This document shows, in pieces, positions 1 through 64,000 of a stretch of 64,000 nucleotides of DNA (positions are counted from its first letter, which is position 1; each line of letters begins with the position of its first letter). The DNA is from Micromonospora sp. Llam0 (GTDB taxonomy: Bacteria > Actinomycetota > Actinomycetes > Mycobacteriales > Micromonosporaceae): NCBI RefSeq assembly GCF_003751085.1, contig NZ_RJJY01000001.1, positions 3,286,001 to 3,350,000 on the forward strand. Direction: 5' to 3'. Made by a program: the position numbers and the translations under genes. The notes beneath the pieces are model-generated. The model did not search any database. It saw only the letters and a program-made list of their open reading frames with translations, and was not told where the DNA came from.

Positions 1-1171
1 CGCCCTCGCCGGAGAGCACGACGGTGACGTGTTCGGCGGCTTTCTGCGCCACGAAGTACAGCGGCACCAGCGCCGGGTCGGCCACCGGGTCGTCCAGGTG
101 CCAGACGATGCGCGGCAGCGCCTCCATCATGTCCTGCGGCCCGATCTTCGTCGGGATGGTGGTCACGTTCAGGTGCCGGGCCGAGTCCTGGGCCACCTCG
201 ATCTCCGAGTAGCCCGACACGTCGTACCCGACGGTGAAGGTCAGGATGTTCGGGTTGAACTCGCGGGCCAGCGCCACCACTGCGGTCGAGTCGATGCCGC
301 TGGACAGGAACGCTCCGACCGGCACGTCGGCCCGCATGTGCATGCGTACGCTCTCCCGCAGCGTTTCGCGGATCTCGTCGTAGAGGCGCTGCGGGTCCGG
401 CGTCGGCGTCGGCCGGAAGATCGGCTGGTACCAGCGTCGGACCTGCACCCCACCGGCCGGGTCCGGTGCCGGACCGCCGGTCGTCGGGTCCAGCGCCGGG
501 GGCGACCAGGTCAGGCACTCCCCGGAGCCGATCCGGCTGATCCCGGAGTGCAGGGTGCGCGGCTCCGGCACATACTGCAGGGTCAGGTAGTGCGACAGGT
601 TCGCGGTGTCCACCCCGGCGTCGCCGGCGCCGGCGGCGGCGGAGAATGGCAGCAGCGCCTTCTTCTCCGAGGCCAGGTAGATGCCGTCCGGGGTCTGCAG
701 GTAGTGCAGCGGCTTGATCCCGAAGTAGTCCCGGGCGCCGAACGCGCGACGCCGCTGCCGGTCCCAGATCACGAAGGCGAACATGCCGCGCAGCTTGTGC
801 AGCACCTTCTCGCCCCAGTAGTGGTACCCGGCGACGATCACCTCACCGTCACCGGCGGTGGCGAACTGCGCGCCGAACTCCCGGACCAGCTGGTCCCGCA
901 GCTCGATGTAGTTGTAGATCTCGCCGTTGAAGGTGAGCAGGTAGCGGCCGTCGGCGTAGGCGAGCGGCTCCTGGCTGGACGCCACGTCGATGATGGCCAG
1001 CCGCTTGTGCGCGAACACCGCGTCCGCCCACCGGCCGGTCGGGTCGCCGATCACCTCCACGCCGGTCTCGTCCGGGCCACGGTGGTGCAGGCATTCCAAC
1101 GCGTGGGCGATCGCGTCGCGGTGTGCGCCGGCGTCGCCGCGGGCGCTGAAAAAGGCCAGGAGTCCGCACAT
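1..1171 (-). CDS. asnB: Asparagine synthase (glutamine-hydrolysing), 3' end cut by window edge
   Basis: Converts aspartate, glutamine and ATP to asparagine and glutamate in the cytosol. Read from the minus strand, the protein begins MCGLLAFFSA. Cys2 is the N-terminal nucleophile of the class II glutaminase domain, so the start must be 1171 and not the in-frame ATG nine bases upstream. NHRGPDE-like and FNGEIYNY-like segments of the glutaminase domain follow, then the synthetase P-loop SSGIDSTAV near base 290. No stop occurs before base 1, so about 390 codons are visible of a family usually around 600 or more. It is divergent from pepP, with 66 bp between the start codons. Confidence 0.93.
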   Translation of the reverse strand, partial: MCGLLAFFSARGDAGAHRDAIAHALECLHHRGPDETGVEVIGDPTGRWADAVFAHKRLAIIDVASSQEPLAYADGRYLLTFNGEIYNYIELRDQLVREFGAQFATAGDGEVIVAGYHYWGEKVLHKLRGMFAFVIWDRQRRRAFGARDYFGIKPLHYLQTPDGIYLASEKKALLPFSAAAGAGDAGVDTANLSHYLTLQYVPEPRTLHSGISRIGSGECLTWSPPALDPTTGGPAPDPAGGVQVRRWYQPIFRPTPTPDPQRLYDEIRETLRESVRMHMRADVPVGAFLSSGIDSTAVVALAREFNPNILTFTVGYDVSGYSEIEVAQDSARHLNVTTIPTKIGPQDMMEALPRIVWHLDDPVADPALVPLYFVAQKAAEHVTVVLSGEG

Positions 1172-1237
1172 GGCAGACATCTTTTCACGTGCCGGTCACG
1201 CGGTACCGTCGAGTACGCCCAACCGTGGGGAGGACGC

Positions 1238-2806
1238 ATGACACACGATCAGACCGAGGGCCCGGTGCCGGACCGGGCCGGAGCCGCCGGCACCGAGATG
1301 ACCGCCGAGGGCACCGAGACGGCCGCCGAGGGCACCGAGACGGCCGCCGAGGTCGCCGCCGAGCAGCCGCGCACCGAGTCGCACGACCCGGACTTCCCGG
1401 AGAAGCTCCTGGAGTTCATGCGCACCGGCTGGCGCGACGACACGTTGCCGCTCGCCCCGCGCGCCGAGGTGCCGAACCACGCCCGCCGCCGCGCCGCCCT
1501 CGCCGACGCCTTCCCCGGCGAGACCCTGGTGGTGCCGACCGGCACCGAGAAGACCCGGGCCAACGACACCGACTACCCGTTCCGGCCGGGCAGCGACTTC
1601 GTCTATCTGACCGGTGACCACGATCCGGACAGCGTGCTGGTGCTGCACCCGAGCGGGGACGGACACGACGCGGTGCTCTACACCCGGCAGCGGTCGTCGC
1701 GGGAGACCGACGAGTTCTTCCGCAGCCGCGACGGCGAGCTGTGGGTGGGCCGGCGGCGCACCCTGGCGGAGAAGTCCGCCGAGCTGGGCCTGCGCACGGC
1801 GCCGCTGAGTGAGCTGCCGCAGGCGTTGGCCGGGTGCGCGCCGGCCCGGACCCGGGTGCTGCGCGGCTTCGACCCGCGGGTGGACGCGGCGGTGCTGCCG
1901 TACGACAGCGGCGACGACGCCGGGGCCCGCGACCGCGAGCTGGCCACGGCGATCGCCGAGGCGAAGCTGGTCAAGGACGAGTGGGAGGTCGCCCAGCTGC
2001 AGGCGGCGATCGACGCGACGGTCCGCGGCTTCGAGGACGTGGCCCGGGTGCTGCCGGCCGACCGGCCGGTCGCCGAACGGCTGCTGGAGGGGATCTTCGC
2101 GCTGCGGGCCCGGCACGACGGCAACGACGTCGGTTACGGTTCGATCGTCGGTGCGGGCGCGCACGCGACGATCCTGCACTGGGTACGCAACGACGGCGTC
2201 ACCCGTCCGGGTGACCTGCTGCTGATGGACATGGGCGTGGAGGGGCACCATCTCTACACCGCCGACGTGACCCGGACCCTGCCGGTGTCCGGCCGGTTCA
2301 CCGCCCTGCAGCGGCAGGTCTACGACATCGTGTACGCCGCACAGCAGGCCGGCATGGACTACATCAAGCCGGGGGTGAAGTTCAGCGACGTGCACCAGAC
2401 CTGCATGCGGGTGCTCGCCGAAGGCCTGGCCGAGCTGGGGGTGCTGCCGGTCAGCGTGGACGAGGCGATGGACAAGGAGTCGACCGTCTACCGCCGGTGG
2501 ACGCTGCACGGCTTCGGCCACATGCTCGGCATCGACGTGCACGACTGCTCGTACGCCCGTAAGGAACGCTACCGCGACGGCGAGCTCGGCGAGGGGTACG
2601 TGCTGACCGTCGAGCCCGGCCTGTACTTCCAGCCGGAGGACGAGCTGGTGCCCGAGGAACTGCGCGGCGTCGGCATCCGGATCGAGGACGACGTGCTGGT
2701 CACCGCCGCCGGGGCGGTGAACCTGTCGGCCGGGCTGCCCCGGCAGGCCGACGAGGTCGAGGCCTGGCTGGCGGCGCAGCGCGACGCCGGCCCCCGGCTG
2801 CCCTGA
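1238..2806 (+). CDS. pepP: Xaa-Pro aminopeptidase (aminopeptidase P, M24B)
   Basis: A cytosolic metallopeptidase that removes an N-terminal residue preceding proline. The protein has 522 residues. The N-terminal aminopeptidase P domain (about 50-190) is followed by the pita-bread catalytic fold, with metal ligands visible in LLLMDMGVEG, YTADVTRT, HGFGHMLGID, TVEPGLYF and GIRIEDD. I chose ATG 1238 because GGGGAGG sits five bases upstream. The reading frame stays open far upstream, but only as antisense of asnB. An acidic, repetitive N-terminal extension of about 45 residues precedes the conserved domain and is probably disordered. Confidence 0.93.
   Translation: MTHDQTEGPVPDRAGAAGTEMTAEGTETAAEGTETAAEVAAEQPRTESHDPDFPEKLLEFMRTGWRDDTLPLAPRAEVPNHARRRAALADAFPGETLVVPTGTEKTRANDTDYPFRPGSDFVYLTGDHDPDSVLVLHPSGDGHDAVLYTRQRSSRETDEFFRSRDGELWVGRRRTLAEKSAELGLRTAPLSELPQALAGCAPARTRVLRGFDPRVDAAVLPYDSGDDAGARDRELATAIAEAKLVKDEWEVAQLQAAIDATVRGFEDVARVLPADRPVAERLLEGIFALRARHDGNDVGYGSIVGAGAHATILHWVRNDGVTRPGDLLLMDMGVEGHHLYTADVTRTLPVSGRFTALQRQVYDIVYAAQQAGMDYIKPGVKFSDVHQTCMRVLAEGLAELGVLPVSVDEAMDKESTVYRRWTLHGFGHMLGIDVHDCSYARKERYRDGELGEGYVLTVEPGLYFQPEDELVPEELRGVGIRIEDDVLVTAAGAVNLSAGLPRQADEVEAWLAAQRDAGPRLP
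1292..1351 (+). repeat. 21-bp coding tandem repeat inside pepP
   Basis: Nearly three copies of a 21-bp unit encode a heptad resembling TEMTAEG/TETAAEG in the N-terminal tail of PepP. The copies start at 1292, 1313 and 1334, and the last is truncated. The second and third copies are identical over their shared length. The unit is in frame, so copy-number change would not break the gene. Confidence 0.8.
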
Positions 2807-2859
2807 CCCCGACGGCCCGACGTGGTTCACCTGACCCCGGTGCCGATCCGGTGAGGCCG

Positions 2860-8292
<5,433 letters not shown>

Positions 8293-8332
8293 CGACAGCC
8301 TTCCGTTGACGATGAGCGCACGCTAACCCCTG

Positions 8333-8358
8333 CTGCAAGATTCTGCAATATCTTGCAG
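8333..8358. promoter_or_regulatory. Candidate LacI-family (MalR/Reg1-like) operator of the amylase-pullulanase
   Basis: CTGCAAGA (8333-8340) and TCTTGCAG (8351-8358) form a perfect 8-bp inverted repeat with a 10-bp spacer that holds another TGCA. TGCA cores therefore start at 8334, 8344 and 8354, exactly one helical turn apart. The site lies 41 bp upstream of the start codon, in a 72-bp gap. CTTGCAG/CTGCAAG repeats are known in Streptomyces amylase promoters controlled by MalR/Reg1. The assignment to that family is inference. Confidence 0.65.
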
Positions 8359-8364
8359 GCGTGG

Positions 8365-9102
8365 TCAGTCCAGGTCGCAGGGTGCGCCGTTGGCCAGGCA
8401 CCGCTGCGGGGTGGTGCCGCGACCGTGGCGTTCGAAGTGAAACCGCAACGGCACCGACGAACGTGCCCCGACCGGCACCGAACTGGTGAAGACATACTCC
8501 CGGCCGGACCGGCGCATGGTCGCCTGCGGCGCGCCTTCCACCCAGGCCGCGTACAGCCGGCCGACGTTGTCCGGGAACCGGACGGTGATGGTCCAGTCAC
8601 GATCGCGCCGCGAGGTGTTCACCACCAGCACCTCGGCGATGAACCCGTCGCCGAACTGCTGGAGCACCCGGTAGCGGCCGACCACGTCGGGATCGGCCGG
8701 CGGCGCCGGGGTGCGGGGCGGTGCGGGCGTGGTAGCGCGCGGCGGCTCGACCGGCTCGTGGGCCGGGCCGGACGGCGACGGCGGCATGGCAGCCGGAGTG
8801 GACGGTGCCGGCGAGGAGGGGGCGGGCCGCAGGACCGCCTCGCCGGACGGCGGCGGGGCGGCGGCGACCAACTGGCCGCCGGTGTTCACCGCCGGTGGGG
8901 TCGCGGCGACCCGTGGCTCGGGCTCGGGAACGACGGTCGGCGGCGGCTCACCGATCGCCCGGGTCTGCACGGGTACGCAGCCGGCGGCCACCAGAAAGAT
9001 GACCACCATGACGGCAAGTCCACTCAGGACGACCACCCACGGTGCCAGGACGATCACGGTGGAGGGGGTCCAGGCGGTGCGCGCGGCGTGTCTGCCGTCC
9101 AC
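8365..9102 (-). CDS. Membrane-anchored protein with C-terminal CBM2-like domain
   Basis: The 245-residue protein has one transmembrane helix at about 18-42 (VVVLSGLAVMVVIFLVA) and a Pro/Ala/Ser-rich linker to about 140. It ends in a globular domain of about 105 residues containing YRVLQQFGDGFIAEVLVVN and a DWTITVRFP segment, the pattern of family 2 carbohydrate-binding modules. The domain contains two Cys, near PQRC and APCD. It should display a sugar-binding module on the outer face of the membrane. The GTG start follows AAAGGGGG. It is co-directional with and upstream of the amylase-pullulanase, but the operator between them suggests separate promoters. Confidence 0.6.
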   Translation of the reverse strand: MDGRHAARTAWTPSTVIVLAPWVVVLSGLAVMVVIFLVAAGCVPVQTRAIGEPPPTVVPEPEPRVAATPPAVNTGGQLVAAAPPPSGEAVLRPAPSSPAPSTPAAMPPSPSGPAHEPVEPPRATTPAPPRTPAPPADPDVVGRYRVLQQFGDGFIAEVLVVNTSRRDRDWTITVRFPDNVGRLYAAWVEGAPQATMRRSGREYVFTSSVPVGARSSVPLRFHFERHGRGTTPQRCLANGAPCDLD

Positions 9103-9184
9103 GTTGGCCCCCTTTTTCGCACCGGCGTCCCGCGGAAGAGTAGCGATTCCGACCCGCAGTGCAAAAGGCCCAGTTACTGACTAG

Positions 9185-9574
9185 TTAGTCGAGTGGGGTA
9201 ACAGTACAGATACGCACCGCGTCGCGACCGAGCCGCAGCAGATAGTGGAATCGCTGACCGGGCACCGACCGCCCGTACGCGTCGAGGTACTCCCACTCCA
9301 CCTCGACCGCTACCAACGCCGCGCTCACCTGCTGGACCCGGTGGAAGCGGGCGTGCGACGCGACGATCCGCCGTTGGGCGTAGTCGGGCGCGGCGCCGAC
9401 GAAGGACAGCGCCACCGCCGCCGGTGAGGAGAACGCGAAGCTGTAGGCATCGGCGACGACCATCGCCGGCGACGCGAAGCAGTCCGCGATACCGGGTACA
9501 TCGCCGGCGGTGATCGCCGCGCCGTACCGGTCAAAGAAGCCGGCGAGCGTGTCGAGGTCGGTCGAGGTGTCCAC
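9185..9574 (-). CDS. SnoaL-like / NTF2-fold protein of unknown function
   Basis: A small alpha+beta protein whose residues (LAGFFDRYGAAITAGDVPGI...CFASPAMVVAD...) fit the NTF2/SnoaL fold. Members range from polyketide cyclases to steroid-isomerase-like proteins, so no substrate can be assigned. The GTG start at 9574 gives 129 residues. The frame is open to 9649, but that longer version would run into the putative acnA operator and adds a non-conserved tail. It is divergent from acnA. Confidence 0.5.
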   Translation of the reverse strand: MDTSTDLDTLAGFFDRYGAAITAGDVPGIADCFASPAMVVADAYSFAFSSPAAVALSFVGAAPDYAQRRIVASHARFHRVQQVSAALVAVEVEWEYLDAYGRSVPGQRFHYLLRLGRDAVRICTVTPLD

Positions 9575-9644
9575 CCCGACCGCAGTGCCCGGTGACACCG
9601 CTCGGCAAACCCGTCCCGGGAGCCGGTACCCGGGTTGCGACAAT

Positions 9645-9669
9645 AGCAAGACGGACGTACGGTTTTGTT
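9645..9669. promoter_or_regulatory. Candidate AcnR operator upstream of aconitase
   Basis: This 25-bp stretch matches the core of the perfect palindrome before the AcnR-like gene (13615-13639) at 19 of 25 positions, and at 18 of the first 21. Both share AGCAAG, then ACGTACGG. It lies about 100 bp upstream of the acnA start codon, in the divergent gap. I infer that the TetR repressor encoded at 13669 binds both sites. Confidence 0.6.
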
Positions 9670-9770
9670 GCGAGCCGCGCTCCGGGTAAGTGTTACCTCA
9701 CCCCCACACCGCGGTAATCCGTACGAAAGACTGCCAGGACGACCAGGGACACAGCGGTAAGGAGTCCGAC

Positions 9771-12566
<2,796 letters not shown>

Positions 12567-12585
12567 CCCAGGTCCGGATGAACGG

Positions 12586-12626
12586 CGGCGGTGGGTGGTG
12601 ACCGGTCCGGTCACCACCCACCGCCG
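12586..12626. terminator. 20-bp perfect inverted repeat after acnA
   Basis: Arms 12586-12605 and 12607-12626 are perfect complements around a single base; in RNA the loop would open by a few pairs. It begins 20 bp past the acnA stop and ends 21 bp before the DUF2630 start. It is followed by TGTTGT and not a true U-tract, so it may act as an RNA 3'-end stabiliser or an intrinsic terminator. Confidence 0.7.
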
Positions 12627-12647
12627 TGTTGTGCCAAGCTCGGAACC

Positions 12648-12893
12648 ATGGACGACAGGACCCTGCTGGCCCGGATTCAGGAACTGGTCGACGAGGAGCA
12701 CGAGCTGCGTGGCAGGTTCGCCGCCGGGCAGCTCTCCGCGGACGAGGAGCACGCCCGACTGGGTGCGCTGGAAGAGGCGCTCGACCAGTGCTGGGACCTG
12801 CTGCGTCGCCGCCGGGCCGCCCGGGACGTCGGCGGCGACCCGGACGCCGTCCAGCCACGGCCCACCGGCGAGGTGGAGGGTTACCTGCAGTAG
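12648..12893 (+). CDS. DUF2630 family small protein
   Basis: An 81-residue acidic helical protein starting MDDRTLLARIQELVDEEHEL, with ALDQCWDLLRRRRAAR in the middle and the terminal EGYLQ typical of DUF2630, a small actinobacterial family of unknown function. The ATG at 12648 starts the conserved sequence. The open frame runs upstream through the acnA terminator hairpin, so that extension is rejected. It is convergent with the HAD gene, with 14 bp between stops. Confidence 0.8.
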   Translation: MDDRTLLARIQELVDEEHELRGRFAAGQLSADEEHARLGALEEALDQCWDLLRRRRAARDVGGDPDAVQPRPTGEVEGYLQ

Positions 12894-12907
12894 TCGGGAT
12901 CCTCAGG

Positions 12908-13552
12908 TCAGCCGGCGAGCACCGCGGCCACGGCCGGGATCACGCCGGACGCTTCCCGGGTCGGCGCGTACCGCTCGTCCAGCCAGTTGCGGCCCCGGTG
13001 CAGCCAGACGCTGGGCAGTCCGGTTGCGGCGGCCCCGCCGATGTCGGCCTCCGGGCTGTCACCGACCATCCAGGCGCCGCGTAGCCGCATCCGGACGCTC
13101 TGCGCCGCCAACGCGAAGATCCTCGGGTTGGGTTTGCTGACCCCGGCCGCCTCCGATATCACCCAGTCGGCCACGTACCGGTCCAGGCCGGTCCGGCGGA
13201 TCTTCGCCTCCTGCTGGCGGGCCGTCCCGTTGGTGACTATCACCGGCACCCAGCCGGCGTCCCGGGCGATCGCCAACGAACAGGCGACCAGTGGGTCCAG
13301 TCGGGTGTGCCGCACGACGCCGTCGTGCAGCTCCTCGACCAGGTCGACCGACGAAGACCGGAGCCGGTACCGCTCCCGGAGCGCGTCGGCAAGATCCCAC
13401 CGGTCGGTCAGCCCGTCGGCGTCGACGGAGACCAGCCAGTCGATGTCGTCTCGGGGGGCACCGACCGAGTCCAGGAATTCCTGACCCCACACACGGAACG
13501 CCCCCGCCCGGTCGAGCAGGGTGTTGTCCAGATCCAGGAGCAGGAGTGGCAC
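12908..13552 (-). CDS. HAD-superfamily phosphatase-like hydrolase
   Basis: A 214-residue cytosolic hydrolase with HAD motif I LLDLDNTLLD at the N-terminus, motif II VIVTNGT, the motif III lysine in SKPNPRIF, and motif IV GDSPEADI. A helical cap lies between motifs I and II, as in the phosphoglycolate phosphatase/YjjG group. The substrate cannot be read from the sequence. It starts at GTG with AAGG about ten bases upstream. It is divergent from the AcnR-like gene, and the palindrome at 13610 lies between the two starts. Confidence 0.85.
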   Translation of the reverse strand: MPLLLLDLDNTLLDRAGAFRVWGQEFLDSVGAPRDDIDWLVSVDADGLTDRWDLADALRERYRLRSSSVDLVEELHDGVVRHTRLDPLVACSLAIARDAGWVPVIVTNGTARQQEAKIRRTGLDRYVADWVISEAAGVSKPNPRIFALAAQSVRMRLRGAWMVGDSPEADIGGAAATGLPSVWLHRGRNWLDERYAPTREASGVIPAVAAVLAG

Positions 13553-13609
13553 GGGCGCACCTTACGCGACACCGTATGGCGGGGAACAGTCCCAGAATGT
13601 AAACGAGTG

Positions 13610-13643
13610 CCGGTAGCAAGCCGTACGTACGGCTTGCTACCGG
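13610..13643. promoter_or_regulatory. Perfect 34-bp palindrome, candidate AcnR autoregulatory operator
   Basis: All 17 base pairs match: the left arm begins CCGGTAGCAAG and the centre is CCGTAC/GTACGG. It lies 25 bp before the AcnR-like start codon and 57 bp from the divergent HAD start. Position and symmetry suit a TetR-family operator. A degenerate copy lies upstream of acnA (9645). It could also fold as a hairpin in either transcript. Confidence 0.7.
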
Positions 13644-13668
13644 TCTGCCCACCTGACACGATCACATC

Positions 13669-14250
13669 ATGCCCCGGGTGAGCCAGATCCAGCTCGACGC
13701 ACGCCGCCAGGAGATCCTCGCCGCCGCCCGGGTCTGCTTCGCCCGGCACGGGTACGAAGGTGCCACCGTCCGCCGGCTGGAGGAGGCGACCGGCCTGTCC
13801 CGGGGAGCCATCTTTCACCATTTCCGGGACAAGGACTCCCTGTTCCTCGCCGTGGCCGAGGACGACGCCGCCGCGATGGTCGAGACGGTGGCCCGCAACG
13901 GCCTGGTCCAGGTGATGCGCGACCTGCTCACCCGGGCCGATTCCCCGGACACCGCCGGCTGGCTGGGCAGCCAGCTCGAAGTGTCCCGGCGGCTGCGTAC
14001 CGACCCAGACTTCGCCCGGCGCTGGGCCGCCCGGTCCTCGGCGATCGCCGAGGCGACCCGGGAGCGGCTCCGCCGCCAACGCGACGCCGGCGTGCTGCGC
14101 GACGACGTACCGATCGACGTCCTGGCGCGGTTCCTGGAGCTGGCCTACGACGGGCTGGTGCTGCAGCTGGCGATGGGGCGGCCGGGCAGCGACCTCGGCG
14201 CCGTGCTCGACATCGTCGAGGAGGCGGTACGTCGACCTCCGCCACGCTGA
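13669..14250 (+). CDS. acnR: TetR-family repressor, AcnR-like
   Basis: A 193-residue one-domain-plus-ligand-domain repressor. The HTH region reads RQEILAAARVCFARHGYEGA, then TVRRLEEATGLSRGAIFHHF and DKDSLFLAVAEDDAA. This closely resembles my recollection of Corynebacterium glutamicum AcnR, which represses aconitase. The C-terminal part (LEVSRRLRTDPDF, VPIDVLARFLE) also fits. No convincing Shine-Dalgarno precedes ATG 13669, so the mRNA may be leaderless or weakly translated. Genomic linkage to acnA and the shared operator support the assignment. Confidence 0.8.
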   Translation: MPRVSQIQLDARRQEILAAARVCFARHGYEGATVRRLEEATGLSRGAIFHHFRDKDSLFLAVAEDDAAAMVETVARNGLVQVMRDLLTRADSPDTAGWLGSQLEVSRRLRTDPDFARRWAARSSAIAEATRERLRRQRDAGVLRDDVPIDVLARFLELAYDGLVLQLAMGRPGSDLGAVLDIVEEAVRRPPPR

Positions 14251-14336
14251 CCGGTGGCACGGCCGTCCCACAATAGGGACCACCGTCAGCGCGGGACCGT
14301 CGGCGACCGACGTCCGCCCAGCAACCAGGAGACCCC

Positions 14337-15227
14337 ATGACGCCCGGTGAAACCTGGGGCATCCCCGGCCCCACCTTCCTCGCCGTCTTCGGACTGACCG
14401 CACTGGTGCTCCTCGTCGCCAACCTCGGCTACCGGCGGATCGCGCTCGCCGGGCACGACGGCCGCACCGGATCTCTCGGCGGCGCCGAGGTCGCGTACCT
14501 CAACGGCGGGGGCCGGTTGGCTGTGTACGCCAGCCTGGCGGCGTTGCGCTCGGCAGGCAGCGTCGACGTCGGCAGCCGCGGCACGTTGCGGGCGGCCGGT
14601 CCACTGCCGGCCGGTGCCGGGCAGCTCGACCAGGCGGTCCACCACGCCGCGCAGCGCCAGGTACGGGTCCGCGACCTGCAGACCGACCAGTGGGTCGTCG
14701 ACGCGCTGCACCGGATGCGCGACGGGCTGGTCTCCGCCGGCCTGGCCATCGGTGACGGCCAACGCCGTACCGCCCGGCTGCTCGCCGGCACGGTCGGGAT
14801 CCTCGCCGCCGTCGGTGTGCTGCGGGTGTTCGCCGGCGCCGCGAACAACCGGCCGGTCGGCTACCTGGTGCTGATGCTCGCGGTCACCGTACCGGTGGCA
14901 CTGGTGCTGTTCTTCTCGGTGCCGCGCCGTACCCGGGCCGCGAAACGCCTCCTCACCGAACTGCGCAGCCAGTACCGTCACCTCTCGCCGACCCTGCGGC
15001 CGGCCCCCGCGACGTACGGTGTCGCCGGCGCTGCGATGGGGGTCGGCGTTTTCGGAGCGGCGTCCTTGTGGGCCATGGACCCGGCGTTCGCGGGGACCGC
15101 GGAGATCCAGCGGGTGAGCGCCGGCACCGGGTCCTCCGGTTGGGGCGGTGACAGCGGCGGGGGCGGCGGTGACGGAGGCGGCGGCTGCGGCGGCGGCGGC
15201 GGCTGCGGCGGCGGCTGCGGCGGATGA
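14337..15227 (+). CDS. TIGR04222-type membrane protein with C-terminal Gly/Cys tail (putative MNIO substrate)
   Basis: A 296-residue protein with about four transmembrane helices (about 12-31, 145-163, 171-191 and 228-246) and soluble segments between. The last 35 or so residues are low-complexity Gly with a few Ser, Asp and Trp, and the only three cysteines of the protein: C284, C290 and C294, in GGGC, GGGC and GGCGG contexts at the extreme C-terminus. AGGAG lies six bases before ATG. The stop overlaps the start of the MNIO gene (ATGA at 15224). I recall that TIGR04222 proteins typically have such tails and sit beside DUF692. The tail looks like a peptide substrate fused to a membrane anchor. 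Confidence 0.75.
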   Translation: MTPGETWGIPGPTFLAVFGLTALVLLVANLGYRRIALAGHDGRTGSLGGAEVAYLNGGGRLAVYASLAALRSAGSVDVGSRGTLRAAGPLPAGAGQLDQAVHHAAQRQVRVRDLQTDQWVVDALHRMRDGLVSAGLAIGDGQRRTARLLAGTVGILAAVGVLRVFAGAANNRPVGYLVLMLAVTVPVALVLFFSVPRRTRAAKRLLTELRSQYRHLSPTLRPAPATYGVAGAAMGVGVFGAASLWAMDPAFAGTAEIQRVSAGTGSSGWGGDSGGGGGDGGGGCGGGGGCGGGCGG

Positions 15228-16081
15228 GCCCGATGTCCGCCACCGTCTGGCCGCCCAACCCCGACGGTGGCCTCGGGGTCGGCCTCGGCTGGCGGCCGGA
15301 GATCTCCGGCTTCGTCGATGAATTGCCCGGATTGCGCTTCTGCGAGGTGATCGCCGAGTCCGTCGACCCCGGCCGGCCACTGGACGACGGGCTTCGCCGG
15401 CTCCGTGAGCGGGGGGTGACCGTCGTGCCACACGGCGTACGGCTGTCCCTCGGCAGTGCCGAGCCTGTCGAGCCGGACCGGGTCGATCGGCTCGCGGGCG
15501 TCGCCGAGCTGCTGGACGCGCCCCTGGTCAGCGAACACATCGCTTTCGTCCGGGCCGGCGGGGTCGAGGCCGGGCATCTGCTGCCGCTGCCCCGCACCTG
15601 GGCGGCGGTCGACACGGTCGTCGGTAACGTCCGGCGGGTGTCCGCTGAGCTGCCGGTGCCGATCGCGCTCGAACCGATCGCCGCAGTGTTCGACTGGCCC
15701 GACGACGAGCTCGACGAAGCCGACTTCGTCAGCGAGATCATCGAACGCTCCGGTGCGCTGCTGCTGTTGGATGTCGCGAACGTCTACGCCAACGCCCGCA
15801 ACCGGGGCGACGACCCGGTCGCTCTGCTCGACCGGCTGCCGCTGGAACGCATCGCGTACGTGCACGTCGCCGGCGGTGCTGCCGACCGGGACGGGATCTA
15901 CCACGACACGCACACCGACCCGGTCCCGGCCGAGGTGCTGCAGCTGCTCGCCGAGCTGTGCGCCCGGCGGCGGCCACCAGCGGTGCTGCTGGAGCGGGAC
16001 GGGCACTATCCGCCGGGCGAGGTGCTGCGCGCCGAGTTGGACTCCATCGCGGCGGCTGCCGGGCTGGACCGGATCACGTGA
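15224..16081 (+). CDS. DUF692 / MNIO multinuclear non-heme iron oxidase
   Basis: A 285-residue TIM-barrel enzyme of the MbnB/TglH/BufB family, which oxidatively modifies Cys (or Asp/Asn) in peptide substrates. Putative metal ligands are all present: H70 in VPHGVRL, H105 in SEHIAF, E150 in ALEPIA, D183 and N186 in LLDVANVYANARN, H214 in YVHVAGG, D228 and H230 in HDTHTDPV, and E257 in LLERDGHYPP. The usual ENP motif is LEPIA here. The ATG overlaps the stop of the Gly/Cys-tail protein, and the stop overlaps the partner's GTG start. The exact chemistry is unknown; thiooxazole-type or excision reactions are only family precedents. Confidence 0.85.
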   Translation: MSPMSATVWPPNPDGGLGVGLGWRPEISGFVDELPGLRFCEVIAESVDPGRPLDDGLRRLRERGVTVVPHGVRLSLGSAEPVEPDRVDRLAGVAELLDAPLVSEHIAFVRAGGVEAGHLLPLPRTWAAVDTVVGNVRRVSAELPVPIALEPIAAVFDWPDDELDEADFVSEIIERSGALLLLDVANVYANARNRGDDPVALLDRLPLERIAYVHVAGGAADRDGIYHDTHTDPVPAEVLQLLAELCARRRPPAVLLERDGHYPPGEVLRAELDSIAAAAGLDRIT

Positions 16082-16608
16082 CCGGGCGGGTGTCGTCCGG
16101 CGCTGGTTCCGACCTCCGTGCCGAGCTCGCCGCCGCCCGACGGGCGGAGCTCGCCGCTGCCCAGCGTGCACTGGTCGCATCTCTCGTCGACGGCGCCGAT
16201 CCGCCACCCGGATTCGACCAGCACCGGCTGGCGGTCGCCCGTACCGCGTTGGCCCGCAAGCGGGCCGGCGAGGTGGCCCGGCACTGGCCGCTGCTGGCCG
16301 CCTCACTGGGTGACGCCTGGCCGGCCGCGTTCGTCCGCTGGGCAACCGGCCGGCGACCGGCGGGCGGGCTGCGTGACGGTTGGGAGTTCGCCCGGGCGCT
16401 GGCCGCCGACAACCGTCTGCCTGGCCTGGCCATCGCGGAGCTGGCCGGCCGGGAGGTCGGCTGGTGCTACGACGGGGCGTCGGTTCCCCGCCGACGCCGG
16501 CTTCCGGCGGTACGCCGGCTGCCCGGCGGGTGGACGGTCCAGGTCGCCGGTCGGGTACGGACGTTCGGCGGCGTCGCGGCATACGGCAGGATCGGGCCAT
16601 GGATCTAG
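16078..16608 (+). CDS. MNIO partner-like protein (putative substrate-recognition subunit)
   Basis: A 176-residue protein of unclear family. The helical, Ala/Arg-rich N-terminal half (AELAAAQRALVASLV...FVRWATG...DGWEFARAL) is followed by a basic, beta-rich C-terminal part (PGGWTVQVAGRVRTFGG). MNIO enzymes normally work with a partner that binds the precursor, and this gene's position right after the MNIO, with a GTGA overlap at 16078, suggests that role. From memory, similar proteins follow DUF692 in Streptomyces. The longer open frame upstream lies inside the MNIO gene and is rejected. It overlaps the SDR start by 10 bp. Confidence 0.65.
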   Translation: MTGRVSSGAGSDLRAELAAARRAELAAAQRALVASLVDGADPPPGFDQHRLAVARTALARKRAGEVARHWPLLAASLGDAWPAAFVRWATGRRPAGGLRDGWEFARALAADNRLPGLAIAELAGREVGWCYDGASVPRRRRLPAVRRLPGGWTVQVAGRVRTFGGVAAYGRIGPWI

Positions 16609-17360
16609 GCCTCGAAAACCGGGTGTACGTGCTCACCGGCGCGTCCCGTGGACTCGGCTACGCCACCGCCGCCTGTCTGGTCGCCGACGGGGCGCGGGTG
16701 GTGCTCGCAGCCCGGGACGCCGCCGGTCTGACGGCGGCGGCGCAACGCCTCGGCGGCCCACAGCACGCGGTCGCGGTCAGCGCCGACCTGGGCGAGCCGG
16801 ACTGCGCGGCACGCCTGGTCGCGACGGCCCAGGAGCACTTCGGCCGGCTCGACGGGGCGTTGATCTCGGTCGGCGGGCCGAAACCCGGTCCCAGCCACGC
16901 GGTCAGTGACGAACAGTGGCGGGCGGCGTTCGACACGGTTTTCGTCGGCACGGTACGGGCGGTGCGGACCGTCGCCGATGCGCTACCCGCCGGCGGGGCG
17001 GTCGCCGTGGTGCTGTCGACGTCGGCCCGGATGCCGCTGCCTGGACTGGGCATCTCGAACGGCCTGCGGCCCGGGCTCGCCGCGGTCGCCAAGGAGCTCG
17101 CCGACGGCTACGCCGGCCGGGGCGTTCGAGTGGTCAGTCTGCTGCCCGGCCGGATCATGACCGACCGCAACGTGGAACTCTTCGCCGCGACCGATGATCC
17201 GCAACAGGCCCGGGCCGAGGCCGAGGCGGACATCCCGCTCGGCCGGCTGGGCGAGCCGGCGGAGTTCGGCCGGGTGGCGGCGTTCGTGCTGTCCCCGGCG
17301 GCGAGCTACCTGACCGGCATCACGCTGCCCGTCGACGGCGGCGCGCTGCCCTGCCCCTGA
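16599..17360 (+). CDS. SDR-family oxidoreductase lacking the canonical Tyr-Lys pair
   Basis: A 253-residue Rossmann protein. The cofactor motif TGASRGLG is near residue 13, an acceptor segment is VVLAARD, and the C-terminal YLTGITLPVDGG is standard. The active-site region reads STSARMPLPGLGISNGLRPG, where most SDRs carry YxxxK; neither Tyr nor Lys is present. It may be a variant subfamily using other residues, or a non-catalytic NAD-binding protein. The ATG lies within the end of the partner gene, so it is co-transcribed with the MNIO cassette. Confidence 0.75.
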   Translation: MDLGLENRVYVLTGASRGLGYATAACLVADGARVVLAARDAAGLTAAAQRLGGPQHAVAVSADLGEPDCAARLVATAQEHFGRLDGALISVGGPKPGPSHAVSDEQWRAAFDTVFVGTVRAVRTVADALPAGGAVAVVLSTSARMPLPGLGISNGLRPGLAAVAKELADGYAGRGVRVVSLLPGRIMTDRNVELFAATDDPQQARAEAEADIPLGRLGEPAEFGRVAAFVLSPAASYLTGITLPVDGGALPCP

Positions 17361-17373
17361 ACGGTTCCCCGGC

Positions 17374-17940
17374 GTGTCCACCGACCGGGTCACGATGGCG
17401 CAGCTGCTGGCCGGCGCTGTCGGCCGTACCCTGCCCGACGTCGTCGGACCCGACCTCGACGTGCTGTTCTGCGGGATCAATCCGAGCCTGTACTCCGCTG
17501 CCGTCGGCCACCACTTCGCCCGCCCGGGCAACCGGTTCTGGCCGACACTGCACCGGTCCGGCTTCACGCCCCGGCGGCTCGACCCAAGCGAGGACCATCT
17601 GCTGCCCAGGTTCGGGCTGGGTGTGACGAACCTGGTCGCCAGGGCGACGGCGCGGGCCGACGAACTCACGCCGCCGGAGCTGGTCGTCGCAGGCGCGCGG
17701 CTCGCCCGGTTGGCCGCCGCGTGCCGACCCCGGTGGATCGCCGTGGTCGGGGTGACCGCGTACCGGCTGGCGTTCGACCAGCCACGGGCGGTCGTCGGGC
17801 CCCGACCCGAGGACCTCGGTGGTGCGAGGCTCTGGGTGCTGCCCAACCCGAGCGGGCTCAATGCCCACTACCAGCTCGACCGGCTCGCCGCCGAGTTCGA
17901 CCGGCTGCGGCAGGCGGTGACGGCCGAACCGCCACAATAG
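17374..17940 (+). CDS. mug: G/U(T) mismatch-specific DNA glycosylase
   Basis: A 188-residue Mug/TDG-type uracil-DNA glycosylase that removes U or T opposite G. The catalytic segment GINPSLYSAAVGHHFARPGN contains the family GxNP motif, and the intercalation/minor-groove motif LPNPSGLNAHY is near the C-terminus. GTG start 13 bp after the SDR stop, so it is likely in the same transcript. It is convergent with the zinc-ribbon gene, with 4 bp between stops. Confidence 0.92.
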   Translation: MSTDRVTMAQLLAGAVGRTLPDVVGPDLDVLFCGINPSLYSAAVGHHFARPGNRFWPTLHRSGFTPRRLDPSEDHLLPRFGLGVTNLVARATARADELTPPELVVAGARLARLAAACRPRWIAVVGVTAYRLAFDQPRAVVGPRPEDLGGARLWVLPNPSGLNAHYQLDRLAAEFDRLRQAVTAEPPQ

Positions 17941-17944
17941 GCGG

Positions 17945-18256
17945 TTACTGGTGGCGGGCCATCCGCTCGCGGATCAGCTGACCGAACAGGCCAGCCGGTT
18001 GTCCGCAGTCGAGACACTGAAGACCTTCGTCGAGACGCGGCCCCCCGCACTGGGCGCACCGGCCCCGGTCGCGGGGATCGTGGTACGACCGCAGGGCGGC
18101 GCAGAGCGCCGCAGCCACCGACTCGGTCAGTACGACAGGGTCGGCGTCGCCGGCGCGAACCGCCACGCCAGCCGACCGGGCCGGTGCCGGATCGAGCGGG
18201 GCCAGCCGCTGCGCGAACTCGCGCAGTGCCGCCGCGACCGTGGCCTCCGGTTCCAT
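17945..18256 (-). CDS. Small zinc-ribbon protein, function unknown
   Basis: A 103-residue protein with an Ala-rich helical N-terminal part and a C-terminal CAQCG...CLDCG pair (two CxxC knuckles, residues about 67-86) that should bind zinc. The last part, LFGQLIRERMARHQ, is amphipathic. I recognise no named family. It lies 31 bp downstream of the ABC exporter stop on the same strand (transcription runs exporter then this gene). Confidence 0.6.
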   Translation of the reverse strand: MEPEATVAAALREFAQRLAPLDPAPARSAGVAVRAGDADPVVLTESVAAALCAALRSYHDPRDRGRCAQCGGPRLDEGLQCLDCGQPAGLFGQLIRERMARHQ

Positions 18257-18287
18257 CGGCCCAGCCTAGTCGACGGCGGCGGGACCG

Positions 18288-20291
18288 CTATCCGGCGGCG
18301 CCGCCCGGCGGCAGGGGCAGGTCCTGGTCGGTCGGGAAGGCGCGACCCGACCCGGCCGTCACCGGGTCCAGCCCGGTGTCGTCGAGGTACGGGGTCGGCG
18401 AGTCGGCCACCGCGAACTGGGTGCGGTACAGCTCGGCGTACAGCCCGCCGGCGGCGATCAGCTCGGTGTGCCGGCCGCGCTCGACGATCCGGCCCTCGTC
18501 GAGCACGAGGATCTGGTCCGCGTCGCGTACCGTCGACAGCCGGTGCGCGATGACCAGGGCGGTACGGCCGGTCAGCGCGACCGACAGGGCGCGCTGCACC
18601 GCCGCCTCGGACTCCGAATCGAGGTGGGCGGTGGCCTCGTCGAGGATGACGATCGACGGTGCCTTGAGCAGCAGCCGGGCGATGGCGATCCGCTGTTTCT
18701 CACCGCCGGAGAAGCGGTAGCCGCGCTCCCCGACCACCGTGTCCAGCCCGTCCGGCAGAGCCCGGACCAGCTCCTCGACCTGTGCGCCGCGCAGCGCCGC
18801 CCACAGTTCGTCGTCGGTGGCGTCCGGCCGGGCGTACCGCAGGTTCTCCGCGATCGTCTCGTGGAACAGATGGGAGTCCTGGGTGACCACCCCGATGGTG
18901 TCGCGCAGCGAGTCGAGTGTCGCGTCGCGCACGTCCACCCCGCCCACCCGGATCTCGCCGTCGGTCACGTCGTACACCCGGGAGACCAGCATCGCGGTGG
19001 TGCTCTTGCCGGCGCCGGACGGGCCGACCAGGGCGACCAGCTGCCCCGGCTCCACGGCGAACGACACCCCGCGCAGCACCGGTTCGGAGACGGTCCGGTC
19101 GAGCGTCGCGACGTCCTCCAGTGAGGCCAGCGAGATCTCGGCGGCGCTGGGGTACCGGAACCGCACGTCGCGAAACTCCAGCCGGCTCGAGCCGGGCGGC
19201 ACGACGACGGCGTCCGGGCGCTCGGCGATCGACGGGGCGAGATCGAGCACCTCGAACACCCGGTCGAAGGAGACCAACGCGCTCATCACGTCGACCCGTA
19301 CGTTGCTCAACGCGGTCAGCGGCCCGTAGAGGCGGGTCAGCAGCAGGGCCAGGGTCACCACGGTGCCGGCGCTGACCGCGCCGGTGACCGCCAGCCAGCC
19401 GCCGAGTCCGTAGGTGAGCGCCTGGGCCAGCGAGGCCACCAGCAGCATCGCCACGAAGAAGGTACGCGAGTACATTGCCGACTGGATGCCGATCTCCCGG
19501 ACCCGGTCGGCCCGCTCAGCGAACCGGCGTGCCTCGACCTCAGGCTGGCCGAAAAGCTTGACCAGCAGCGCGCCGGCTACCCCGAACCGCTCGGTCATCG
19601 TGGCGTTCATCTTGGCGTCGAGGTCGTACGACTCTCGGGTGATCTCCGCGAGCCGCTTGCCGACCCGGCGGGCCGGCACGATGAAGATCGGCAGTAGCAC
19701 CAGGGACAGTGCGGTGATCTGCCAGGACAGGGTGAACATCACCGCGGCGGTGAGCACCAGTTGGATGACGTTGCTGACCACACCGGACAGTGTCGAGGTG
19801 AAGGCCCGCTGGGCGCCGATCACGTCGTTGTTGAGCCGGCTGACCAGAGCGCCGGTCTGGGTCCGGGTGAAGAACTGCAACGGCATCCGCTGCACGTGGT
19901 CGTAGACCCGGGTCCGCAGGTCCAGGATGATGCCCTCACCGATCCGGGCGGCGTACCAGCGTTGGGCCAGGGAGAGCAGGGCGTCCACCACGGCGAGCCC
20001 GGCGATCAGCAGAGCCAGCCGGACCACGGTCGCGCCGGCGTCGGCGCGACCGGCGGTGATCGTGTTCACCACGTCGCCGGCGAGGACCGGGGTGGCGACA
20101 CCGATGCCGGCCGCCAGCACGACGGTGATCAGGAAGACGGTGATGTCCCGCCGGTACGGGCGGGCGAAGGCGACGATCCGCCGGGTGGTTCCCCGGCTGA
20201 CCCGGTGGGTACGCAGCTGGTCGCCGTCGCGCATCGAACGCAGCATGCCCCAGCCGGCCCCCATGCCACCCATCCCACCGGATCCAGCCAT
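18288..20291 (-). CDS. Type I ABC exporter, fused permease-ATPase
   Basis: A 667-residue half-transporter that probably dimerises in the cytoplasmic membrane. The N-terminal Gly/Met-rich stretch is followed by a six-helix domain (about 60-350) and an ATPase domain with Walker A GPSGAGKST, signature FSGGEKQR, Walker B IVILDEATAHLD and H-loop AHRLS. The substrate is unknown; lipid or multidrug export are family possibilities. ATG 20291 is chosen because GAAGGTGG precedes it; an upstream in-frame start at 20345 lacks a comparable site. Confidence 0.9.
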   Translation of the reverse strand: MAGSGGMGGMGAGWGMLRSMRDGDQLRTHRVSRGTTRRIVAFARPYRRDITVFLITVVLAAGIGVATPVLAGDVVNTITAGRADAGATVVRLALLIAGLAVVDALLSLAQRWYAARIGEGIILDLRTRVYDHVQRMPLQFFTRTQTGALVSRLNNDVIGAQRAFTSTLSGVVSNVIQLVLTAAVMFTLSWQITALSLVLLPIFIVPARRVGKRLAEITRESYDLDAKMNATMTERFGVAGALLVKLFGQPEVEARRFAERADRVREIGIQSAMYSRTFFVAMLLVASLAQALTYGLGGWLAVTGAVSAGTVVTLALLLTRLYGPLTALSNVRVDVMSALVSFDRVFEVLDLAPSIAERPDAVVVPPGSSRLEFRDVRFRYPSAAEISLASLEDVATLDRTVSEPVLRGVSFAVEPGQLVALVGPSGAGKSTTAMLVSRVYDVTDGEIRVGGVDVRDATLDSLRDTIGVVTQDSHLFHETIAENLRYARPDATDDELWAALRGAQVEELVRALPDGLDTVVGERGYRFSGGEKQRIAIARLLLKAPSIVILDEATAHLDSESEAAVQRALSVALTGRTALVIAHRLSTVRDADQILVLDEGRIVERGRHTELIAAGGLYAELYRTQFAVADSPTPYLDDTGLDPVTAGSGRAFPTDQDLPLPPGGAAG

Positions 20292-20407
20292 CGGCACCCG
20301 CCACCTTCGTCTCGCCGCCGTCGCGGGTACCAGTGTCCCGGACACCTACGACAACAGTTCAGGTAACTGGCGTCTTCCCATTGGGGCCTTACCGCCCGAG
20401 CTGGCGG

Positions 20408-21184
20408 TTACTCGCCGGCTCCGGTCAGATCCCGGATCCGTCGGGTCTGTGCCTCCCGCTCGGCGCGTAGCTGGGCGGCGGGGGTGCGGTCGGTTGCACC
20501 GGTGAGCAGGGCCTTGATCTCGACGACCGCGTCGCGGGGCCCGGCCAGCACGGCCGCGACCAGGTCGGCGACGGCCGGGGCCAGCTCCGTCGCGGGCACC
20601 ACCAGGTTGGCCAGCCCGAGCCGATCGGCCTCGGCTGCGTCGAGCCAGCGACCGGTGACACAGATTTCCAGGGCCCGGGCGTAGCCGACCAGGTCGACGA
20701 GTCGCCGGGTGCCGCCGAGGTCCGGCACCAGGCCGAGGGTCACCTCGGCCATCCGCAGCCGGGCGTCGTCGGCCAGGACTCGCAGGTCGCAGCCGAGGGC
20801 CAGCTGGAATCCGGCGCCGACGGCCGGCCCGTGCACGGCCGCGACGCTGATCAGGTCGGGACGCGTCAGCCAGGTGAAGGCTTCCTGGTACTCGGCGATC
20901 CGGGCAGCGCACTCGTCCGGCGGCAGGGCGGCCAACGGCGGCGCGGCCAGGTGATCCGCCGCGCTGGGGTCGAGCAGTGCCTGGATCGCGCCCCGGTCGA
21001 GGCCGGCGGAGAAGGCCCGACCGGCGCCGCGGACCACCACGACGCGAACGTCGCCGCGCAGCTCCCGGCCGATGCCGCGCAGCGCCCGCCACATCTGCGG
21101 GGTTTGGGCGTTGAGCACGTCGGGCCGGTCCAACGTCACCGTCGCGACCGGCCCGTCGTAGTCGAGTCGTACGCCACCGGACAC
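20408..21184 (-). CDS. Enoyl-CoA hydratase/isomerase family protein
   Basis: A 258-residue crotonase-fold protein. The oxyanion-hole segments are AFSAGLDRGAI and VHGPAVGAGFQLALGCDLRV, and the region LRMAEVTLGLVPDLGG carries the acidic/Pro loop of hydratases. It likely acts on acyl-CoA esters in fatty-acid or amino-acid breakdown; the substrate cannot be told. The GTG at 21184 begins the conserved sequence. Upstream codons in the same frame lack family similarity. Confidence 0.85.
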   Translation of the reverse strand: MSGGVRLDYDGPVATVTLDRPDVLNAQTPQMWRALRGIGRELRGDVRVVVVRGAGRAFSAGLDRGAIQALLDPSAADHLAAPPLAALPPDECAARIAEYQEAFTWLTRPDLISVAAVHGPAVGAGFQLALGCDLRVLADDARLRMAEVTLGLVPDLGGTRRLVDLVGYARALEICVTGRWLDAAEADRLGLANLVVPATELAPAVADLVAAVLAGPRDAVVEIKALLTGATDRTPAAQLRAEREAQTRRIRDLTGAGE

Positions 21185-21236
21185 GGTCAACGAGGGCTCT
21201 GACCGTGGCAGCAGGGTACGGGGCGCGACCGGATGG

Positions 21237-21464
21237 TCATCCCTTCTTGCGACGCCGAGCGCCGCCACGCTGGCGCAGTTGCACGCCGGACTCGGTGAGC
21301 ACCCGGTGGACGAACCCGTACGAGCGGCCGGTGGAGGCCGCAAGGGCGCGGATGCTCTCGCCGGATGTGTACCGCTTGACCAGGTCCTTGGCCAGGGTCT
21401 GACGCTCGGCTCCGACGATCCGGCGACCCTTCTCGGTGGTGGCGGCTGTGCCGGTGGCTGCCAT
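21237..21464 (-). CDS. Small helix-turn-helix DNA-binding protein
   Basis: A 75-residue basic protein. Its centre, SGESIRALAASTGRSYGFVH, is a helix-turn-helix, and it ends in an Arg/Lys-rich tail. Conserved proteins of this type occur widely in actinomycetes, but I know of no assigned function. It starts at ATG and ends 52 bp upstream of the enoyl-CoA hydratase. It may act as a nucleoid-associated or local regulatory protein. Confidence 0.75.
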   Translation of the reverse strand: MAATGTAATTEKGRRIVGAERQTLAKDLVKRYTSGESIRALAASTGRSYGFVHRVLTESGVQLRQRGGARRRKKG

Positions 21465-21738
21465 GTTGATTCCTCACGTCCCAGACTGTGCGGTTCGATG
21501 CGGTCCCACCTATTAGACCGCCTCCAACGATCATGCGCCAGATATCAACTGTTCGCCAACCGACACGCACGGCCCTGTCAGTTACCCGATACGGTGCCGC
21601 CGAGGAATCCCACCGGCATGCCGGCAGCCCTTCGTCGACCCTCACCGGTGCGCCTTGTTCATACAATTCACGCTATCCGATAATGACGTTCACCGATGCG
21701 GCATCGCTCCGAGCCGGGGTGTCGAGCGGACCGCACCC

Positions 21739-23346
21739 TCATGCAAGTTCCACGAGTTCGAGCAGGTCGTCGCTCCACGCATCCTCGTCTCCGTCGGGCA
21801 GGAGAATCGCCCGGTCCGGTTTGAGAGCCAGCACCGCACCCGGATCATGGGTCACCAGGACGATGGCTCCGGGATACCGGGCGATGGCATCGAGAACCTG
21901 TTCACGGCTGACCGGATCCAGGTTGTTGGTCGGCTCGTCGAGCAGCAATACGTTCGCCCCCGAACAGACCAGCGTGGCCAACGCGAGCCGCGTCTTCTCC
22001 CCACCCGAGAGCACCCCGGCCGGCTTGTTCACGTCCTCACCGCTGAACAGGAACGCACCGAGAATCTTTCGCAGGTCGGTGTCCGCCTGGTCGATCGCCG
22101 CACTGCGCATGTGGTCGAGCACCGAACGCTCCACGTCAAGGGTCTCGTGCTCCTGCGCGTAGTAGCCGATCCGCAGCCCGTGCCCGGGCCGCACCGCCCC
22201 GGAATCCGGCTCGACCAGGCCACCGAGAATCCGCAGCAACGTCGTCTTGCCGGCGCCGTTCAGCCCGAGGATCGCCACCCGGGAGCCACGGTCGACCGCC
22301 ACGTCGACCCCGGAGAAGATCTCCAACGATCCGTACGCCTTCGACAGCCCCGCCGCGGTCAACGGCGTCTTTCCGCACGGGGCCGGGCTGGGGAACCGGA
22401 CCTTGGCCACCTTGTCGGCGACCCGCTCGTCCTCCAGACCGGCGAGCAACTTCTCCGCCCGCCGGGCCATGTTCTGCGCCGCCACCGTCTTGGTGGCCTT
22501 GGCCCGCATCTTGTCGGCCTGGGCGAGCAGCGCACCGGCCTTCTTCTCCGCGTTCGCCCGTTCCCGGCGGCGGCGCCGCTCGTCGGTCTCCCGCTGCTGC
22601 TGGTACGCCGCCCAGCCGACGTTGTAGACGTCCACCACCGATCGGGTGGCGTCGAGGAACCAGACCTTGTTGACCACAGCCTCCAGCAGGTCCACGTCGT
22701 GGCTGATCACCACCAGGCCGCCCTTGTGCCCGGCGAGGAAGCCACGCAGCCAGGTGATCGAGTCGGCGTCCAGGTGGTTGGTCGGCTCGTCGAGCAGCAG
22801 GATGCCGCCGCCGTTCTCGGCCGCGTCGCGGAACAGAATCCTGGCCAGCTCGATGCGGCGACGCTGACCGCCGGAGAGCGTCCCGATCGGCTGACTCAGC
22901 ACCCGGTCCGGCAGACCCAGGTTGGCGCAGATCCGGGCCGCCTCCGCCTCTGCGGCGTACCCGCCGAGGGAGGCGAACTGGTCCTCCAGCGTGCCGTAGC
23001 GGCGGACCAGGCGCTCGTCGGTGCCGCCCTGCGCCAACTGCTGCTCGAGTTCGTTCATCTGGGACATCAGCCGGTCCAGGCCGCGAGCCGACAGCACCCG
23101 GTCGCGGGCGGTCACGGTCAAATCGCCGGTACGCGGATCCTGCGGGAGGTAACCGACCGCGCTACGCCGGTCGATCTGTCCGGCGTACGGCAGGCCCTCG
23201 CCGGCCAGCACCTTCAGGGTGGTGGTCTTGCCGGCACCGTTGCGGCCGACCAGGCCGATCCGGTCGCCGGGCTGCACCCGCAGGGTGGTGTCGGACAGCA
23301 GGATCCGCGAGCCCGCACGCAGTTCCAGGCCGGTAGCGGTGATCAT
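21739..23346 (-). CDS. ABC-F family ATPase (ribosome-associated)
   Basis: A 535-residue soluble protein with two tandem ATPase domains and no membrane part. Walker A GRNGAGKTT and GLNGAGKTT, signatures LSGGQRRR and LSGGEKTR, and an Arg/Lys/Glu-rich linker (QQQRETDERRRRRERANAEK). ABC-F proteins act on the ribosomal E site, either as translation factors or as antibiotic-protection factors. ATG 23346 has AGGAG about ten bases upstream. The 5' leader carries a terminator and a tiny uORF, which suggests induction by ribosome stalling. Resistance versus housekeeping role cannot be settled by eye. Confidence 0.9.
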   Translation of the reverse strand: MITATGLELRAGSRILLSDTTLRVQPGDRIGLVGRNGAGKTTTLKVLAGEGLPYAGQIDRRSAVGYLPQDPRTGDLTVTARDRVLSARGLDRLMSQMNELEQQLAQGGTDERLVRRYGTLEDQFASLGGYAAEAEAARICANLGLPDRVLSQPIGTLSGGQRRRIELARILFRDAAENGGGILLLDEPTNHLDADSITWLRGFLAGHKGGLVVISHDVDLLEAVVNKVWFLDATRSVVDVYNVGWAAYQQQRETDERRRRRERANAEKKAGALLAQADKMRAKATKTVAAQNMARRAEKLLAGLEDERVADKVAKVRFPSPAPCGKTPLTAAGLSKAYGSLEIFSGVDVAVDRGSRVAILGLNGAGKTTLLRILGGLVEPDSGAVRPGHGLRIGYYAQEHETLDVERSVLDHMRSAAIDQADTDLRKILGAFLFSGEDVNKPAGVLSGGEKTRLALATLVCSGANVLLLDEPTNNLDPVSREQVLDAIARYPGAIVLVTHDPGAVLALKPDRAILLPDGDEDAWSDDLLELVELA

Positions 23347-23390
23347 TGGTAGCTCACTCCTGAGATCGGAAGCTGACTCGCGGACACGAC

Positions 23391-23423
23391 AAAACGCCGA
23401 CCGGACGTCCTGTCCGTCGGCGT
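23391..23423 (-). terminator. Intrinsic terminator in the ABC-F leader (attenuator)
   Basis: On the minus strand, ACGCCGAC and GTCGGCGT pair (8 bp), with an inner GGAC/GTCC stem and loop AGGAC, and TTTTG follows directly. It lies between the putative promoter/uORF and the ABC-F start codon, 45 bp before it, so it should terminate transcription before the gene unless prevented. Confidence 0.75.
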
Positions 23424-23431
23424 GGGGCGGT

Positions 23432-23452
23432 TCAGCCTTCGCAGAGCAGCAC
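23432..23452 (-). CDS. Putative leader peptide (uORF) MLLCEG before the attenuator
   Basis: GTG CTG CTC TGC GAA GGC TGA encodes a six-residue peptide. A −10-like TAGTAT ends seven bases before the GTG, so transcription could start at the GTG itself and the uORF be leaderless. The uORF stop lies eight bases before the terminator stem. This is the layout expected when drug-stalled ribosomes on a uORF alter downstream RNA folding. Too short to judge by coding statistics. Confidence 0.45.
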   Translation of the reverse strand: MLLCEG

Positions 23453-23458
23453 GGCCCC

Positions 23459-23464
23459 ATACTA
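23459..23464 (-). promoter_or_regulatory. Putative −10 element of the ABC-F transcript
   Basis: TAGTAT on the minus strand, six bases before the expected start at about 23452. No good −35 hexamer is visible at 17-18 bp spacing, so the promoter may be weak or activator-dependent. Confidence 0.45.
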
Positions 23465-23730
23465 CCGGCGGTCGGCGCCGGCACCCAGCCGGTTACCGGG
23501 CCAAGATCATCGATAGCGACGGGTGCACCGACAGCATCCGGTGATCCATCCCCGACGGTGTCGCGGGACGCCGGCTGACCAAGCGGTACGCGGCGCACCG
23601 CCGGCCCGGTGAACCGGCCTGACCGAATCGGGGAACTTGTCCGCCAACGGGGTGATGCACCGCGTCGACCAGGGATGTTAGGCACATCAGGCGCGCGTAA
23701 CGCTCACTTGACTCCCTGGAGACGACACTC
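23465..23730. other. Intergenic region between the divergent ABC-F and 23731 genes
   Basis: This is the remainder of a 384-base gap. It should contain the promoter of the gene at 23731, but no hexamer pair stands out; ATGTTAGGCAC near 23677 is the best −10-like string. I see no convincing coding potential, RNA gene or strong hairpin. Confidence 0.4.
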
Positions 23731-24492
23731 ATGCTGCCCGGTGGGATGATGCCCATAACCCAGCTGATCGCGATGGTCCGCAGCACTTCGCCGCGACAGG
23801 CTGTCGGGCTGCTGGCAGCCATGCCGGCCGACCGTATCCCGGTGGCAGTCGCCGAGCTGACGACCTCCGACCTGGTCCGGCTGCTCCCGGCCGCCGGCGA
23901 CGACCTGCGGTCCCGGTTGATGGGTCTGCTCAGCACCGATCAGCTGGCCGACCTGGCCCGAGCCATGCCGACCGCCGAGGCGGTGGCCATGCTCAGTCGG
24001 CTTCCGGCCGAGCAGGTGCACGCGGTGGCCGACCGGCTGCCGCAACCCACCGTCGCTGCCCTGCTCACCGCGATGCCGGCGGACCGGCAGGCCGACCTGC
24101 TGTCGGTGATGCGTCCGCAACAGGCACAGGCGGCCTGGGCCGGCACCTACCAACGGGAGGTGGCCGAGGCGCTCGCCCGGGCCAACGCCGAGGTGAGTAT
24201 CCCGGCGAACGCCCCACCCGGAATCGTGCTGGTCCAGATCTTCGGCTGGCAGATCACCGTGGCCGCCCGCCGCGACGACGACGGACGGGTAGCGGTACGC
24301 GACGCCGAGGACGCGGCATACCGGATGCGTGCCAACGCGGCGCTCGCGGTGACCGACTACCAGCCGGCCACCGACGTGCTGGACTACTGCGACGAGGCCC
24401 GCCGGCAGGGACGCCCGATCAGCGCGGTCAGCTGGGTCGACGACCGGCACGACGGTTTCCTCAAACGGGCCCTGGTCAGCCTGGTGCACTGA
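23731..24492 (+). CDS. Unknown protein with helical MgtE-N-like repeats
   Basis: A 253-residue protein without signal or membrane segments. Residues about 10-130 consist of short repeats of the form AMPxxRxxxLLxxL: LLAAMPADRI, LARAMPTAEAVAML, SRLPAEQVHAVADRL and LTAMPADRQADLLSVM. They recall the helical repeats of MgtE N-terminal and FliG-like domains. The C-terminal 100 residues (VLVQIFGWQITVAARRDD...) look alpha/beta and are unrecognised. ATG 23731 has GGAG twelve bases upstream; ATG at 23746 is an alternative. Confidence 0.6.
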   Translation: MLPGGMMPITQLIAMVRSTSPRQAVGLLAAMPADRIPVAVAELTTSDLVRLLPAAGDDLRSRLMGLLSTDQLADLARAMPTAEAVAMLSRLPAEQVHAVADRLPQPTVAALLTAMPADRQADLLSVMRPQQAQAAWAGTYQREVAEALARANAEVSIPANAPPGIVLVQIFGWQITVAARRDDDGRVAVRDAEDAAYRMRANAALAVTDYQPATDVLDYCDEARRQGRPISAVSWVDDRHDGFLKRALVSLVH

Positions 24493-24507
24493 CCCGCCAC
24501 GCCGCCG

Positions 24508-24586
24508 CCCGAGTTCGCCGCGCCCCCCGAGTTCGCCGCGATCTAGAAGAATCATGGTCGATATACCGGCCAGATCCTTCTAGATC
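24508..24586. repeat. REP-like element: 15-bp direct repeats plus long inverted repeat
   Basis: CCCGAGTTCGCCGCG occurs at 24508-24522 and again at 24526-24540. It is followed at once by an inverted repeat whose arms are GATCTAGAAGAATC (24540-24553) and GATCCTTCTAGATC (24573-24586), with 13 of 14 pairs. The element sits between convergent genes and could terminate both. The compact, AT-richer inverted repeat next to direct repeats looks like a dispersed genomic repeat, and I vaguely recall similar strings from Micromonospora genomes. Confidence 0.6.
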
Positions 24587-24621
24587 ACGGCTAGAGCTGG
24601 ACGGGCGGCGCGGGTGTGCCG

Positions 24622-25029
24622 TCAGACGTTGAAGCCGAGCGCCCGCAACTGGTCCCGGCCCTCGTCGGTGATCTTGTCGGGCCCCCACGGCGGCATCCAC
24701 ACCCAGTTGATCCGGATGTCGGACACGAGTCCGCCACCCGGCCCAGTGGTCAACGCGGTACGGGCCTGCTCCTCGATCACGTCGGTCAGCGGGCAGGCCG
24801 CGCTGGTCAACGTCATGTCCAGGGTGGCGATGTTGTCATCGTCGACGTGTACGCCGTACACCAGGCCGAGATCGACCACGTTGATGCCCAGCTCCGGGTC
24901 GACGACGTCCTTCATCGCCTCCTCGATGTCGGCGATCGCCGGCTGGCCGACGGTCGCCGAGGCGGCCGTACCGCCATCGGTGGGCTCCGTCGCCTGCGTC
25001 GCCCCGGTCATGGTCTCTTCGGCACTCAC
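24622..25029 (-). CDS. sufT: SufT-like Fe-S cluster maturation factor (MIP18/DUF59)
   Basis: A 135-residue protein whose DUF59 domain spans about 35-130: IEEAMKDVVDPELGINVVDL, GLVYGVHVD, and the conserved Cys in TSAACPLTDVIE. It assists transfer of Fe-S clusters to client enzymes. The GTG start overlaps the sufU stop (GTGA), so it is the last gene of the suf operon. A longer frame upstream lies within sufU. Confidence 0.88.
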   Translation of the reverse strand: MSAEETMTGATQATEPTDGGTAASATVGQPAIADIEEAMKDVVDPELGINVVDLGLVYGVHVDDDNIATLDMTLTSAACPLTDVIEEQARTALTTGPGGGLVSDIRINWVWMPPWGPDKITDEGRDQLRALGFNV

Positions 25030-25484
25030 TGCTTCACCTCCGGGCTCGCACCCACACCGGCGCGCGCCGCGGCGTCCTTGAAGGCCATCCACGGCAGCAG
25101 CGCACACTTCACCCGGGCCGGATAGCGCGCCACACCGGCGAACGCCACCCCGTCACCGAGCACATCCTCGTCCGGCTCGACCTCGCCGCGGCCGGACACC
25201 AGCGCGACGAAGGCGCCGTGCACCGCGAACGCCTCGTCCACCGACCGACCGTCGACCAGCTCGTACAGCACACTTGCCGAGGCCTGGCTGATCGAACAGC
25301 CCTGACCGTCGTGCGACACCCCGAGCCGGTTGTCCTCACCCAGACTCACCCGTACGGTGATCTCGTCGCCGCAGGTCGGGTTGACGTGGTGCGCCTCCGC
25401 CGCGTACGGCTCGCGCAGACCACGCCCCTGCGGACGCTTGTAGTGGTCCAGGATGATCTCCTGGTACAGCTGGTCGAGCTCCAT
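25026..25484 (-). CDS. sufU: SufU, zinc-dependent sulfur-transfer protein
   Basis: A 152-residue IscU-like protein that accepts persulfide sulfur from SufS. Starts MELDQLYQEIILDHYKRPQ. Conserved Cys lie in NPTCGDE, GQGCSISQAS and ARVKCALLPW. The insertion typical of SufU, absent from IscU, follows the second Cys. The ATG shares one base with the sufS stop (TGATG). The upstream open frame is sufS out of frame. Confidence 0.93.
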   Translation of the reverse strand: MELDQLYQEIILDHYKRPQGRGLREPYAAEAHHVNPTCGDEITVRVSLGEDNRLGVSHDGQGCSISQASASVLYELVDGRSVDEAFAVHGAFVALVSGRGEVEPDEDVLGDGVAFAGVARYPARVKCALLPWMAFKDAAARAGVGASPEVKQ

Positions 25485-26794
25485 CAGCCGAAGACCTTCC
25501 GCGCCTTCTCCAGACCGCGCACCAGCGCGTCGACCTCGCCGGTCGTGGTGTAGAGGTAGAACGAGGCCCGAGTGGTCGCCGGGACGCCGTAGCGCACGCA
25601 GACCGGCCGGGCGCAGTGGTGGCCGACCCTCACCTGCACGCCCTGGGCGTCCAGGATCTGACCCACGTCGTGCGGGTGAATCCCGTCCACCGCGAACGAG
25701 ACCGTGCCGCCCCGCCCGTGTGGTCCGGGCGGGCCGACGATCCGTAGGCCCGGCACGGTGGCCAGAGCCTCCAGGGCGTACCCGGTGATCCGCTGCTCGT
25801 GCGCGGCGACCGCCGGCATGCCGAGCCCGGTGAGATAGTCGACGGCGGTGCCCAGGCCGACCGCCTGGGCGATCGGCGGGGTACCGGCCTCGAACCGGGC
25901 CGGCGGGGCGGCGAACGTGGACCCGCTCATCGCCACCGTCTCGATCATCGAGCCGCCGCCGAGCACCGGAGGCATCGCCGCGAGCAGCGCGGCGCGACCC
26001 CACAGCACCCCGATCCCGGTCGGTCCGCACATCTTGTGCCCGGTGAAGACGATGAAGTCGGCATCCAGCGCGGCGACGTCGACCGGGCGGTGCGGCACCG
26101 ACTGCGAGCAGTCCAGCAGCAGCAGCGCACCGACCTCGCGGACCCGCCGGGTGATCGCGGTGAGGTCGTTGACCGTGCCGAGGATGTTCGACATGTGCAC
26201 CAGGGAGACCAGTTTGGTCCGCTCGGTGACCAGTTCGTTCAGCTGCGACTCGTCCAGCCGACCGTCCTCGGTCAGCCCGAACCAGCGCAGCGTGGCACCG
26301 GTGCGTTCGCAGAGCAGCTGCCACGGCACGATGTTCGAGTGGTGCTCCATCTCGGAGATCACCACCTCGTCGCCGGGGCCAAGCCGGAACCGGGGGTCGG
26401 CCCCGATCGCGGCACCCGTCGAGGCGTTGGAGAACGCGTACGCGACCAGGTTGATCGCCTCGGTGGAGTTCTTGGTGAAGACCACCTCGTCCGGGCTGCC
26501 CGCGTTGACGAACGCGGCCAGCTTGGCCCGGGCACCCTCGTATGCCTCGGTGGACTCGGTGCCGAGGGTGTGCACCGAGCGGGCGACGTTGGCGTTGTGC
26601 GACTGGTAGTAGTCGGTCAGCGCGTCGAGCACCTGGCGCGGCTTTTGCGAGGTGTTGGCGCTGTCCAGGTAGACCAGCGGCTGCCCGTTGACTTCCCGAC
26701 CGAGGATCGGAAAGTCGGCCCGGACGGCCTCGACGTCCAGAGCGGACGGACCGCCCGGCGCCGGCGTGTCCCGGGGGATGGCTATGGTGCTCAT
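25484..26794 (-). CDS. sufS: SufS cysteine desulfurase
   Basis: A PLP enzyme releasing sulfur from cysteine for Fe-S assembly; group II desulfurase of 436 residues. The PLP lysine is in FTGHKMCGPTGIG and the catalytic Cys in VGHHCARPV. The N-terminal FPILGREVNGQPLVYLDSA is typical. ATG 26794 begins MSTIAIPRD; another in-frame ATG at 26818 is possible. It lies 48 bp after sufC. Confidence 0.94.
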   Translation of the reverse strand: MSTIAIPRDTPAPGGPSALDVEAVRADFPILGREVNGQPLVYLDSANTSQKPRQVLDALTDYYQSHNANVARSVHTLGTESTEAYEGARAKLAAFVNAGSPDEVVFTKNSTEAINLVAYAFSNASTGAAIGADPRFRLGPGDEVVISEMEHHSNIVPWQLLCERTGATLRWFGLTEDGRLDESQLNELVTERTKLVSLVHMSNILGTVNDLTAITRRVREVGALLLLDCSQSVPHRPVDVAALDADFIVFTGHKMCGPTGIGVLWGRAALLAAMPPVLGGGSMIETVAMSGSTFAAPPARFEAGTPPIAQAVGLGTAVDYLTGLGMPAVAAHEQRITGYALEALATVPGLRIVGPPGPHGRGGTVSFAVDGIHPHDVGQILDAQGVQVRVGHHCARPVCVRYGVPATTRASFYLYTTTGEVDALVRGLEKARKVFG

Positions 26795-26842
26795 CGGCTC
26801 GACGCCGCCCTTCTGCACACAGGGTGATAGTGGATCTCAGGC

Positions 26843-27610
26843 CTAGGCCGCGCCGGCGGCCGCGACGTACCGCTCGTAACCTTCGGCTTCCAGCTTCTCC
26901 GCCAGCTCCGGACCGCCTTCCTCGACGATGCGTCCGCCGACGAAGACATGCACGAAGTCCGGCTTGATGTAGCGCAGGATCCGGGTGTAGTGGGTGATCA
27001 GCAGCAGACCGGTCTCCCCGGTGGAGCGAACCCGGTTGACTCCTTCGCTGACCACTCGCAGGGCGTCGATGTCCAGACCCGAGTCGGTCTCGTCCAGGAT
27101 GGCCACCTTCGGCTTGAGCAGCTCCAGCTGCACGATCTCGTGCCGCTTCTTCTCGCCACCGGAGAAGCCCTCGTTGACGTTGCGCTGCGCGAACGCCGGG
27201 TCCATCTGCAGCCGCTCCATGGCACCACGCAGCTCGCCGGCCCAGGTCCGCAGCTTCGGCGCGGCGCCGTCGACGGCGGTCTTGGCGGTACGCAGGAAGT
27301 TCGCCACCGAGACGCCGGGCACCTCCACCGGGTACTGCATGGCGAGGAACAGCCCGGCGCGGGCCCGCTCGTCGACCGACATGGCCAGTACGTCCTCGCC
27401 GTCGAGCAGCACCTCCCCGCCGGTGATCTCGTACTTGGGGTGCCCGGCGATCGAGTACGCCAGCGTCGACTTGCCGGAGCCGTTCGGGCCCATGATGGCG
27501 TGTGTCTCCCCCGACCGGATGGTCAGCGTCACCCCGGCCAGGATCGGCTTGAGCTCGCCTTCCGGCAGCTTGACCGAAACCTGCAGGTCACGGATATCCA
27601 GAACGCTCAT
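26843..27610 (-). CDS. sufC: SufC ATPase of the SufBCD complex
   Basis: A 255-residue ABC ATPase that drives the SufBCD scaffold. Walker A GPNGSGKST, signature FSGGEKKR, Walker B VAILDETDSGLD; the D-loop and following helix match SufC. ATG 27610 overlaps the Rieske-gene stop (ATGA). The reading frame is open far upstream only as an out-of-frame reading of sufD. Confidence 0.95.
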   Translation of the reverse strand: MSVLDIRDLQVSVKLPEGELKPILAGVTLTIRSGETHAIMGPNGSGKSTLAYSIAGHPKYEITGGEVLLDGEDVLAMSVDERARAGLFLAMQYPVEVPGVSVANFLRTAKTAVDGAAPKLRTWAGELRGAMERLQMDPAFAQRNVNEGFSGGEKKRHEIVQLELLKPKVAILDETDSGLDIDALRVVSEGVNRVRSTGETGLLLITHYTRILRYIKPDFVHVFVGGRIVEEGGPELAEKLEAEGYERYVAAAGAA

Positions 27611-27945
27611 GGTGCGGTCACTCCATTGCTCGGCGTCAGACTGACGTAGATGTCGCCGTCGCGGATCTCGACGGGGAAGACGGGTACGGGTTCGGTGGCG
27701 GGCAGCCCGGTCGGCTCGCCGGTGCGCAGGTCGAAGCGCGAACCGTGCAGCCAGCACTCCAACGTGCAGCCGTCCACCTCGCCTTCGGAGAGGGCGACCG
27801 CGGCGTGCGAGCACTCGTCGTACACCGCGTGGAAGGAGTCCTCGTCGGTATGCACCAGGGCGATCTGCGTACCGTCGATGTCGGCGCTGACCGCCGTACC
27901 CTTCGGGATCTCGGCGGTGGCGCAGACCCGGATCAGGTCGGACAT
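27607..27945 (-). CDS. Rieske-type ferredoxin in the suf operon
   Basis: A 112-residue [2Fe-2S] protein with CSH and CWLH ligand pairs (ECSHAAVALSEGEV ... ECWLHGSRFDLRTG), resembling ferredoxin subunits of aromatic dioxygenases. In actinobacterial suf operons such a gene is regularly found between sufD and sufC. It may supply electrons for cluster assembly, but its role is not established. ATG start; ends in an ATGA overlap with sufC. Confidence 0.9.
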   Translation of the reverse strand: MSDLIRVCATAEIPKGTAVSADIDGTQIALVHTDEDSFHAVYDECSHAAVALSEGEVDGCTLECWLHGSRFDLRTGEPTGLPATEPVPVFPVEIRDGDIYVSLTPSNGVTAP

Positions 27946-27947
27946 GC

Positions 27948-29174
27948 TCAGCGGGTCCCCTCGGTGACCACGCCGGGCTGGCCGGGCACGGTCGGCGGCA
28001 CCGCCGCGGCGGCGGTGCGCGGCGCGCCCGCGACGGCCTCGACGCGGCGCAGCCGCTGCTCGATCGCGTCGCCGAGCCGGTCGCGCAGCTCCGCCACCGG
28101 GATCTTGTCGACCAACTCCGCGAAGAACCCACGGACCACCAGCTTGCGCGCCTCGGCCTCCGGGATGCCCCGGGCCATCAGGTAGAACAGCTGCTCGTCG
28201 TCGAACCGGCCAGTGGCGCTGGCGTGCCCGGCCCCGGCCACCTCGCCGGTCTCGATCTCCAGGTTGGGCACCGAGTCGGCGCGGGCGCCGTCGGTCAGCA
28301 CCAGGTTCCGGTTGATCTCGTACGTGTCGGTGCCGGTGGCCTCGGCGCGGATCAGTACGTCGCCGACCCAGACCGTGTGCGCGCTGTCGCCCTGCAGCGC
28401 CCCCCGGTAGCCGACGTTGCTGCGGCAGTCCGGCACGGTGTGGTCCACCAGCTGCCGGTGCTCCAGGTGCTGGCCGGCGTCGGCGAAGTAGAGCCCGAAC
28501 AGCTCGGCGTCGCCGCCCCGGCCGGTGTACTCGACGCTGGTGAACTGGCGTACCAGGTCGCCGCCGAGGGTGACCTGGATGTGCGTGACCCGGGCGTCAC
28601 GGCCGAGCCGGAACTTCAGATGCTGCGCCTGCACCGCGTCGGGTGCCCAGTCGGCGACGGTGACCAGGGTCAGCGTTGCGCCGTCGCCGACGATCACCTC
28701 GACGTTGTCGGCCAGAGTGGTCGAGCCGACCTGGTCGAACACCAGGGTCACCTCGGCGAACCGGCCGACGTCGACCAGGGTGTGCCCGTACGCGATCTGG
28801 TCCGCCCCGGCGCCGAGCACCCGGACCACCGCCGGCTCGGCCGGGGTGGCTTCCGGTGCCACCTCCACCAGCAGGACCTCGGCGCACCCGGTGTAGGCCA
28901 GGGCGCTGATCCGGTCGAACGGGGTCAGCACGCCACCCACCCGTCGGTCGGTGCGGTCGACCTGGCCCGCCGTCACCCCGGCGGGCAGGTCGGCGTACTC
29001 GTACCGGACCGAGCCGTTGGCCGCCGGAGTCCCAGTGGCCAGTCCCCGCATTCGCTTGAGCGGGGTGAAGCGCCACTCCTCCTCCAGGCCGGTCAGGGCC
29101 GGGAAGTCGGCGACATCGTACGAGCGCAACGCCTGCGACTTGGTCTTCGGCGGCGCGGAGGCCTGAATAGTCAT
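27948..29174 (-). CDS. sufD: SufD scaffold subunit
   Basis: A 408-residue beta-helix protein of the SufBCD complex. The N-terminal EEWRFTPLKRM is typical, and the C-terminal SATGRFDDEQLFYLMARGIP followed by EAEARKLVVRGFFAELVDKI is the SufB/SufD signature. ATG 29174 follows AGGAAGAG. It lies 46 bp after sufB and 2 bp before the Rieske gene. Confidence 0.95.
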   Translation of the reverse strand: MTIQASAPPKTKSQALRSYDVADFPALTGLEEEWRFTPLKRMRGLATGTPAANGSVRYEYADLPAGVTAGQVDRTDRRVGGVLTPFDRISALAYTGCAEVLLVEVAPEATPAEPAVVRVLGAGADQIAYGHTLVDVGRFAEVTLVFDQVGSTTLADNVEVIVGDGATLTLVTVADWAPDAVQAQHLKFRLGRDARVTHIQVTLGGDLVRQFTSVEYTGRGGDAELFGLYFADAGQHLEHRQLVDHTVPDCRSNVGYRGALQGDSAHTVWVGDVLIRAEATGTDTYEINRNLVLTDGARADSVPNLEIETGEVAGAGHASATGRFDDEQLFYLMARGIPEAEARKLVVRGFFAELVDKIPVAELRDRLGDAIEQRLRRVEAVAGAPRTAAAAVPPTVPGQPGVVTEGTR

Positions 29175-29220
29175 CTCTTCCTGTTCTCGGCGGTGTCGGT
29201 GGGGCGGTGTCTCGGGCGGG

Positions 29221-30651
29221 TCAGCCAACCGCGCCCTCCATCTGCAGCTCGATCAGCCGGTTCAGCTCGAGGGCGTACTCCATCGGGAGTTCCTTGGCGA
29301 TCGGCTCGATGAAGCCCCGGACGATCATGGCCATCGCCTCGTCCTCGCTCAGACCCCGGCTCATCAGGTAGAACAGCTGGTCGTCGCTGACCTTGGAGAC
29401 GGTCGCCTCGTGCCCCATGGTGACGTCGTCCTCGCGGATGTCGACGTAGGGGTAGGTGTCCGACCGGGAGACCGCGTCGACCAGCAGCGCGTCGCACTTC
29501 ACCGTCGACCGGCTGTGCTGCGAGCCCTCCAGCACCTGGACCAGCCCGCGGTAGGAGGTCCGGCCACCGCCACGGGCGATCGACTTGGAGACGATCGTCG
29601 AGGAGGTGTGCGGTGCCGCGTGCACCATCTTCGCGCCGGCGTCCTGGTGCTGCCCCTCGCCGGCCATCGCCACCGAGAGCACCTCGCCCTTGGCGTGCTC
29701 ACCGGTCATGAACACGGCCGGGTACTTCATGGTGACCTTGGAACCGATGTTGCCGTCGACCCACTCCATGGTGGCGCCGGCGTGGCAGACGGCCCGCTTG
29801 GTGACCAGGTTGTAGACGTTGTTCGACCAGTTCTGGATGGTCGTGTAGCGGCACCGGGCGTTCTTCTTCACCACGATCTCGACCACCGCGCTGTGCAGCG
29901 AGTCGGAGGAGTAGATCGGCGCGGTGCAGCCCTCGACGTAGTGCACGTAGGCACCCTCGTCGACGATGATCAGCGTCCGCTCGAACTGGCCCATGTTCTC
30001 CGTGTTGATCCGGAAGTAGGCCTGCAGCGGGATCTCCACGTGCACGCCCTTCGGCACGTAGATGAACGATCCACCGGACCAGACCGAGGTGTTCAGTGCG
30101 GCGAACTTGTTGTCGCCGACCGGGATCACCGTGCCGAAGTACTCCTTGAACAGGTCCTCGTGCTCGCGCAGCGCGGTGTCGGTGTCGAGGAACACCACGC
30201 CCTGCTCCTCCAGGTCCTCCCGGATCTTGTGGTAGACCACCTCGGACTCGTACTGGGCCGCGACGCCGGCGATCAGCCGCTGCTTCTCCGCCTCCGGGAT
30301 GCCCAGCTTGTCGTAGGTGTTCTTGATCTCCTCGGGCAGGTCCTCCCAGCTGGCGGCCTGCTTCTCGGTGGAGCGGACGAAGTACTTGATGTTGTCGAAG
30401 TCGATCCCGGTGAGGTCGGCACCCCAGGCCGGCATGGGCTTGCGGCCGAACAGCCGCAGCCCTTTGAGCCGCAGGTCGAGCATCCACTGCGGCTCGTTCT
30501 TCTTGGCGGAGATGTCACGCACCACCGCCTCGTTGAGCCCGCGCTGGGCGGCAGCGCCGGCCACGTCGCGGTCGGCCCAGCCGTACTCGTACCGGCCGAG
30601 GGCCGCGAGGTGCTCCTCCTGGGAGATGGGCGCGACGGTCTGCTCGGTCAT
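29221..30651 (-). CDS. sufB: SufB scaffold subunit
   Basis: A 476-residue core Fe-S scaffold. Family hallmarks include [39 protein letters not shown], and the C-terminal [20 protein letters not shown]. No intein is present at the sites where SufB is often interrupted; the protein is continuous and full length. ATG 30651 overlaps the sufR stop (ATGA). Confidence 0.96.
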
Positions 30652-31421
30652 CTATCTGTCCTCACAGTGCTGGTGACGTGGTCGGTGGAAACATTGGTGG
30701 CAACGGTCGAGGCGGCGTCGGCCCGTCTCGGGTCCGGAATGTGGGTGGTGCACACCCCGTCGCCGTGGGCGATGGTGGCCAGCCGCTGGACGTGGGTGCC
30801 GATCAGCCGGGAGATCACCGCAGTCTCAGCCTCGCACAACTGCGGAAACTCGGCAGCCACATGAGCCACGGGACAGTGGTGCTGGCACAACTGCCCCCCG
30901 GACGCGATCGTGGACGCGTTGGCAGCGTAGCCCTCGGCGCTGAGTGCGGCGGCGAGGGCTTCGGCGCGGGCGATCGGGTCCGCACCGGCACCGTCGATCG
31001 CCGTCCGGCACCGCGTCTCCAGCCCGGCGACCTGAGCCGCCGCGAACGCCTCCAGCTCCGCCTCGCCGCCGTGGCCAGCGATCCAGCGCAGCGCGGCAGC
31101 GGCCATGCTGTCGTAGCGGTAGCGCCCGTGCCGGGACCGGGCGTCGTCGCTGAGCCGGAAGACCTTGGCCGGCCGGCCGCGTCGCCGACGGGCCCGGGTG
31201 ACCGCGTCCCGGGTCACCACGTCGCCGTCGGCGAGCATCGCGTCCAGGTGTCGGCGGATCGCCGCCGGGCTCAGCCCGAGCTCGTCACCGAGCTGAGCGG
31301 CGGTCGCCGCCCCCCGCTCCAGCAGCAGCGCGACCAGCCGGTCCCGGGTACGCCCGTCCGGGCCGGCGGCGACCGCACCGGTCGCCGACCCGCCCTCTGA
31401 AAGGCCCACCCTGTTTTTCAC
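30648..31421 (-). CDS. sufR: SufR, Fe-S-dependent repressor of the suf operon
   Basis: A 257-residue DeoR/ArsR-type winged-helix regulator ([20 protein letters not shown]) with a C-terminal cysteine set, CQHHC...QLC...GDGVC, expected to hold a [4Fe-4S] cluster. It should repress its own operon when clusters are sufficient. GTG 31421 (GTG AAA AAC AGG) is chosen as the start of conserved sequence. No Shine-Dalgarno precedes it, so the transcript may be leaderless. A longer frame upstream lacks similarity. Confidence 0.88.
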
Positions 31422-31543
31422 AACGCCAACGTTACGTATTTCAGCGGCCGGCCGCAAACGCGCCCCCGGGTGATCCGCCGCACCGAGCGTGACCGCCACC
31501 GCGACCAGCACGGCGAGGACTTCGCCGCAGCCGGCCGGCGACG

Positions 31544-31610
31544 CCGCACGGCTGTGGCACCGGCGGCACCGCACGGCTGTGGTATCCGCCATATCGGTAC
31601 GATTGCCGCC
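31544..31610 (+). promoter_or_regulatory. ctaA promoter with 14-bp direct repeats, leaderless start
   Basis: CCGCACGGCTGTGG occurs at 31544-31557 and at 31569-31582, a 25-bp offset. TACGAT (31598-31603) is a good −10, seven bases before GTG 31611, so transcription should begin at or next to the start codon. The second repeat covers the −35 position, which suggests control by a DNA-binding protein. Confidence 0.55.
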
Positions 31611-32627
31611 GTGCCCGTCTCCCCGTCCGGTCGGCTGACCGCCGGCCCTGCCCTGCTCCGGCGGCTCACGCTCGCCTCACTGGTGGCCAACGTCGCGATC
31701 GTGCTGACCGGGGGCGGCGTGCGGCTCACCGGATCCGGGCTCGGCTGCCCGACCTGGCCCCGCTGCACCGACGAGTCGTACGTCACCACGCCGGAGATGG
31801 GCGTGCTCGGCATCATCGAGTTCGGCAACCGGGTGCTCGGCATCCTGGTCGGCCTGATCGCGCTCGCCACCCTGCTCGCGGTGCTGCGGTCCCGGCCACG
31901 CCGGTCGGACCTGCGCGGACTGGCACTCGGCGTACTGGGTCTGGTGGTCCTGCAGGGTCTGATCGGCGGGGCCAGCGTCCGGGTACAGCTCAACCCCTGG
32001 GTGGTGGCGCTGCACTTCATGCTGTCGATGGTCGCCCTCGCGGTGGCGTACGGGTTGTGGCGACGGGTACGCGCCGGCGGCCGCACCACCCGCGACGTGG
32101 TGGCCCGGCCGCTGCGCCGGCTGGCCCTCGTGATCACCGCCGTGAGCTTCGGGGTGCTGGTGCTCGGCACCGTGGTGACCGGCAGCGGCCCGCACGCCGG
32201 CGACCCGGACGCCGGTCGCACCGGGCTGAACCCGCAGGCCATGTCCCAGCTGCACGCCGACTCGGTCGCCCTGCTGATCGGGTTGTCGGTCGCCTGGTGG
32301 TTCGCGTTGCGCGCGGTCGGCGCGCCTCGACCGGCAGTACGCGCGGCGGCCGTGCTCGTCGTCGTGGAGCTCGCCCAGGGACTGATCGGCGTGGTCCAGT
32401 ACCTCACCGACCTGCCGGTCGCGCTGGTCAGCGCGCACATGCTCGGCGCCTGCCTGGTGTGGCTGGCCACCCTCAGCATGCTCTGGTCCACCCGGACCCG
32501 GGAGCCGGCCGGGCCGGAATCGGGCACCACCGAGCCGGGATCGGACGCGGCCGGACCGGATTCAGGCGCCACCAGGCCGGTCTCCGACGACGGCGTCGAG
32601 CGACCCCTGGTCCGAGCGCAACCGTAA
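31611..32627 (+). CDS. ctaA: Heme A synthase (COX15/CtaA)
   Basis: A membrane enzyme oxidising heme O to heme A for cytochrome oxidase. 338 residues with about eight transmembrane helices. Conserved elements: TGGGVRLTGSGLGCPTWPRC, EFGNRVLG, the His in ALHFMLSM, VTGSGPHAGD and SQLHADSV, and the late His in SAHMLGACLVW. The C-terminus has a repetitive Gly/Pro/Ser tail (EPAGPESGTTEPGSDAAGPD). The GTG start is probably leaderless. It is divergent from sufR. Confidence 0.93.
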   Translation: MPVSPSGRLTAGPALLRRLTLASLVANVAIVLTGGGVRLTGSGLGCPTWPRCTDESYVTTPEMGVLGIIEFGNRVLGILVGLIALATLLAVLRSRPRRSDLRGLALGVLGLVVLQGLIGGASVRVQLNPWVVALHFMLSMVALAVAYGLWRRVRAGGRTTRDVVARPLRRLALVITAVSFGVLVLGTVVTGSGPHAGDPDAGRTGLNPQAMSQLHADSVALLIGLSVAWWFALRAVGAPRPAVRAAAVLVVVELAQGLIGVVQYLTDLPVALVSAHMLGACLVWLATLSMLWSTRTREPAGPESGTTEPGSDAAGPDSGATRPVSDDGVERPLVRAQP

Positions 32628-32734
32628 GGTCACCGACCGTTGAAGACGGTTGAAAACGGCAGACCTATCCCAATAGCGGAGAGTACCGGTGAGGCTACGC
32701 CTGTGCCGGGGCACAACCACCGGCACGACGAACC

Positions 32735-32778
32735 GGGCGCGGCAGTGACGGTCCCCCCGTGCCGTGGCTGCCGCGCCC
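32735..32778 (+). other. Stable stem-loop in the leader of the APC permease
   Basis: GGGCGCGGCAG (32735-32745) pairs perfectly with CTGCCGCGCCC (32768-32778). An inner ACGG/CCGT stem is separated by a 2x2 internal loop. It lies in the 263-bp gap between ctaA and the permease, 113 bp before the permease start. It could be a ctaA terminator or a leader structure; no U-tract follows, and I recognise no riboswitch class. Confidence 0.5.
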
Positions 32779-32890
32779 CTGGTCGGTTCCCTGCCTGGAC
32801 CAGACCCGCGTAGCGGCACCCCGGACGATCCTCCGTCACCGCACGCGTACTCCTGCGTTTTCCTGACTGACCCACTTTCGGAGCTCCCGC

Positions 32891-34390
32891 GTGTCTACCT
32901 TCCGTACGAGCCGGTCCGGCACCGTCGCCGCGACGTTGGCCCGGTCCCGCCTGGGCGTACCCCAGGTGTTGTTCTTCGTTCTCGCCGCCGCCGCGCCGCT
33001 GACCGTGGTCGCCGGCGGCGCCAGCACCGGCTACGCCGTCACCGGTACCACCGCGGTGCCGGTCGCCTATCTGCTCATCGCGGTGGTGATGGCGGTCTTC
33101 GCCGTCGGTTACGTGGCGATGAGCCGGCACGTCGTCAACGCCGGCGCGATGTACAGCTACGTCGCGCACGGTCTCGGCCGGATCCCCGGCATCGCGTCGG
33201 CGTTCGTCGCCGTCGTCGCCTACAACGCGATGCAGATCGGGCTGTACGGCGCCTTCGGCGTGGTTGCCGCCGAGGTGCTCGCCGTCGCCGGTGCCACCGT
33301 GCCGTGGTGGCTCTGCGCGCTGGCCGGCTGGGCCCTGGTGACCGTGCTCGGCCTGGCCCGCGTCGACCTCAACGGCCGGATCCTGGCCGGCCTGCTGCTG
33401 GCCGAGCTCGCTGTCATCATCGGTTACAGCATCGTCATGGTCGGCCATCCCGTCGACGGCGCCGCCGCAGCGGGTCTCGATCCCCGCCAGCTGCTCACCC
33501 CGGGGGTGGCGGCGATGCTGGTCGGCGGCATAGCCGGTTTCGTCGGTGTCGAGGCCGGCACGGTGTTCGCCGAGGAGACCCGGGATCCGCGTCGTACCGT
33601 CGCCCGGGCCACCTACCTGGCGGTGGCGATCGCCGGAGTCTGCTACGCGGGCTCCGCCTGGGCGATGTCGGTGGCGGCCGGCCCGAACGACGTCGTCGCC
33701 CAGGCCCGCGAGCACGGCACCGAACTGATGTTCGTACTGGTCGGCCCGCACGTCGGCACGACGCTCGTGGACGCCGGCCGATTGTTGTTCCTGACCAGCC
33801 TGTTCGCCGCGCTGCTCGCGTTCCACAACACCGTTGCCCGGTACCTGTTCGCTCTCGGACGGGAACGGGTGCTGCCGGCGGCGCTCGGCCGGACGAACCG
33901 GCGGACCGGCGCGCCGAAGCTGGGCTCGCTGGTGCAGAGCGGACTGGCCGTCGCGGTGATCGTGGCGTACGCGGCGACCGGTCTGGATCCCATCACCCAC
34001 CTGTTCTTCTGGGTGACCGTCACCGGTGGGCTCGGCGTGCTGATCCTGATGACCGTGACCTCGCTCGCGGTGATCGGCTACTTCCGCCACGACCCGCGTG
34101 GCGAGTCGGCCTGGCGGCGACTGGTCGCGCCGGGCGCGGCCACCGGCGCGCTCGGGCTGATCCTCGTCGGCACCGTCACCAGCTTCGGTGACCTGCTCGG
34201 CATCGGCGCGTCCCCGCTGCGCTGGTGGTTCCCGGCCGGGTACGCCCTGGCCGCGCTGGCCGGCGTCGGTTGGGCGCTCTGGCTGCGCGCCAGGCGTCCG
34301 CAGACGTACCGGACGATCGGCTGGGGCGCCGACAGCGGCACCGCGCTACCGGTGCCACCGGCACCCGTGCGGCCGCCGGCCCACGTCTAG
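32891..34390 (+). CDS. APC-superfamily amino acid/amine permease
   Basis: A 499-residue membrane protein with about 12 helices. The N-terminal VPQVLFFVLAAAAPLTVVAG and GGIAGFVGVEAGTVFAEETR segments are typical of APC transporters. The substrate cannot be deduced. GTG start 32891; no strong Shine-Dalgarno (CGGAGCTCCC lies upstream). Neighbours are the heme A genes, with no evident link. A strong terminator follows. Confidence 0.87.
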   Translation: MSTFRTSRSGTVAATLARSRLGVPQVLFFVLAAAAPLTVVAGGASTGYAVTGTTAVPVAYLLIAVVMAVFAVGYVAMSRHVVNAGAMYSYVAHGLGRIPGIASAFVAVVAYNAMQIGLYGAFGVVAAEVLAVAGATVPWWLCALAGWALVTVLGLARVDLNGRILAGLLLAELAVIIGYSIVMVGHPVDGAAAAGLDPRQLLTPGVAAMLVGGIAGFVGVEAGTVFAEETRDPRRTVARATYLAVAIAGVCYAGSAWAMSVAAGPNDVVAQAREHGTELMFVLVGPHVGTTLVDAGRLLFLTSLFAALLAFHNTVARYLFALGRERVLPAALGRTNRRTGAPKLGSLVQSGLAVAVIVAYAATGLDPITHLFFWVTVTGGLGVLILMTVTSLAVIGYFRHDPRGESAWRRLVAPGAATGALGLILVGTVTSFGDLLGIGASPLRWWFPAGYALAALAGVGWALWLRARRPQTYRTIGWGADSGTALPVPPAPVRPPAHV

Positions 34391-34436
34391 CCGCCGAACA
34401 GCCGGACGTCCAGCCACGGTTGCGGCGGCGGACAAC

Positions 34437-34469
34437 GAGTGAGACCCGGGCTTCGCCCGGGTCTCACTC
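34437..34469. terminator. Bidirectional-looking terminator after the APC permease
   Basis: A 15-bp perfect stem, arms 34437-34451 and 34455-34469, closed by a C-TTC-G loop (UUCG-type), then GGCTCTATTTC. It sits 46 bp past the permease stop and upstream of the convergent gene ending at 34552. Confidence 0.9.
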
Positions 34470-34551
34470 GGCTCTATTTCTCCAGCTGACGGACCGCTCG
34501 TCCAGTCACGCAACTGGTCGTCGTTCGTTGTGCAGGACGGGAACGGGCTGG

Positions 34552-34884
34552 TCAGCGCGCCAGACTGCGACGCGACATCGACCGCCACAGGTCGTTGCTG
34601 GGCCGCATCTGATCCATCAGCTCCCGCTCCCACTCATTCTCGATCTCGACCCCCGCCTTGAGGCAGGCGGCGCGGGCCACGTCGGTGCCGTCAGCGAACT
34701 GGTCGCCCCAGGCGCCGTCCTCCCCCACCAGGACGATCCGTGCGCCACGCTTGCCGACATACTCGATGACCGCCTTCGCGCCGCCGTGGCCAGCGGCGAA
34801 GGACCGGATGCCGGCGACCAGACCAGAGGGGGCGTCCCCCGGGACGGATTCGGTCGCCAGCGTCGTATCGGAACCATCTGCCAT
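34552..34884 (-). CDS. Hypothetical protein, about 110 residues
   Basis: A small soluble alpha/beta-looking protein: GLVAGIRSFAAGHGGAKAVI, EYVGKRGARIVLVGEDGAWG, and a charged end with VEIENEWERELMDQM. No recognisable family. ATG 34884 is chosen; TACGCT ends six bases before it, so it may be leaderless. A longer open frame upstream to 34947 is basic and unlikely. Its promoter region is strikingly AT-rich for this chromosome. Confidence 0.6.
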   Translation of the reverse strand: MADGSDTTLATESVPGDAPSGLVAGIRSFAAGHGGAKAVIEYVGKRGARIVLVGEDGAWGDQFADGTDVARAACLKAGVEIENEWERELMDQMRPSNDLWRSMSRRSLAR

Positions 34885-35079
34885 ACGCGAAGCGTAAGCA
34901 GAGCGACGACGTTTCGCCGATCGGATGTCGGCTTTTTGTGACTCCAATCATCCGTGGGTTTAAGAAGTCCCACAGATGATTGATGGTGATTTCAGCCCCC
35001 AAAAAGGGACAAATTTCAACACGAAAAACGGCAAAACCCGACAGAAGTTCGGAGACCTGGACGTGGCCGGGACCCGGCG
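34885..35079. other. AT-rich intergenic region with a 13/14-bp hairpin
   Basis: The stretch contains runs such as CCCCCAAAAAGGGAC, AAATTTCAAC and GAAAAACGGCAAAAC, unlike the flanking DNA. An inverted repeat pairs CAATCATCCGTGGG (34945-34958) with CCCACAGATGATTG (34969-34982), one mismatch, 10-base loop. It lies between ctaB's 3' end and the 5' side of the hypothetical gene. It could be an operator, a terminator for ctaB, or remains of acquired DNA. Confidence 0.5.
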
Positions 35080-36057
35080 TCAGATCAGCGCGTCCAACGC
35101 CACGGCGACGAAGAGCACCGTGAGGTAGGTCGTCGACCAGTGGAACAGCCGCATCGGCTGGACCGGCAGCCCACGCCCGGACCGACGCTGCAGCCGGTGG
35201 GCCTCCAACAGGAAGACGACCCCGACCACGATCGCCGGGACCGCGTAGATCAACGACATGCCCAACAGCCAGACCAGCACCGACGACCCGACCGTCAACC
35301 AGCTGAACAGCACGATCTCCACGCCCACCCGACGTTCGGAGGCCACCACCGGCAGCATCGGAATCCCGGCCCGCGCGTAGTCCACCTTGTACCTGATCGC
35401 CAACGCGTAGAAGTGCGGCAGCTGCCAGAAGAACACCACGGCGAACAGTGCCCAGGCCACCGGCGCCAGGCCACCGGTCACCGCAGCCCAGCCGATCAGC
35501 ACCGGGGCGGCGCCGCAGATGCCACCCCAGAACGTGTTCTGCGGCGTCGTGCGCTTCAACCACAGCGTGTAGACGAGGTCGTAGTAGGCGATCGCCGCGA
35601 GGGTCAGCCCGGTGGCGAGCCAGTTGGTGAAGACCGCCATCAGGGCCACCGAGCCCACCGCGAGCACCAACCCGAAGATCAGCGCGTGCCTGGGGCTGAC
35701 CACGTGGTTCGGCAGCGGCCGGCGCTTCGTCCGGCGCATCAGCTGGTCGATGTCCCGGTCGATGAAGCAGTTCAACGCGTTCGCCGCACCAGCGGCCAGG
35801 GTACCGCCGACCAGCACCACCGCCACCAGCCCCAACGACGGCAGACCACCGGCCGCGACCATCATCGTCGGTACGGTCGTGACCAGCAGCAGCTCGATGA
35901 TCCGCGGCTTGGTGAGCGACACGTACGCCCGGACCACGGCCAGCAGGTCGGGGGCGGCCGCCGGTCCCGGATCCACCGCCGCTGTGCCGGGCACCCGGTC
36001 CGCTTCGGCGACGGACCTGACCCGCGCCCGGTCATGGGCGGGGCGCTCGGTGACCAT
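35080..36057 (-). CDS. ctaB: Protoheme IX farnesyltransferase (heme O synthase)
   Basis: An integral membrane prenyltransferase making heme O, the CtaA substrate. About 325 residues with nine or so helices. The first Asp-rich motif is [20 protein letters not shown] and the second region is [17 protein letters not shown]. Start choice is uncertain: ATG 36057 is listed; GTG at 36063 has GGAAGG eight bases upstream and is equally good. It is divergent from tkt. Confidence 0.92.
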
Positions 36058-36376
36058 GCTCACGGGCTGCACCTTCCGGCGTCGGCGGCGGGTGACCTTC
36101 AACTGGCGGCGACCTGCGGGCCGACGCGCCTCCGACAGCGTACGCGCAGGTATTTTGCCTGCCCGGCCGACCCGTCACCGGTGCCCGTCGTCACACCCGG
36201 CAGGCTTTTCACCGGCCACGATGCGTATCCCCCGGTGGTCGGTCATCGGGTCCGACGACCGACCACGACCCTGGACGACCATCCGGTTGTCGAGATCGGC
36301 GGGCGCACGTTCAACCCTGCTCGATAGGGTCGTGACGAGGGTTCCGCCTACCTGCTGGACGAGGAGCACACCCACC
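36058..36376. promoter_or_regulatory. Divergent ctaB/tkt control region with a 10-bp inverted repeat
   Basis: This 319-base gap must hold both promoters. A perfect inverted repeat pairs GTGGTCGGTC (36235-36244) with GACCGACCAC (36257-36266), 12-base loop, a possible regulator site. TAGGGT near 36326 is a −10 candidate for tkt. No gene or RNA is seen. In actinomycetes the ctaB-tkt divergent arrangement is common. Confidence 0.45.
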
Positions 36377-38512
36377 GTGGCTGCAACACCAACCGATGCC
36401 CCCCTGAACTGGTCCGACCTCGACCGCCGCGCGGTCGACACCGCACGCGTGCTGGCCGCCGACGCCGTGGAGAAATCCGGCAACGGCCATCCGGGCACCG
36501 CGATGAGCCTCGCTCCCGCGGCGTACCTGCTGTTCAACCGGATCATGCGGCACGACCCGAGCGACCCGGACTGGGCCGGCCGGGACCGGTTCGTCCTCTC
36601 CGCCGGGCACTCCAGTCTCACCCTGTACATCCAACTCTTCTTCTCCGGTTACGGGCTGAGCCTGGAAGACCTCAAGGCGTTGCGGCAGTGGGGATCGCTG
36701 ACCCCCGGGCACCCGGAGCACGGCCACACCTGGGGTGTGGAGACCACCACCGGGCCGCTCGGCCAAGGGCTGGCCAACGGGGTCGGCATGGCGATGGCCG
36801 CCCGCCGGGAGCGCGGCCTGCTCGACCCGGACGCCGCGCCCGGCGAGTCGGTCTTCGACCACAACATCTGGGTGATCGCCTCCGACGGTGACATCGAAGA
36901 GGGCATCACCCACGAGGCCAGCGCCCTGGCCGGGCACCAGAAACTCGGCAACCTGACCGTCGTCTACGACGACAACCAGATCTCCATCGAAGACGACACC
37001 CGGATCGCGCTCAGCGAGGACGTCGCCGCCCGCTACGCCGCGTACGGCTGGCACGTGCAGACCGTCGACTGGCGGGCCGGCGCGGCCGGCGACGGCGAGT
37101 ACCACGAGGACGTCGAGGCGCTGTACGCGGCGCTGACCGCCGCCCGTGCCGAGACCGACCGCCCGTCGTTCATCGCGCTACGCACCATCATCGGCTGGCC
37201 GGCGCCGAAGAAGCAGAACACCGGCAAGATCCACGGCTCGGCACTCGGCGCCGACGAGGTCGCCGCCACCAAGGAGGTCCTCGGCTTCGACCCGAACCAG
37301 CACTTCGCGGTCGACGACAAGGTCTTCGCCCACATCCGCGAGGTGCTCGACCGGGGTCGGCAGGCGCACGCCAAGTGGACCGAGAAGTACGAGGCGTGGG
37401 CGCAGGCCAACCCGGAGCGCAAGGCGCTGCACGACCGGCTCGTCACCCGTACCCTGCCGACCGGCTGGACCGACGCGCTGCCGGACTGGCCGGCGGACCC
37501 CAAGGGGGTCGCCACCCGGGCCGCCTCCGGCAAGGTGCTGACCGCGCTCGCCGCCGAGCTGCCGGAGCTGTGGGGCGGCTCGGCCGACCTGGCGGAGAGC
37601 AACAACACCACGATGAAGGGCGAGCCGTCGTTCGTCCCGGCCGAGTACGCCACCAAGGAGTTCCCCGGCCACGAGTACGGTCGCACCCTGCACTTCGGCA
37701 TCCGCGAGCACGCCATGGGGGCGATCCTCAACGGCATCGCGCTGCACGGCGGCACCCGCCCGTACGGCGGCACGTTCCTGGTGTTCAGCGACTACATGCG
37801 TCCGGCGGTGCGGCTGGCCGCGCTGATGAAACTGCCGGTGATCTACGTCTGGACGCACGACTCGATCGGTCTCGGCGAGGACGGCCCCACCCACCAGCCG
37901 ATCGAGCACCTGTCGGCGCTGCGGGCCATCCCCGGCCTGGACGTGGTCCGCCCGGCCGACGCCAACGAGACCGCCTGGGCCTGGCGGGTCGCCCTGGAAC
38001 ACACCGACCGGCCGGCCGCGCTGGCGCTGACCCGGCAGGCGGTGCCGGTCATCGACCGGGACGTCTACGCCTCGGCCGACGGGGTCCGCAAGGGCGGCTA
38101 CGTGCTGGCCGACGCCGGCAACGCCCAACCGCAGGTGATCCTGATGGGCTCCGGCTCCGAGGTGCAGCTGCTGCTCACCGCCCGGGAACGACTCGAAGCC
38201 GAAGGAACCGCCACCCGGGTCGTCTCGATGCCGTGCCAGGAGTGGTTCACCGAGCAGGACGAGGCGTACCGCGAGTCGGTGCTGCCGCGCGGGGTCAAGG
38301 CCCGGGTCAGCGTCGAGGCGGGCATCGGCATGTCCTGGCGCGGTCTGGTCGGCGACTGCGGCGAATCGGTCAGCATTGAACACTACGGGGCCAGCGCCCC
38401 GTACCAGGTGCTGTTCGAGCAGTTCGGCTTCACCGCCGACGCGGTGGTCGCGGCGGCGCACGCGTCGCTGACCCGGGTCGGCGCCATCACCGGCACCACC
38501 ACCGGAAACTGA
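36377..38512 (+). CDS. tkt: Transketolase
   Basis: A thiamine-diphosphate enzyme of the pentose phosphate pathway. 711 residues, full length. ThDP motif region [20 protein letters not shown], the N-terminal [15 protein letters not shown], and the second half with [19 protein letters not shown] and [14 protein letters not shown]. The GTG start follows GAGGAG by ten bases; the frame open farther upstream is antisense of ctaB. It begins the tkt-tal-pgi-zwf-opcA-pgl operon. Confidence 0.96.
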
Positions 38513-38523
38513 GGAGGCTCCAG

Positions 38524-39702
38524 ATGACGGACCGATTGGGTGAACTCACCGCCGCCGGCGTGGCGGTCTGGCTCGACGACCTGTCCCGGCAACGGCTCAG
38601 CACCGGCAACCTGGACCAGCTGCGCCGGGAGAAGCACGTCGCCGGCGTGACCACCAACCCGACCATCTTCGCCGCCGCGCTCGCCGACGCCGACGAGTAC
38701 AACTGGCAGCTGCGTGACCTGGCCGCCCGGGGCGTCAGCGTGGACGAGGCGGTCCGCATGCTCACCACCTACGACGTGCGGTGGGGCTGCGACGTGATGC
38801 GGCCGGCGTACGAGACCAGCGGTGGCGTCGACGGCCGGGTGTCGATCGAGGTCGACCCGCGGCTGGCGTATCGCACCGCGGAGACCGTCGCCGAGGCGAA
38901 GGCGCTGTGGTGGCTGGTCGACCGGCCGAACCTGTTCATCAAGATCCCGGCGACCGAGGCCGGGCTGCCGGCGATCACCGCCACCCTGGCCGAGGGAATC
39001 AGCGTCAACGTGACCCTGATCTTCTCGCTGGACCGCTACAGCGCGGTGATGGACGCCTTCCTCGCCGGCCTGGAGCAGGCCAAGGCCAACGGCCACGACC
39101 TGACCACCATCGGCTCGGTCGCGTCGTTCTTCGTCTCCCGGGTGGACACCGAGATCGACAAGCGGCTCGACAAGATCGGCAGCGACCAGGCCAAGGCGCT
39201 CAAGGGCAAGGCCGCCGTCGCGAACGCGCAGCTGGCGTACGAGCGGTACGCGGAGGTCTTCTCCTCGGAGCGCTGGCAGGCCCTGGCCGACGCCGGCGCC
39301 CACCCGCAGCGCCCGCTGTGGGCCTCCACCTCGACGAAGAACCCGGCCTACCGGGACGTCATCTACGTCGAGGAGCTGATCGCCCCCGGCACGGTCAACA
39401 CCATGCCGGAGTCGGTGGTGCACGCCTACGCCGACCACGGCGAGACCCGGGGCGACACGGTCACCGGCTCGTACCCGGCCGCCCGGCAGGTACTCGACGA
39501 CCTGATCGCCGTCGGCGTCGACCTCGACGACGTGGTCAAGACCCTGGAGTCCGAGGGGGTGAGCAAGTTCGAGGCCAGCTGGCAGGAGCTGCTCGACGGG
39601 GTGCGCTCGTCGCTGGACGCGGCGGCGGCCGGTGCCGGTGAGCCGAACGCGGCGGCCAGCGGGCACGCCGCCGCAGCCAAGCAGGCCGGAGGTAACGCAT
39701 GA
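38524..39702 (+). CDS. tal: Transaldolase (TalA/actinobacterial type)
   Basis: A 392-residue (beta/alpha)8 enzyme transferring dihydroxyacetone. The Schiff-base lysine is in [12 protein letters not shown], with GVTTNPTIF near the N-terminus and [13 protein letters not shown] after it. The C-terminal Ala/Gly tail is low complexity. GAGG lies just upstream. The stop overlaps the pgi start (ATGA). Confidence 0.95.
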
Positions 39703-41348
39703 GCGACTTCTTCGACGGCGGGGTCGAGGCGGCGGCCGGGCTGAGCGTGTACGGGGCCGAGGCGGTCGACGCCTCGGCCGCCTCGTCGACCCGGGGCGCG
39801 CTGGTCGGCGACGGGGTACCCGGCTCGCTCGCCCGCAAGGACCCCACGCTGTGGGGCCCGGACGCCGAGGCCGAGGCGAAGATCCGGCTCGGCTGGCTGG
39901 ACACCTTCGCCCGCAGCCGGGAACTGCTGCCGCAGCTCGCCGAGCTGCGGGCCGAGCTGGGCGACCTGGACCACGTGGTGCTGGCCGGAATGGGCGGGTC
40001 GTCGCTGGCGCCCGAGGTCATCTCGCTCACCGTCGGCAAGCCGGTCACCGTGCTGGACACCACCGACCCGCACCAGGTGCGGGCGGCGCTCGGCGACCGG
40101 CTGGACCGTACCGTCGTGGTGGTGGCCAGCAAGTCCGGCGGCACCGTGGAGACCGACAGTCACCGGCGGGCGTACTGGCAGGCGTTCCTCGACTCGGGGC
40201 TGAGCGAGGCCGAGGCCGGCCGGCGGTTCGTGATCGTCACCGACCCCGGCTCGCCGCTGGCCACCACCGCCGAGGAGATGGGCGCCACCGTGGTGCTCGC
40301 CGACCCGGAGGTCGGCGGACGCTACTCGGCGCTGACCGCGTTCGGTCTGGTCCCGTCGGCGATGGCCGGCGTGGACGTGGTCGAACTGCTCGACCAGGCC
40401 GAGCAGCTGTCCACCGCGCTCGGCGGCGACCGGGACAACCCGGGGCTGGCGCTCGGCGCGGCGCTCGGCGCGGCGGCCACCACCGGCCGGGACAAGGTCG
40501 CGCTGGTCTCCGACGGCACCGGCATCGAAGGGCTCGGCGACTGGATCGAGCAGCTCATCGCCGAGTCGACCGGCAAGGACGGCATCGGCATCCTGCCGGT
40601 GGTCGTCGAGGCACCGGACGCCCCCGGCGCGTCCGGCCCGGACGTGCTCACCGTCACCTACGGCGGCGCCGGCCAGCCGGGCGGGGTGCCCGGCGGCGGG
40701 GTCCGCCCCGACCTGGCGGTCAACGGCCCGCTCGGCGCGCAGTTCCTGGTCTGGGAGTACGCCACGGCGATCGCCGGCCGGGTGCTCGGCATCGATCCGT
40801 TCAACCAGCCCAACGTCACCGAGTCGAAGGAGAACACCAACCGGATCCTGGCGTCCGGGCCGCCGACCGAGGCGGCGTCGTTCGTCGACGGATCCATCGA
40901 GGTGTACGGGCCGGAGGGCGTACCGGGTGAGCTGGCCGGCGCGCTGCGCTGGCTGATCGACGGCGTCGGCACCGACGGCTACCTCGCGGTGATGGCCTAC
41001 CTGGACCGGTTCGGCGACGCCGACGCCGCCGGGGTACGCCCGCTGCTGGCCGCCACCAGTGGCCGACCGGTCACCTTCGGCTGGGGGCCCCGGTTCCTGC
41101 ACTCCACCGGGCAGTACCACAAGGGCGGGCCGCAGGTCGGCGCGTTCCTGCAGATCACCGGCGCGGTCACCGACGACCTGCCGGTGCCCGGTCGCCCGTA
41201 CAGCTTCGGTGAGCTGCAGGCGGCGCAGGCCGCCGGTGACCGCGAGGCGCTCGCCGGACGGGGCCGGCCGTTGCTGCGGCTGCACCTGACCGATCGGGCC
41301 GCCGGCGTCGCCCAACTCCTGGACACGATTCGAAACCTGCCCAGCTGA
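39699..41348 (+). CDS. pgi: Glucose-6-phosphate isomerase
   Basis: A 549-residue isomerase linking glycolysis and the pentose phosphate pathway. Two SIS domains: [15 protein letters not shown], then [15 protein letters not shown]. The C-terminal half contains [13 protein letters not shown] and [12 protein letters not shown], with the family His and Lys. It is inserted between tal and zwf. Translation is coupled to tal by ATGA. Confidence 0.94.
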
Positions 41349-41384
41349 CAATTGGTCCGGAGAGAAACGGACTGAGGAGGCGAC

Positions 41385-42899
41385 GTGAACCCCCTGCGCG
41401 ACCCGCAGGACCGGCGGCTGCCGCGCATCCCGGAGCCCTGCGCTCTGGTGATCTTCGGTGTCACCGGTGATCTGGCTCGCAAGAAACTACTCCCCGGCAT
41501 CTACGACCTGGCCAACCGGGGGCTGCTGCCGCCCGGCTTCGTGGTGCTCGGCTTCGCCCGGCGGGACTGGACCGACGGCGACTTCGAGTCACTTGCCCAC
41601 GACTCGGCCAAGGAGTACGCGCGTACCCCGTGGCGTGAGGAGGTCTGGTCCCGACTGGCCGGCAACATCAAGTTCGTCGGCGGCTCGTTCGACGACGACG
41701 ACGCGTTCGACAAGCTGTCGGCCTGCCTGGACGGGCTGCGCGAATCGCACGGCATCCACGGCAACGCCGCGTTCTACTTCTCCATCCCGCCGTCGGCGTT
41801 CCCACAGGTGCTCAAGCAGCTGGCCCGCACCGGGATGGCCGACAACGAGCGGTGCGGCGGCTGGCGCCGGGTGGTGGTGGAGAAGCCGTTCGGCTACGAC
41901 CTGCCGTCGGCGAAGTCGCTCAACGACCTGGTCGACGACGTGTTCACCCGCGACGACGTGTTCCGCATCGACCACTACCTGGGCAAGGAGACCGTCCAGA
42001 ACATCATGGCGCTGCGGTTCGCCAACAACCTGTTCGAGCCGCTGTGGAACTCCAAGTACGTCGACTCGGTGCAGATCACCATGGCCGAGGATGTCGGCAT
42101 CGGCAGCCGGGCCGGCTTCTACGACGCCACCGGCGCCGCCCGTGACGTGGTACAGAACCACCTGCTGCAACTGCTGGCCCTGGTCACCATGGAGGAGCCG
42201 ACCAGCTTCGACGCCACCGAGATCCGGGCGGAGAAGCTGAAGGTGCTGCGGGCGATCAGCCTGCCCGACGACGTGGCCGCCGGCACCGTACGCGGTCAGT
42301 ACCTGAAGGGCTGGGTGGCCGGGCAGCGGGCCGTCGGCTACCTGGAGGAGCCGAACGTGCCGGCCGACTCGACCACCGAGACGTACGTGGCGATGCGGCT
42401 GGGCATCCAGAACCGCCGGTGGGCCGGGGTGCCGTTCTACCTGCGTGCCGGAAAGCGGTTGCCGCGTCGGGTGACCGAGGTGGCGGTGATGTTCAAGACC
42501 GCACCGCACCTGCCGTTCAACCGCACAGACGTGGAGATGCTCAGCAGCAACCAGCTGGTCATCCGGGTGCAGCCCGACGAGGGCGTGGTGCTCAAGTTCG
42601 GCGCCAAGGTGCCGGGCACCACGATGGAGGTCCGCGACATCGCCATGGACTTCCAGTACGGCGAGGCGTTCACCGAGGCCAGCCCGGAGGCGTACGAGCG
42701 GTTGGTGCTCGACGTGCTGATCGGTGACCGCACCCTGTTCCCCGACGCCGCCGAGGTGGAGCAGAGCTGGCGGGTGATCGACCCTCTCGAAGAGGCCTGG
42801 GAGGGCACCCGGCCGGAGCCGTACCGGTCCGGCGAGTGGGGTCCGCGGGCCGCCGACGAGATGCTGGCCCGCGAGGGCCGGTCCTGGAGGAGAGCATGA
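41385..42899 (+). CDS. zwf: Glucose-6-phosphate 1-dehydrogenase
   Basis: A 504-residue NADP-dependent enzyme committing carbon to the oxidative pentose phosphate branch. Cofactor motif FGVTGDLARKKL, active-site RIDHYLGKETVQN, and substrate-binding EKPFGYD. GTG start with GAGGAGGCGAC upstream, and 36 bp after pgi. The stop overlaps the opcA start (ATGA). Confidence 0.96.
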   Translation: MNPLRDPQDRRLPRIPEPCALVIFGVTGDLARKKLLPGIYDLANRGLLPPGFVVLGFARRDWTDGDFESLAHDSAKEYARTPWREEVWSRLAGNIKFVGGSFDDDDAFDKLSACLDGLRESHGIHGNAAFYFSIPPSAFPQVLKQLARTGMADNERCGGWRRVVVEKPFGYDLPSAKSLNDLVDDVFTRDDVFRIDHYLGKETVQNIMALRFANNLFEPLWNSKYVDSVQITMAEDVGIGSRAGFYDATGAARDVVQNHLLQLLALVTMEEPTSFDATEIRAEKLKVLRAISLPDDVAAGTVRGQYLKGWVAGQRAVGYLEEPNVPADSTTETYVAMRLGIQNRRWAGVPFYLRAGKRLPRRVTEVAVMFKTAPHLPFNRTDVEMLSSNQLVIRVQPDEGVVLKFGAKVPGTTMEVRDIAMDFQYGEAFTEASPEAYERLVLDVLIGDRTLFPDAAEVEQSWRVIDPLEEAWEGTRPEPYRSGEWGPRAADEMLAREGRSWRRA

Positions 42900-43924
42900 T
42901 CAGCCTGTGGGACACCACCGGCAACGAGGTGGTCAAGGCCCTGGCCGCGGAGCGGCGCAGCGCCGGCGGCGTGGCCAGCGGAATGGCGCTGACCCTGATC
43001 GTGGTGGTCGGCGAGAAGCGGGTACGCGAGGCGGAGGCGGCGGCCACCATCGCCGCCGCCGCCCACCCGTGCCGACTGCTCGTGGTGGTCCGCTCCGACA
43101 TCGACCGAAAGGTCAGCCGGCTCGACGCCGAAGTGGTCGTCGGCGGCCGGCTCGGACCGTGCGAGGCGGTCGTGATGCGTACCTCGGGTCGGCTGGCGCT
43201 GCACGCCGAGTCCGTGGTGATGCCACTGCTGGTGCCGGACGTACCGGTGGTGACCTGGTGGCACGGCGAGCCGCCGGAGCAGATCGCCAACGACTACCTG
43301 GGGGTGGTCGCCGACCGGCGGATCACCGACTCGGCGCAGGCCCCCAACCCGGTGCAGGCGCTGCTGCAGCGGGCGGTCGACTACGCGTCGGGCGACACCG
43401 ACCTGGCGTGGACCCGGATCACCCCGTGGCGCACCCTGGTCGCCGGGGCGTTCGACACCACCGACGCGCAGATCACCGGCGCCACGGTGACCGCGCCCCG
43501 GGCCGACCCGACGGCCGCCTTGATGATCAGCTGGCTGGCGGCCCGGCTCGGCATCACCCCGCGCTGGGAGGAGACCAGCGCGTTCCCCCGGATGCGGTCG
43601 GTGGAGCTGCGCTGCGCAAACGGTGACGGGCTGAGCCTGGTCCGCGAGGACAGCTCGGCGATGTTCACCCGGACCGGGCAGCCGGAGCGGCAGATGCCGC
43701 TGGTGCGTCGGCCGCTCGGCGAAGAGCTCGCCGAGGAGCTGCGGCGGCTCGACGCCGACCAGGTCTACTCCGAGGCGCTGGGCACCCTGGCCGGGCTGCC
43801 GGACCTGTCGGCCCGGCCCGCCAAGCGGGTGCACATCTGGAAGGACCCGGCGAAGGCCACCGAGCCGGCCGTCGGCGGGGACCCGGCGGTCGTCGCGGCC
43901 GGGCCGGCGCGGAGCGGCTCGTGA
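42896..43924 (+). CDS. opcA: OpcA, glucose-6-phosphate dehydrogenase assembly/regulatory protein
   Basis: A 342-residue protein starting MISLWDTTGNEVVKALAAER. It is required for or modulates Zwf assembly in cyanobacteria and actinobacteria. Hallmarks: CRLLVVVRSDID-like and VPDVPVVTWWHGEPPEQ segments. ATG 42896 overlaps the zwf stop; its own stop overlaps the pgl GTG. Confidence 0.93.
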   Translation: MISLWDTTGNEVVKALAAERRSAGGVASGMALTLIVVVGEKRVREAEAAATIAAAAHPCRLLVVVRSDIDRKVSRLDAEVVVGGRLGPCEAVVMRTSGRLALHAESVVMPLLVPDVPVVTWWHGEPPEQIANDYLGVVADRRITDSAQAPNPVQALLQRAVDYASGDTDLAWTRITPWRTLVAGAFDTTDAQITGATVTAPRADPTAALMISWLAARLGITPRWEETSAFPRMRSVELRCANGDGLSLVREDSSAMFTRTGQPERQMPLVRRPLGEELAEELRRLDADQVYSEALGTLAGLPDLSARPAKRVHIWKDPAKATEPAVGGDPAVVAAGPARSGS

Positions 43925-44694
43925 GCGGCCCCGGCATGCTCGTCGTGCATCCGGACGCCACCGTGCTGGCCAGCGCGGTGGCGTCCCGGCTCGTCGTCCG
44001 GCTGATCGACGCCCAGGCCGAGCGGGGCGAGGCGGCGGTGGTGCTGACCGGCGGGCGGGTCGCGGCGGCCGTGCTGCGCGCGGTCGGTGACCTGCCGGCC
44101 CGGTACGCGGTCGACTGGTCCCGGGTGGACGTCTGGTGGGGTGACGAGCGGTTCCTGCCCGCCGGCGACCCGGACCGTAACGAGACCCAGGCCCGCGAGG
44201 CGCTGCTCGACGTACTGCCGCTGGATCCGCAGCGGGTGCACGCGATGCCCGCGTCGGACGGACCGGACGGCGACGACCCGGAGGCGGCCGCCGCCCGGTA
44301 CGCCGCCGTCCTCGACCGGGTCGCCGGCCCGGGCACCGCCCCGCTGCCCCGGTTCGACGTGCTGATGCTCGGCGTCGGCGAGGACGGGCACGTGGCGTCG
44401 GTGTTCCCGGGGCATCCGGTCACCGGCGAGACCCGCCCGGTGGCGGCGGTACGGGACAGCCCGAAGCCGCCGCCGACCCGGATCACGCTGACCCTGTCCA
44501 CCATCAACACCGCCGACGAGGTGTGGCTGGTCGCCGCCGGGGCGGACAAGGCGGCGGCGGTCGGCGGGGCGTACGGCGGCAGCGACCCGGTCGCGGTGCC
44601 GGCCTGCGGCGTACGCGGCGTGCGCCGCACCTGGTGGCTGCTCGACCAGGCAGCGGCCGCCGAGTTGGTCACCGCGCCGAGCTCAGCCGGCTGA
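43921..44694 (+). CDS. pgl: 6-phosphogluconolactonase (DevB type)
   Basis: A 257-residue lactonase, NagB/RpiA fold. Family motifs: VVLTGGRVAAAVL, VDVWWGDERFLPAGDPDRNE and LMLGVGEDGHVASVFPG. It hydrolyses the Zwf product. GTG start coupled to opcA (GTGA). Last gene of the operon, with a strong terminator 22 bp after its stop. Confidence 0.94.
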   Translation: MSGPGMLVVHPDATVLASAVASRLVVRLIDAQAERGEAAVVLTGGRVAAAVLRAVGDLPARYAVDWSRVDVWWGDERFLPAGDPDRNETQAREALLDVLPLDPQRVHAMPASDGPDGDDPEAAAARYAAVLDRVAGPGTAPLPRFDVLMLGVGEDGHVASVFPGHPVTGETRPVAAVRDSPKPPPTRITLTLSTINTADEVWLVAAGADKAAAVGGAYGGSDPVAVPACGVRGVRRTWWLLDQAAAAELVTAPSSAG

Positions 44695-44715
44695 TCTCGG
44701 TGACCCTGTGACGTG

Positions 44716-44747
44716 GTGGCCGCCGGACGTTCCCGTCCGGCGGCCAC
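44716..44747. terminator. Terminator of the pentose phosphate operon
   Basis: A 14-bp perfect stem (44716-44729 with 44734-44747), TTCC loop, followed by TTCTGTTC. Placed between the convergent pgl and TOPRIM genes. Confidence 0.88.
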
Positions 44748-44753
44748 TTCTGT

Positions 44754-45458
44754 TCAGTGCGAGTTGACGGTGGCGAGCAGCCGGGCGAGGGGCTGCGGCA
44801 GGGTGTTCCGGGCGACGGCCGCCTCGACGAGCAGCCGGGCGTAGCGCGATTTCCGGCGCGAGCCGCTGCCCATGAACCGGCGCAGCTGCGCTGCGGGTGG
44901 CCGGCCGCGCCAGGCGGGCTGACCCTGCAACGTCCGGAACGACCCGAGGTCGCCCTGCGAGTCCAGGACGGTCTTCACCGTCTCGACTCCCAGGGCACGG
45001 ATCAGTTCGTCCTCCAGGTCGTCGACGCAGACGAAGAACCCGAGCTCGGCGAGGTCGGCCTGAGTCAGTGGCACGCCGACCCCGGCGGCGGCCAGTCCCC
45101 GCCGGACGATGTCCACCTCGGCCAGGTCGCACAGCCCGGCGAGCCGCACCTGTGGGTGCAGTGATCCGAGGCTGACCAGGAACCGGCCGATCGCGTGTGC
45201 TCCACCGATCGGCACGACCGCCACCCGTTCCGCGTCGAGGTCCCGACCGCGACCCGCTGCGGCCGTCTCCACCGCGATCTGGTCGCTGACGCCCTCGACG
45301 AGCACCAGGACGACGGCACGGTCGATCTTCGTCAGGGCGCGGGCGGTCGCCTGGACCGGGGCGTCGGGTCCGCTCGCGTAGCCGTCGAGCACCCGGCGGG
45401 CAAGCGCACGGCGACGGGCGGCATCCATCGGCCGTTCGCCCGTCGCCATGACGGCCAT
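44754..45458 (-). CDS. Stand-alone TOPRIM-domain protein (OLD-like)
   Basis: A 234-residue protein. VLVLVEGVSDQIAVETAA carries the TOPRIM Glu, LAGLCDLAEVD and FFVCVDDLEDELIRAL the Asp motifs. Similar TOPRIM modules form the nuclease end of OLD-family ATP-dependent endonucleases, but no ATPase domain or partner gene is present here. It may be a nuclease or nucleotide-binding orphan. Several in-frame ATGs (45458, 45449, 45428) are possible, none with a clear Shine-Dalgarno. Confidence 0.65.
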   Translation of the reverse strand: MAVMATGERPMDAARRRALARRVLDGYASGPDAPVQATARALTKIDRAVVLVLVEGVSDQIAVETAAAGRGRDLDAERVAVVPIGGAHAIGRFLVSLGSLHPQVRLAGLCDLAEVDIVRRGLAAAGVGVPLTQADLAELGFFVCVDDLEDELIRALGVETVKTVLDSQGDLGSFRTLQGQPAWRGRPPAAQLRRFMGSGSRRKSRYARLLVEAAVARNTLPQPLARLLATVNSH

Positions 45459-45534
45459 CGTCGGTGACGCCCGACCCGGCCGGCAACTGGATATCGACGC
45501 CTGCCCCTCAGGTCACCACATCGCCGTACATCTA

Positions 45535-45580
45535 TTGACAAACAGTGTTAACAGTAAGACTCTTCTCGGAGAGCGCTCTC
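45535..45580 (+). promoter_or_regulatory. GH64 promoter with LacI/CebR-type palindrome
   Basis: TTGACA at 45535-45540 is a consensus −35. GAGAGC/GCTCTC (45569-45580) is a perfect 12-bp palindrome of the CebR/LacI type found before actinomycete polysaccharide hydrolases. TGTTAACA (45546-45553) is a second small palindrome between them. The operator is 43 bp before the start codon, overlapping where RNA polymerase would initiate. Confidence 0.65.
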
Positions 45581-45623
45581 TCACCGTCCGACCGCCGTCC
45601 GATCCCGACCAGAGGAGTCCCTC

Positions 45624-46811
45624 GTGGTTGTCCGAAGAAAGCTGCTGGCCGTCGCAGCCGCCCTGCTCACCGCCGTCCCGACCGGCCTCGTCGCCGCCAC
45701 GCCCGCCCAGGCCGTCGGCCCGGCACTGCTGCCGGTCACCGTCACCAACAGCACCGGCCGGGCCGGATCCGTCCACCTGTACGTGATCGGCGTGCAGCTC
45801 TCCTCCGGCCGCCTCGGGTACGTCAACCAGGCCGGCACGTTCATCCCCTGGTCCGGCGGGCAGATCCCACCGTCACCCGCCCCCGACGCCTCGATCGCCG
45901 GACCGGCCAACGGCGCCAGCGCGACGATCCGCTTCCCGCGCGGCTTCTCCGGCCGGGTCTACTTCTCCTTCGGCGAGAAACTGAAGTTCTTCCTCACGCC
46001 GACCGGCCTGGTGCAGCCCGCTCCCTGGGCCGGCGGCGACCCCAACCGCGACATCCTGTTCGACTGGAGCGAGTTCACCTACCACGACGCCGGCCTGTGG
46101 CTCAACAGCTCCCAGGTGGACATGTTCGCGGTGCCGCACGCGGTCACCGTGACCGGTGCCAACGGCGTCACCAAGCGGACCGGCGACGTCGTCGCGGGCG
46201 GCCGCAACGCGATCATCAACGGCGTCCGCGCCCAGTCCGGCTGGGCCAACACCGCGCAGACCCGGGGCGACGGCACCGTGCTGCGGGTGCTCGCACCGGG
46301 CAAGGCGGCCGGCGCCGGCCTGTTCAGCCCCACCTACCTGGACTCCTACATCACCTCGGCGTGGAACGCGTACACCAACCGGACGCTCACCGTCGTACCG
46401 TTCGGCGACCGCCCCGACATCCGCTACTTCGGCCGGACCTCGGGCCGGGTGATGACCTTCACCAACAGCGCCGGCCAGGTCGTCGCCTCGTTCAACCGAC
46501 CCTCGTCGGCGAGCGTGTGGGGCTGCGACGGTGACCTGCCCGCCCCCAACGACCAGGTGGTCGGGCCGATCTCCCGTACGCTGTGCGCCGCGCTGAACCG
46601 GGGCACCCTCGGCGCCATCCACACCCAGCCCAGCACCAACGCCGCCGACTTCTACCGCAGCAACCCCACCAACCAGTACGCCCGGATCATCCACGCCAAC
46701 ATGCGCGACGGGAAGGCGTACGCGTTCGCCTTCGACGACGTCGGCGCGTTCGAGTCCCTCGTCCACGACGGCGACCCCCGCGCCGCCGGAATGGTACTCA
46801 GCCCGTTCTGA
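45624..46811 (+). CDS. Secreted beta-1,3-glucanase, glycoside hydrolase family 64
   Basis: A 395-residue extracellular enzyme. Signal peptide MVVRRKLLAVAAALLTAVP to about ATPAQA (30). The mature part matches the GH64/thaumatin-like fold: FPRGFSGRVYFSFGEKLKFF, LFDWSEFTYHDAGLWLN, TSAWNAYTNRTLTV, and CAALNRGTLG. GH64 enzymes release laminaripentaose from fungal-type beta-1,3-glucan. The GTG start follows GAGGAG. Probably repressed through the upstream palindrome. Confidence 0.85.
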   Translation: MVVRRKLLAVAAALLTAVPTGLVAATPAQAVGPALLPVTVTNSTGRAGSVHLYVIGVQLSSGRLGYVNQAGTFIPWSGGQIPPSPAPDASIAGPANGASATIRFPRGFSGRVYFSFGEKLKFFLTPTGLVQPAPWAGGDPNRDILFDWSEFTYHDAGLWLNSSQVDMFAVPHAVTVTGANGVTKRTGDVVAGGRNAIINGVRAQSGWANTAQTRGDGTVLRVLAPGKAAGAGLFSPTYLDSYITSAWNAYTNRTLTVVPFGDRPDIRYFGRTSGRVMTFTNSAGQVVASFNRPSSASVWGCDGDLPAPNDQVVGPISRTLCAALNRGTLGAIHTQPSTNAADFYRSNPTNQYARIIHANMRDGKAYAFAFDDVGAFESLVHDGDPRAAGMVLSPF

Positions 46812-46834
46812 CCGGCCCTTCCTCACCTCGGTAC

Positions 46835-46863
46835 GGGTGCGCCGGCACGCCACCGGCGCACCC
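46835..46863 (+). terminator. Hairpin after the GH64 gene
   Basis: An 11-bp perfect stem GGGTGCGCCGG / CCGGCGCACCC with a 7-base loop, 24 bp past the stop. No U-tract. Confidence 0.6.
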
Positions 46864-46893
46864 GTCCGGGCCGACGCCGTCGACGGGTCGTCG

Positions 46894-46924
46894 TGATCCA
46901 CTGCGCGGCTTGATCCACTGCGCG
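46894..46924. repeat. 14-bp direct repeat upstream of the NUDIX gene
   Basis: TGATCCACTGCGCG occurs at 46894-46907 and 46911-46924 (17-bp offset), about 80 bp before the NUDIX start. Possibly a regulator site or a replication-slippage relic. Confidence 0.5.
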
Positions 46925-46999
46925 CCATCGACACGACACGCCGACGGCATGTCCGACCACGCGCATCCGAAAATCTCACTTGTATCGTGGAGGCCTACC

Positions 47000-47455
47000 G
47001 TGAGGATCCGCGTCGCCGGGTACGTCATCCGGACCACCGCCAGCGGTGCGCAGCTCCTGGTCTTCGACCAGATCGATCACCCCGACGCCGGCACTCAGGT
47101 GCCTGCTGGAGGCGTTGAGCCCGACGAGGAGCTGTACGACGCGGTACTGCGCGAAGTCGCCGAGGAAACCGGCCTGGTCGACATCACCGTGATCCGCGAA
47201 ATCGGAACGGAGGACAAGCCGCACCCCGAGACCGCTCAGCCCCGCCGCACCACCTACTTTCATCTGCAGGCCCCCACGCACACACCCGATGCCTGGCACC
47301 ACACGGCGACGGGTTCCGGGGTGGACAGTGAGTTGCGGGTTGCCTGCCGCTTCGTTCCGCTACCGCTGCTGTCTCACCTGGCCGACGACCAAGACGCCCT
47401 ACTCGGCAGCATCGACCACCAATGGATGACCCGATCGACCCTGCCCAGCGTCTAG
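47000..47455 (+). CDS. NUDIX hydrolase
   Basis: A 151-residue hydrolase with NUDIX box GGVEPDEELYDAVLREVAEE TGL (residues about 36-58). It cleaves nucleoside-diphosphate-X type substrates; the specific one is unknown. GTG 47000 is chosen for GGAGG seven bases upstream; an ATG at 46949 is in frame but lacks a good site. Confidence 0.85.
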   Translation: MRIRVAGYVIRTTASGAQLLVFDQIDHPDAGTQVPAGGVEPDEELYDAVLREVAEETGLVDITVIREIGTEDKPHPETAQPRRTTYFHLQAPTHTPDAWHHTATGSGVDSELRVACRFVPLPLLSHLADDQDALLGSIDHQWMTRSTLPSV

Positions 47456-47529
47456 CCCAGGTGACCAAGCCGGTTGAGCTCTGTCTGAAGGCCCGGCAAA
47501 CACAGCTACGTCCACTATCGTGACTCGCT

Positions 47530-48450
47530 GTGGACCACGTCGAGGTCGAGGTCACCGTAGAGCTGGTCCGAGGGCTGCTCCGCGATCAGTGTCCCGACCT
47601 CGCCGACCGGCCGGTCCGGCTGGGCGCGCGGGGCTGGGACAACCAGATGTGGCGCCTCGGTGACGATCTCGCCGTCCGGCTGCCGTGGGCAACCGGGTCG
47701 GCGGACGCGCTGCTGTACAAGGAGTACGCCTGGCTGCCCGGCTTGGCACCGCACCTCCCGTTGCCGGTCCCCGTACCGCAGCGACTCGGCGAGCCGTCCG
47801 CACTGCTCCCCCGCCCGTGGCTCGTCACCATCTGGGTCCTGGGTACCCCCGCCGACCGTGCCCCGGTCACCCGAGCCCGCGAGGCAGCTCAGTCCCTGGC
47901 GGCGTTCCTGACCGCGCTGCACCGGCCCGCTCCCGACGGCGCCCCCACGGGCAGCGGCAGCGGCCGGGGCGGGCCGTTGACCGACCACGCCGATCGGTTC
48001 ACTCGCGGACTCGCCGAGGTCACCGGGCGCGGGCTGGTCGACGACCCGGACGCCGTCCACGCTGTCTGGCGAGACGTGGTCAGCGCACCCGGATGGTCAG
48101 GCCCGGCGCGGTGGCTGCACGCCGACCTGCATCCGGCCAACGTCCTCACCGCCGACGGCACCATCTGCGGTGTCATCGATTTCGGTGACCTCTGCGTGGG
48201 CGATCCGGCGTACGACCTCGCCGCCGGGTGGATGCTACTTCCGGACGACACCATCGACCACTTCTACGCGGCGTACCAGCCGATTCTGGACGCCGCGACG
48301 AAGCGCCGCGCTCGTGGCTGGGCGGTGGCCCGCGCCCTCGGCGGCATCCTGATCGGCGACGCCGGGGTCCACGGCCGCCCCGGCGGCAAGCCGACCTGGG
48401 GTCCACCGGCTCACGCCGCGCTACGACGCCTCATCGCCACGATCGACTGA
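47530..48450 (+). CDS. Aminoglycoside phosphotransferase-like kinase
   Basis: A 306-residue kinase-fold protein of the APH family. Catalytic loop WLHADLHPANVL and Mg-binding VIDFGDLCVGDPAYDLA. It probably phosphorylates a small molecule; resistance or metabolic function is open. TATCGT ends eight bases before GTG 47530, so the gene is likely leaderless. It is convergent with the next kinase, stops 7 bp apart. Confidence 0.82.
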   Translation: MDHVEVEVTVELVRGLLRDQCPDLADRPVRLGARGWDNQMWRLGDDLAVRLPWATGSADALLYKEYAWLPGLAPHLPLPVPVPQRLGEPSALLPRPWLVTIWVLGTPADRAPVTRAREAAQSLAAFLTALHRPAPDGAPTGSGSGRGGPLTDHADRFTRGLAEVTGRGLVDDPDAVHAVWRDVVSAPGWSGPARWLHADLHPANVLTADGTICGVIDFGDLCVGDPAYDLAAGWMLLPDDTIDHFYAAYQPILDAATKRRARGWAVARALGGILIGDAGVHGRPGGKPTWGPPAHAALRRLIATID

Positions 48451-48457
48451 CCGCAGG

Positions 48458-49417
48458 TCAATCCTGGCGCAGCAGGGCGTAGGCGATGGCGCGGTCGGGC
48501 GCGCTGTGCCACGCCGTGGCACCGGACCCGGACTCCCAGAGCAGGTCCTGCAGGACGCGACCGAGCGTCCAACCGACCGCCCGTTGCCGGTCGACGCCCA
48601 GCACCTCGGTCATCAGGTCGAAGCGTCGCCGGACCCCGCGCGGCACATCGCCGGCGGCGATCACGTCGTCCCAGCGGTTGTGCAGGGCGGGAAGCAGCTC
48701 GAAGCAGGGATCTCCGGCGAGTGGCTTCGGGTCGATCGCCAGCCACGGCTCCCGACCGTCGGACGCGGGCGGGTCGGCCCGGGACGCGAGGACGTTGTCG
48801 TAGTGCAGATCCCAGTGCAGCAGCCGGTCACCGGCCTCCGGCAACAGCTCCTCGACGGCCGCCGCGCACCGCCGGATCAACGGATGGTCGGCTGCCGGTA
48901 GCCGTATCAGCGCCTGCGGCACCCGGTCGAGCATGCCGGCGGCCATGTCGGCCAGGCGGCGTACGTCGGGCGGGGCAGCCACCGAGGTCAGCCGGGCGAG
49001 CAGCTGACTGAGAATCCGTAGCGCGGCCAGGTCGTCGGGGACGACCGCGAGGGTACGGTCGGCGTCGAGTCGTTCCAGCAGCATCGCGCCGGAGCGCGCG
49101 TCGTGCCGTAGGAGTCGGACCGCGCCGTCGCCGCCCCAGGCACGCAGCGCCGCCGGCTCGCCGACGGTCTCCTCGTCGATCGGCTGCAGCTTCAGCATCG
49201 CCGGTGGCCCGTCGGCCTGCAGGACGGGTAGCAGCAGGGCGATCGCGCCGCAGCTCGCCGGCCCGTCGGAGCGGAGCCCCCACCGGTCCATGATGGCCGT
49301 GGCCAATGGCGGCAGCGCCGCTATCCAGGCCCGCCCGGCTTCGCCGAAGTAGGTGGCGTGGGATGCCGCCAGCTCCGCCGGGATCTCCAGGCCAGCGCCG
49401 CTGGCGGTCACGCTCAC
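48458..49417 (-). CDS. APH(6)/hydroxyurea-type phosphotransferase
   Basis: A 319-residue kinase of the streptomycin 6-kinase/hydroxyurea resistance family: FGEAGRAWIAALPPL near the N-terminus, MLKLQPIDEETVGEPAALR (nucleotide-binding Lys and Glu), LLHWDLHYDNVLA and LAIDPKPLAGDPCFELL. In non-producers such proteins often have unknown substrates. GTG start. It is transcribed away from the DUF397 gene, which ends 6 bp before its start region on the same strand. Confidence 0.85.
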   Translation of the reverse strand: MSVTASGAGLEIPAELAASHATYFGEAGRAWIAALPPLATAIMDRWGLRSDGPASCGAIALLLPVLQADGPPAMLKLQPIDEETVGEPAALRAWGGDGAVRLLRHDARSGAMLLERLDADRTLAVVPDDLAALRILSQLLARLTSVAAPPDVRRLADMAAGMLDRVPQALIRLPAADHPLIRRCAAAVEELLPEAGDRLLHWDLHYDNVLASRADPPASDGREPWLAIDPKPLAGDPCFELLPALHNRWDDVIAAGDVPRGVRRRFDLMTEVLGVDRQRAVGWTLGRVLQDLLWESGSGATAWHSAPDRAIAYALLRQD

Positions 49418-49423
49418 CGCCGG

Positions 49424-49621
49424 TCAGCGGGGGTCGGCGGCCTTGAGGGTGGTGAGGAAGCCGGTCCAGGCGGCCTGGTCGAAGGCGAGCGCCGGGCCGC
49501 TGCGGTCCTTGGAGTCGCGTACGCCGATGGTGTCTGTGCTGAGGCGGACCTCGACGCAGGCGGCGTTGTTCGCGCTGCGGGAGGACGTGAACCAGCCGCG
49601 TGCGGGGGTGTGTTCCGTCAT
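49424..49621 (-). CDS. DUF397 protein
   Basis: A 65-residue protein with the DUF397 pattern WFTSSRSANNAACVEVRL, IGVRDSKDRSGPALAF and WTGFL. DUF397 proteins pair with XRE regulators in actinomycetes (BldB/WhiJ-like systems), acting like the small partner of a toxin-antitoxin-like switch. ATG overlaps the XRE stop (ATGA), so the two are made together. Confidence 0.9.
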   Translation of the reverse strand: MTEHTPARGWFTSSRSANNAACVEVRLSTDTIGVRDSKDRSGPALAFDQAAWTGFLTTLKAADPR

Positions 49622-50514
49622 GTCATCTCCTGGGCCACCTGGCGGATCAGGGCGAGGGACTCGTCGAAGCTTAACGCCCGCTCCAGGGTTTCCCCGAAGG
49701 TGATCGTGTAGTCGGCGACCCGGGTGGACTGGTCGATGATGTCGCTGGAGGTCAGCACCTCCTGCCAGACCAGGTCCGGCACCCGGGTCGACGGGAACGA
49801 CAGGATCTGGAACGGCGCACCGAGCGCCGGGTACGCGCCGGCCGAGAACGGGACGATGTGGATCTGGAACTGCTCCGGCTGCCGGGTCATCAGGTCGGCC
49901 AGGTGGTCGAGCTGGGCGCGCATCACCGCCGGGCCGCCGACCTGCTGGCGGATCGTGCCCTCGCCGAAGATCGCGGTGATCCGCAGCGGCGGGTCCTCGG
50001 CGAGCCGGCGCTGCCGGGCCATCCGTACCTCGATGCGCTGCTCGGTCTCGGTCAGTCGGACGTAGGTGTTGCCGCCGCGCAGGATCGCGCGGGCATACGC
50101 CTCGGTCTGCAGCAGGCCGTCGATCAGCTCGCTCTGGTAGGTGCGGACGTGGTCGGCACCGGCCTCGTAGCCGAGGAAGCGCAGGAACTCGGCGGGAAAG
50201 AGCTGCTTGTACGTGTGCCACCAGGCGCGGGCCATCGCACCGACCCGCAGCGCTTCCAGCTCGGCGGCCTCCTGGTCGTCGATCTCGTAGATCTTGACGA
50301 GTTGGGCGAGTCGGTCGGCGGGGAGTTTGACCTTGCCGATCTCCACTCCGGAGACGTACGCCTGGGTGATGCCGCTGCTGCGGCCGACGCCGACGGCGGT
50401 CATGCCGAGCTCCTCGCGGCGCTCGCGCAGCCGGATGCCGAGCTCCATGGCCTGCACGGTGGGCGACATGGCGGGGTTGGCGGGTGCCTTGCGGGTCCTC
50501 GGTGCACGTGCCAT
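49618..50514 (-). CDS. XRE-family regulator with DUF5753 domain
   Basis: A 298-residue protein. The N-terminal HTH (about 25-80: LGIRLRERREELGMTAVGVG, SGITQAYVSGVEIGK) is followed by the long DUF5753/Scr1-type ligand or partner domain (LRFLGYEAGADHVRTYQSEL ... FQIHIVPFSAGAYPAL). This class controls development or secondary metabolism in Streptomyces. ATG 50514 follows GAGGGAGA. It is paired with the DUF397 gene. Confidence 0.9.
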   Translation of the reverse strand: MARAPRTRKAPANPAMSPTVQAMELGIRLRERREELGMTAVGVGRSSGITQAYVSGVEIGKVKLPADRLAQLVKIYEIDDQEAAELEALRVGAMARAWWHTYKQLFPAEFLRFLGYEAGADHVRTYQSELIDGLLQTEAYARAILRGGNTYVRLTETEQRIEVRMARQRRLAEDPPLRITAIFGEGTIRQQVGGPAVMRAQLDHLADLMTRQPEQFQIHIVPFSAGAYPALGAPFQILSFPSTRVPDLVWQEVLTSSDIIDQSTRVADYTITFGETLERALSFDESLALIRQVAQEMT

Positions 50515-50651
50515 CGATGGTCTCCCTCGCGATTGGATGGTGATTTGCACATCACACCAGGTGATCATGAACGACACAAGGGGTTGATATAAGCGAGTTT
50601 TAGCGCGATGCTTGCTCCATGAACACCGGACAGTTGATCAAGGAGGACACA

Positions 50652-51014
50652 GTGGCCGGAGAACTGGCGTGGGTGGACGGTGAGCAGCCCGAACGGCACG
50701 GATTCTCGCTGTGCCGAGTGGTCGACCCCGGCACCGCCGACGAGCGCTACGACCTGCTCGGCGTTATCGAGGTCCCGCTGGACCCGCGCCACCCCGACCG
50801 CGTCGCCGACCAGCTCCACTCGTGGGCGGTCGCCACCCTGCGGACCGGCGGGTACGGCTTCGGCAGCTACCTCGCCGAGCTGACCGGCCTCGACTGCAAC
50901 GGCGAACCGTGGCACCACATCCGGAACGAGCACATCAGCTGGTCCGGCACCACCGTGCTGGTGCCCGCCCCGACTGATCTCACGCCGCACGGGACGACGC
51001 CACCTTCCGCGTGA
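50652..51014 (+). CDS. Hypothetical protein divergent from the XRE/DUF397 pair
   Basis: A 120-residue protein with no recognised domain: VAGELAWVDGEQPERHGFSL and WHHIRNEHISWSGTTVLVPA are its most distinctive parts. GTG 50652 is chosen because AAGGAGG lies six bases upstream; the in-frame ATG at 50619 has no ribosome site. Shares the divergent gap with the XRE gene and could be its target. Confidence 0.65.
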   Translation: MAGELAWVDGEQPERHGFSLCRVVDPGTADERYDLLGVIEVPLDPRHPDRVADQLHSWAVATLRTGGYGFGSYLAELTGLDCNGEPWHHIRNEHISWSGTTVLVPAPTDLTPHGTTPPSA

Positions 51015-51059
51015 GAAACGGTAGCGGGAGAATGGAGTCCGCGACGAAGGGATTTCGCC

Positions 51060-51239
51060 ATGGATGAGGATCGGGAGCGGACAGCACCGTCGGCGGACGA
51101 CGAATTCGATCGGCTGCGGCGCGCCAGGTTCGGCGAGCTACCGGCCCGGGTGGCACCGGAGGACATGTTCGGCGCGGTCGAGGCCGATCCCGGCCATGAT
51201 GAGCCGGGTCAGCCTCAGGTGCGCCGGGAGTGGGGTTAG
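51060..51239 (+). CDS. Small acidic hypothetical protein, 59 residues
   Basis: Starts MDEDRERTAPSADDEFDRLR, continuing RARFGELPARVAPEDM, and ends VRREWG. GAAGGGAT precedes the ATG by eight bases. Charged, no Cys, no membrane segment. I recall similar short DEFDRLR-type proteins in actinomycetes but no function. 45 bp after the preceding hypothetical gene and convergent with rbpA, stops 7 bp apart. Confidence 0.6.
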   Translation: MDEDRERTAPSADDEFDRLRRARFGELPARVAPEDMFGAVEADPGHDEPGQPQVRREWG

Positions 51240-51246
51240 GCGCCGG

Positions 51247-51591
51247 TCAGGACTCGCCGCGTCGGGCGCGGACCGCCGCGAGCGCCTCGGCGAGGATCGC
51301 CTCGGCGTCGGCGTCGCTGCGACGCTCCTTGACGTACGCCAGGTGCGACTTGTACGGCTCGGTCCGTGGCCGGGCCGGCGGGTTGTGCCGGTCCTGCCCG
51401 GCGGGCAGCCCACAGCGTGGGCACTCCCAGGTCTCCGGGGCCGCCGCGTCCACGGCGAGGCTGATCTCCACCGCGTGCGCATTGGCGCACCAGTAGGTGG
51501 TCTGTCGGCGGGGTGCGGGCTCGGCCCGCTCGGTGGGCCGGGCCGCGCTGGCACCGACCCGGCTGCCCCGGATCGTGTTTGCACTCGCCAT
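51247..51591 (-). CDS. rbpA: RNA polymerase-binding protein RbpA
   Basis: A 114-residue actinobacterial transcription factor that binds principal sigma and the RNAP beta subunit and stabilises open complexes. Core RGSRVGASA, zinc-binding CANAH ... WECPRCG (present in Streptomyces-type, lost in mycobacterial RbpA), and the sigma-interacting end SHLAYVKERRSDADAEAILA. AGGAG lies nine bases before ATG. Confidence 0.93.
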   Translation of the reverse strand: MASANTIRGSRVGASAARPTERAEPAPRRQTTYWCANAHAVEISLAVDAAAPETWECPRCGLPAGQDRHNPPARPRTEPYKSHLAYVKERRSDADAEAILAEALAAVRARRGES

Positions 51592-51681
51592 GTTTGTCGC
51601 TCCTGTCGTCGGGGAGGGGGTGTCACCACCGGCACGAGGCGGTGGTGCGACGCCGGTGAAGCGGGCGTACCGAAAAGAAAT

Positions 51682-51707
51682 GCGCGGCCCGTATCAACGG
51701 GCCGCGC
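51682..51707 (-). terminator. Intrinsic terminator of secG
   Basis: An 11-bp perfect GC stem GCGCGGCCCGT / ACGGGCCGCGC with a 4-base loop, followed on the minus strand by ATTTCTTTTC. It separates secG from rbpA. Confidence 0.9.
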
Positions 51708-51733
51708 GAAATCTTACGACGGAATGCGACGGA

Positions 51734-51994
51734 TCACACACCCGCACTCATCGCGACCTTCAGCCACAGGCCGAGGCCGACGATGCAGGCGAACCACACG
51801 ATGCCGGTCAGCACGGTGTAGCGGTCGAGGTTCTTCTCGGCCACCGAGGATCCGGCCAGGCTGGTGCTCACGCCACCACCGAACATGCTGGACATGCCGC
51901 CACCCTTGCCCTTGTGCAGCAGGATCAGCATGGTGAGTATGACGCTCGTGATCACCAGCAAGACGATCAATACGTAGGCGAACTCGATCGGCAT
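51734..51994 (-). CDS. secG: SecG preprotein translocase subunit
   Basis: An 86-residue membrane protein with two helices (FAYVLIVLLVITSVILTMLI and VLTGIVWFACIVGLGLWLKV) flanking the conserved LLHKGKGGGMSSMFGGG loop. Auxiliary component of SecYEG. ATG 51994 begins MPIEFAY; AGGAC about eleven bases upstream. Confidence 0.93.
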   Translation of the reverse strand: MPIEFAYVLIVLLVITSVILTMLILLHKGKGGGMSSMFGGGVSTSLAGSSVAEKNLDRYTVLTGIVWFACIVGLGLWLKVAMSAGV

Positions 51995-52178
51995 GGCAGT
52001 GGTCAGTCCTCTCATCACGGTCGCCGGCTCGCGAAGCGGGGCGAACCGGACAAACCCGAGTGGGCCGGCACCCGGGCCACCCCAGGATAGCGGGCCGGCT
52101 CGATCCATGCCGACCGGCTCCGACGGTCTCCGCGGCCACCCACCCGTATGGTCCGCCGCGAGAAGGGTAGCCGACCGG

Positions 52179-52754
52179 ATGAGACGACAGGGACAGCCCG
52201 CCGAACGGATCCGGGGCCGGCCCACCGGCGTCGGCCGGACGTCGGACCGGGCAGCCGAACAGGTCAGCGACGACCTGCGCCTCGCCGACACACCGACACT
52301 ACGGCGACGGCGGTGGTCGGCCGGGCTGACCCTGCTCGCGGTCGGCGCCTACGCGGTGGTCGCGACCTACCAGTACGGCCTGGTGCGACACCTGCCGGAG
52401 CCGGCGCTGCCCTGGCTGGACGCCGACCGGGTGGACGCCAGCGGCGAAGCGTACGCCGCTGGACACACCCCGGACACCGCGCTCGCGCTGGCCAACGCCG
52501 GCGTCACCCTCGCCCTGATCGGGACGGGCGACGCTGACCGGGCGACCCACCAACCGTGGCGGTCACTGCTCGCCACCGGCAAGGCGACCGGTGACGCGGC
52601 CGCCGGGGCCTGGCTGTTCGCCGAGCAGCTCAGCCGGCACCGCCGGATCTGCGGCTGGTGCACCCTGGCCGCCGCCGCCACGACCGTGGCGGCGGCGCTC
52701 ACCGTACCGGAAGCCACCCAGGCGTGGCGCCACCTCCGTGGCCGCCCGGAATGA
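52179..52754 (+). CDS. VKOR-like small membrane protein
   Basis: A 191-residue protein with several hydrophobic stretches (SAGLTLLAVGAYAVVATYQY, LALANAGVTLALIG, CTLAAAATTVAAALTV) and a CxxC pair in ICGWCTL. Residues GDADRATHQPWRSLLATGKA precede it. The layout resembles vitamin K epoxide reductase-family proteins, which handle quinone/thiol redox, but the typical second Cys pair is not evident. ATG 52179 with GAAGGG about twelve bases upstream. Its stop overlaps the next gene (ATGA). Confidence 0.45.
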   Translation: MRRQGQPAERIRGRPTGVGRTSDRAAEQVSDDLRLADTPTLRRRRWSAGLTLLAVGAYAVVATYQYGLVRHLPEPALPWLDADRVDASGEAYAAGHTPDTALALANAGVTLALIGTGDADRATHQPWRSLLATGKATGDAAAGAWLFAEQLSRHRRICGWCTLAAAATTVAAALTVPEATQAWRHLRGRPE

Positions 52755-54361
52755 CGGCCCGGCAGCGGCGCACCCGCCGGGTCGTGGTCGTCGGTGGCGG
52801 CCACAACGGCCTGGTCGCCGCCTGCTACCTGGCCCGCAGCGGCTGGCAGACGCAGGTGCTGGAGCAGTCCGACAAGCTGGGCGGCGGCGCCCGGACCGAG
52901 GAACTGCTGCCGGGCCACCGCTTCAACACCCACTCCGCCGCGCACAACATCATCAACGCCACCGACATCGTCGAGGACCTGCGGCTGCGGGACGCCGGGC
53001 TGGTCTACCGCGAAATGGACCCGTTCTCCGTCGCGGCGTTCCGCGACGGCACGATCGTCCGGTTCCACCGCAGCGTCGCGGCCACCGTCGAGTCGATCGC
53101 CGAGGTCGACCGGCGGGCCGCGCGACGGTACGCGGCCTGGATGCGCCAGGCGTGGCCGGTCGTCTCCGCGATGCGGACCATGCTGGACCCCGGCACCGGC
53201 GTGACGCAGCGACTGCGGCGAATGCCGGGCCTGGTCGCGGCGGGTGGCCGGGCGTTGGCCCGCAACGGCGGGCCGGTCGGGCTGGCCCGTACCCTGCTGG
53301 CACCGTACGGGCGGGTGCTGCGGGAACAGTTCGACACCGAGCTGGTCCGGGCGCCGGTGGCGGCGTTCGCCGCGCACGCCTCCGCGTCACCACAGCAGGT
53401 CGGCGGGGCCACCTTCGCGTTGTGGCAGGCGTTCTACCACCAGGTCGGTCAGTGGCATCCGGTCGGCGGGTCGCAGGCGTTGACCGACGCGCTCGCCACC
53501 CGGCTGGCCAGCTACGGCGGCAGTTGGCGGGTGAACACGCCGGTGGCCCGGATCCTGCGCACCGGCACCGGCACCGACCGGGTCGCCGGGGTCGAGCTGG
53601 CCGACGGTACCCGGATCGCCGCCGACGCGGTGCTCACCGCCATCGACCCGCGCAGCGCCCTGCTCGACCTGCTGGATCCGCCGCTGACCGGCCCGGTCGC
53701 CGACCGGCTGCGGGCCGCCGGGCGCGGCAACGCCGTACAGAGCCTGGTCCTGCTGGCCACCACCGGGTTGCCCGGCTACCCGCAGGCCCGGCCCGGCGAC
53801 TGGAACGGACTGCAGTCGTACGTGGACAGCCTCGACTCGCTGTCCGCAGGGTTCGCCCAGGCCGAAGCCCGTCACCTGCCGGACGATCCGGTGCCGACGT
53901 ACGCGTTCACGCCGACCGCGCTCGACGACAGCCTCGCGCCGCCCGGCCGGCACACCGTCTACCTGGCCTGCCCCTGCGCCCCGTACGAGGTGCGGGGCGG
54001 ATGGGACGCCGCCCGGGAGGAGTTCGCCGACCGGATGGTCGCCACCGTCGAGGCCCGGGCACCCGGGTTCGCCGCCAGTGTCGTCGACCGGGTGACGCAC
54101 ACCCCGGCCGACATGGCCCGGCAACTGCGCTGGCCGGGCGCGCACCCGATGCACCTGGATATCAGCCTGGACCAGCTGGCGATGCTGCGCCCGACCCCGG
54201 ACCTGGCCGGCCACCGCACCCCGCTGACCGGGCTGGTGGTGTCCGGGGCGGGCACCGCCCCGGTCGGCGGCATCGCCGGACTGCCGGGCCGCGACGCGGC
54301 GTACGCGTTGATCACCCGGCCGCCCGCGCGGGGCGGGCCCGCCGGCCGCCGATGGCCGTGA
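52751..54361 (+). CDS. Phytoene desaturase-like FAD oxidoreductase
   Basis: A 536-residue flavoprotein. The N-terminal dinucleotide fold RRVVVVGGGHNGLVAACYLA is followed by EQSDKLGGGARTEE. The C-terminal GLVVSGAGTAPVGGIAGLPG is the FAD signature of carotenoid desaturase/amine-oxidase proteins. No other carotenoid gene is nearby. Translationally coupled to the VKOR-like gene (ATGA). Its 3' end overlaps the convergent flavoprotein remnant by 50 bp. Confidence 0.85.
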   Translation: MTARQRRTRRVVVVGGGHNGLVAACYLARSGWQTQVLEQSDKLGGGARTEELLPGHRFNTHSAAHNIINATDIVEDLRLRDAGLVYREMDPFSVAAFRDGTIVRFHRSVAATVESIAEVDRRAARRYAAWMRQAWPVVSAMRTMLDPGTGVTQRLRRMPGLVAAGGRALARNGGPVGLARTLLAPYGRVLREQFDTELVRAPVAAFAAHASASPQQVGGATFALWQAFYHQVGQWHPVGGSQALTDALATRLASYGGSWRVNTPVARILRTGTGTDRVAGVELADGTRIAADAVLTAIDPRSALLDLLDPPLTGPVADRLRAAGRGNAVQSLVLLATTGLPGYPQARPGDWNGLQSYVDSLDSLSAGFAQAEARHLPDDPVPTYAFTPTALDDSLAPPGRHTVYLACPCAPYEVRGGWDAAREEFADRMVATVEARAPGFAASVVDRVTHTPADMARQLRWPGAHPMHLDISLDQLAMLRPTPDLAGHRTPLTGLVVSGAGTAPVGGIAGLPGRDAAYALITRPPARGGPAGRRWP

Positions 54362-55513
54362 CGAACTGGGCGGCGGCCAGCTGGATCCCGTACGACCAGG
54401 TGGGGTAGGCGTGGGTGGCCTGGGCGAGGCGGCCGGCGAACATGCCGGTGGCCATCGCCAGCGCCGGTTCATGGATCATCTCGCCGGCCCGGCCGGCGAC
54501 GACGGTGGCCCCGAGGATCCGGCCGCCGCCGAGGTTGCCCAGCAGCCGGCGCGGCCCGGCGACCAGGGTGACGAACCCGTCGGTGGCGCCGGCGGTCACC
54601 GCCCGGTCCATCTCCGTCATCGGCAGGTACGCCACCCGGCCGCCCCGGCCGACCGACTGCGCCTCGGTCAGCCCGACCCGGGCCACCTCCGGGTCGGTGA
54701 AGACCACCCACGGCGTGGCGGTTGGGTCGTAGCGCTGCCGCCGACGCGACAGCGCGTTGCCGGCGGCGATCCGTCCCATGGCGAACGCGGCGTGGGTGAA
54801 CGGCATCCGGCCGGTGACGTCGCCGGCGGCGTACCCGCCGGGCGCGGTCGTGGCCAGGTGGGCGTCGGTGACCACGTACCCCCGGTCGTCGACGGCGATC
54901 CCGGCGGCCGGCAGGTCGAGCCCGTCGGTGGTCGGCCCGCGGCCGGTCGCGACCAGCAGCCGGTCGGCGTGGACCCGGCTGCCGTCGGCCAGCCGCAGCG
55001 TCACCCCGCCGGTGGTAGTGGCCGCTTCGACGACCTGCGCGCCCAGGCACAAGGTGATCCCTTCGTGGGCGAACACGTCGGCGATCACCGCCGAGACCGC
55101 CGGCTCGTGGCCGGGCAGCAGCCGGCCGGCGGTCTCGACGACGGTCACCCGGGTACCGACGGGACCGCCGGGGCGGCTCCGGTGCCGTCGACGTCGATCC
55201 GGACCGGCGCGACGAACCGGGCCCGGCCACGGCGTACCTCGATGCCCTCGGCCCGCAGGGCGGCGGCGTCCTCGGTGGCGGCGATCCGCGCGATCACCGA
55301 TCGCATCCGTCGTACGGCGTCGTCGAACGCCAGCCCTCGGGCGGCCGCCTCGATCAGCGTCTTCGACGGGACGCAGCCGGTGAACGTGCAGTCGCCGCCG
55401 GGCGGCCCGTCGGTGACCAGCAACACCCGGGCACCGGCTCCGGCGGCGGCGCGGGCCGCGCCGAGACCGGCGGCACCGCCACCGATCACCACCAGGTCGT
55501 GTCCGCCGGTCAC
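54312..55513 (-). pseudogene. Mercuric-reductase/lipoamide-dehydrogenase-like flavoprotein, broken
   Basis: N-terminal piece 55145-55513 (122 residues): FAD fold HDLVVIGGGAAGLGAARAAA, redox disulfide GGDCTFTGCVPSKTL, ending AAPAVPSVPG then TGA. C-terminal piece 54312-55148 (278 residues), another frame: TVVETAGRLLPGHEP, the second FAD motif GGYAAGDVTG and dimerisation region. Together about 400 residues versus about 460-480 for the family. Missing are the ATG strand and the whole NAD(P)H-binding glycine motif. A deletion with frame shift explains this. The pieces overlap by GTGA, so coupled expression of two fragments cannot be excluded, but NADPH-driven activity is unlikely. Confidence 0.75.
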
Positions 55514-56361
55514 GGTCTGACCGCCACCAGCAGGCCGTAGCCGATGATCTGCTCGGCGATCGCCGCGCGGGCGGCGGCCAGCACCGCCGGTGCCCGGGCG
55601 AAGTCCAGCCCGGCCGCCTCGGCCCGGTCGCGGGCGGTCATCCGGACCAGCGTCAGCCGGGCCTCGATCTGGTCGAGCATGGCGGCGACCGCGGCGTCGT
55701 GGCGTTCGGTGTACGTCACCCGCAGCCCGGCTGCGGCCAGCAGCTCGGCGTACTCGGCCAGCGGACGGGCGTCGGCGACGCAGGCGATCCAGCCGCCGAG
55801 CCCGGCGAGTTCGGCCGGCAGCCGGGCCTGGTCGACGGTGACGTCGGTGAGGCCGAGCCGCCCGCCGGGCCGCAGCACCCGGGCGAACTCGGCGGCGGCG
55901 GTGACCTTGTCGGGGAAGGTGCAGAAGGCGCATTCGCAGACCACCGCGTCGAACGCCGCGTCGGGCACCGGCAGCCGCTCGGCGTCGCCGAGCCGGAACC
56001 GCACCGAGCCGCAGGCGCCGGCCGTCCCGGTCGCAGTGCCCGCCTGCGTCGCGGCGGACACGTTGGCCGCCGACAGGTCGACGCCGGTGACGTCGGCTTT
56101 GTACGACCGGGCCAGCAGCAGCGCGGTGGCGCCGCGCCCGCTTGCCACGTCGAGCACGGCCGCGCCGGGCCGCAACGCGAGCCGGTCGGCGAGCCGCCGG
56201 GTCAACGCCAGACCGCCCGGGTGGTACGACTCGCCGAGCAGCAACGCGACGACGTCGGAGCCGTACGCGGCGGCGCAGCACGCCTTCGCATCAGTCGTTG
56301 CGTCAGTCTCCGCGTCGGCGGAGACAGTGGGACCGTCCACCGGCCAGGCCCGGCCGGTCAC
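55510..56361 (-). CDS. Class I SAM methyltransferase, ArsM-like
   Basis: A 283-residue methyltransferase. The N-terminal KACCAAAYGSDVVALLLGES has a CC pair (28-29). SAM motif I is VLDVASGRGATALLLA, with ADVTGVDLS and ARVLRPGGRLGLTDV after it; further Cys lie in CECAFCTF. The Cys arrangement recalls arsenite methyltransferases, yet the typical late CC of ArsM is not seen, so the acceptor is uncertain. The GTG start overlaps the radical SAM stop, and its stop overlaps the flavoprotein start. Confidence 0.78.
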   Translation of the reverse strand: MTGRAWPVDGPTVSADAETDATTDAKACCAAAYGSDVVALLLGESYHPGGLALTRRLADRLALRPGAAVLDVASGRGATALLLARSYKADVTGVDLSAANVSAATQAGTATGTAGACGSVRFRLGDAERLPVPDAAFDAVVCECAFCTFPDKVTAAAEFARVLRPGGRLGLTDVTVDQARLPAELAGLGGWIACVADARPLAEYAELLAAAGLRVTYTERHDAAVAAMLDQIEARLTLVRMTARDRAEAAGLDFARAPAVLAAARAAIAEQIIGYGLLVAVRP

Positions 56362-57953
56362 CGGACCCGCCGGCCGACGTTGGTGGTGTCCGGGGCGATC
56401 CGACCGGTGCCGGCACGTCCACCGGGCCGGGCCACTTTCGATCCGTACGGTGAATCGGTGAGCACCGGCTGCAGCGGCAGCGCGTTGGGCACCACGTCGG
56501 CCACCGCGACACCGGACAGCTGCTCGCGGACCTGTTCCCGGTAGCCGACCGAGTTGTACGCGCAGAACGGAATCATCCGCCCGTCCGGGGTGATCTCCTC
56601 GACGCAGCATTTCATCAGCTGTTTGACGTTGAGCGTGTACGGGTCCTGGAAGTCCTGAATGACGATCATGAAAGCCCGGTCGGTGATGTCGGCGATCGCC
56701 GCCGGCAGGTTGATCCCGCAGGCGTCGGCGCAGTCCAGCGCCGTCGCGGCGGCCGCCAACTGCTCGCTGGTGGTGCCGGTGCCCATGAACGCCGACGCCG
56801 ACCACAGCTTCTCCAACGCCTCGCGGATCGCCAGGTCCGGCAGCACCCGGTTGGCGACGTAGTCGAGGTAGTCGGCGACGTTGAGCAGCCGCGGGATCGG
56901 CACCACCCCGAAGCCGGGTTCGCCGGGGGTGCCCTCACTCAGCAGGTAGGTGATGGACCGGCAGGTCGGGAAGCAGCACGGCACCGGGAAGAAGTCCGAC
57001 GCGGTGAACCAGTCGGGGCGCTGCGCCACGATGCCGTGGATGATGTCGGAGTTGGTCAGCCGGTGCAACGGGTCGAACTCGACGTGCCGTCCGGCGTGGG
57101 TGACCGGCTGAAACGACACCGACCGTACGGCGGGGTGCGTCAGCCCGTACTCGATGATCGCGCCGAGTTCGTGGTCGTTGAGCCCGCGCTCCACGGCGGC
57201 GACCAGGGTGACGGTCAGTCCGGCGTCGGCGCAGTTGTCCAACGCCCGCCGCTTGATCTCGCGCAGGTCGCGGCCGCGGATCTCCCGGTGGGTACGCTCG
57301 TCGAAGCCGTCGAACTGCAGGTAGATGTTGATCGCCCGGTCCGGGCTGTGCCGCCGGCCGAGTTCGGCGACGAACCGCCGGTCGGAGGCGAGCCGGATGC
57401 CGTTGGTGTTGAGGTTGACCGCCTTGATCGGGCGGGCCTGCGCGGCGTCGACGAACTCCAGGATCTGCTTGTGGATGGTGGGTTCCCCGCCGGAGAACAT
57501 CACCACCTCGGGTTCGCCCTCGGCGGCGACGAGCGTGTCGAGCATCCGTTCGCACTGGTCGAGGGTGATCGAGTAGCCGTCGGGTTGGTGGCCCGAGTCG
57601 GCGAAGCAGATCGGGCAGTCCAGGTTGCAGCCGGTGTTGACCTCGATGATGCCGAGGCAGGCATGCTGTTTGTGCTCGGGGCAGAGCCCGCAGTCGCTGG
57701 GGCAGCCGTCGACCACGTCGGTCTGGAACGCCAGCGGGATCGTGCCGGGCTTGTTGAACCGGGCCGAGTCCAGGTACATCTGCGCGTCGCCGTAGACCAA
57801 CGCCTCGAACTGCCCGTGCTCGCGGCAGCGTTTGCGCAGGAAGACCTTGTCGTCGCGGATGTTTACCTGAGCGTCGACGACGACCTTGCACACCGGGCAG
57901 ATCGACTTGGTGTACTCGATGAAGATTTCGTCGCGATCCTGTTTGGCGGTCAT
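56358..57953 (-). CDS. Radical SAM protein of the Tes (MJ0619)-like family
   Basis: A 531-residue Cys-rich enzyme. The radical SAM cluster is VNTGCNLDCPICFAD (CxxxCxxC, about residue 110). Upstream are SICPVCK, KRCREHG and GCPSDCGLCPEHKQHACLG, a block typical of tetraether-synthase-like proteins. C-terminal cysteines in PVPCCFPTC, DCADAC and KCC may hold further clusters. Archaeal Tes joins lipid chains by C-C bonds; bacterial relatives have mostly unknown roles. ATG 57953 follows GAGGAG by six bases. Confidence 0.82.
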   Translation of the reverse strand: MTAKQDRDEIFIEYTKSICPVCKVVVDAQVNIRDDKVFLRKRCREHGQFEALVYGDAQMYLDSARFNKPGTIPLAFQTDVVDGCPSDCGLCPEHKQHACLGIIEVNTGCNLDCPICFADSGHQPDGYSITLDQCERMLDTLVAAEGEPEVVMFSGGEPTIHKQILEFVDAAQARPIKAVNLNTNGIRLASDRRFVAELGRRHSPDRAINIYLQFDGFDERTHREIRGRDLREIKRRALDNCADAGLTVTLVAAVERGLNDHELGAIIEYGLTHPAVRSVSFQPVTHAGRHVEFDPLHRLTNSDIIHGIVAQRPDWFTASDFFPVPCCFPTCRSITYLLSEGTPGEPGFGVVPIPRLLNVADYLDYVANRVLPDLAIREALEKLWSASAFMGTGTTSEQLAAAATALDCADACGINLPAAIADITDRAFMIVIQDFQDPYTLNVKQLMKCCVEEITPDGRMIPFCAYNSVGYREQVREQLSGVAVADVVPNALPLQPVLTDSPYGSKVARPGGRAGTGRIAPDTTNVGRRVR

Positions 57954-58083
57954 CCAGCTCCTCGGCGGCGCGGTGGAACCCCAGGGCGACCAGTCCACCA
58001 TCACCGACCGTGGCCCGGCAAGCACCGAAGCCGCAGGCCGCAGGCCGCAGCCGGCAACGGGCGACGGGCAACGGACGACAGCA

Positions 58084-58121
58084 TGATGCCGCAGAGGCGT
58101 GATCGTGCCTCTGCGGCATCA
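58084..58121. terminator. Hairpin after tpiA
   Basis: A 15-bp perfect stem (58084-58098 with 58107-58121) and 8-base loop between the tpiA stop and the radical SAM start. Without a clear U-tract on the minus strand; it may separate the glycolytic operon from the downstream cassette. Confidence 0.75.
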
Positions 58122-58173
58122 GGGCCCGCGACGGTACACGTGTCGCGGCCGGAACCTCGACGGTGCCGACCGG

Positions 58174-58973
58174 TCAGCGCTTGACGTGCTCCGGGAACCG
58201 GGCGATCTGGGCGAACTCGTCGGCGTCCAGGCTGGCGCCGCCGATCAACGCGCCGTCGACGTCGACCTCGGCCATGATCGCGGCGATGTTCGCCGCCTTG
58301 ACCGAACCGCCGTACAGGATCCGGGTCTGGTCGGCGGTGGCCTGGTCGTACGACTCGGCCAGCCGGGCCCGGATCGCCCCGCACACCTCCTGCGCGTCGG
58401 CCGGGGTGGCGGTCTTGCCGGTGCCGATCGCCCAGACCGGCTCGTACGCGATGACGACCTTGACCACCTGCTCGGCGGTCAACCCGGCCAACGCGGCGTC
58501 GACCTGGTCGCGGCAGTGCGCGACGTGGCCGCCGGCCTCCCGCACGTCCAGACCTTCACCGACGCACAGGATCGGGGTGATCCCGTTGGCCAGCGCGGCG
58601 GCCACCTTGGCCTTGACCACCGCGTCGTCCTCGTTGTGGTACGCCCGCCGCTCCGAGTGGCCGACGGTGACGTACTGGCAGCCCAGCTTCGCCAGCATCG
58701 CCCCGGAGATGTCACCGGTGTAGGCGCCGGAGGCGTGCGGCGACAGGTCCTGCGCGCCGTATCCGATCACCAGCTTGTCGCCGTCGATCAGCGTCTGCAC
58801 GCTGCGCAGCGCGGTGAACGGCGGCAGCACCGCCACCTCGACGTCGGTCAGCTGCTGCTCGTTCAGGCTGAACGCCAGCTTCTGGACCAGCGCGATGGCT
58901 TCCAGGTGGTTGAGGTTCATCTTCCAGTTGCCGGCCATCAGCGGCCGGCGGGCAACGGTCTCAGGCACTGCTC

Positions 58974-58977
<4 letters not shown>
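58174..58977 (-). CDS. tpiA: Triose-phosphate isomerase
   Basis: A 267-residue (beta/alpha)8 enzyme. Lys in AGNWKMNLN, His in VTVGHSERR, Glu in [12 protein letters not shown], and phosphate loop LYGGSV. The GTG start overlaps the pgk stop (GTGA). Last of gap-pgk-tpiA. Confidence 0.96.
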
Positions 58978-61282
<2,305 letters not shown>

Positions 61283-61441
61283 TCACGCCGCAGCCATACG
61301 TGGCTCGGGCGGGACACCCGAGGCGGTGGTCGCGGCGGGAGAGCCGGGTGCCGGCCCCGTCGCCGTACACTGCGACCCTATCCGAGAAGCCCGTGCCGTG
61401 TTGCGCCGGGGCGTCCGGTCACCCTGGTTCACAACTGGTGT

Positions 61442-62428
61442 TCACCCGACGAGCATCTCCGCCGTCACCGCATCCTCGGTGTCCGGAATGCCGAGATCGC
61501 GGGCCCGCTTGTCGGCCAGCGCCAACAGCCGCCGGATCCGCCCGGCGATCGCGTCCTTGGTCAGCGGTGGATCGGCCAGGGCGCCCAGCTCCTCCAGCGA
61601 CGCCTGGCGGTGCTCCAGCCGCAGCCGGCCCGCCGACGTCAGATGCCGCGGCGCGTCGTCGGCGAGGATCTCCAACGCCCGGGTCACCCGGGCGGCGGCG
61701 GCCACCGCAGCCCGGGCCGAGCGGCGCAGGTTGGCGTCGTCGAAGTTGGCCAGCCGGTTCGCGGTCGCCCGCACCTCCCGGCGTACCCGCCGCTCCTCCC
61801 AGGTCAACACGCTGGAGTGCGCACCGATCCGGGTGAGCAGCGCGGCGATCGCGTCACCGTCCTTGACCACCACCCGGTCGACGCCACGCACCTCGCGCGC
61901 CTTGGCGGCGATCCCCAGCCGCCGGGCGGCACCGACCAGCGCCAGCGCCGACTCCGGCCCCGGGCAGGTGATCTCCAACGCGCTGGACCGGCCCGGCTCG
62001 GTCAACGACCCGTGCGACATGAACGCGCCCCGCCAGGCCGACACGGCGCAGCAGACGTTCGCCGACACCAGGTGCGGGGGCAGGCCACGCACCGGTCGGC
62101 CCCGAACGTCCAGCAGGCCGGTCTGCCGGGCCAACGCCTCACCGTCCTTGACCACCCGGATGATGAAGTGGTTGCCCTTGCGCAGCCCGCTCGGGCTCAG
62201 CACGTGGATCTCGCTCGAGTAGCCGTAGACGTCGGCCACCTCCCGGCGCAGCCGCCGGGCGACCGCGTTGGTGTCCAGCTCGGCTTCGACGACGACCCGG
62301 CCGGCGACGATGTGCAGCCCGCCGGAGAAGCGCAGCAACGCGGCCATCTCGGCGCGACGGCAGCACGGCTTGGGCACGTCGACCCGGCTCAGCTCGTCCT
62401 TGACGGCAGCGGTCATCGCCATAGTCAT
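61442..62428 (-). CDS. whiA: WhiA sporulation/cell-division regulator
   Basis: A 328-residue protein with a LAGLIDADG-like N-terminal domain ([19 protein letters not shown]) and C-terminal HTH ([33 protein letters not shown]). Activates sporulation and divisome genes with WhiB in Streptomyces. ATG 62428; 47 bp after yvcK, as in the conserved rapZ-yvcK-whiA order. Confidence 0.96.
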
Positions 62429-62475
62429 TCACCTCACGGGGGCCGGTTAGACGGCGGGTACCGATACGTACGTGC

Positions 62476-63462
62476 TTAACGAGCGGACCCCAGGACAGGC
62501 ACCAGGGCGGCACCCAACGCGACGGGATCGTGCCGGGGGCTGCCGTCGGCGACCGCCAACGGGGCGAGCGTCAAACGCGCACCCAGCGATTCTGCCGCAC
62601 GCGCCGCCGGGTCGGGATCGCCGACCGCCGTACCGTCGGCGAGCACCGTGTCGACCTGCAGCTGCGGCAGGTACCAGCTGAGCGCGGCGAGGTGGTCGGC
62701 GACCGACAGGCCGAGGGTCTCCTTCTCCGCCGCCAGGTTCAGGGTGACCAGCCGGCGGGCCGGGCTGGCGACGATCGCGGCGGCCAGGTCCGGCACCAGC
62801 AGATGCGGGATGACGCTGGTGTACCAGCTGCCCGGCCCGAAGATCAGCCAGTCGGCGTCGCGTACCGCCGCCAGCACCGGCCGGCAGGCGGCCGGCGCTT
62901 TCGGCTGCAGCCGCACCGACTCGACCCGGCCCCGGGTGACCGCCACCGCGTGCTGGCCCCGGACGGTGACCACGTCGGTCGGTCGACGCGGGTCGCCGCC
63001 GCGCACGTCGGCTTCGATCGACACCGGCTCGCAGGACATCGGCAGCACCCGGCCGGTCACGCCGAGCAGCCGGCCGACGTGGTCGAGGGCGGCGACCGGG
63101 TCGCCGAGCAGCTCCATCAGCCCGCAGAGCACCAGGTTGCCGACCGCGTGCCCGGTGAGCGGGTCGGGACGGTCGGTGGCCGGTGCCTCCCCCGGCACCG
63201 GCACGAACCGATGCTGGAACAACTCGGCGGTCAACTGGTCGGCCGGTGCCGGCCCGGCCAGCGCGGCGAGCGCCTGGCGCAGGTCGCCGGGGGGCAGCGC
63301 GCCCCGGTCGGCCCGCAGCCGACCACTCGACCCACCGTCGTCACCGACCGTGACCACCGCGGTGAGGTCCAACGCCAGCTCGGCACCGGCGTGGCGCAGG
63401 CCACGCAGTGAGGCGGCCAGCCCGTGCCCGCCACCGAAGGCCACCACCCGCAGTACGCTCAC
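62476..63462 (-). CDS. yvcK: YvcK/CofD-like gluconeogenesis factor
   Basis: A 328-residue UDP-sugar-binding protein: VVAFGGGHGLAASLRGLR, VTVGDDGGSSGRLR, HAVGNLVLCGL and FGPGSWYTSVIPHLL. It links carbon metabolism to cell-wall growth in Bacillus and mycobacteria. The GTG start overlaps the rapZ stop (GTGA). Confidence 0.94.
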   Translation of the reverse strand: MSVLRVVAFGGGHGLAASLRGLRHAGAELALDLTAVVTVGDDGGSSGRLRADRGALPPGDLRQALAALAGPAPADQLTAELFQHRFVPVPGEAPATDRPDPLTGHAVGNLVLCGLMELLGDPVAALDHVGRLLGVTGRVLPMSCEPVSIEADVRGGDPRRPTDVVTVRGQHAVAVTRGRVESVRLQPKAPAACRPVLAAVRDADWLIFGPGSWYTSVIPHLLVPDLAAAIVASPARRLVTLNLAAEKETLGLSVADHLAALSWYLPQLQVDTVLADGTAVGDPDPAARAAESLGARLTLAPLAVADGSPRHDPVALGAALVPVLGSAR

Positions 63463-64000
63463 TCGCGCCCCAGGTCACGGTGCTGGGCGTTGACCGACAG
63501 CCGGGCCTGACGCAGCCGTACGGCGAGCTCCTCGGCGATCGCCACGCTGCGGTGCTGGCCGCCGGTGCAGCCGACCGCCACGGTCAGATAGCGTTTGCCC
63601 TCCCGCTCGAACCCGGCGGTGGTGGCGTTGACCAGCTCGGCGTAGTTGCGGACGAAGTCGTCGGCGCCTTCCTGGCTGAGCACGTACCCGCTGACCGACG
63701 CCTCCCGGCCGGTGTACTCGCGCAGGTCCGGGACCCAGTACGGGTTGGGCAGGAACCGCGCGTCGATGACGAAGTCGGCGTCCGGCGGCAGCCCGTACTT
63801 GAAGCCGAACGACAGCACGGTGATCCGCAGCCGGCGGGCGTCCTCGCCGCCGAACAGCTCCTCGACCCGGCGCCGGAGCTGGTTCTCGTTCAGATGGCTG
63901 GTGTCGATGATCACATCGGCCTGGTCGCGGGCCTCGGCGAGCAGGTCCCGCTCGGCGGCGATGCCGTCGGCCAGCCGGCCGTCACCCTGCAGCGGATGCG
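63459..64000 (-). CDS. rapZ: RapZ/YvcJ nucleotide-binding protein, 5' end cut by window edge
   Basis: The C-terminal 180 residues of a nucleotide-binding protein that in enterobacteria adapts RNase E to small RNAs. Visible: HPLQGDGRLADGIAAER at the edge, VIIDTSHLNENQLRRRV, SFGFKYGLPPDADFVIDARF, LPNPYWVPDLREYTG, and VGCTGGQHRSVA. The N-terminal P-loop lies beyond base 64000. Confidence 0.93.
   Translation of the reverse strand, partial: HPLQGDGRLADGIAAERDLLAEARDQADVIIDTSHLNENQLRRRVEELFGGEDARRLRITVLSFGFKYGLPPDADFVIDARFLPNPYWVPDLREYTGREASVSGYVLSQEGADDFVRNYAELVNATTAGFEREGKRYLTVAVGCTGGQHRSVAIAEELAVRLRQARLSVNAQHRDLGRE

Follow-up and report, generated by a model that had tools for sequence, protein, structure and literature searches.

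Three overlapping genes of Micromonospora sp. Llam0 encode a TIGR04222 membrane protein, an MNIO (DUF692) oxidase and a small partner protein. They were found in the window, i.e. the whole analysed stretch of 64,000 nucleotides. In the explanation that fits the data best, and to which we assign a probability of about 0.6, the partner would deliver the membrane protein's Gly/Ser tail to the MNIO in the cytosol. The MNIO would then oxidise the tail cysteines in their repeated [Gly/Ser]-Cys-[Gly/Ser] context. The product would most likely be a thiooxazole-like heterocycle binding a metal, probably copper. Thus, a membrane-fixed metal-binding brush, probably on the cytosolic face, would result rather than a released peptide.

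The gene cassette

The genes are arranged in the order TIGR04222 membrane protein, MNIO and partner, with an ATGA overlap between the first and second and a GTGA overlap between the second and third gene. The following features were assigned:

13669..14250, + strand: TetR-like regulator gene directly upstream, recognised by eye
14337..15227, + strand: TIGR04222 membrane protein, proposed MNIO substrate, 296 residues (NCBIfam TIGR04222, E 2.8e-41, 141.7 bits, above the cut-off of 43)
14367..14444, + strand: helix 1, residues 11-36, a helix of the AlphaFold2 model; probably membrane-spanning with the N-terminus outside
14460..14753, + strand: first soluble part, residues 42-139, GPP34-like by hhalign against the GPP34 profile; probably cytosolic
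14754..14915, + strand: membrane hairpin of helices 140-169 and 175-193, assigned from the model, hydropathy and K+R between the helices
14934..15116, + strand: second soluble part of the model, residues 200-260, with the weakly hydrophobic segment 4 (224-254)
15120..15224, + strand: Gly-rich tail, residues 262-296, with C284, C290 and C294, disordered according to pLDDT
15224..16081, + strand: MNIO oxidase (DUF692, PF05114), 285 residues (Pfam E 4.6e-78), with all nine TglH-type iron ligands
16078..16608, + strand: partner protein, PME-type 2 like, 176 residues, GTG start

The membrane protein contains only three cysteines, C284 (codon 15186-15188), C290 (15204-15206) and C294 (15216-15218), all located in the tail, which ends with GGGGCGGGGGCGGGCGG. 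The overlapping genes and the restriction of the cysteines to the Gly tail had been described in an earlier sequence-only reading and are borne out. The AlphaFold2 model has a mean pLDDT of 86.2 and a pTM of 0.80. Its pLDDT is below 50 over tail residues 262-285 and 287-289, and short helices are found in the second soluble part (224-239, 241-247 and 249-254).

The TetR-like gene is located 86 bases upstream of the cassette, the median of 56 measured gaps being 87, and is a possible regulator of the cassette. Of 65 Micromonosporaceae loci, 62 contain a TetR-like homologue. HAD-like (63/65) and SDR-like proteins (56/65), likewise named by eye, recur there too; the recurrence of all three may be mere synteny. 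No metal genes were recognised as conserved neighbours among the 22 widest clusters of 597 neighbour proteins, which were inspected by eye.

The MNIO and its partner

A full set of metal ligands had been proposed for the DUF692/MNIO protein, and all nine iron ligands of TglH are indeed retained (H70, H105, E150, D183, N186, H214, D228, H230 and E257). The ligand list for TglH was taken from the consulted part of PMC10880893 and mapped onto the window MNIO by motif with alignment. The nine residues are kept in 80 of 80 surveyed MNIOs. By NCBIfam score, BufB/HvfB is the closest type, although the equivalog cut-offs were reached neither for BufB (182.1 against 310 bits) nor for MbnB (25.3 against 325 bits). 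HvfB and related enzymes are described to install 5-thiooxazoles (PMC13419390, PMC12668002, both in part), and peptides with thiooxazoles reportedly absorb near 305 nm (PMC12668002, in part). Because the enzyme is nearest to the bufferin/HvfB type, a thiooxazole-like metal-binding heterocycle is the likeliest product, and we hold a metal-binding heterocycle to be reasonably probable.

For the partner, NCBIfam gave no match and no family match above a cut-off was obtained. Pfam DUF2063 appeared only at E 0.12, its 13.1 bits lying below the cut-off of 27.2. Homologues of the partner are annotated with PF26136, some of them under the name 'SCO6045-like C-terminal domain'. The partner model (mean pLDDT 90.6) was compared by VIA-align with the structures on Foldseek's own list, so folds absent there are not excluded; rows 1-4 were TglI, NGO1945 and two MbnC. 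The protein thus resembles NGO1945/TglI and lacks the DUF2063 signature, as defined for PME-type 2. With an iterated profile the partner domain was detected in 74 of 80 MNIO loci and was fused in 46 of them (39 fusions with the first-pass profile). No signal peptide was seen by eye on the modifying enzymes.

SCO6045 of S. coelicolor is the namesake of the partner domain, and from the Pfam name we infer that it is an MNIO-partner fusion. In the consulted part of PMC4991794 it is upregulated 3.01-fold in oxidative stress, an effect absent in the HbpS-SenS-SenR mutant.

Conservation of the tail and co-occurrence with the MNIO

The closest of the 120 listed homologues of the membrane protein (1530 were found) is that of Solwaraspora sp. 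WMMB762 with 96% identity. All 120 listed proteins contain 2-5 tail cysteines and a terminal CGG. In the same 120, the 450 tail cysteines are followed by Gly (397 cases), Ser (51) or Ala (2), and they are nearly always flanked by Gly or Ser on both sides. The MNIO follows gene 1 downstream on the same strand in 59 of 63 related loci from named genomes; the remaining four end at a contig edge. In one locus of Salinispora pacifica (L057) a single tail cysteine is left, in the terminal CGG.

For the survey, 324 genomes of the class of the window, taken to be the Actinomycetes, were used. TIGR04222 was detected in 93 of them (118 places, E <=1e-8) and MNIO in 80 (88 places). At least two cysteines in the last 40 residues, with at least half of these residues being Gly, Ser or Cys, were counted as a Cys tail. 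Of the 118 TIGR04222 places, 66 have an MNIO at a distance of up to 8 kb, on the same strand every time, and 46 of these 66 possess a Cys tail. With the MNIO elsewhere in the genome a Cys tail was found at 6 of 24 places, and in MNIO-free genomes at 3 of 28. Two of the latter three were judged artefacts (G272 and G383: a truncated frame with cysteines where the domain ends, and a spurious frame, respectively). In G300 a Cys tail was found at a contig edge, and no MNIO was detected.

Counted by genome, the Cys tail is present in 48 of 64 TIGR04222 genomes that contain the window's MNIO clade versus 1 of 29 that do not. One genus (g7), probably Streptomyces, differs from the others. Within g7, the tail is present in 11 of 26 genomes with MNIO clade and TIGR04222. 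Excluding g7, the values are 37 of 38 versus 1 of 28. Fisher p-values presuppose independent genomes, a condition that does not hold here, and the tally by genus is the safer figure: 23 genera have both tail and MNIO clade, 13 have neither, one has only the tail and none only the enzyme. The clade counts exclude five MNIOs of distant types, and ligand and clade counts cover 80 of the 88 MNIO places. One of the other eight is in G273, which was counted as a genome without tail and MNIO although its frame has a Cys stretch further in.

In this genome (locus L231, G273:C1:5640744-5651241) the Cys stretch of the TIGR04222 protein continues in frame into partner-like sequence, as recognised by eye. 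Between the two parts no MNIO match was found; the sole MNIO match of the genome is partial and located elsewhere.

The tail is encoded by a GGC repeat, and a single base change converts GGC into TGC. Hence, the cysteines could be regarded as a functionless by-product of codon drift in a GC-rich repeat. Gly-rich C-termini with at least 10 Gly in the last 40 residues were compared for this purpose, truncated rows and G383 being dropped. At least two cysteines were found in 42 of 43 such C-termini beside an MNIO and in 6 of 17 with the MNIO elsewhere; these six belong to g216 (five) and g172 (one), and their genomes carry a clade MNIO at a different site. In MNIO-free genomes of the same class the value was 1 of 14. 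Chance cysteines were rejected on these Cys-poor MNIO-free tails (0-1 Cys in 13 of 14), and the constant terminal CGG of the listed homologues likewise argues against drift, which we consider extremely improbable.

Exchange of the scaffold

No TIGR04222 match was found nearby in 22 of the 80 MNIO loci. Eight of the 22 (L261, L264, L265, L267, L269, L270, L273 and L274) encode a protein of 80-112 residues, its start codon chosen by script, with a hydrophobic helix, a basic stretch and a Gly/His/Ser tail containing 3-8 Cys. In L263 and L266 the Cys tail is located on longer frames. A Cys-tail protein was not found in the other 12 of the 22 loci, five of which have MNIOs of distant types. In the MNIO tree the single-helix loci appear in two places, and three changes are needed.

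Tail and enzyme thus occur jointly on differing scaffolds. No other finding points as strongly to the tail as the target of the enzyme. As the scaffolds differ, the tail alone is the presumable substrate, and a short tail peptide together with MNIO and partner should suffice for an assay. Co-occurrence, scaffold swapping and the fold of the partner lend good support to the proposal that the tail cysteines are the substrate of the MNIO, which we regard as very probable.

Further MNIO loci were seen in the survey. L262 (G437:C12:90000-101000) contains a distant MNIO (5141-5983) with two asparagine synthase-like proteins, recognised by eye, and a 67-residue ORF (2342-2545) ending with SSCGGCNGCMGCSM, a candidate RiPP precursor. 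In L276 (G345:C216:57000-69000) a 68-residue ORF (6549-6755), whose end region contains two Cys, and larger ORFs come after a distant MNIO; this is a candidate RiPP set. L257, L258 and L275 encode MNIOs of another type (E ~1e-110) after proteins of 169-223 residues with 8-10 Cys, and resemble the adjamnio-I group in the consulted part of PMC12452194. Two of their genomes (G432 and G489) have TIGR04222 matches elsewhere, with Gly-rich ends without Cys.

Loci with MNIO and without Cys tail

Homologues lacking the tail cysteines while the MNIO is retained had been named beforehand as evidence against the proposed modification. Such homologues do occur, in 16 of the 64 genomes with both MNIO clade and TIGR04222, and are largely confined to one branch. 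Fifteen of them belong to g7; in the other one, G381, a Gly tail without Cys adjoins the MNIO. Intact MNIO-partner fusions beside a tail-less TIGR04222 only were found at 14 g7 loci and in G381. In G408 (g7) the MNIO and the tail-less TIGR04222 are on separate contigs. Three further g7 genomes (G023, G182 and G475) contain the MNIO without a TIGR04222 match. All ligands are kept in the tail-less g7 MNIOs. In the MNIO tree they fall within a single branch (17 rows, support 100/97) nested in the Cys-tail group. With 15 of 16 exceptions in one genus and one branch, mostly one secondary change is indicated and not a refutation for the whole family. At the tail-less g7 loci the enzyme must either act on something else or have lost its substrate.

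The intact MNIO and partner in these 15 loci, and in the three g7 genomes without TIGR04222 match, would also agree with another explanation. The tail cysteines could bind metal or form disulphides unmodified, MNIO and partner acting elsewhere and being merely co-inherited. The tight match by genus (23 both, 13 neither, one tail only), the retention of the tail on differing scaffolds and the nearly constant Gly/Ser context of the cysteines are hardly expected then, and we consider it unlikely.

Six g7 loci (L096, L097, L098, L100, L101 and L259) encode a protein of 62-81 residues with six Cys, in CxxC pairs, a few kb from the MNIO. A Cys tail was not found near the MNIO of these loci.

Membrane topology

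The distribution of charges was analysed for 49 of 55 Cys-tail rows from 21 genera. Rows below 60 bits or with a profile end before 220 were dropped, as were G272 and G383. Mean K+R within 15 residues on each side was 0.94 before and 2.98 after helix 1. Helix 2 is preceded by a mean of 3.02 and helix 3 followed by 4.67, with 0.59 in the link between the two. In the eight single-helix proteins, K/R are absent ahead of the helix and number 4-8 behind it. This pattern in both kinds of proteins points to an outside N-terminus and a tail in the cytosol, the compartment in which an MNIO lacking a recognisable signal peptide would encounter it.

On the grounds of predicted topology, the consulted part of PMC12452194 assigns the low-complexity tail to the periplasm. 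The modified tail would then be outside, as a membrane-tethered bufferin catching metal before entry. In favour of such an orientation, segment 4 could span the membrane in the window protein, with a borderline hydropathy of 1.61, and in its nearest kin (median 1.43 in 113 measured of the 120 listed homologues). In the 49 Cys-tail proteins, however, the hydropathy of segment 4 is below 1.6 in 39 and its best window is charged in 36. Moreover, segment 4 falls within the GPP34-like alignment, the positive charges of the eight single-helix variants are on the tail side, and the modifying enzymes show no signal peptide by eye. A periplasmic tail therefore appears rather unlikely to us. On the basis of sequence features, the tail fairly probably faces the cytosol, opposite to the published placement, the window protein itself being borderline.

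Possible likeness to GPP34/GOLPH3

TIGR04222 appears to resemble the GPP34/GOLPH3/Vps74 family (PF05719), as a remote likeness. GPP34 is known above all from the eukaryotic Golgi. Alignment of the first soluble part of TIGR04222 with the GPP34 profile by hhalign covered 76 columns (P 2.3e-5), compared with P 0.25 and 0.34 for reversed and P 0.098 and 0.11 for unrelated profiles as controls. A structural alignment of the TIGR04222 model with a chain which we take to be GOLPH3 spans 42-260. With PF05719 itself, no match was obtained for the window protein at E <=1 (Pfam) or for seven TIGR04222 homologues at E <=10. Foldseek gave no significant match for the TIGR04222 model. Of the profile searches against PDB sequences, one yielded 0 matches and another six (E 1.5-7.9), which were located on the Gly tail. 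In the genome of the strain itself, 14 places match GPP34.

A second family, the DUF2207 C-terminal domain (PF20990), is a precomputed Pfam domain on 3 of the 120 listed homologues (of 1530). The best scan (P0020) reached 24.9 bits (E 2e-5) over the membrane hairpin and the following basic stretch. Each scanned protein remained below the curated cut-off of 33, the window protein with 12.8 bits, and the part covered differs from the part most like GPP34.

Proposed role

We infer the modification itself, its chemistry, metal binding, redox activity, the cytosolic orientation and the physiological role. In a wider and more tentative view, which we place slightly below even odds, one Actinomycete MNIO clade would decorate disordered Gly/Cys tails on the cytosolic membrane face via interchangeable anchors; some of these would be GPP34/GOLPH3-like domains with three membrane helices, others no more than one helix. 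The result would be a lasting membrane surface that binds metal or is redox-active, a protein-scale, non-released MNIO product. If membrane-bound tails are modified as proposed, MNIO chemistry is not restricted to small metal-binding peptides but also creates permanent surfaces for metal binding at the membrane of many Actinomycetes, given the 23 surveyed genera with both MNIO clade and Cys tail. Furthermore, TIGR04222 would obtain a function.

Comparison with known systems

In the consulted parts of Antoine et al. (2025; PMC12452194), TIGR04222 proteins are described as mostly from Actinomycetota and often beside MNIOs, with Ser/Gly tails containing Cys. They account for 40% of the candidate precursors without signal, which number more than 1,000, and the C-proximal cysteines are missing in more than a quarter of the TIGR04222 proteins. 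A 300-residue Micromonospora protein is named in the legend of Fig. 4. The statement of the sequence-only reading that the architecture is without described precedent was thus wrong; it is already in print as a prediction. What lacks description is the product. Modifications and roles of the TIGR04222-MNIO sets are left open in these parts of the paper, and a full-text literature search for TIGR04222, DUF692 and MNIO yielded this paper alone as one dealing with both protein families, and revealed no product. New in the present analysis are the co-occurrence at genus level, the Cys-poor control tails, the differing scaffolds and the presence of the partner in nearly all loci, as well as the possible GPP34-like fold and the probable cytosolic tail. 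Neither the single-helix scaffolds nor the likeness to GPP34 are contained in the examined parts of PMC12452194; both may be in print.

The TIGR04222-MNIO-PME-type 2 sets of PMC12452194, as far as consulted, consist of the same three genes with a C-terminal Gly/Ser Cys tail. PME-type 2 partners are predicted there in at least 10% of the sets, many of which appear without a partner gene, whereas we detected the domain in 74 of 80 loci (46 fused). In addition, the tail is more likely cytosolic here and was placed in the periplasm there.

Bufferins, oxazolin and captophorins (BufB, HvfB and FonB) have the closest MNIO type by NCBIfam score. The Cys followed by Gly and the requirement for a partner (PMC13419390, in part) are common features. 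Their precursors carry Sec signals and their partners are of the DUF2063 type (PME-type 1; PMC12452194, in part). In contrast, the window cassette combines a membrane protein with several membrane helices, according to the model, with a PME-type 2 like partner. With TglHI the cassette shares the iron ligands of TglH and a partner fold similar to TglI. The partner fold is also similar to MbnC of MbnBC, but the MbnB equivalog score of the window MNIO is 25.3 against 325. Unlike the membrane protein described here, the substrates of TglHI and MbnBC are short peptides.
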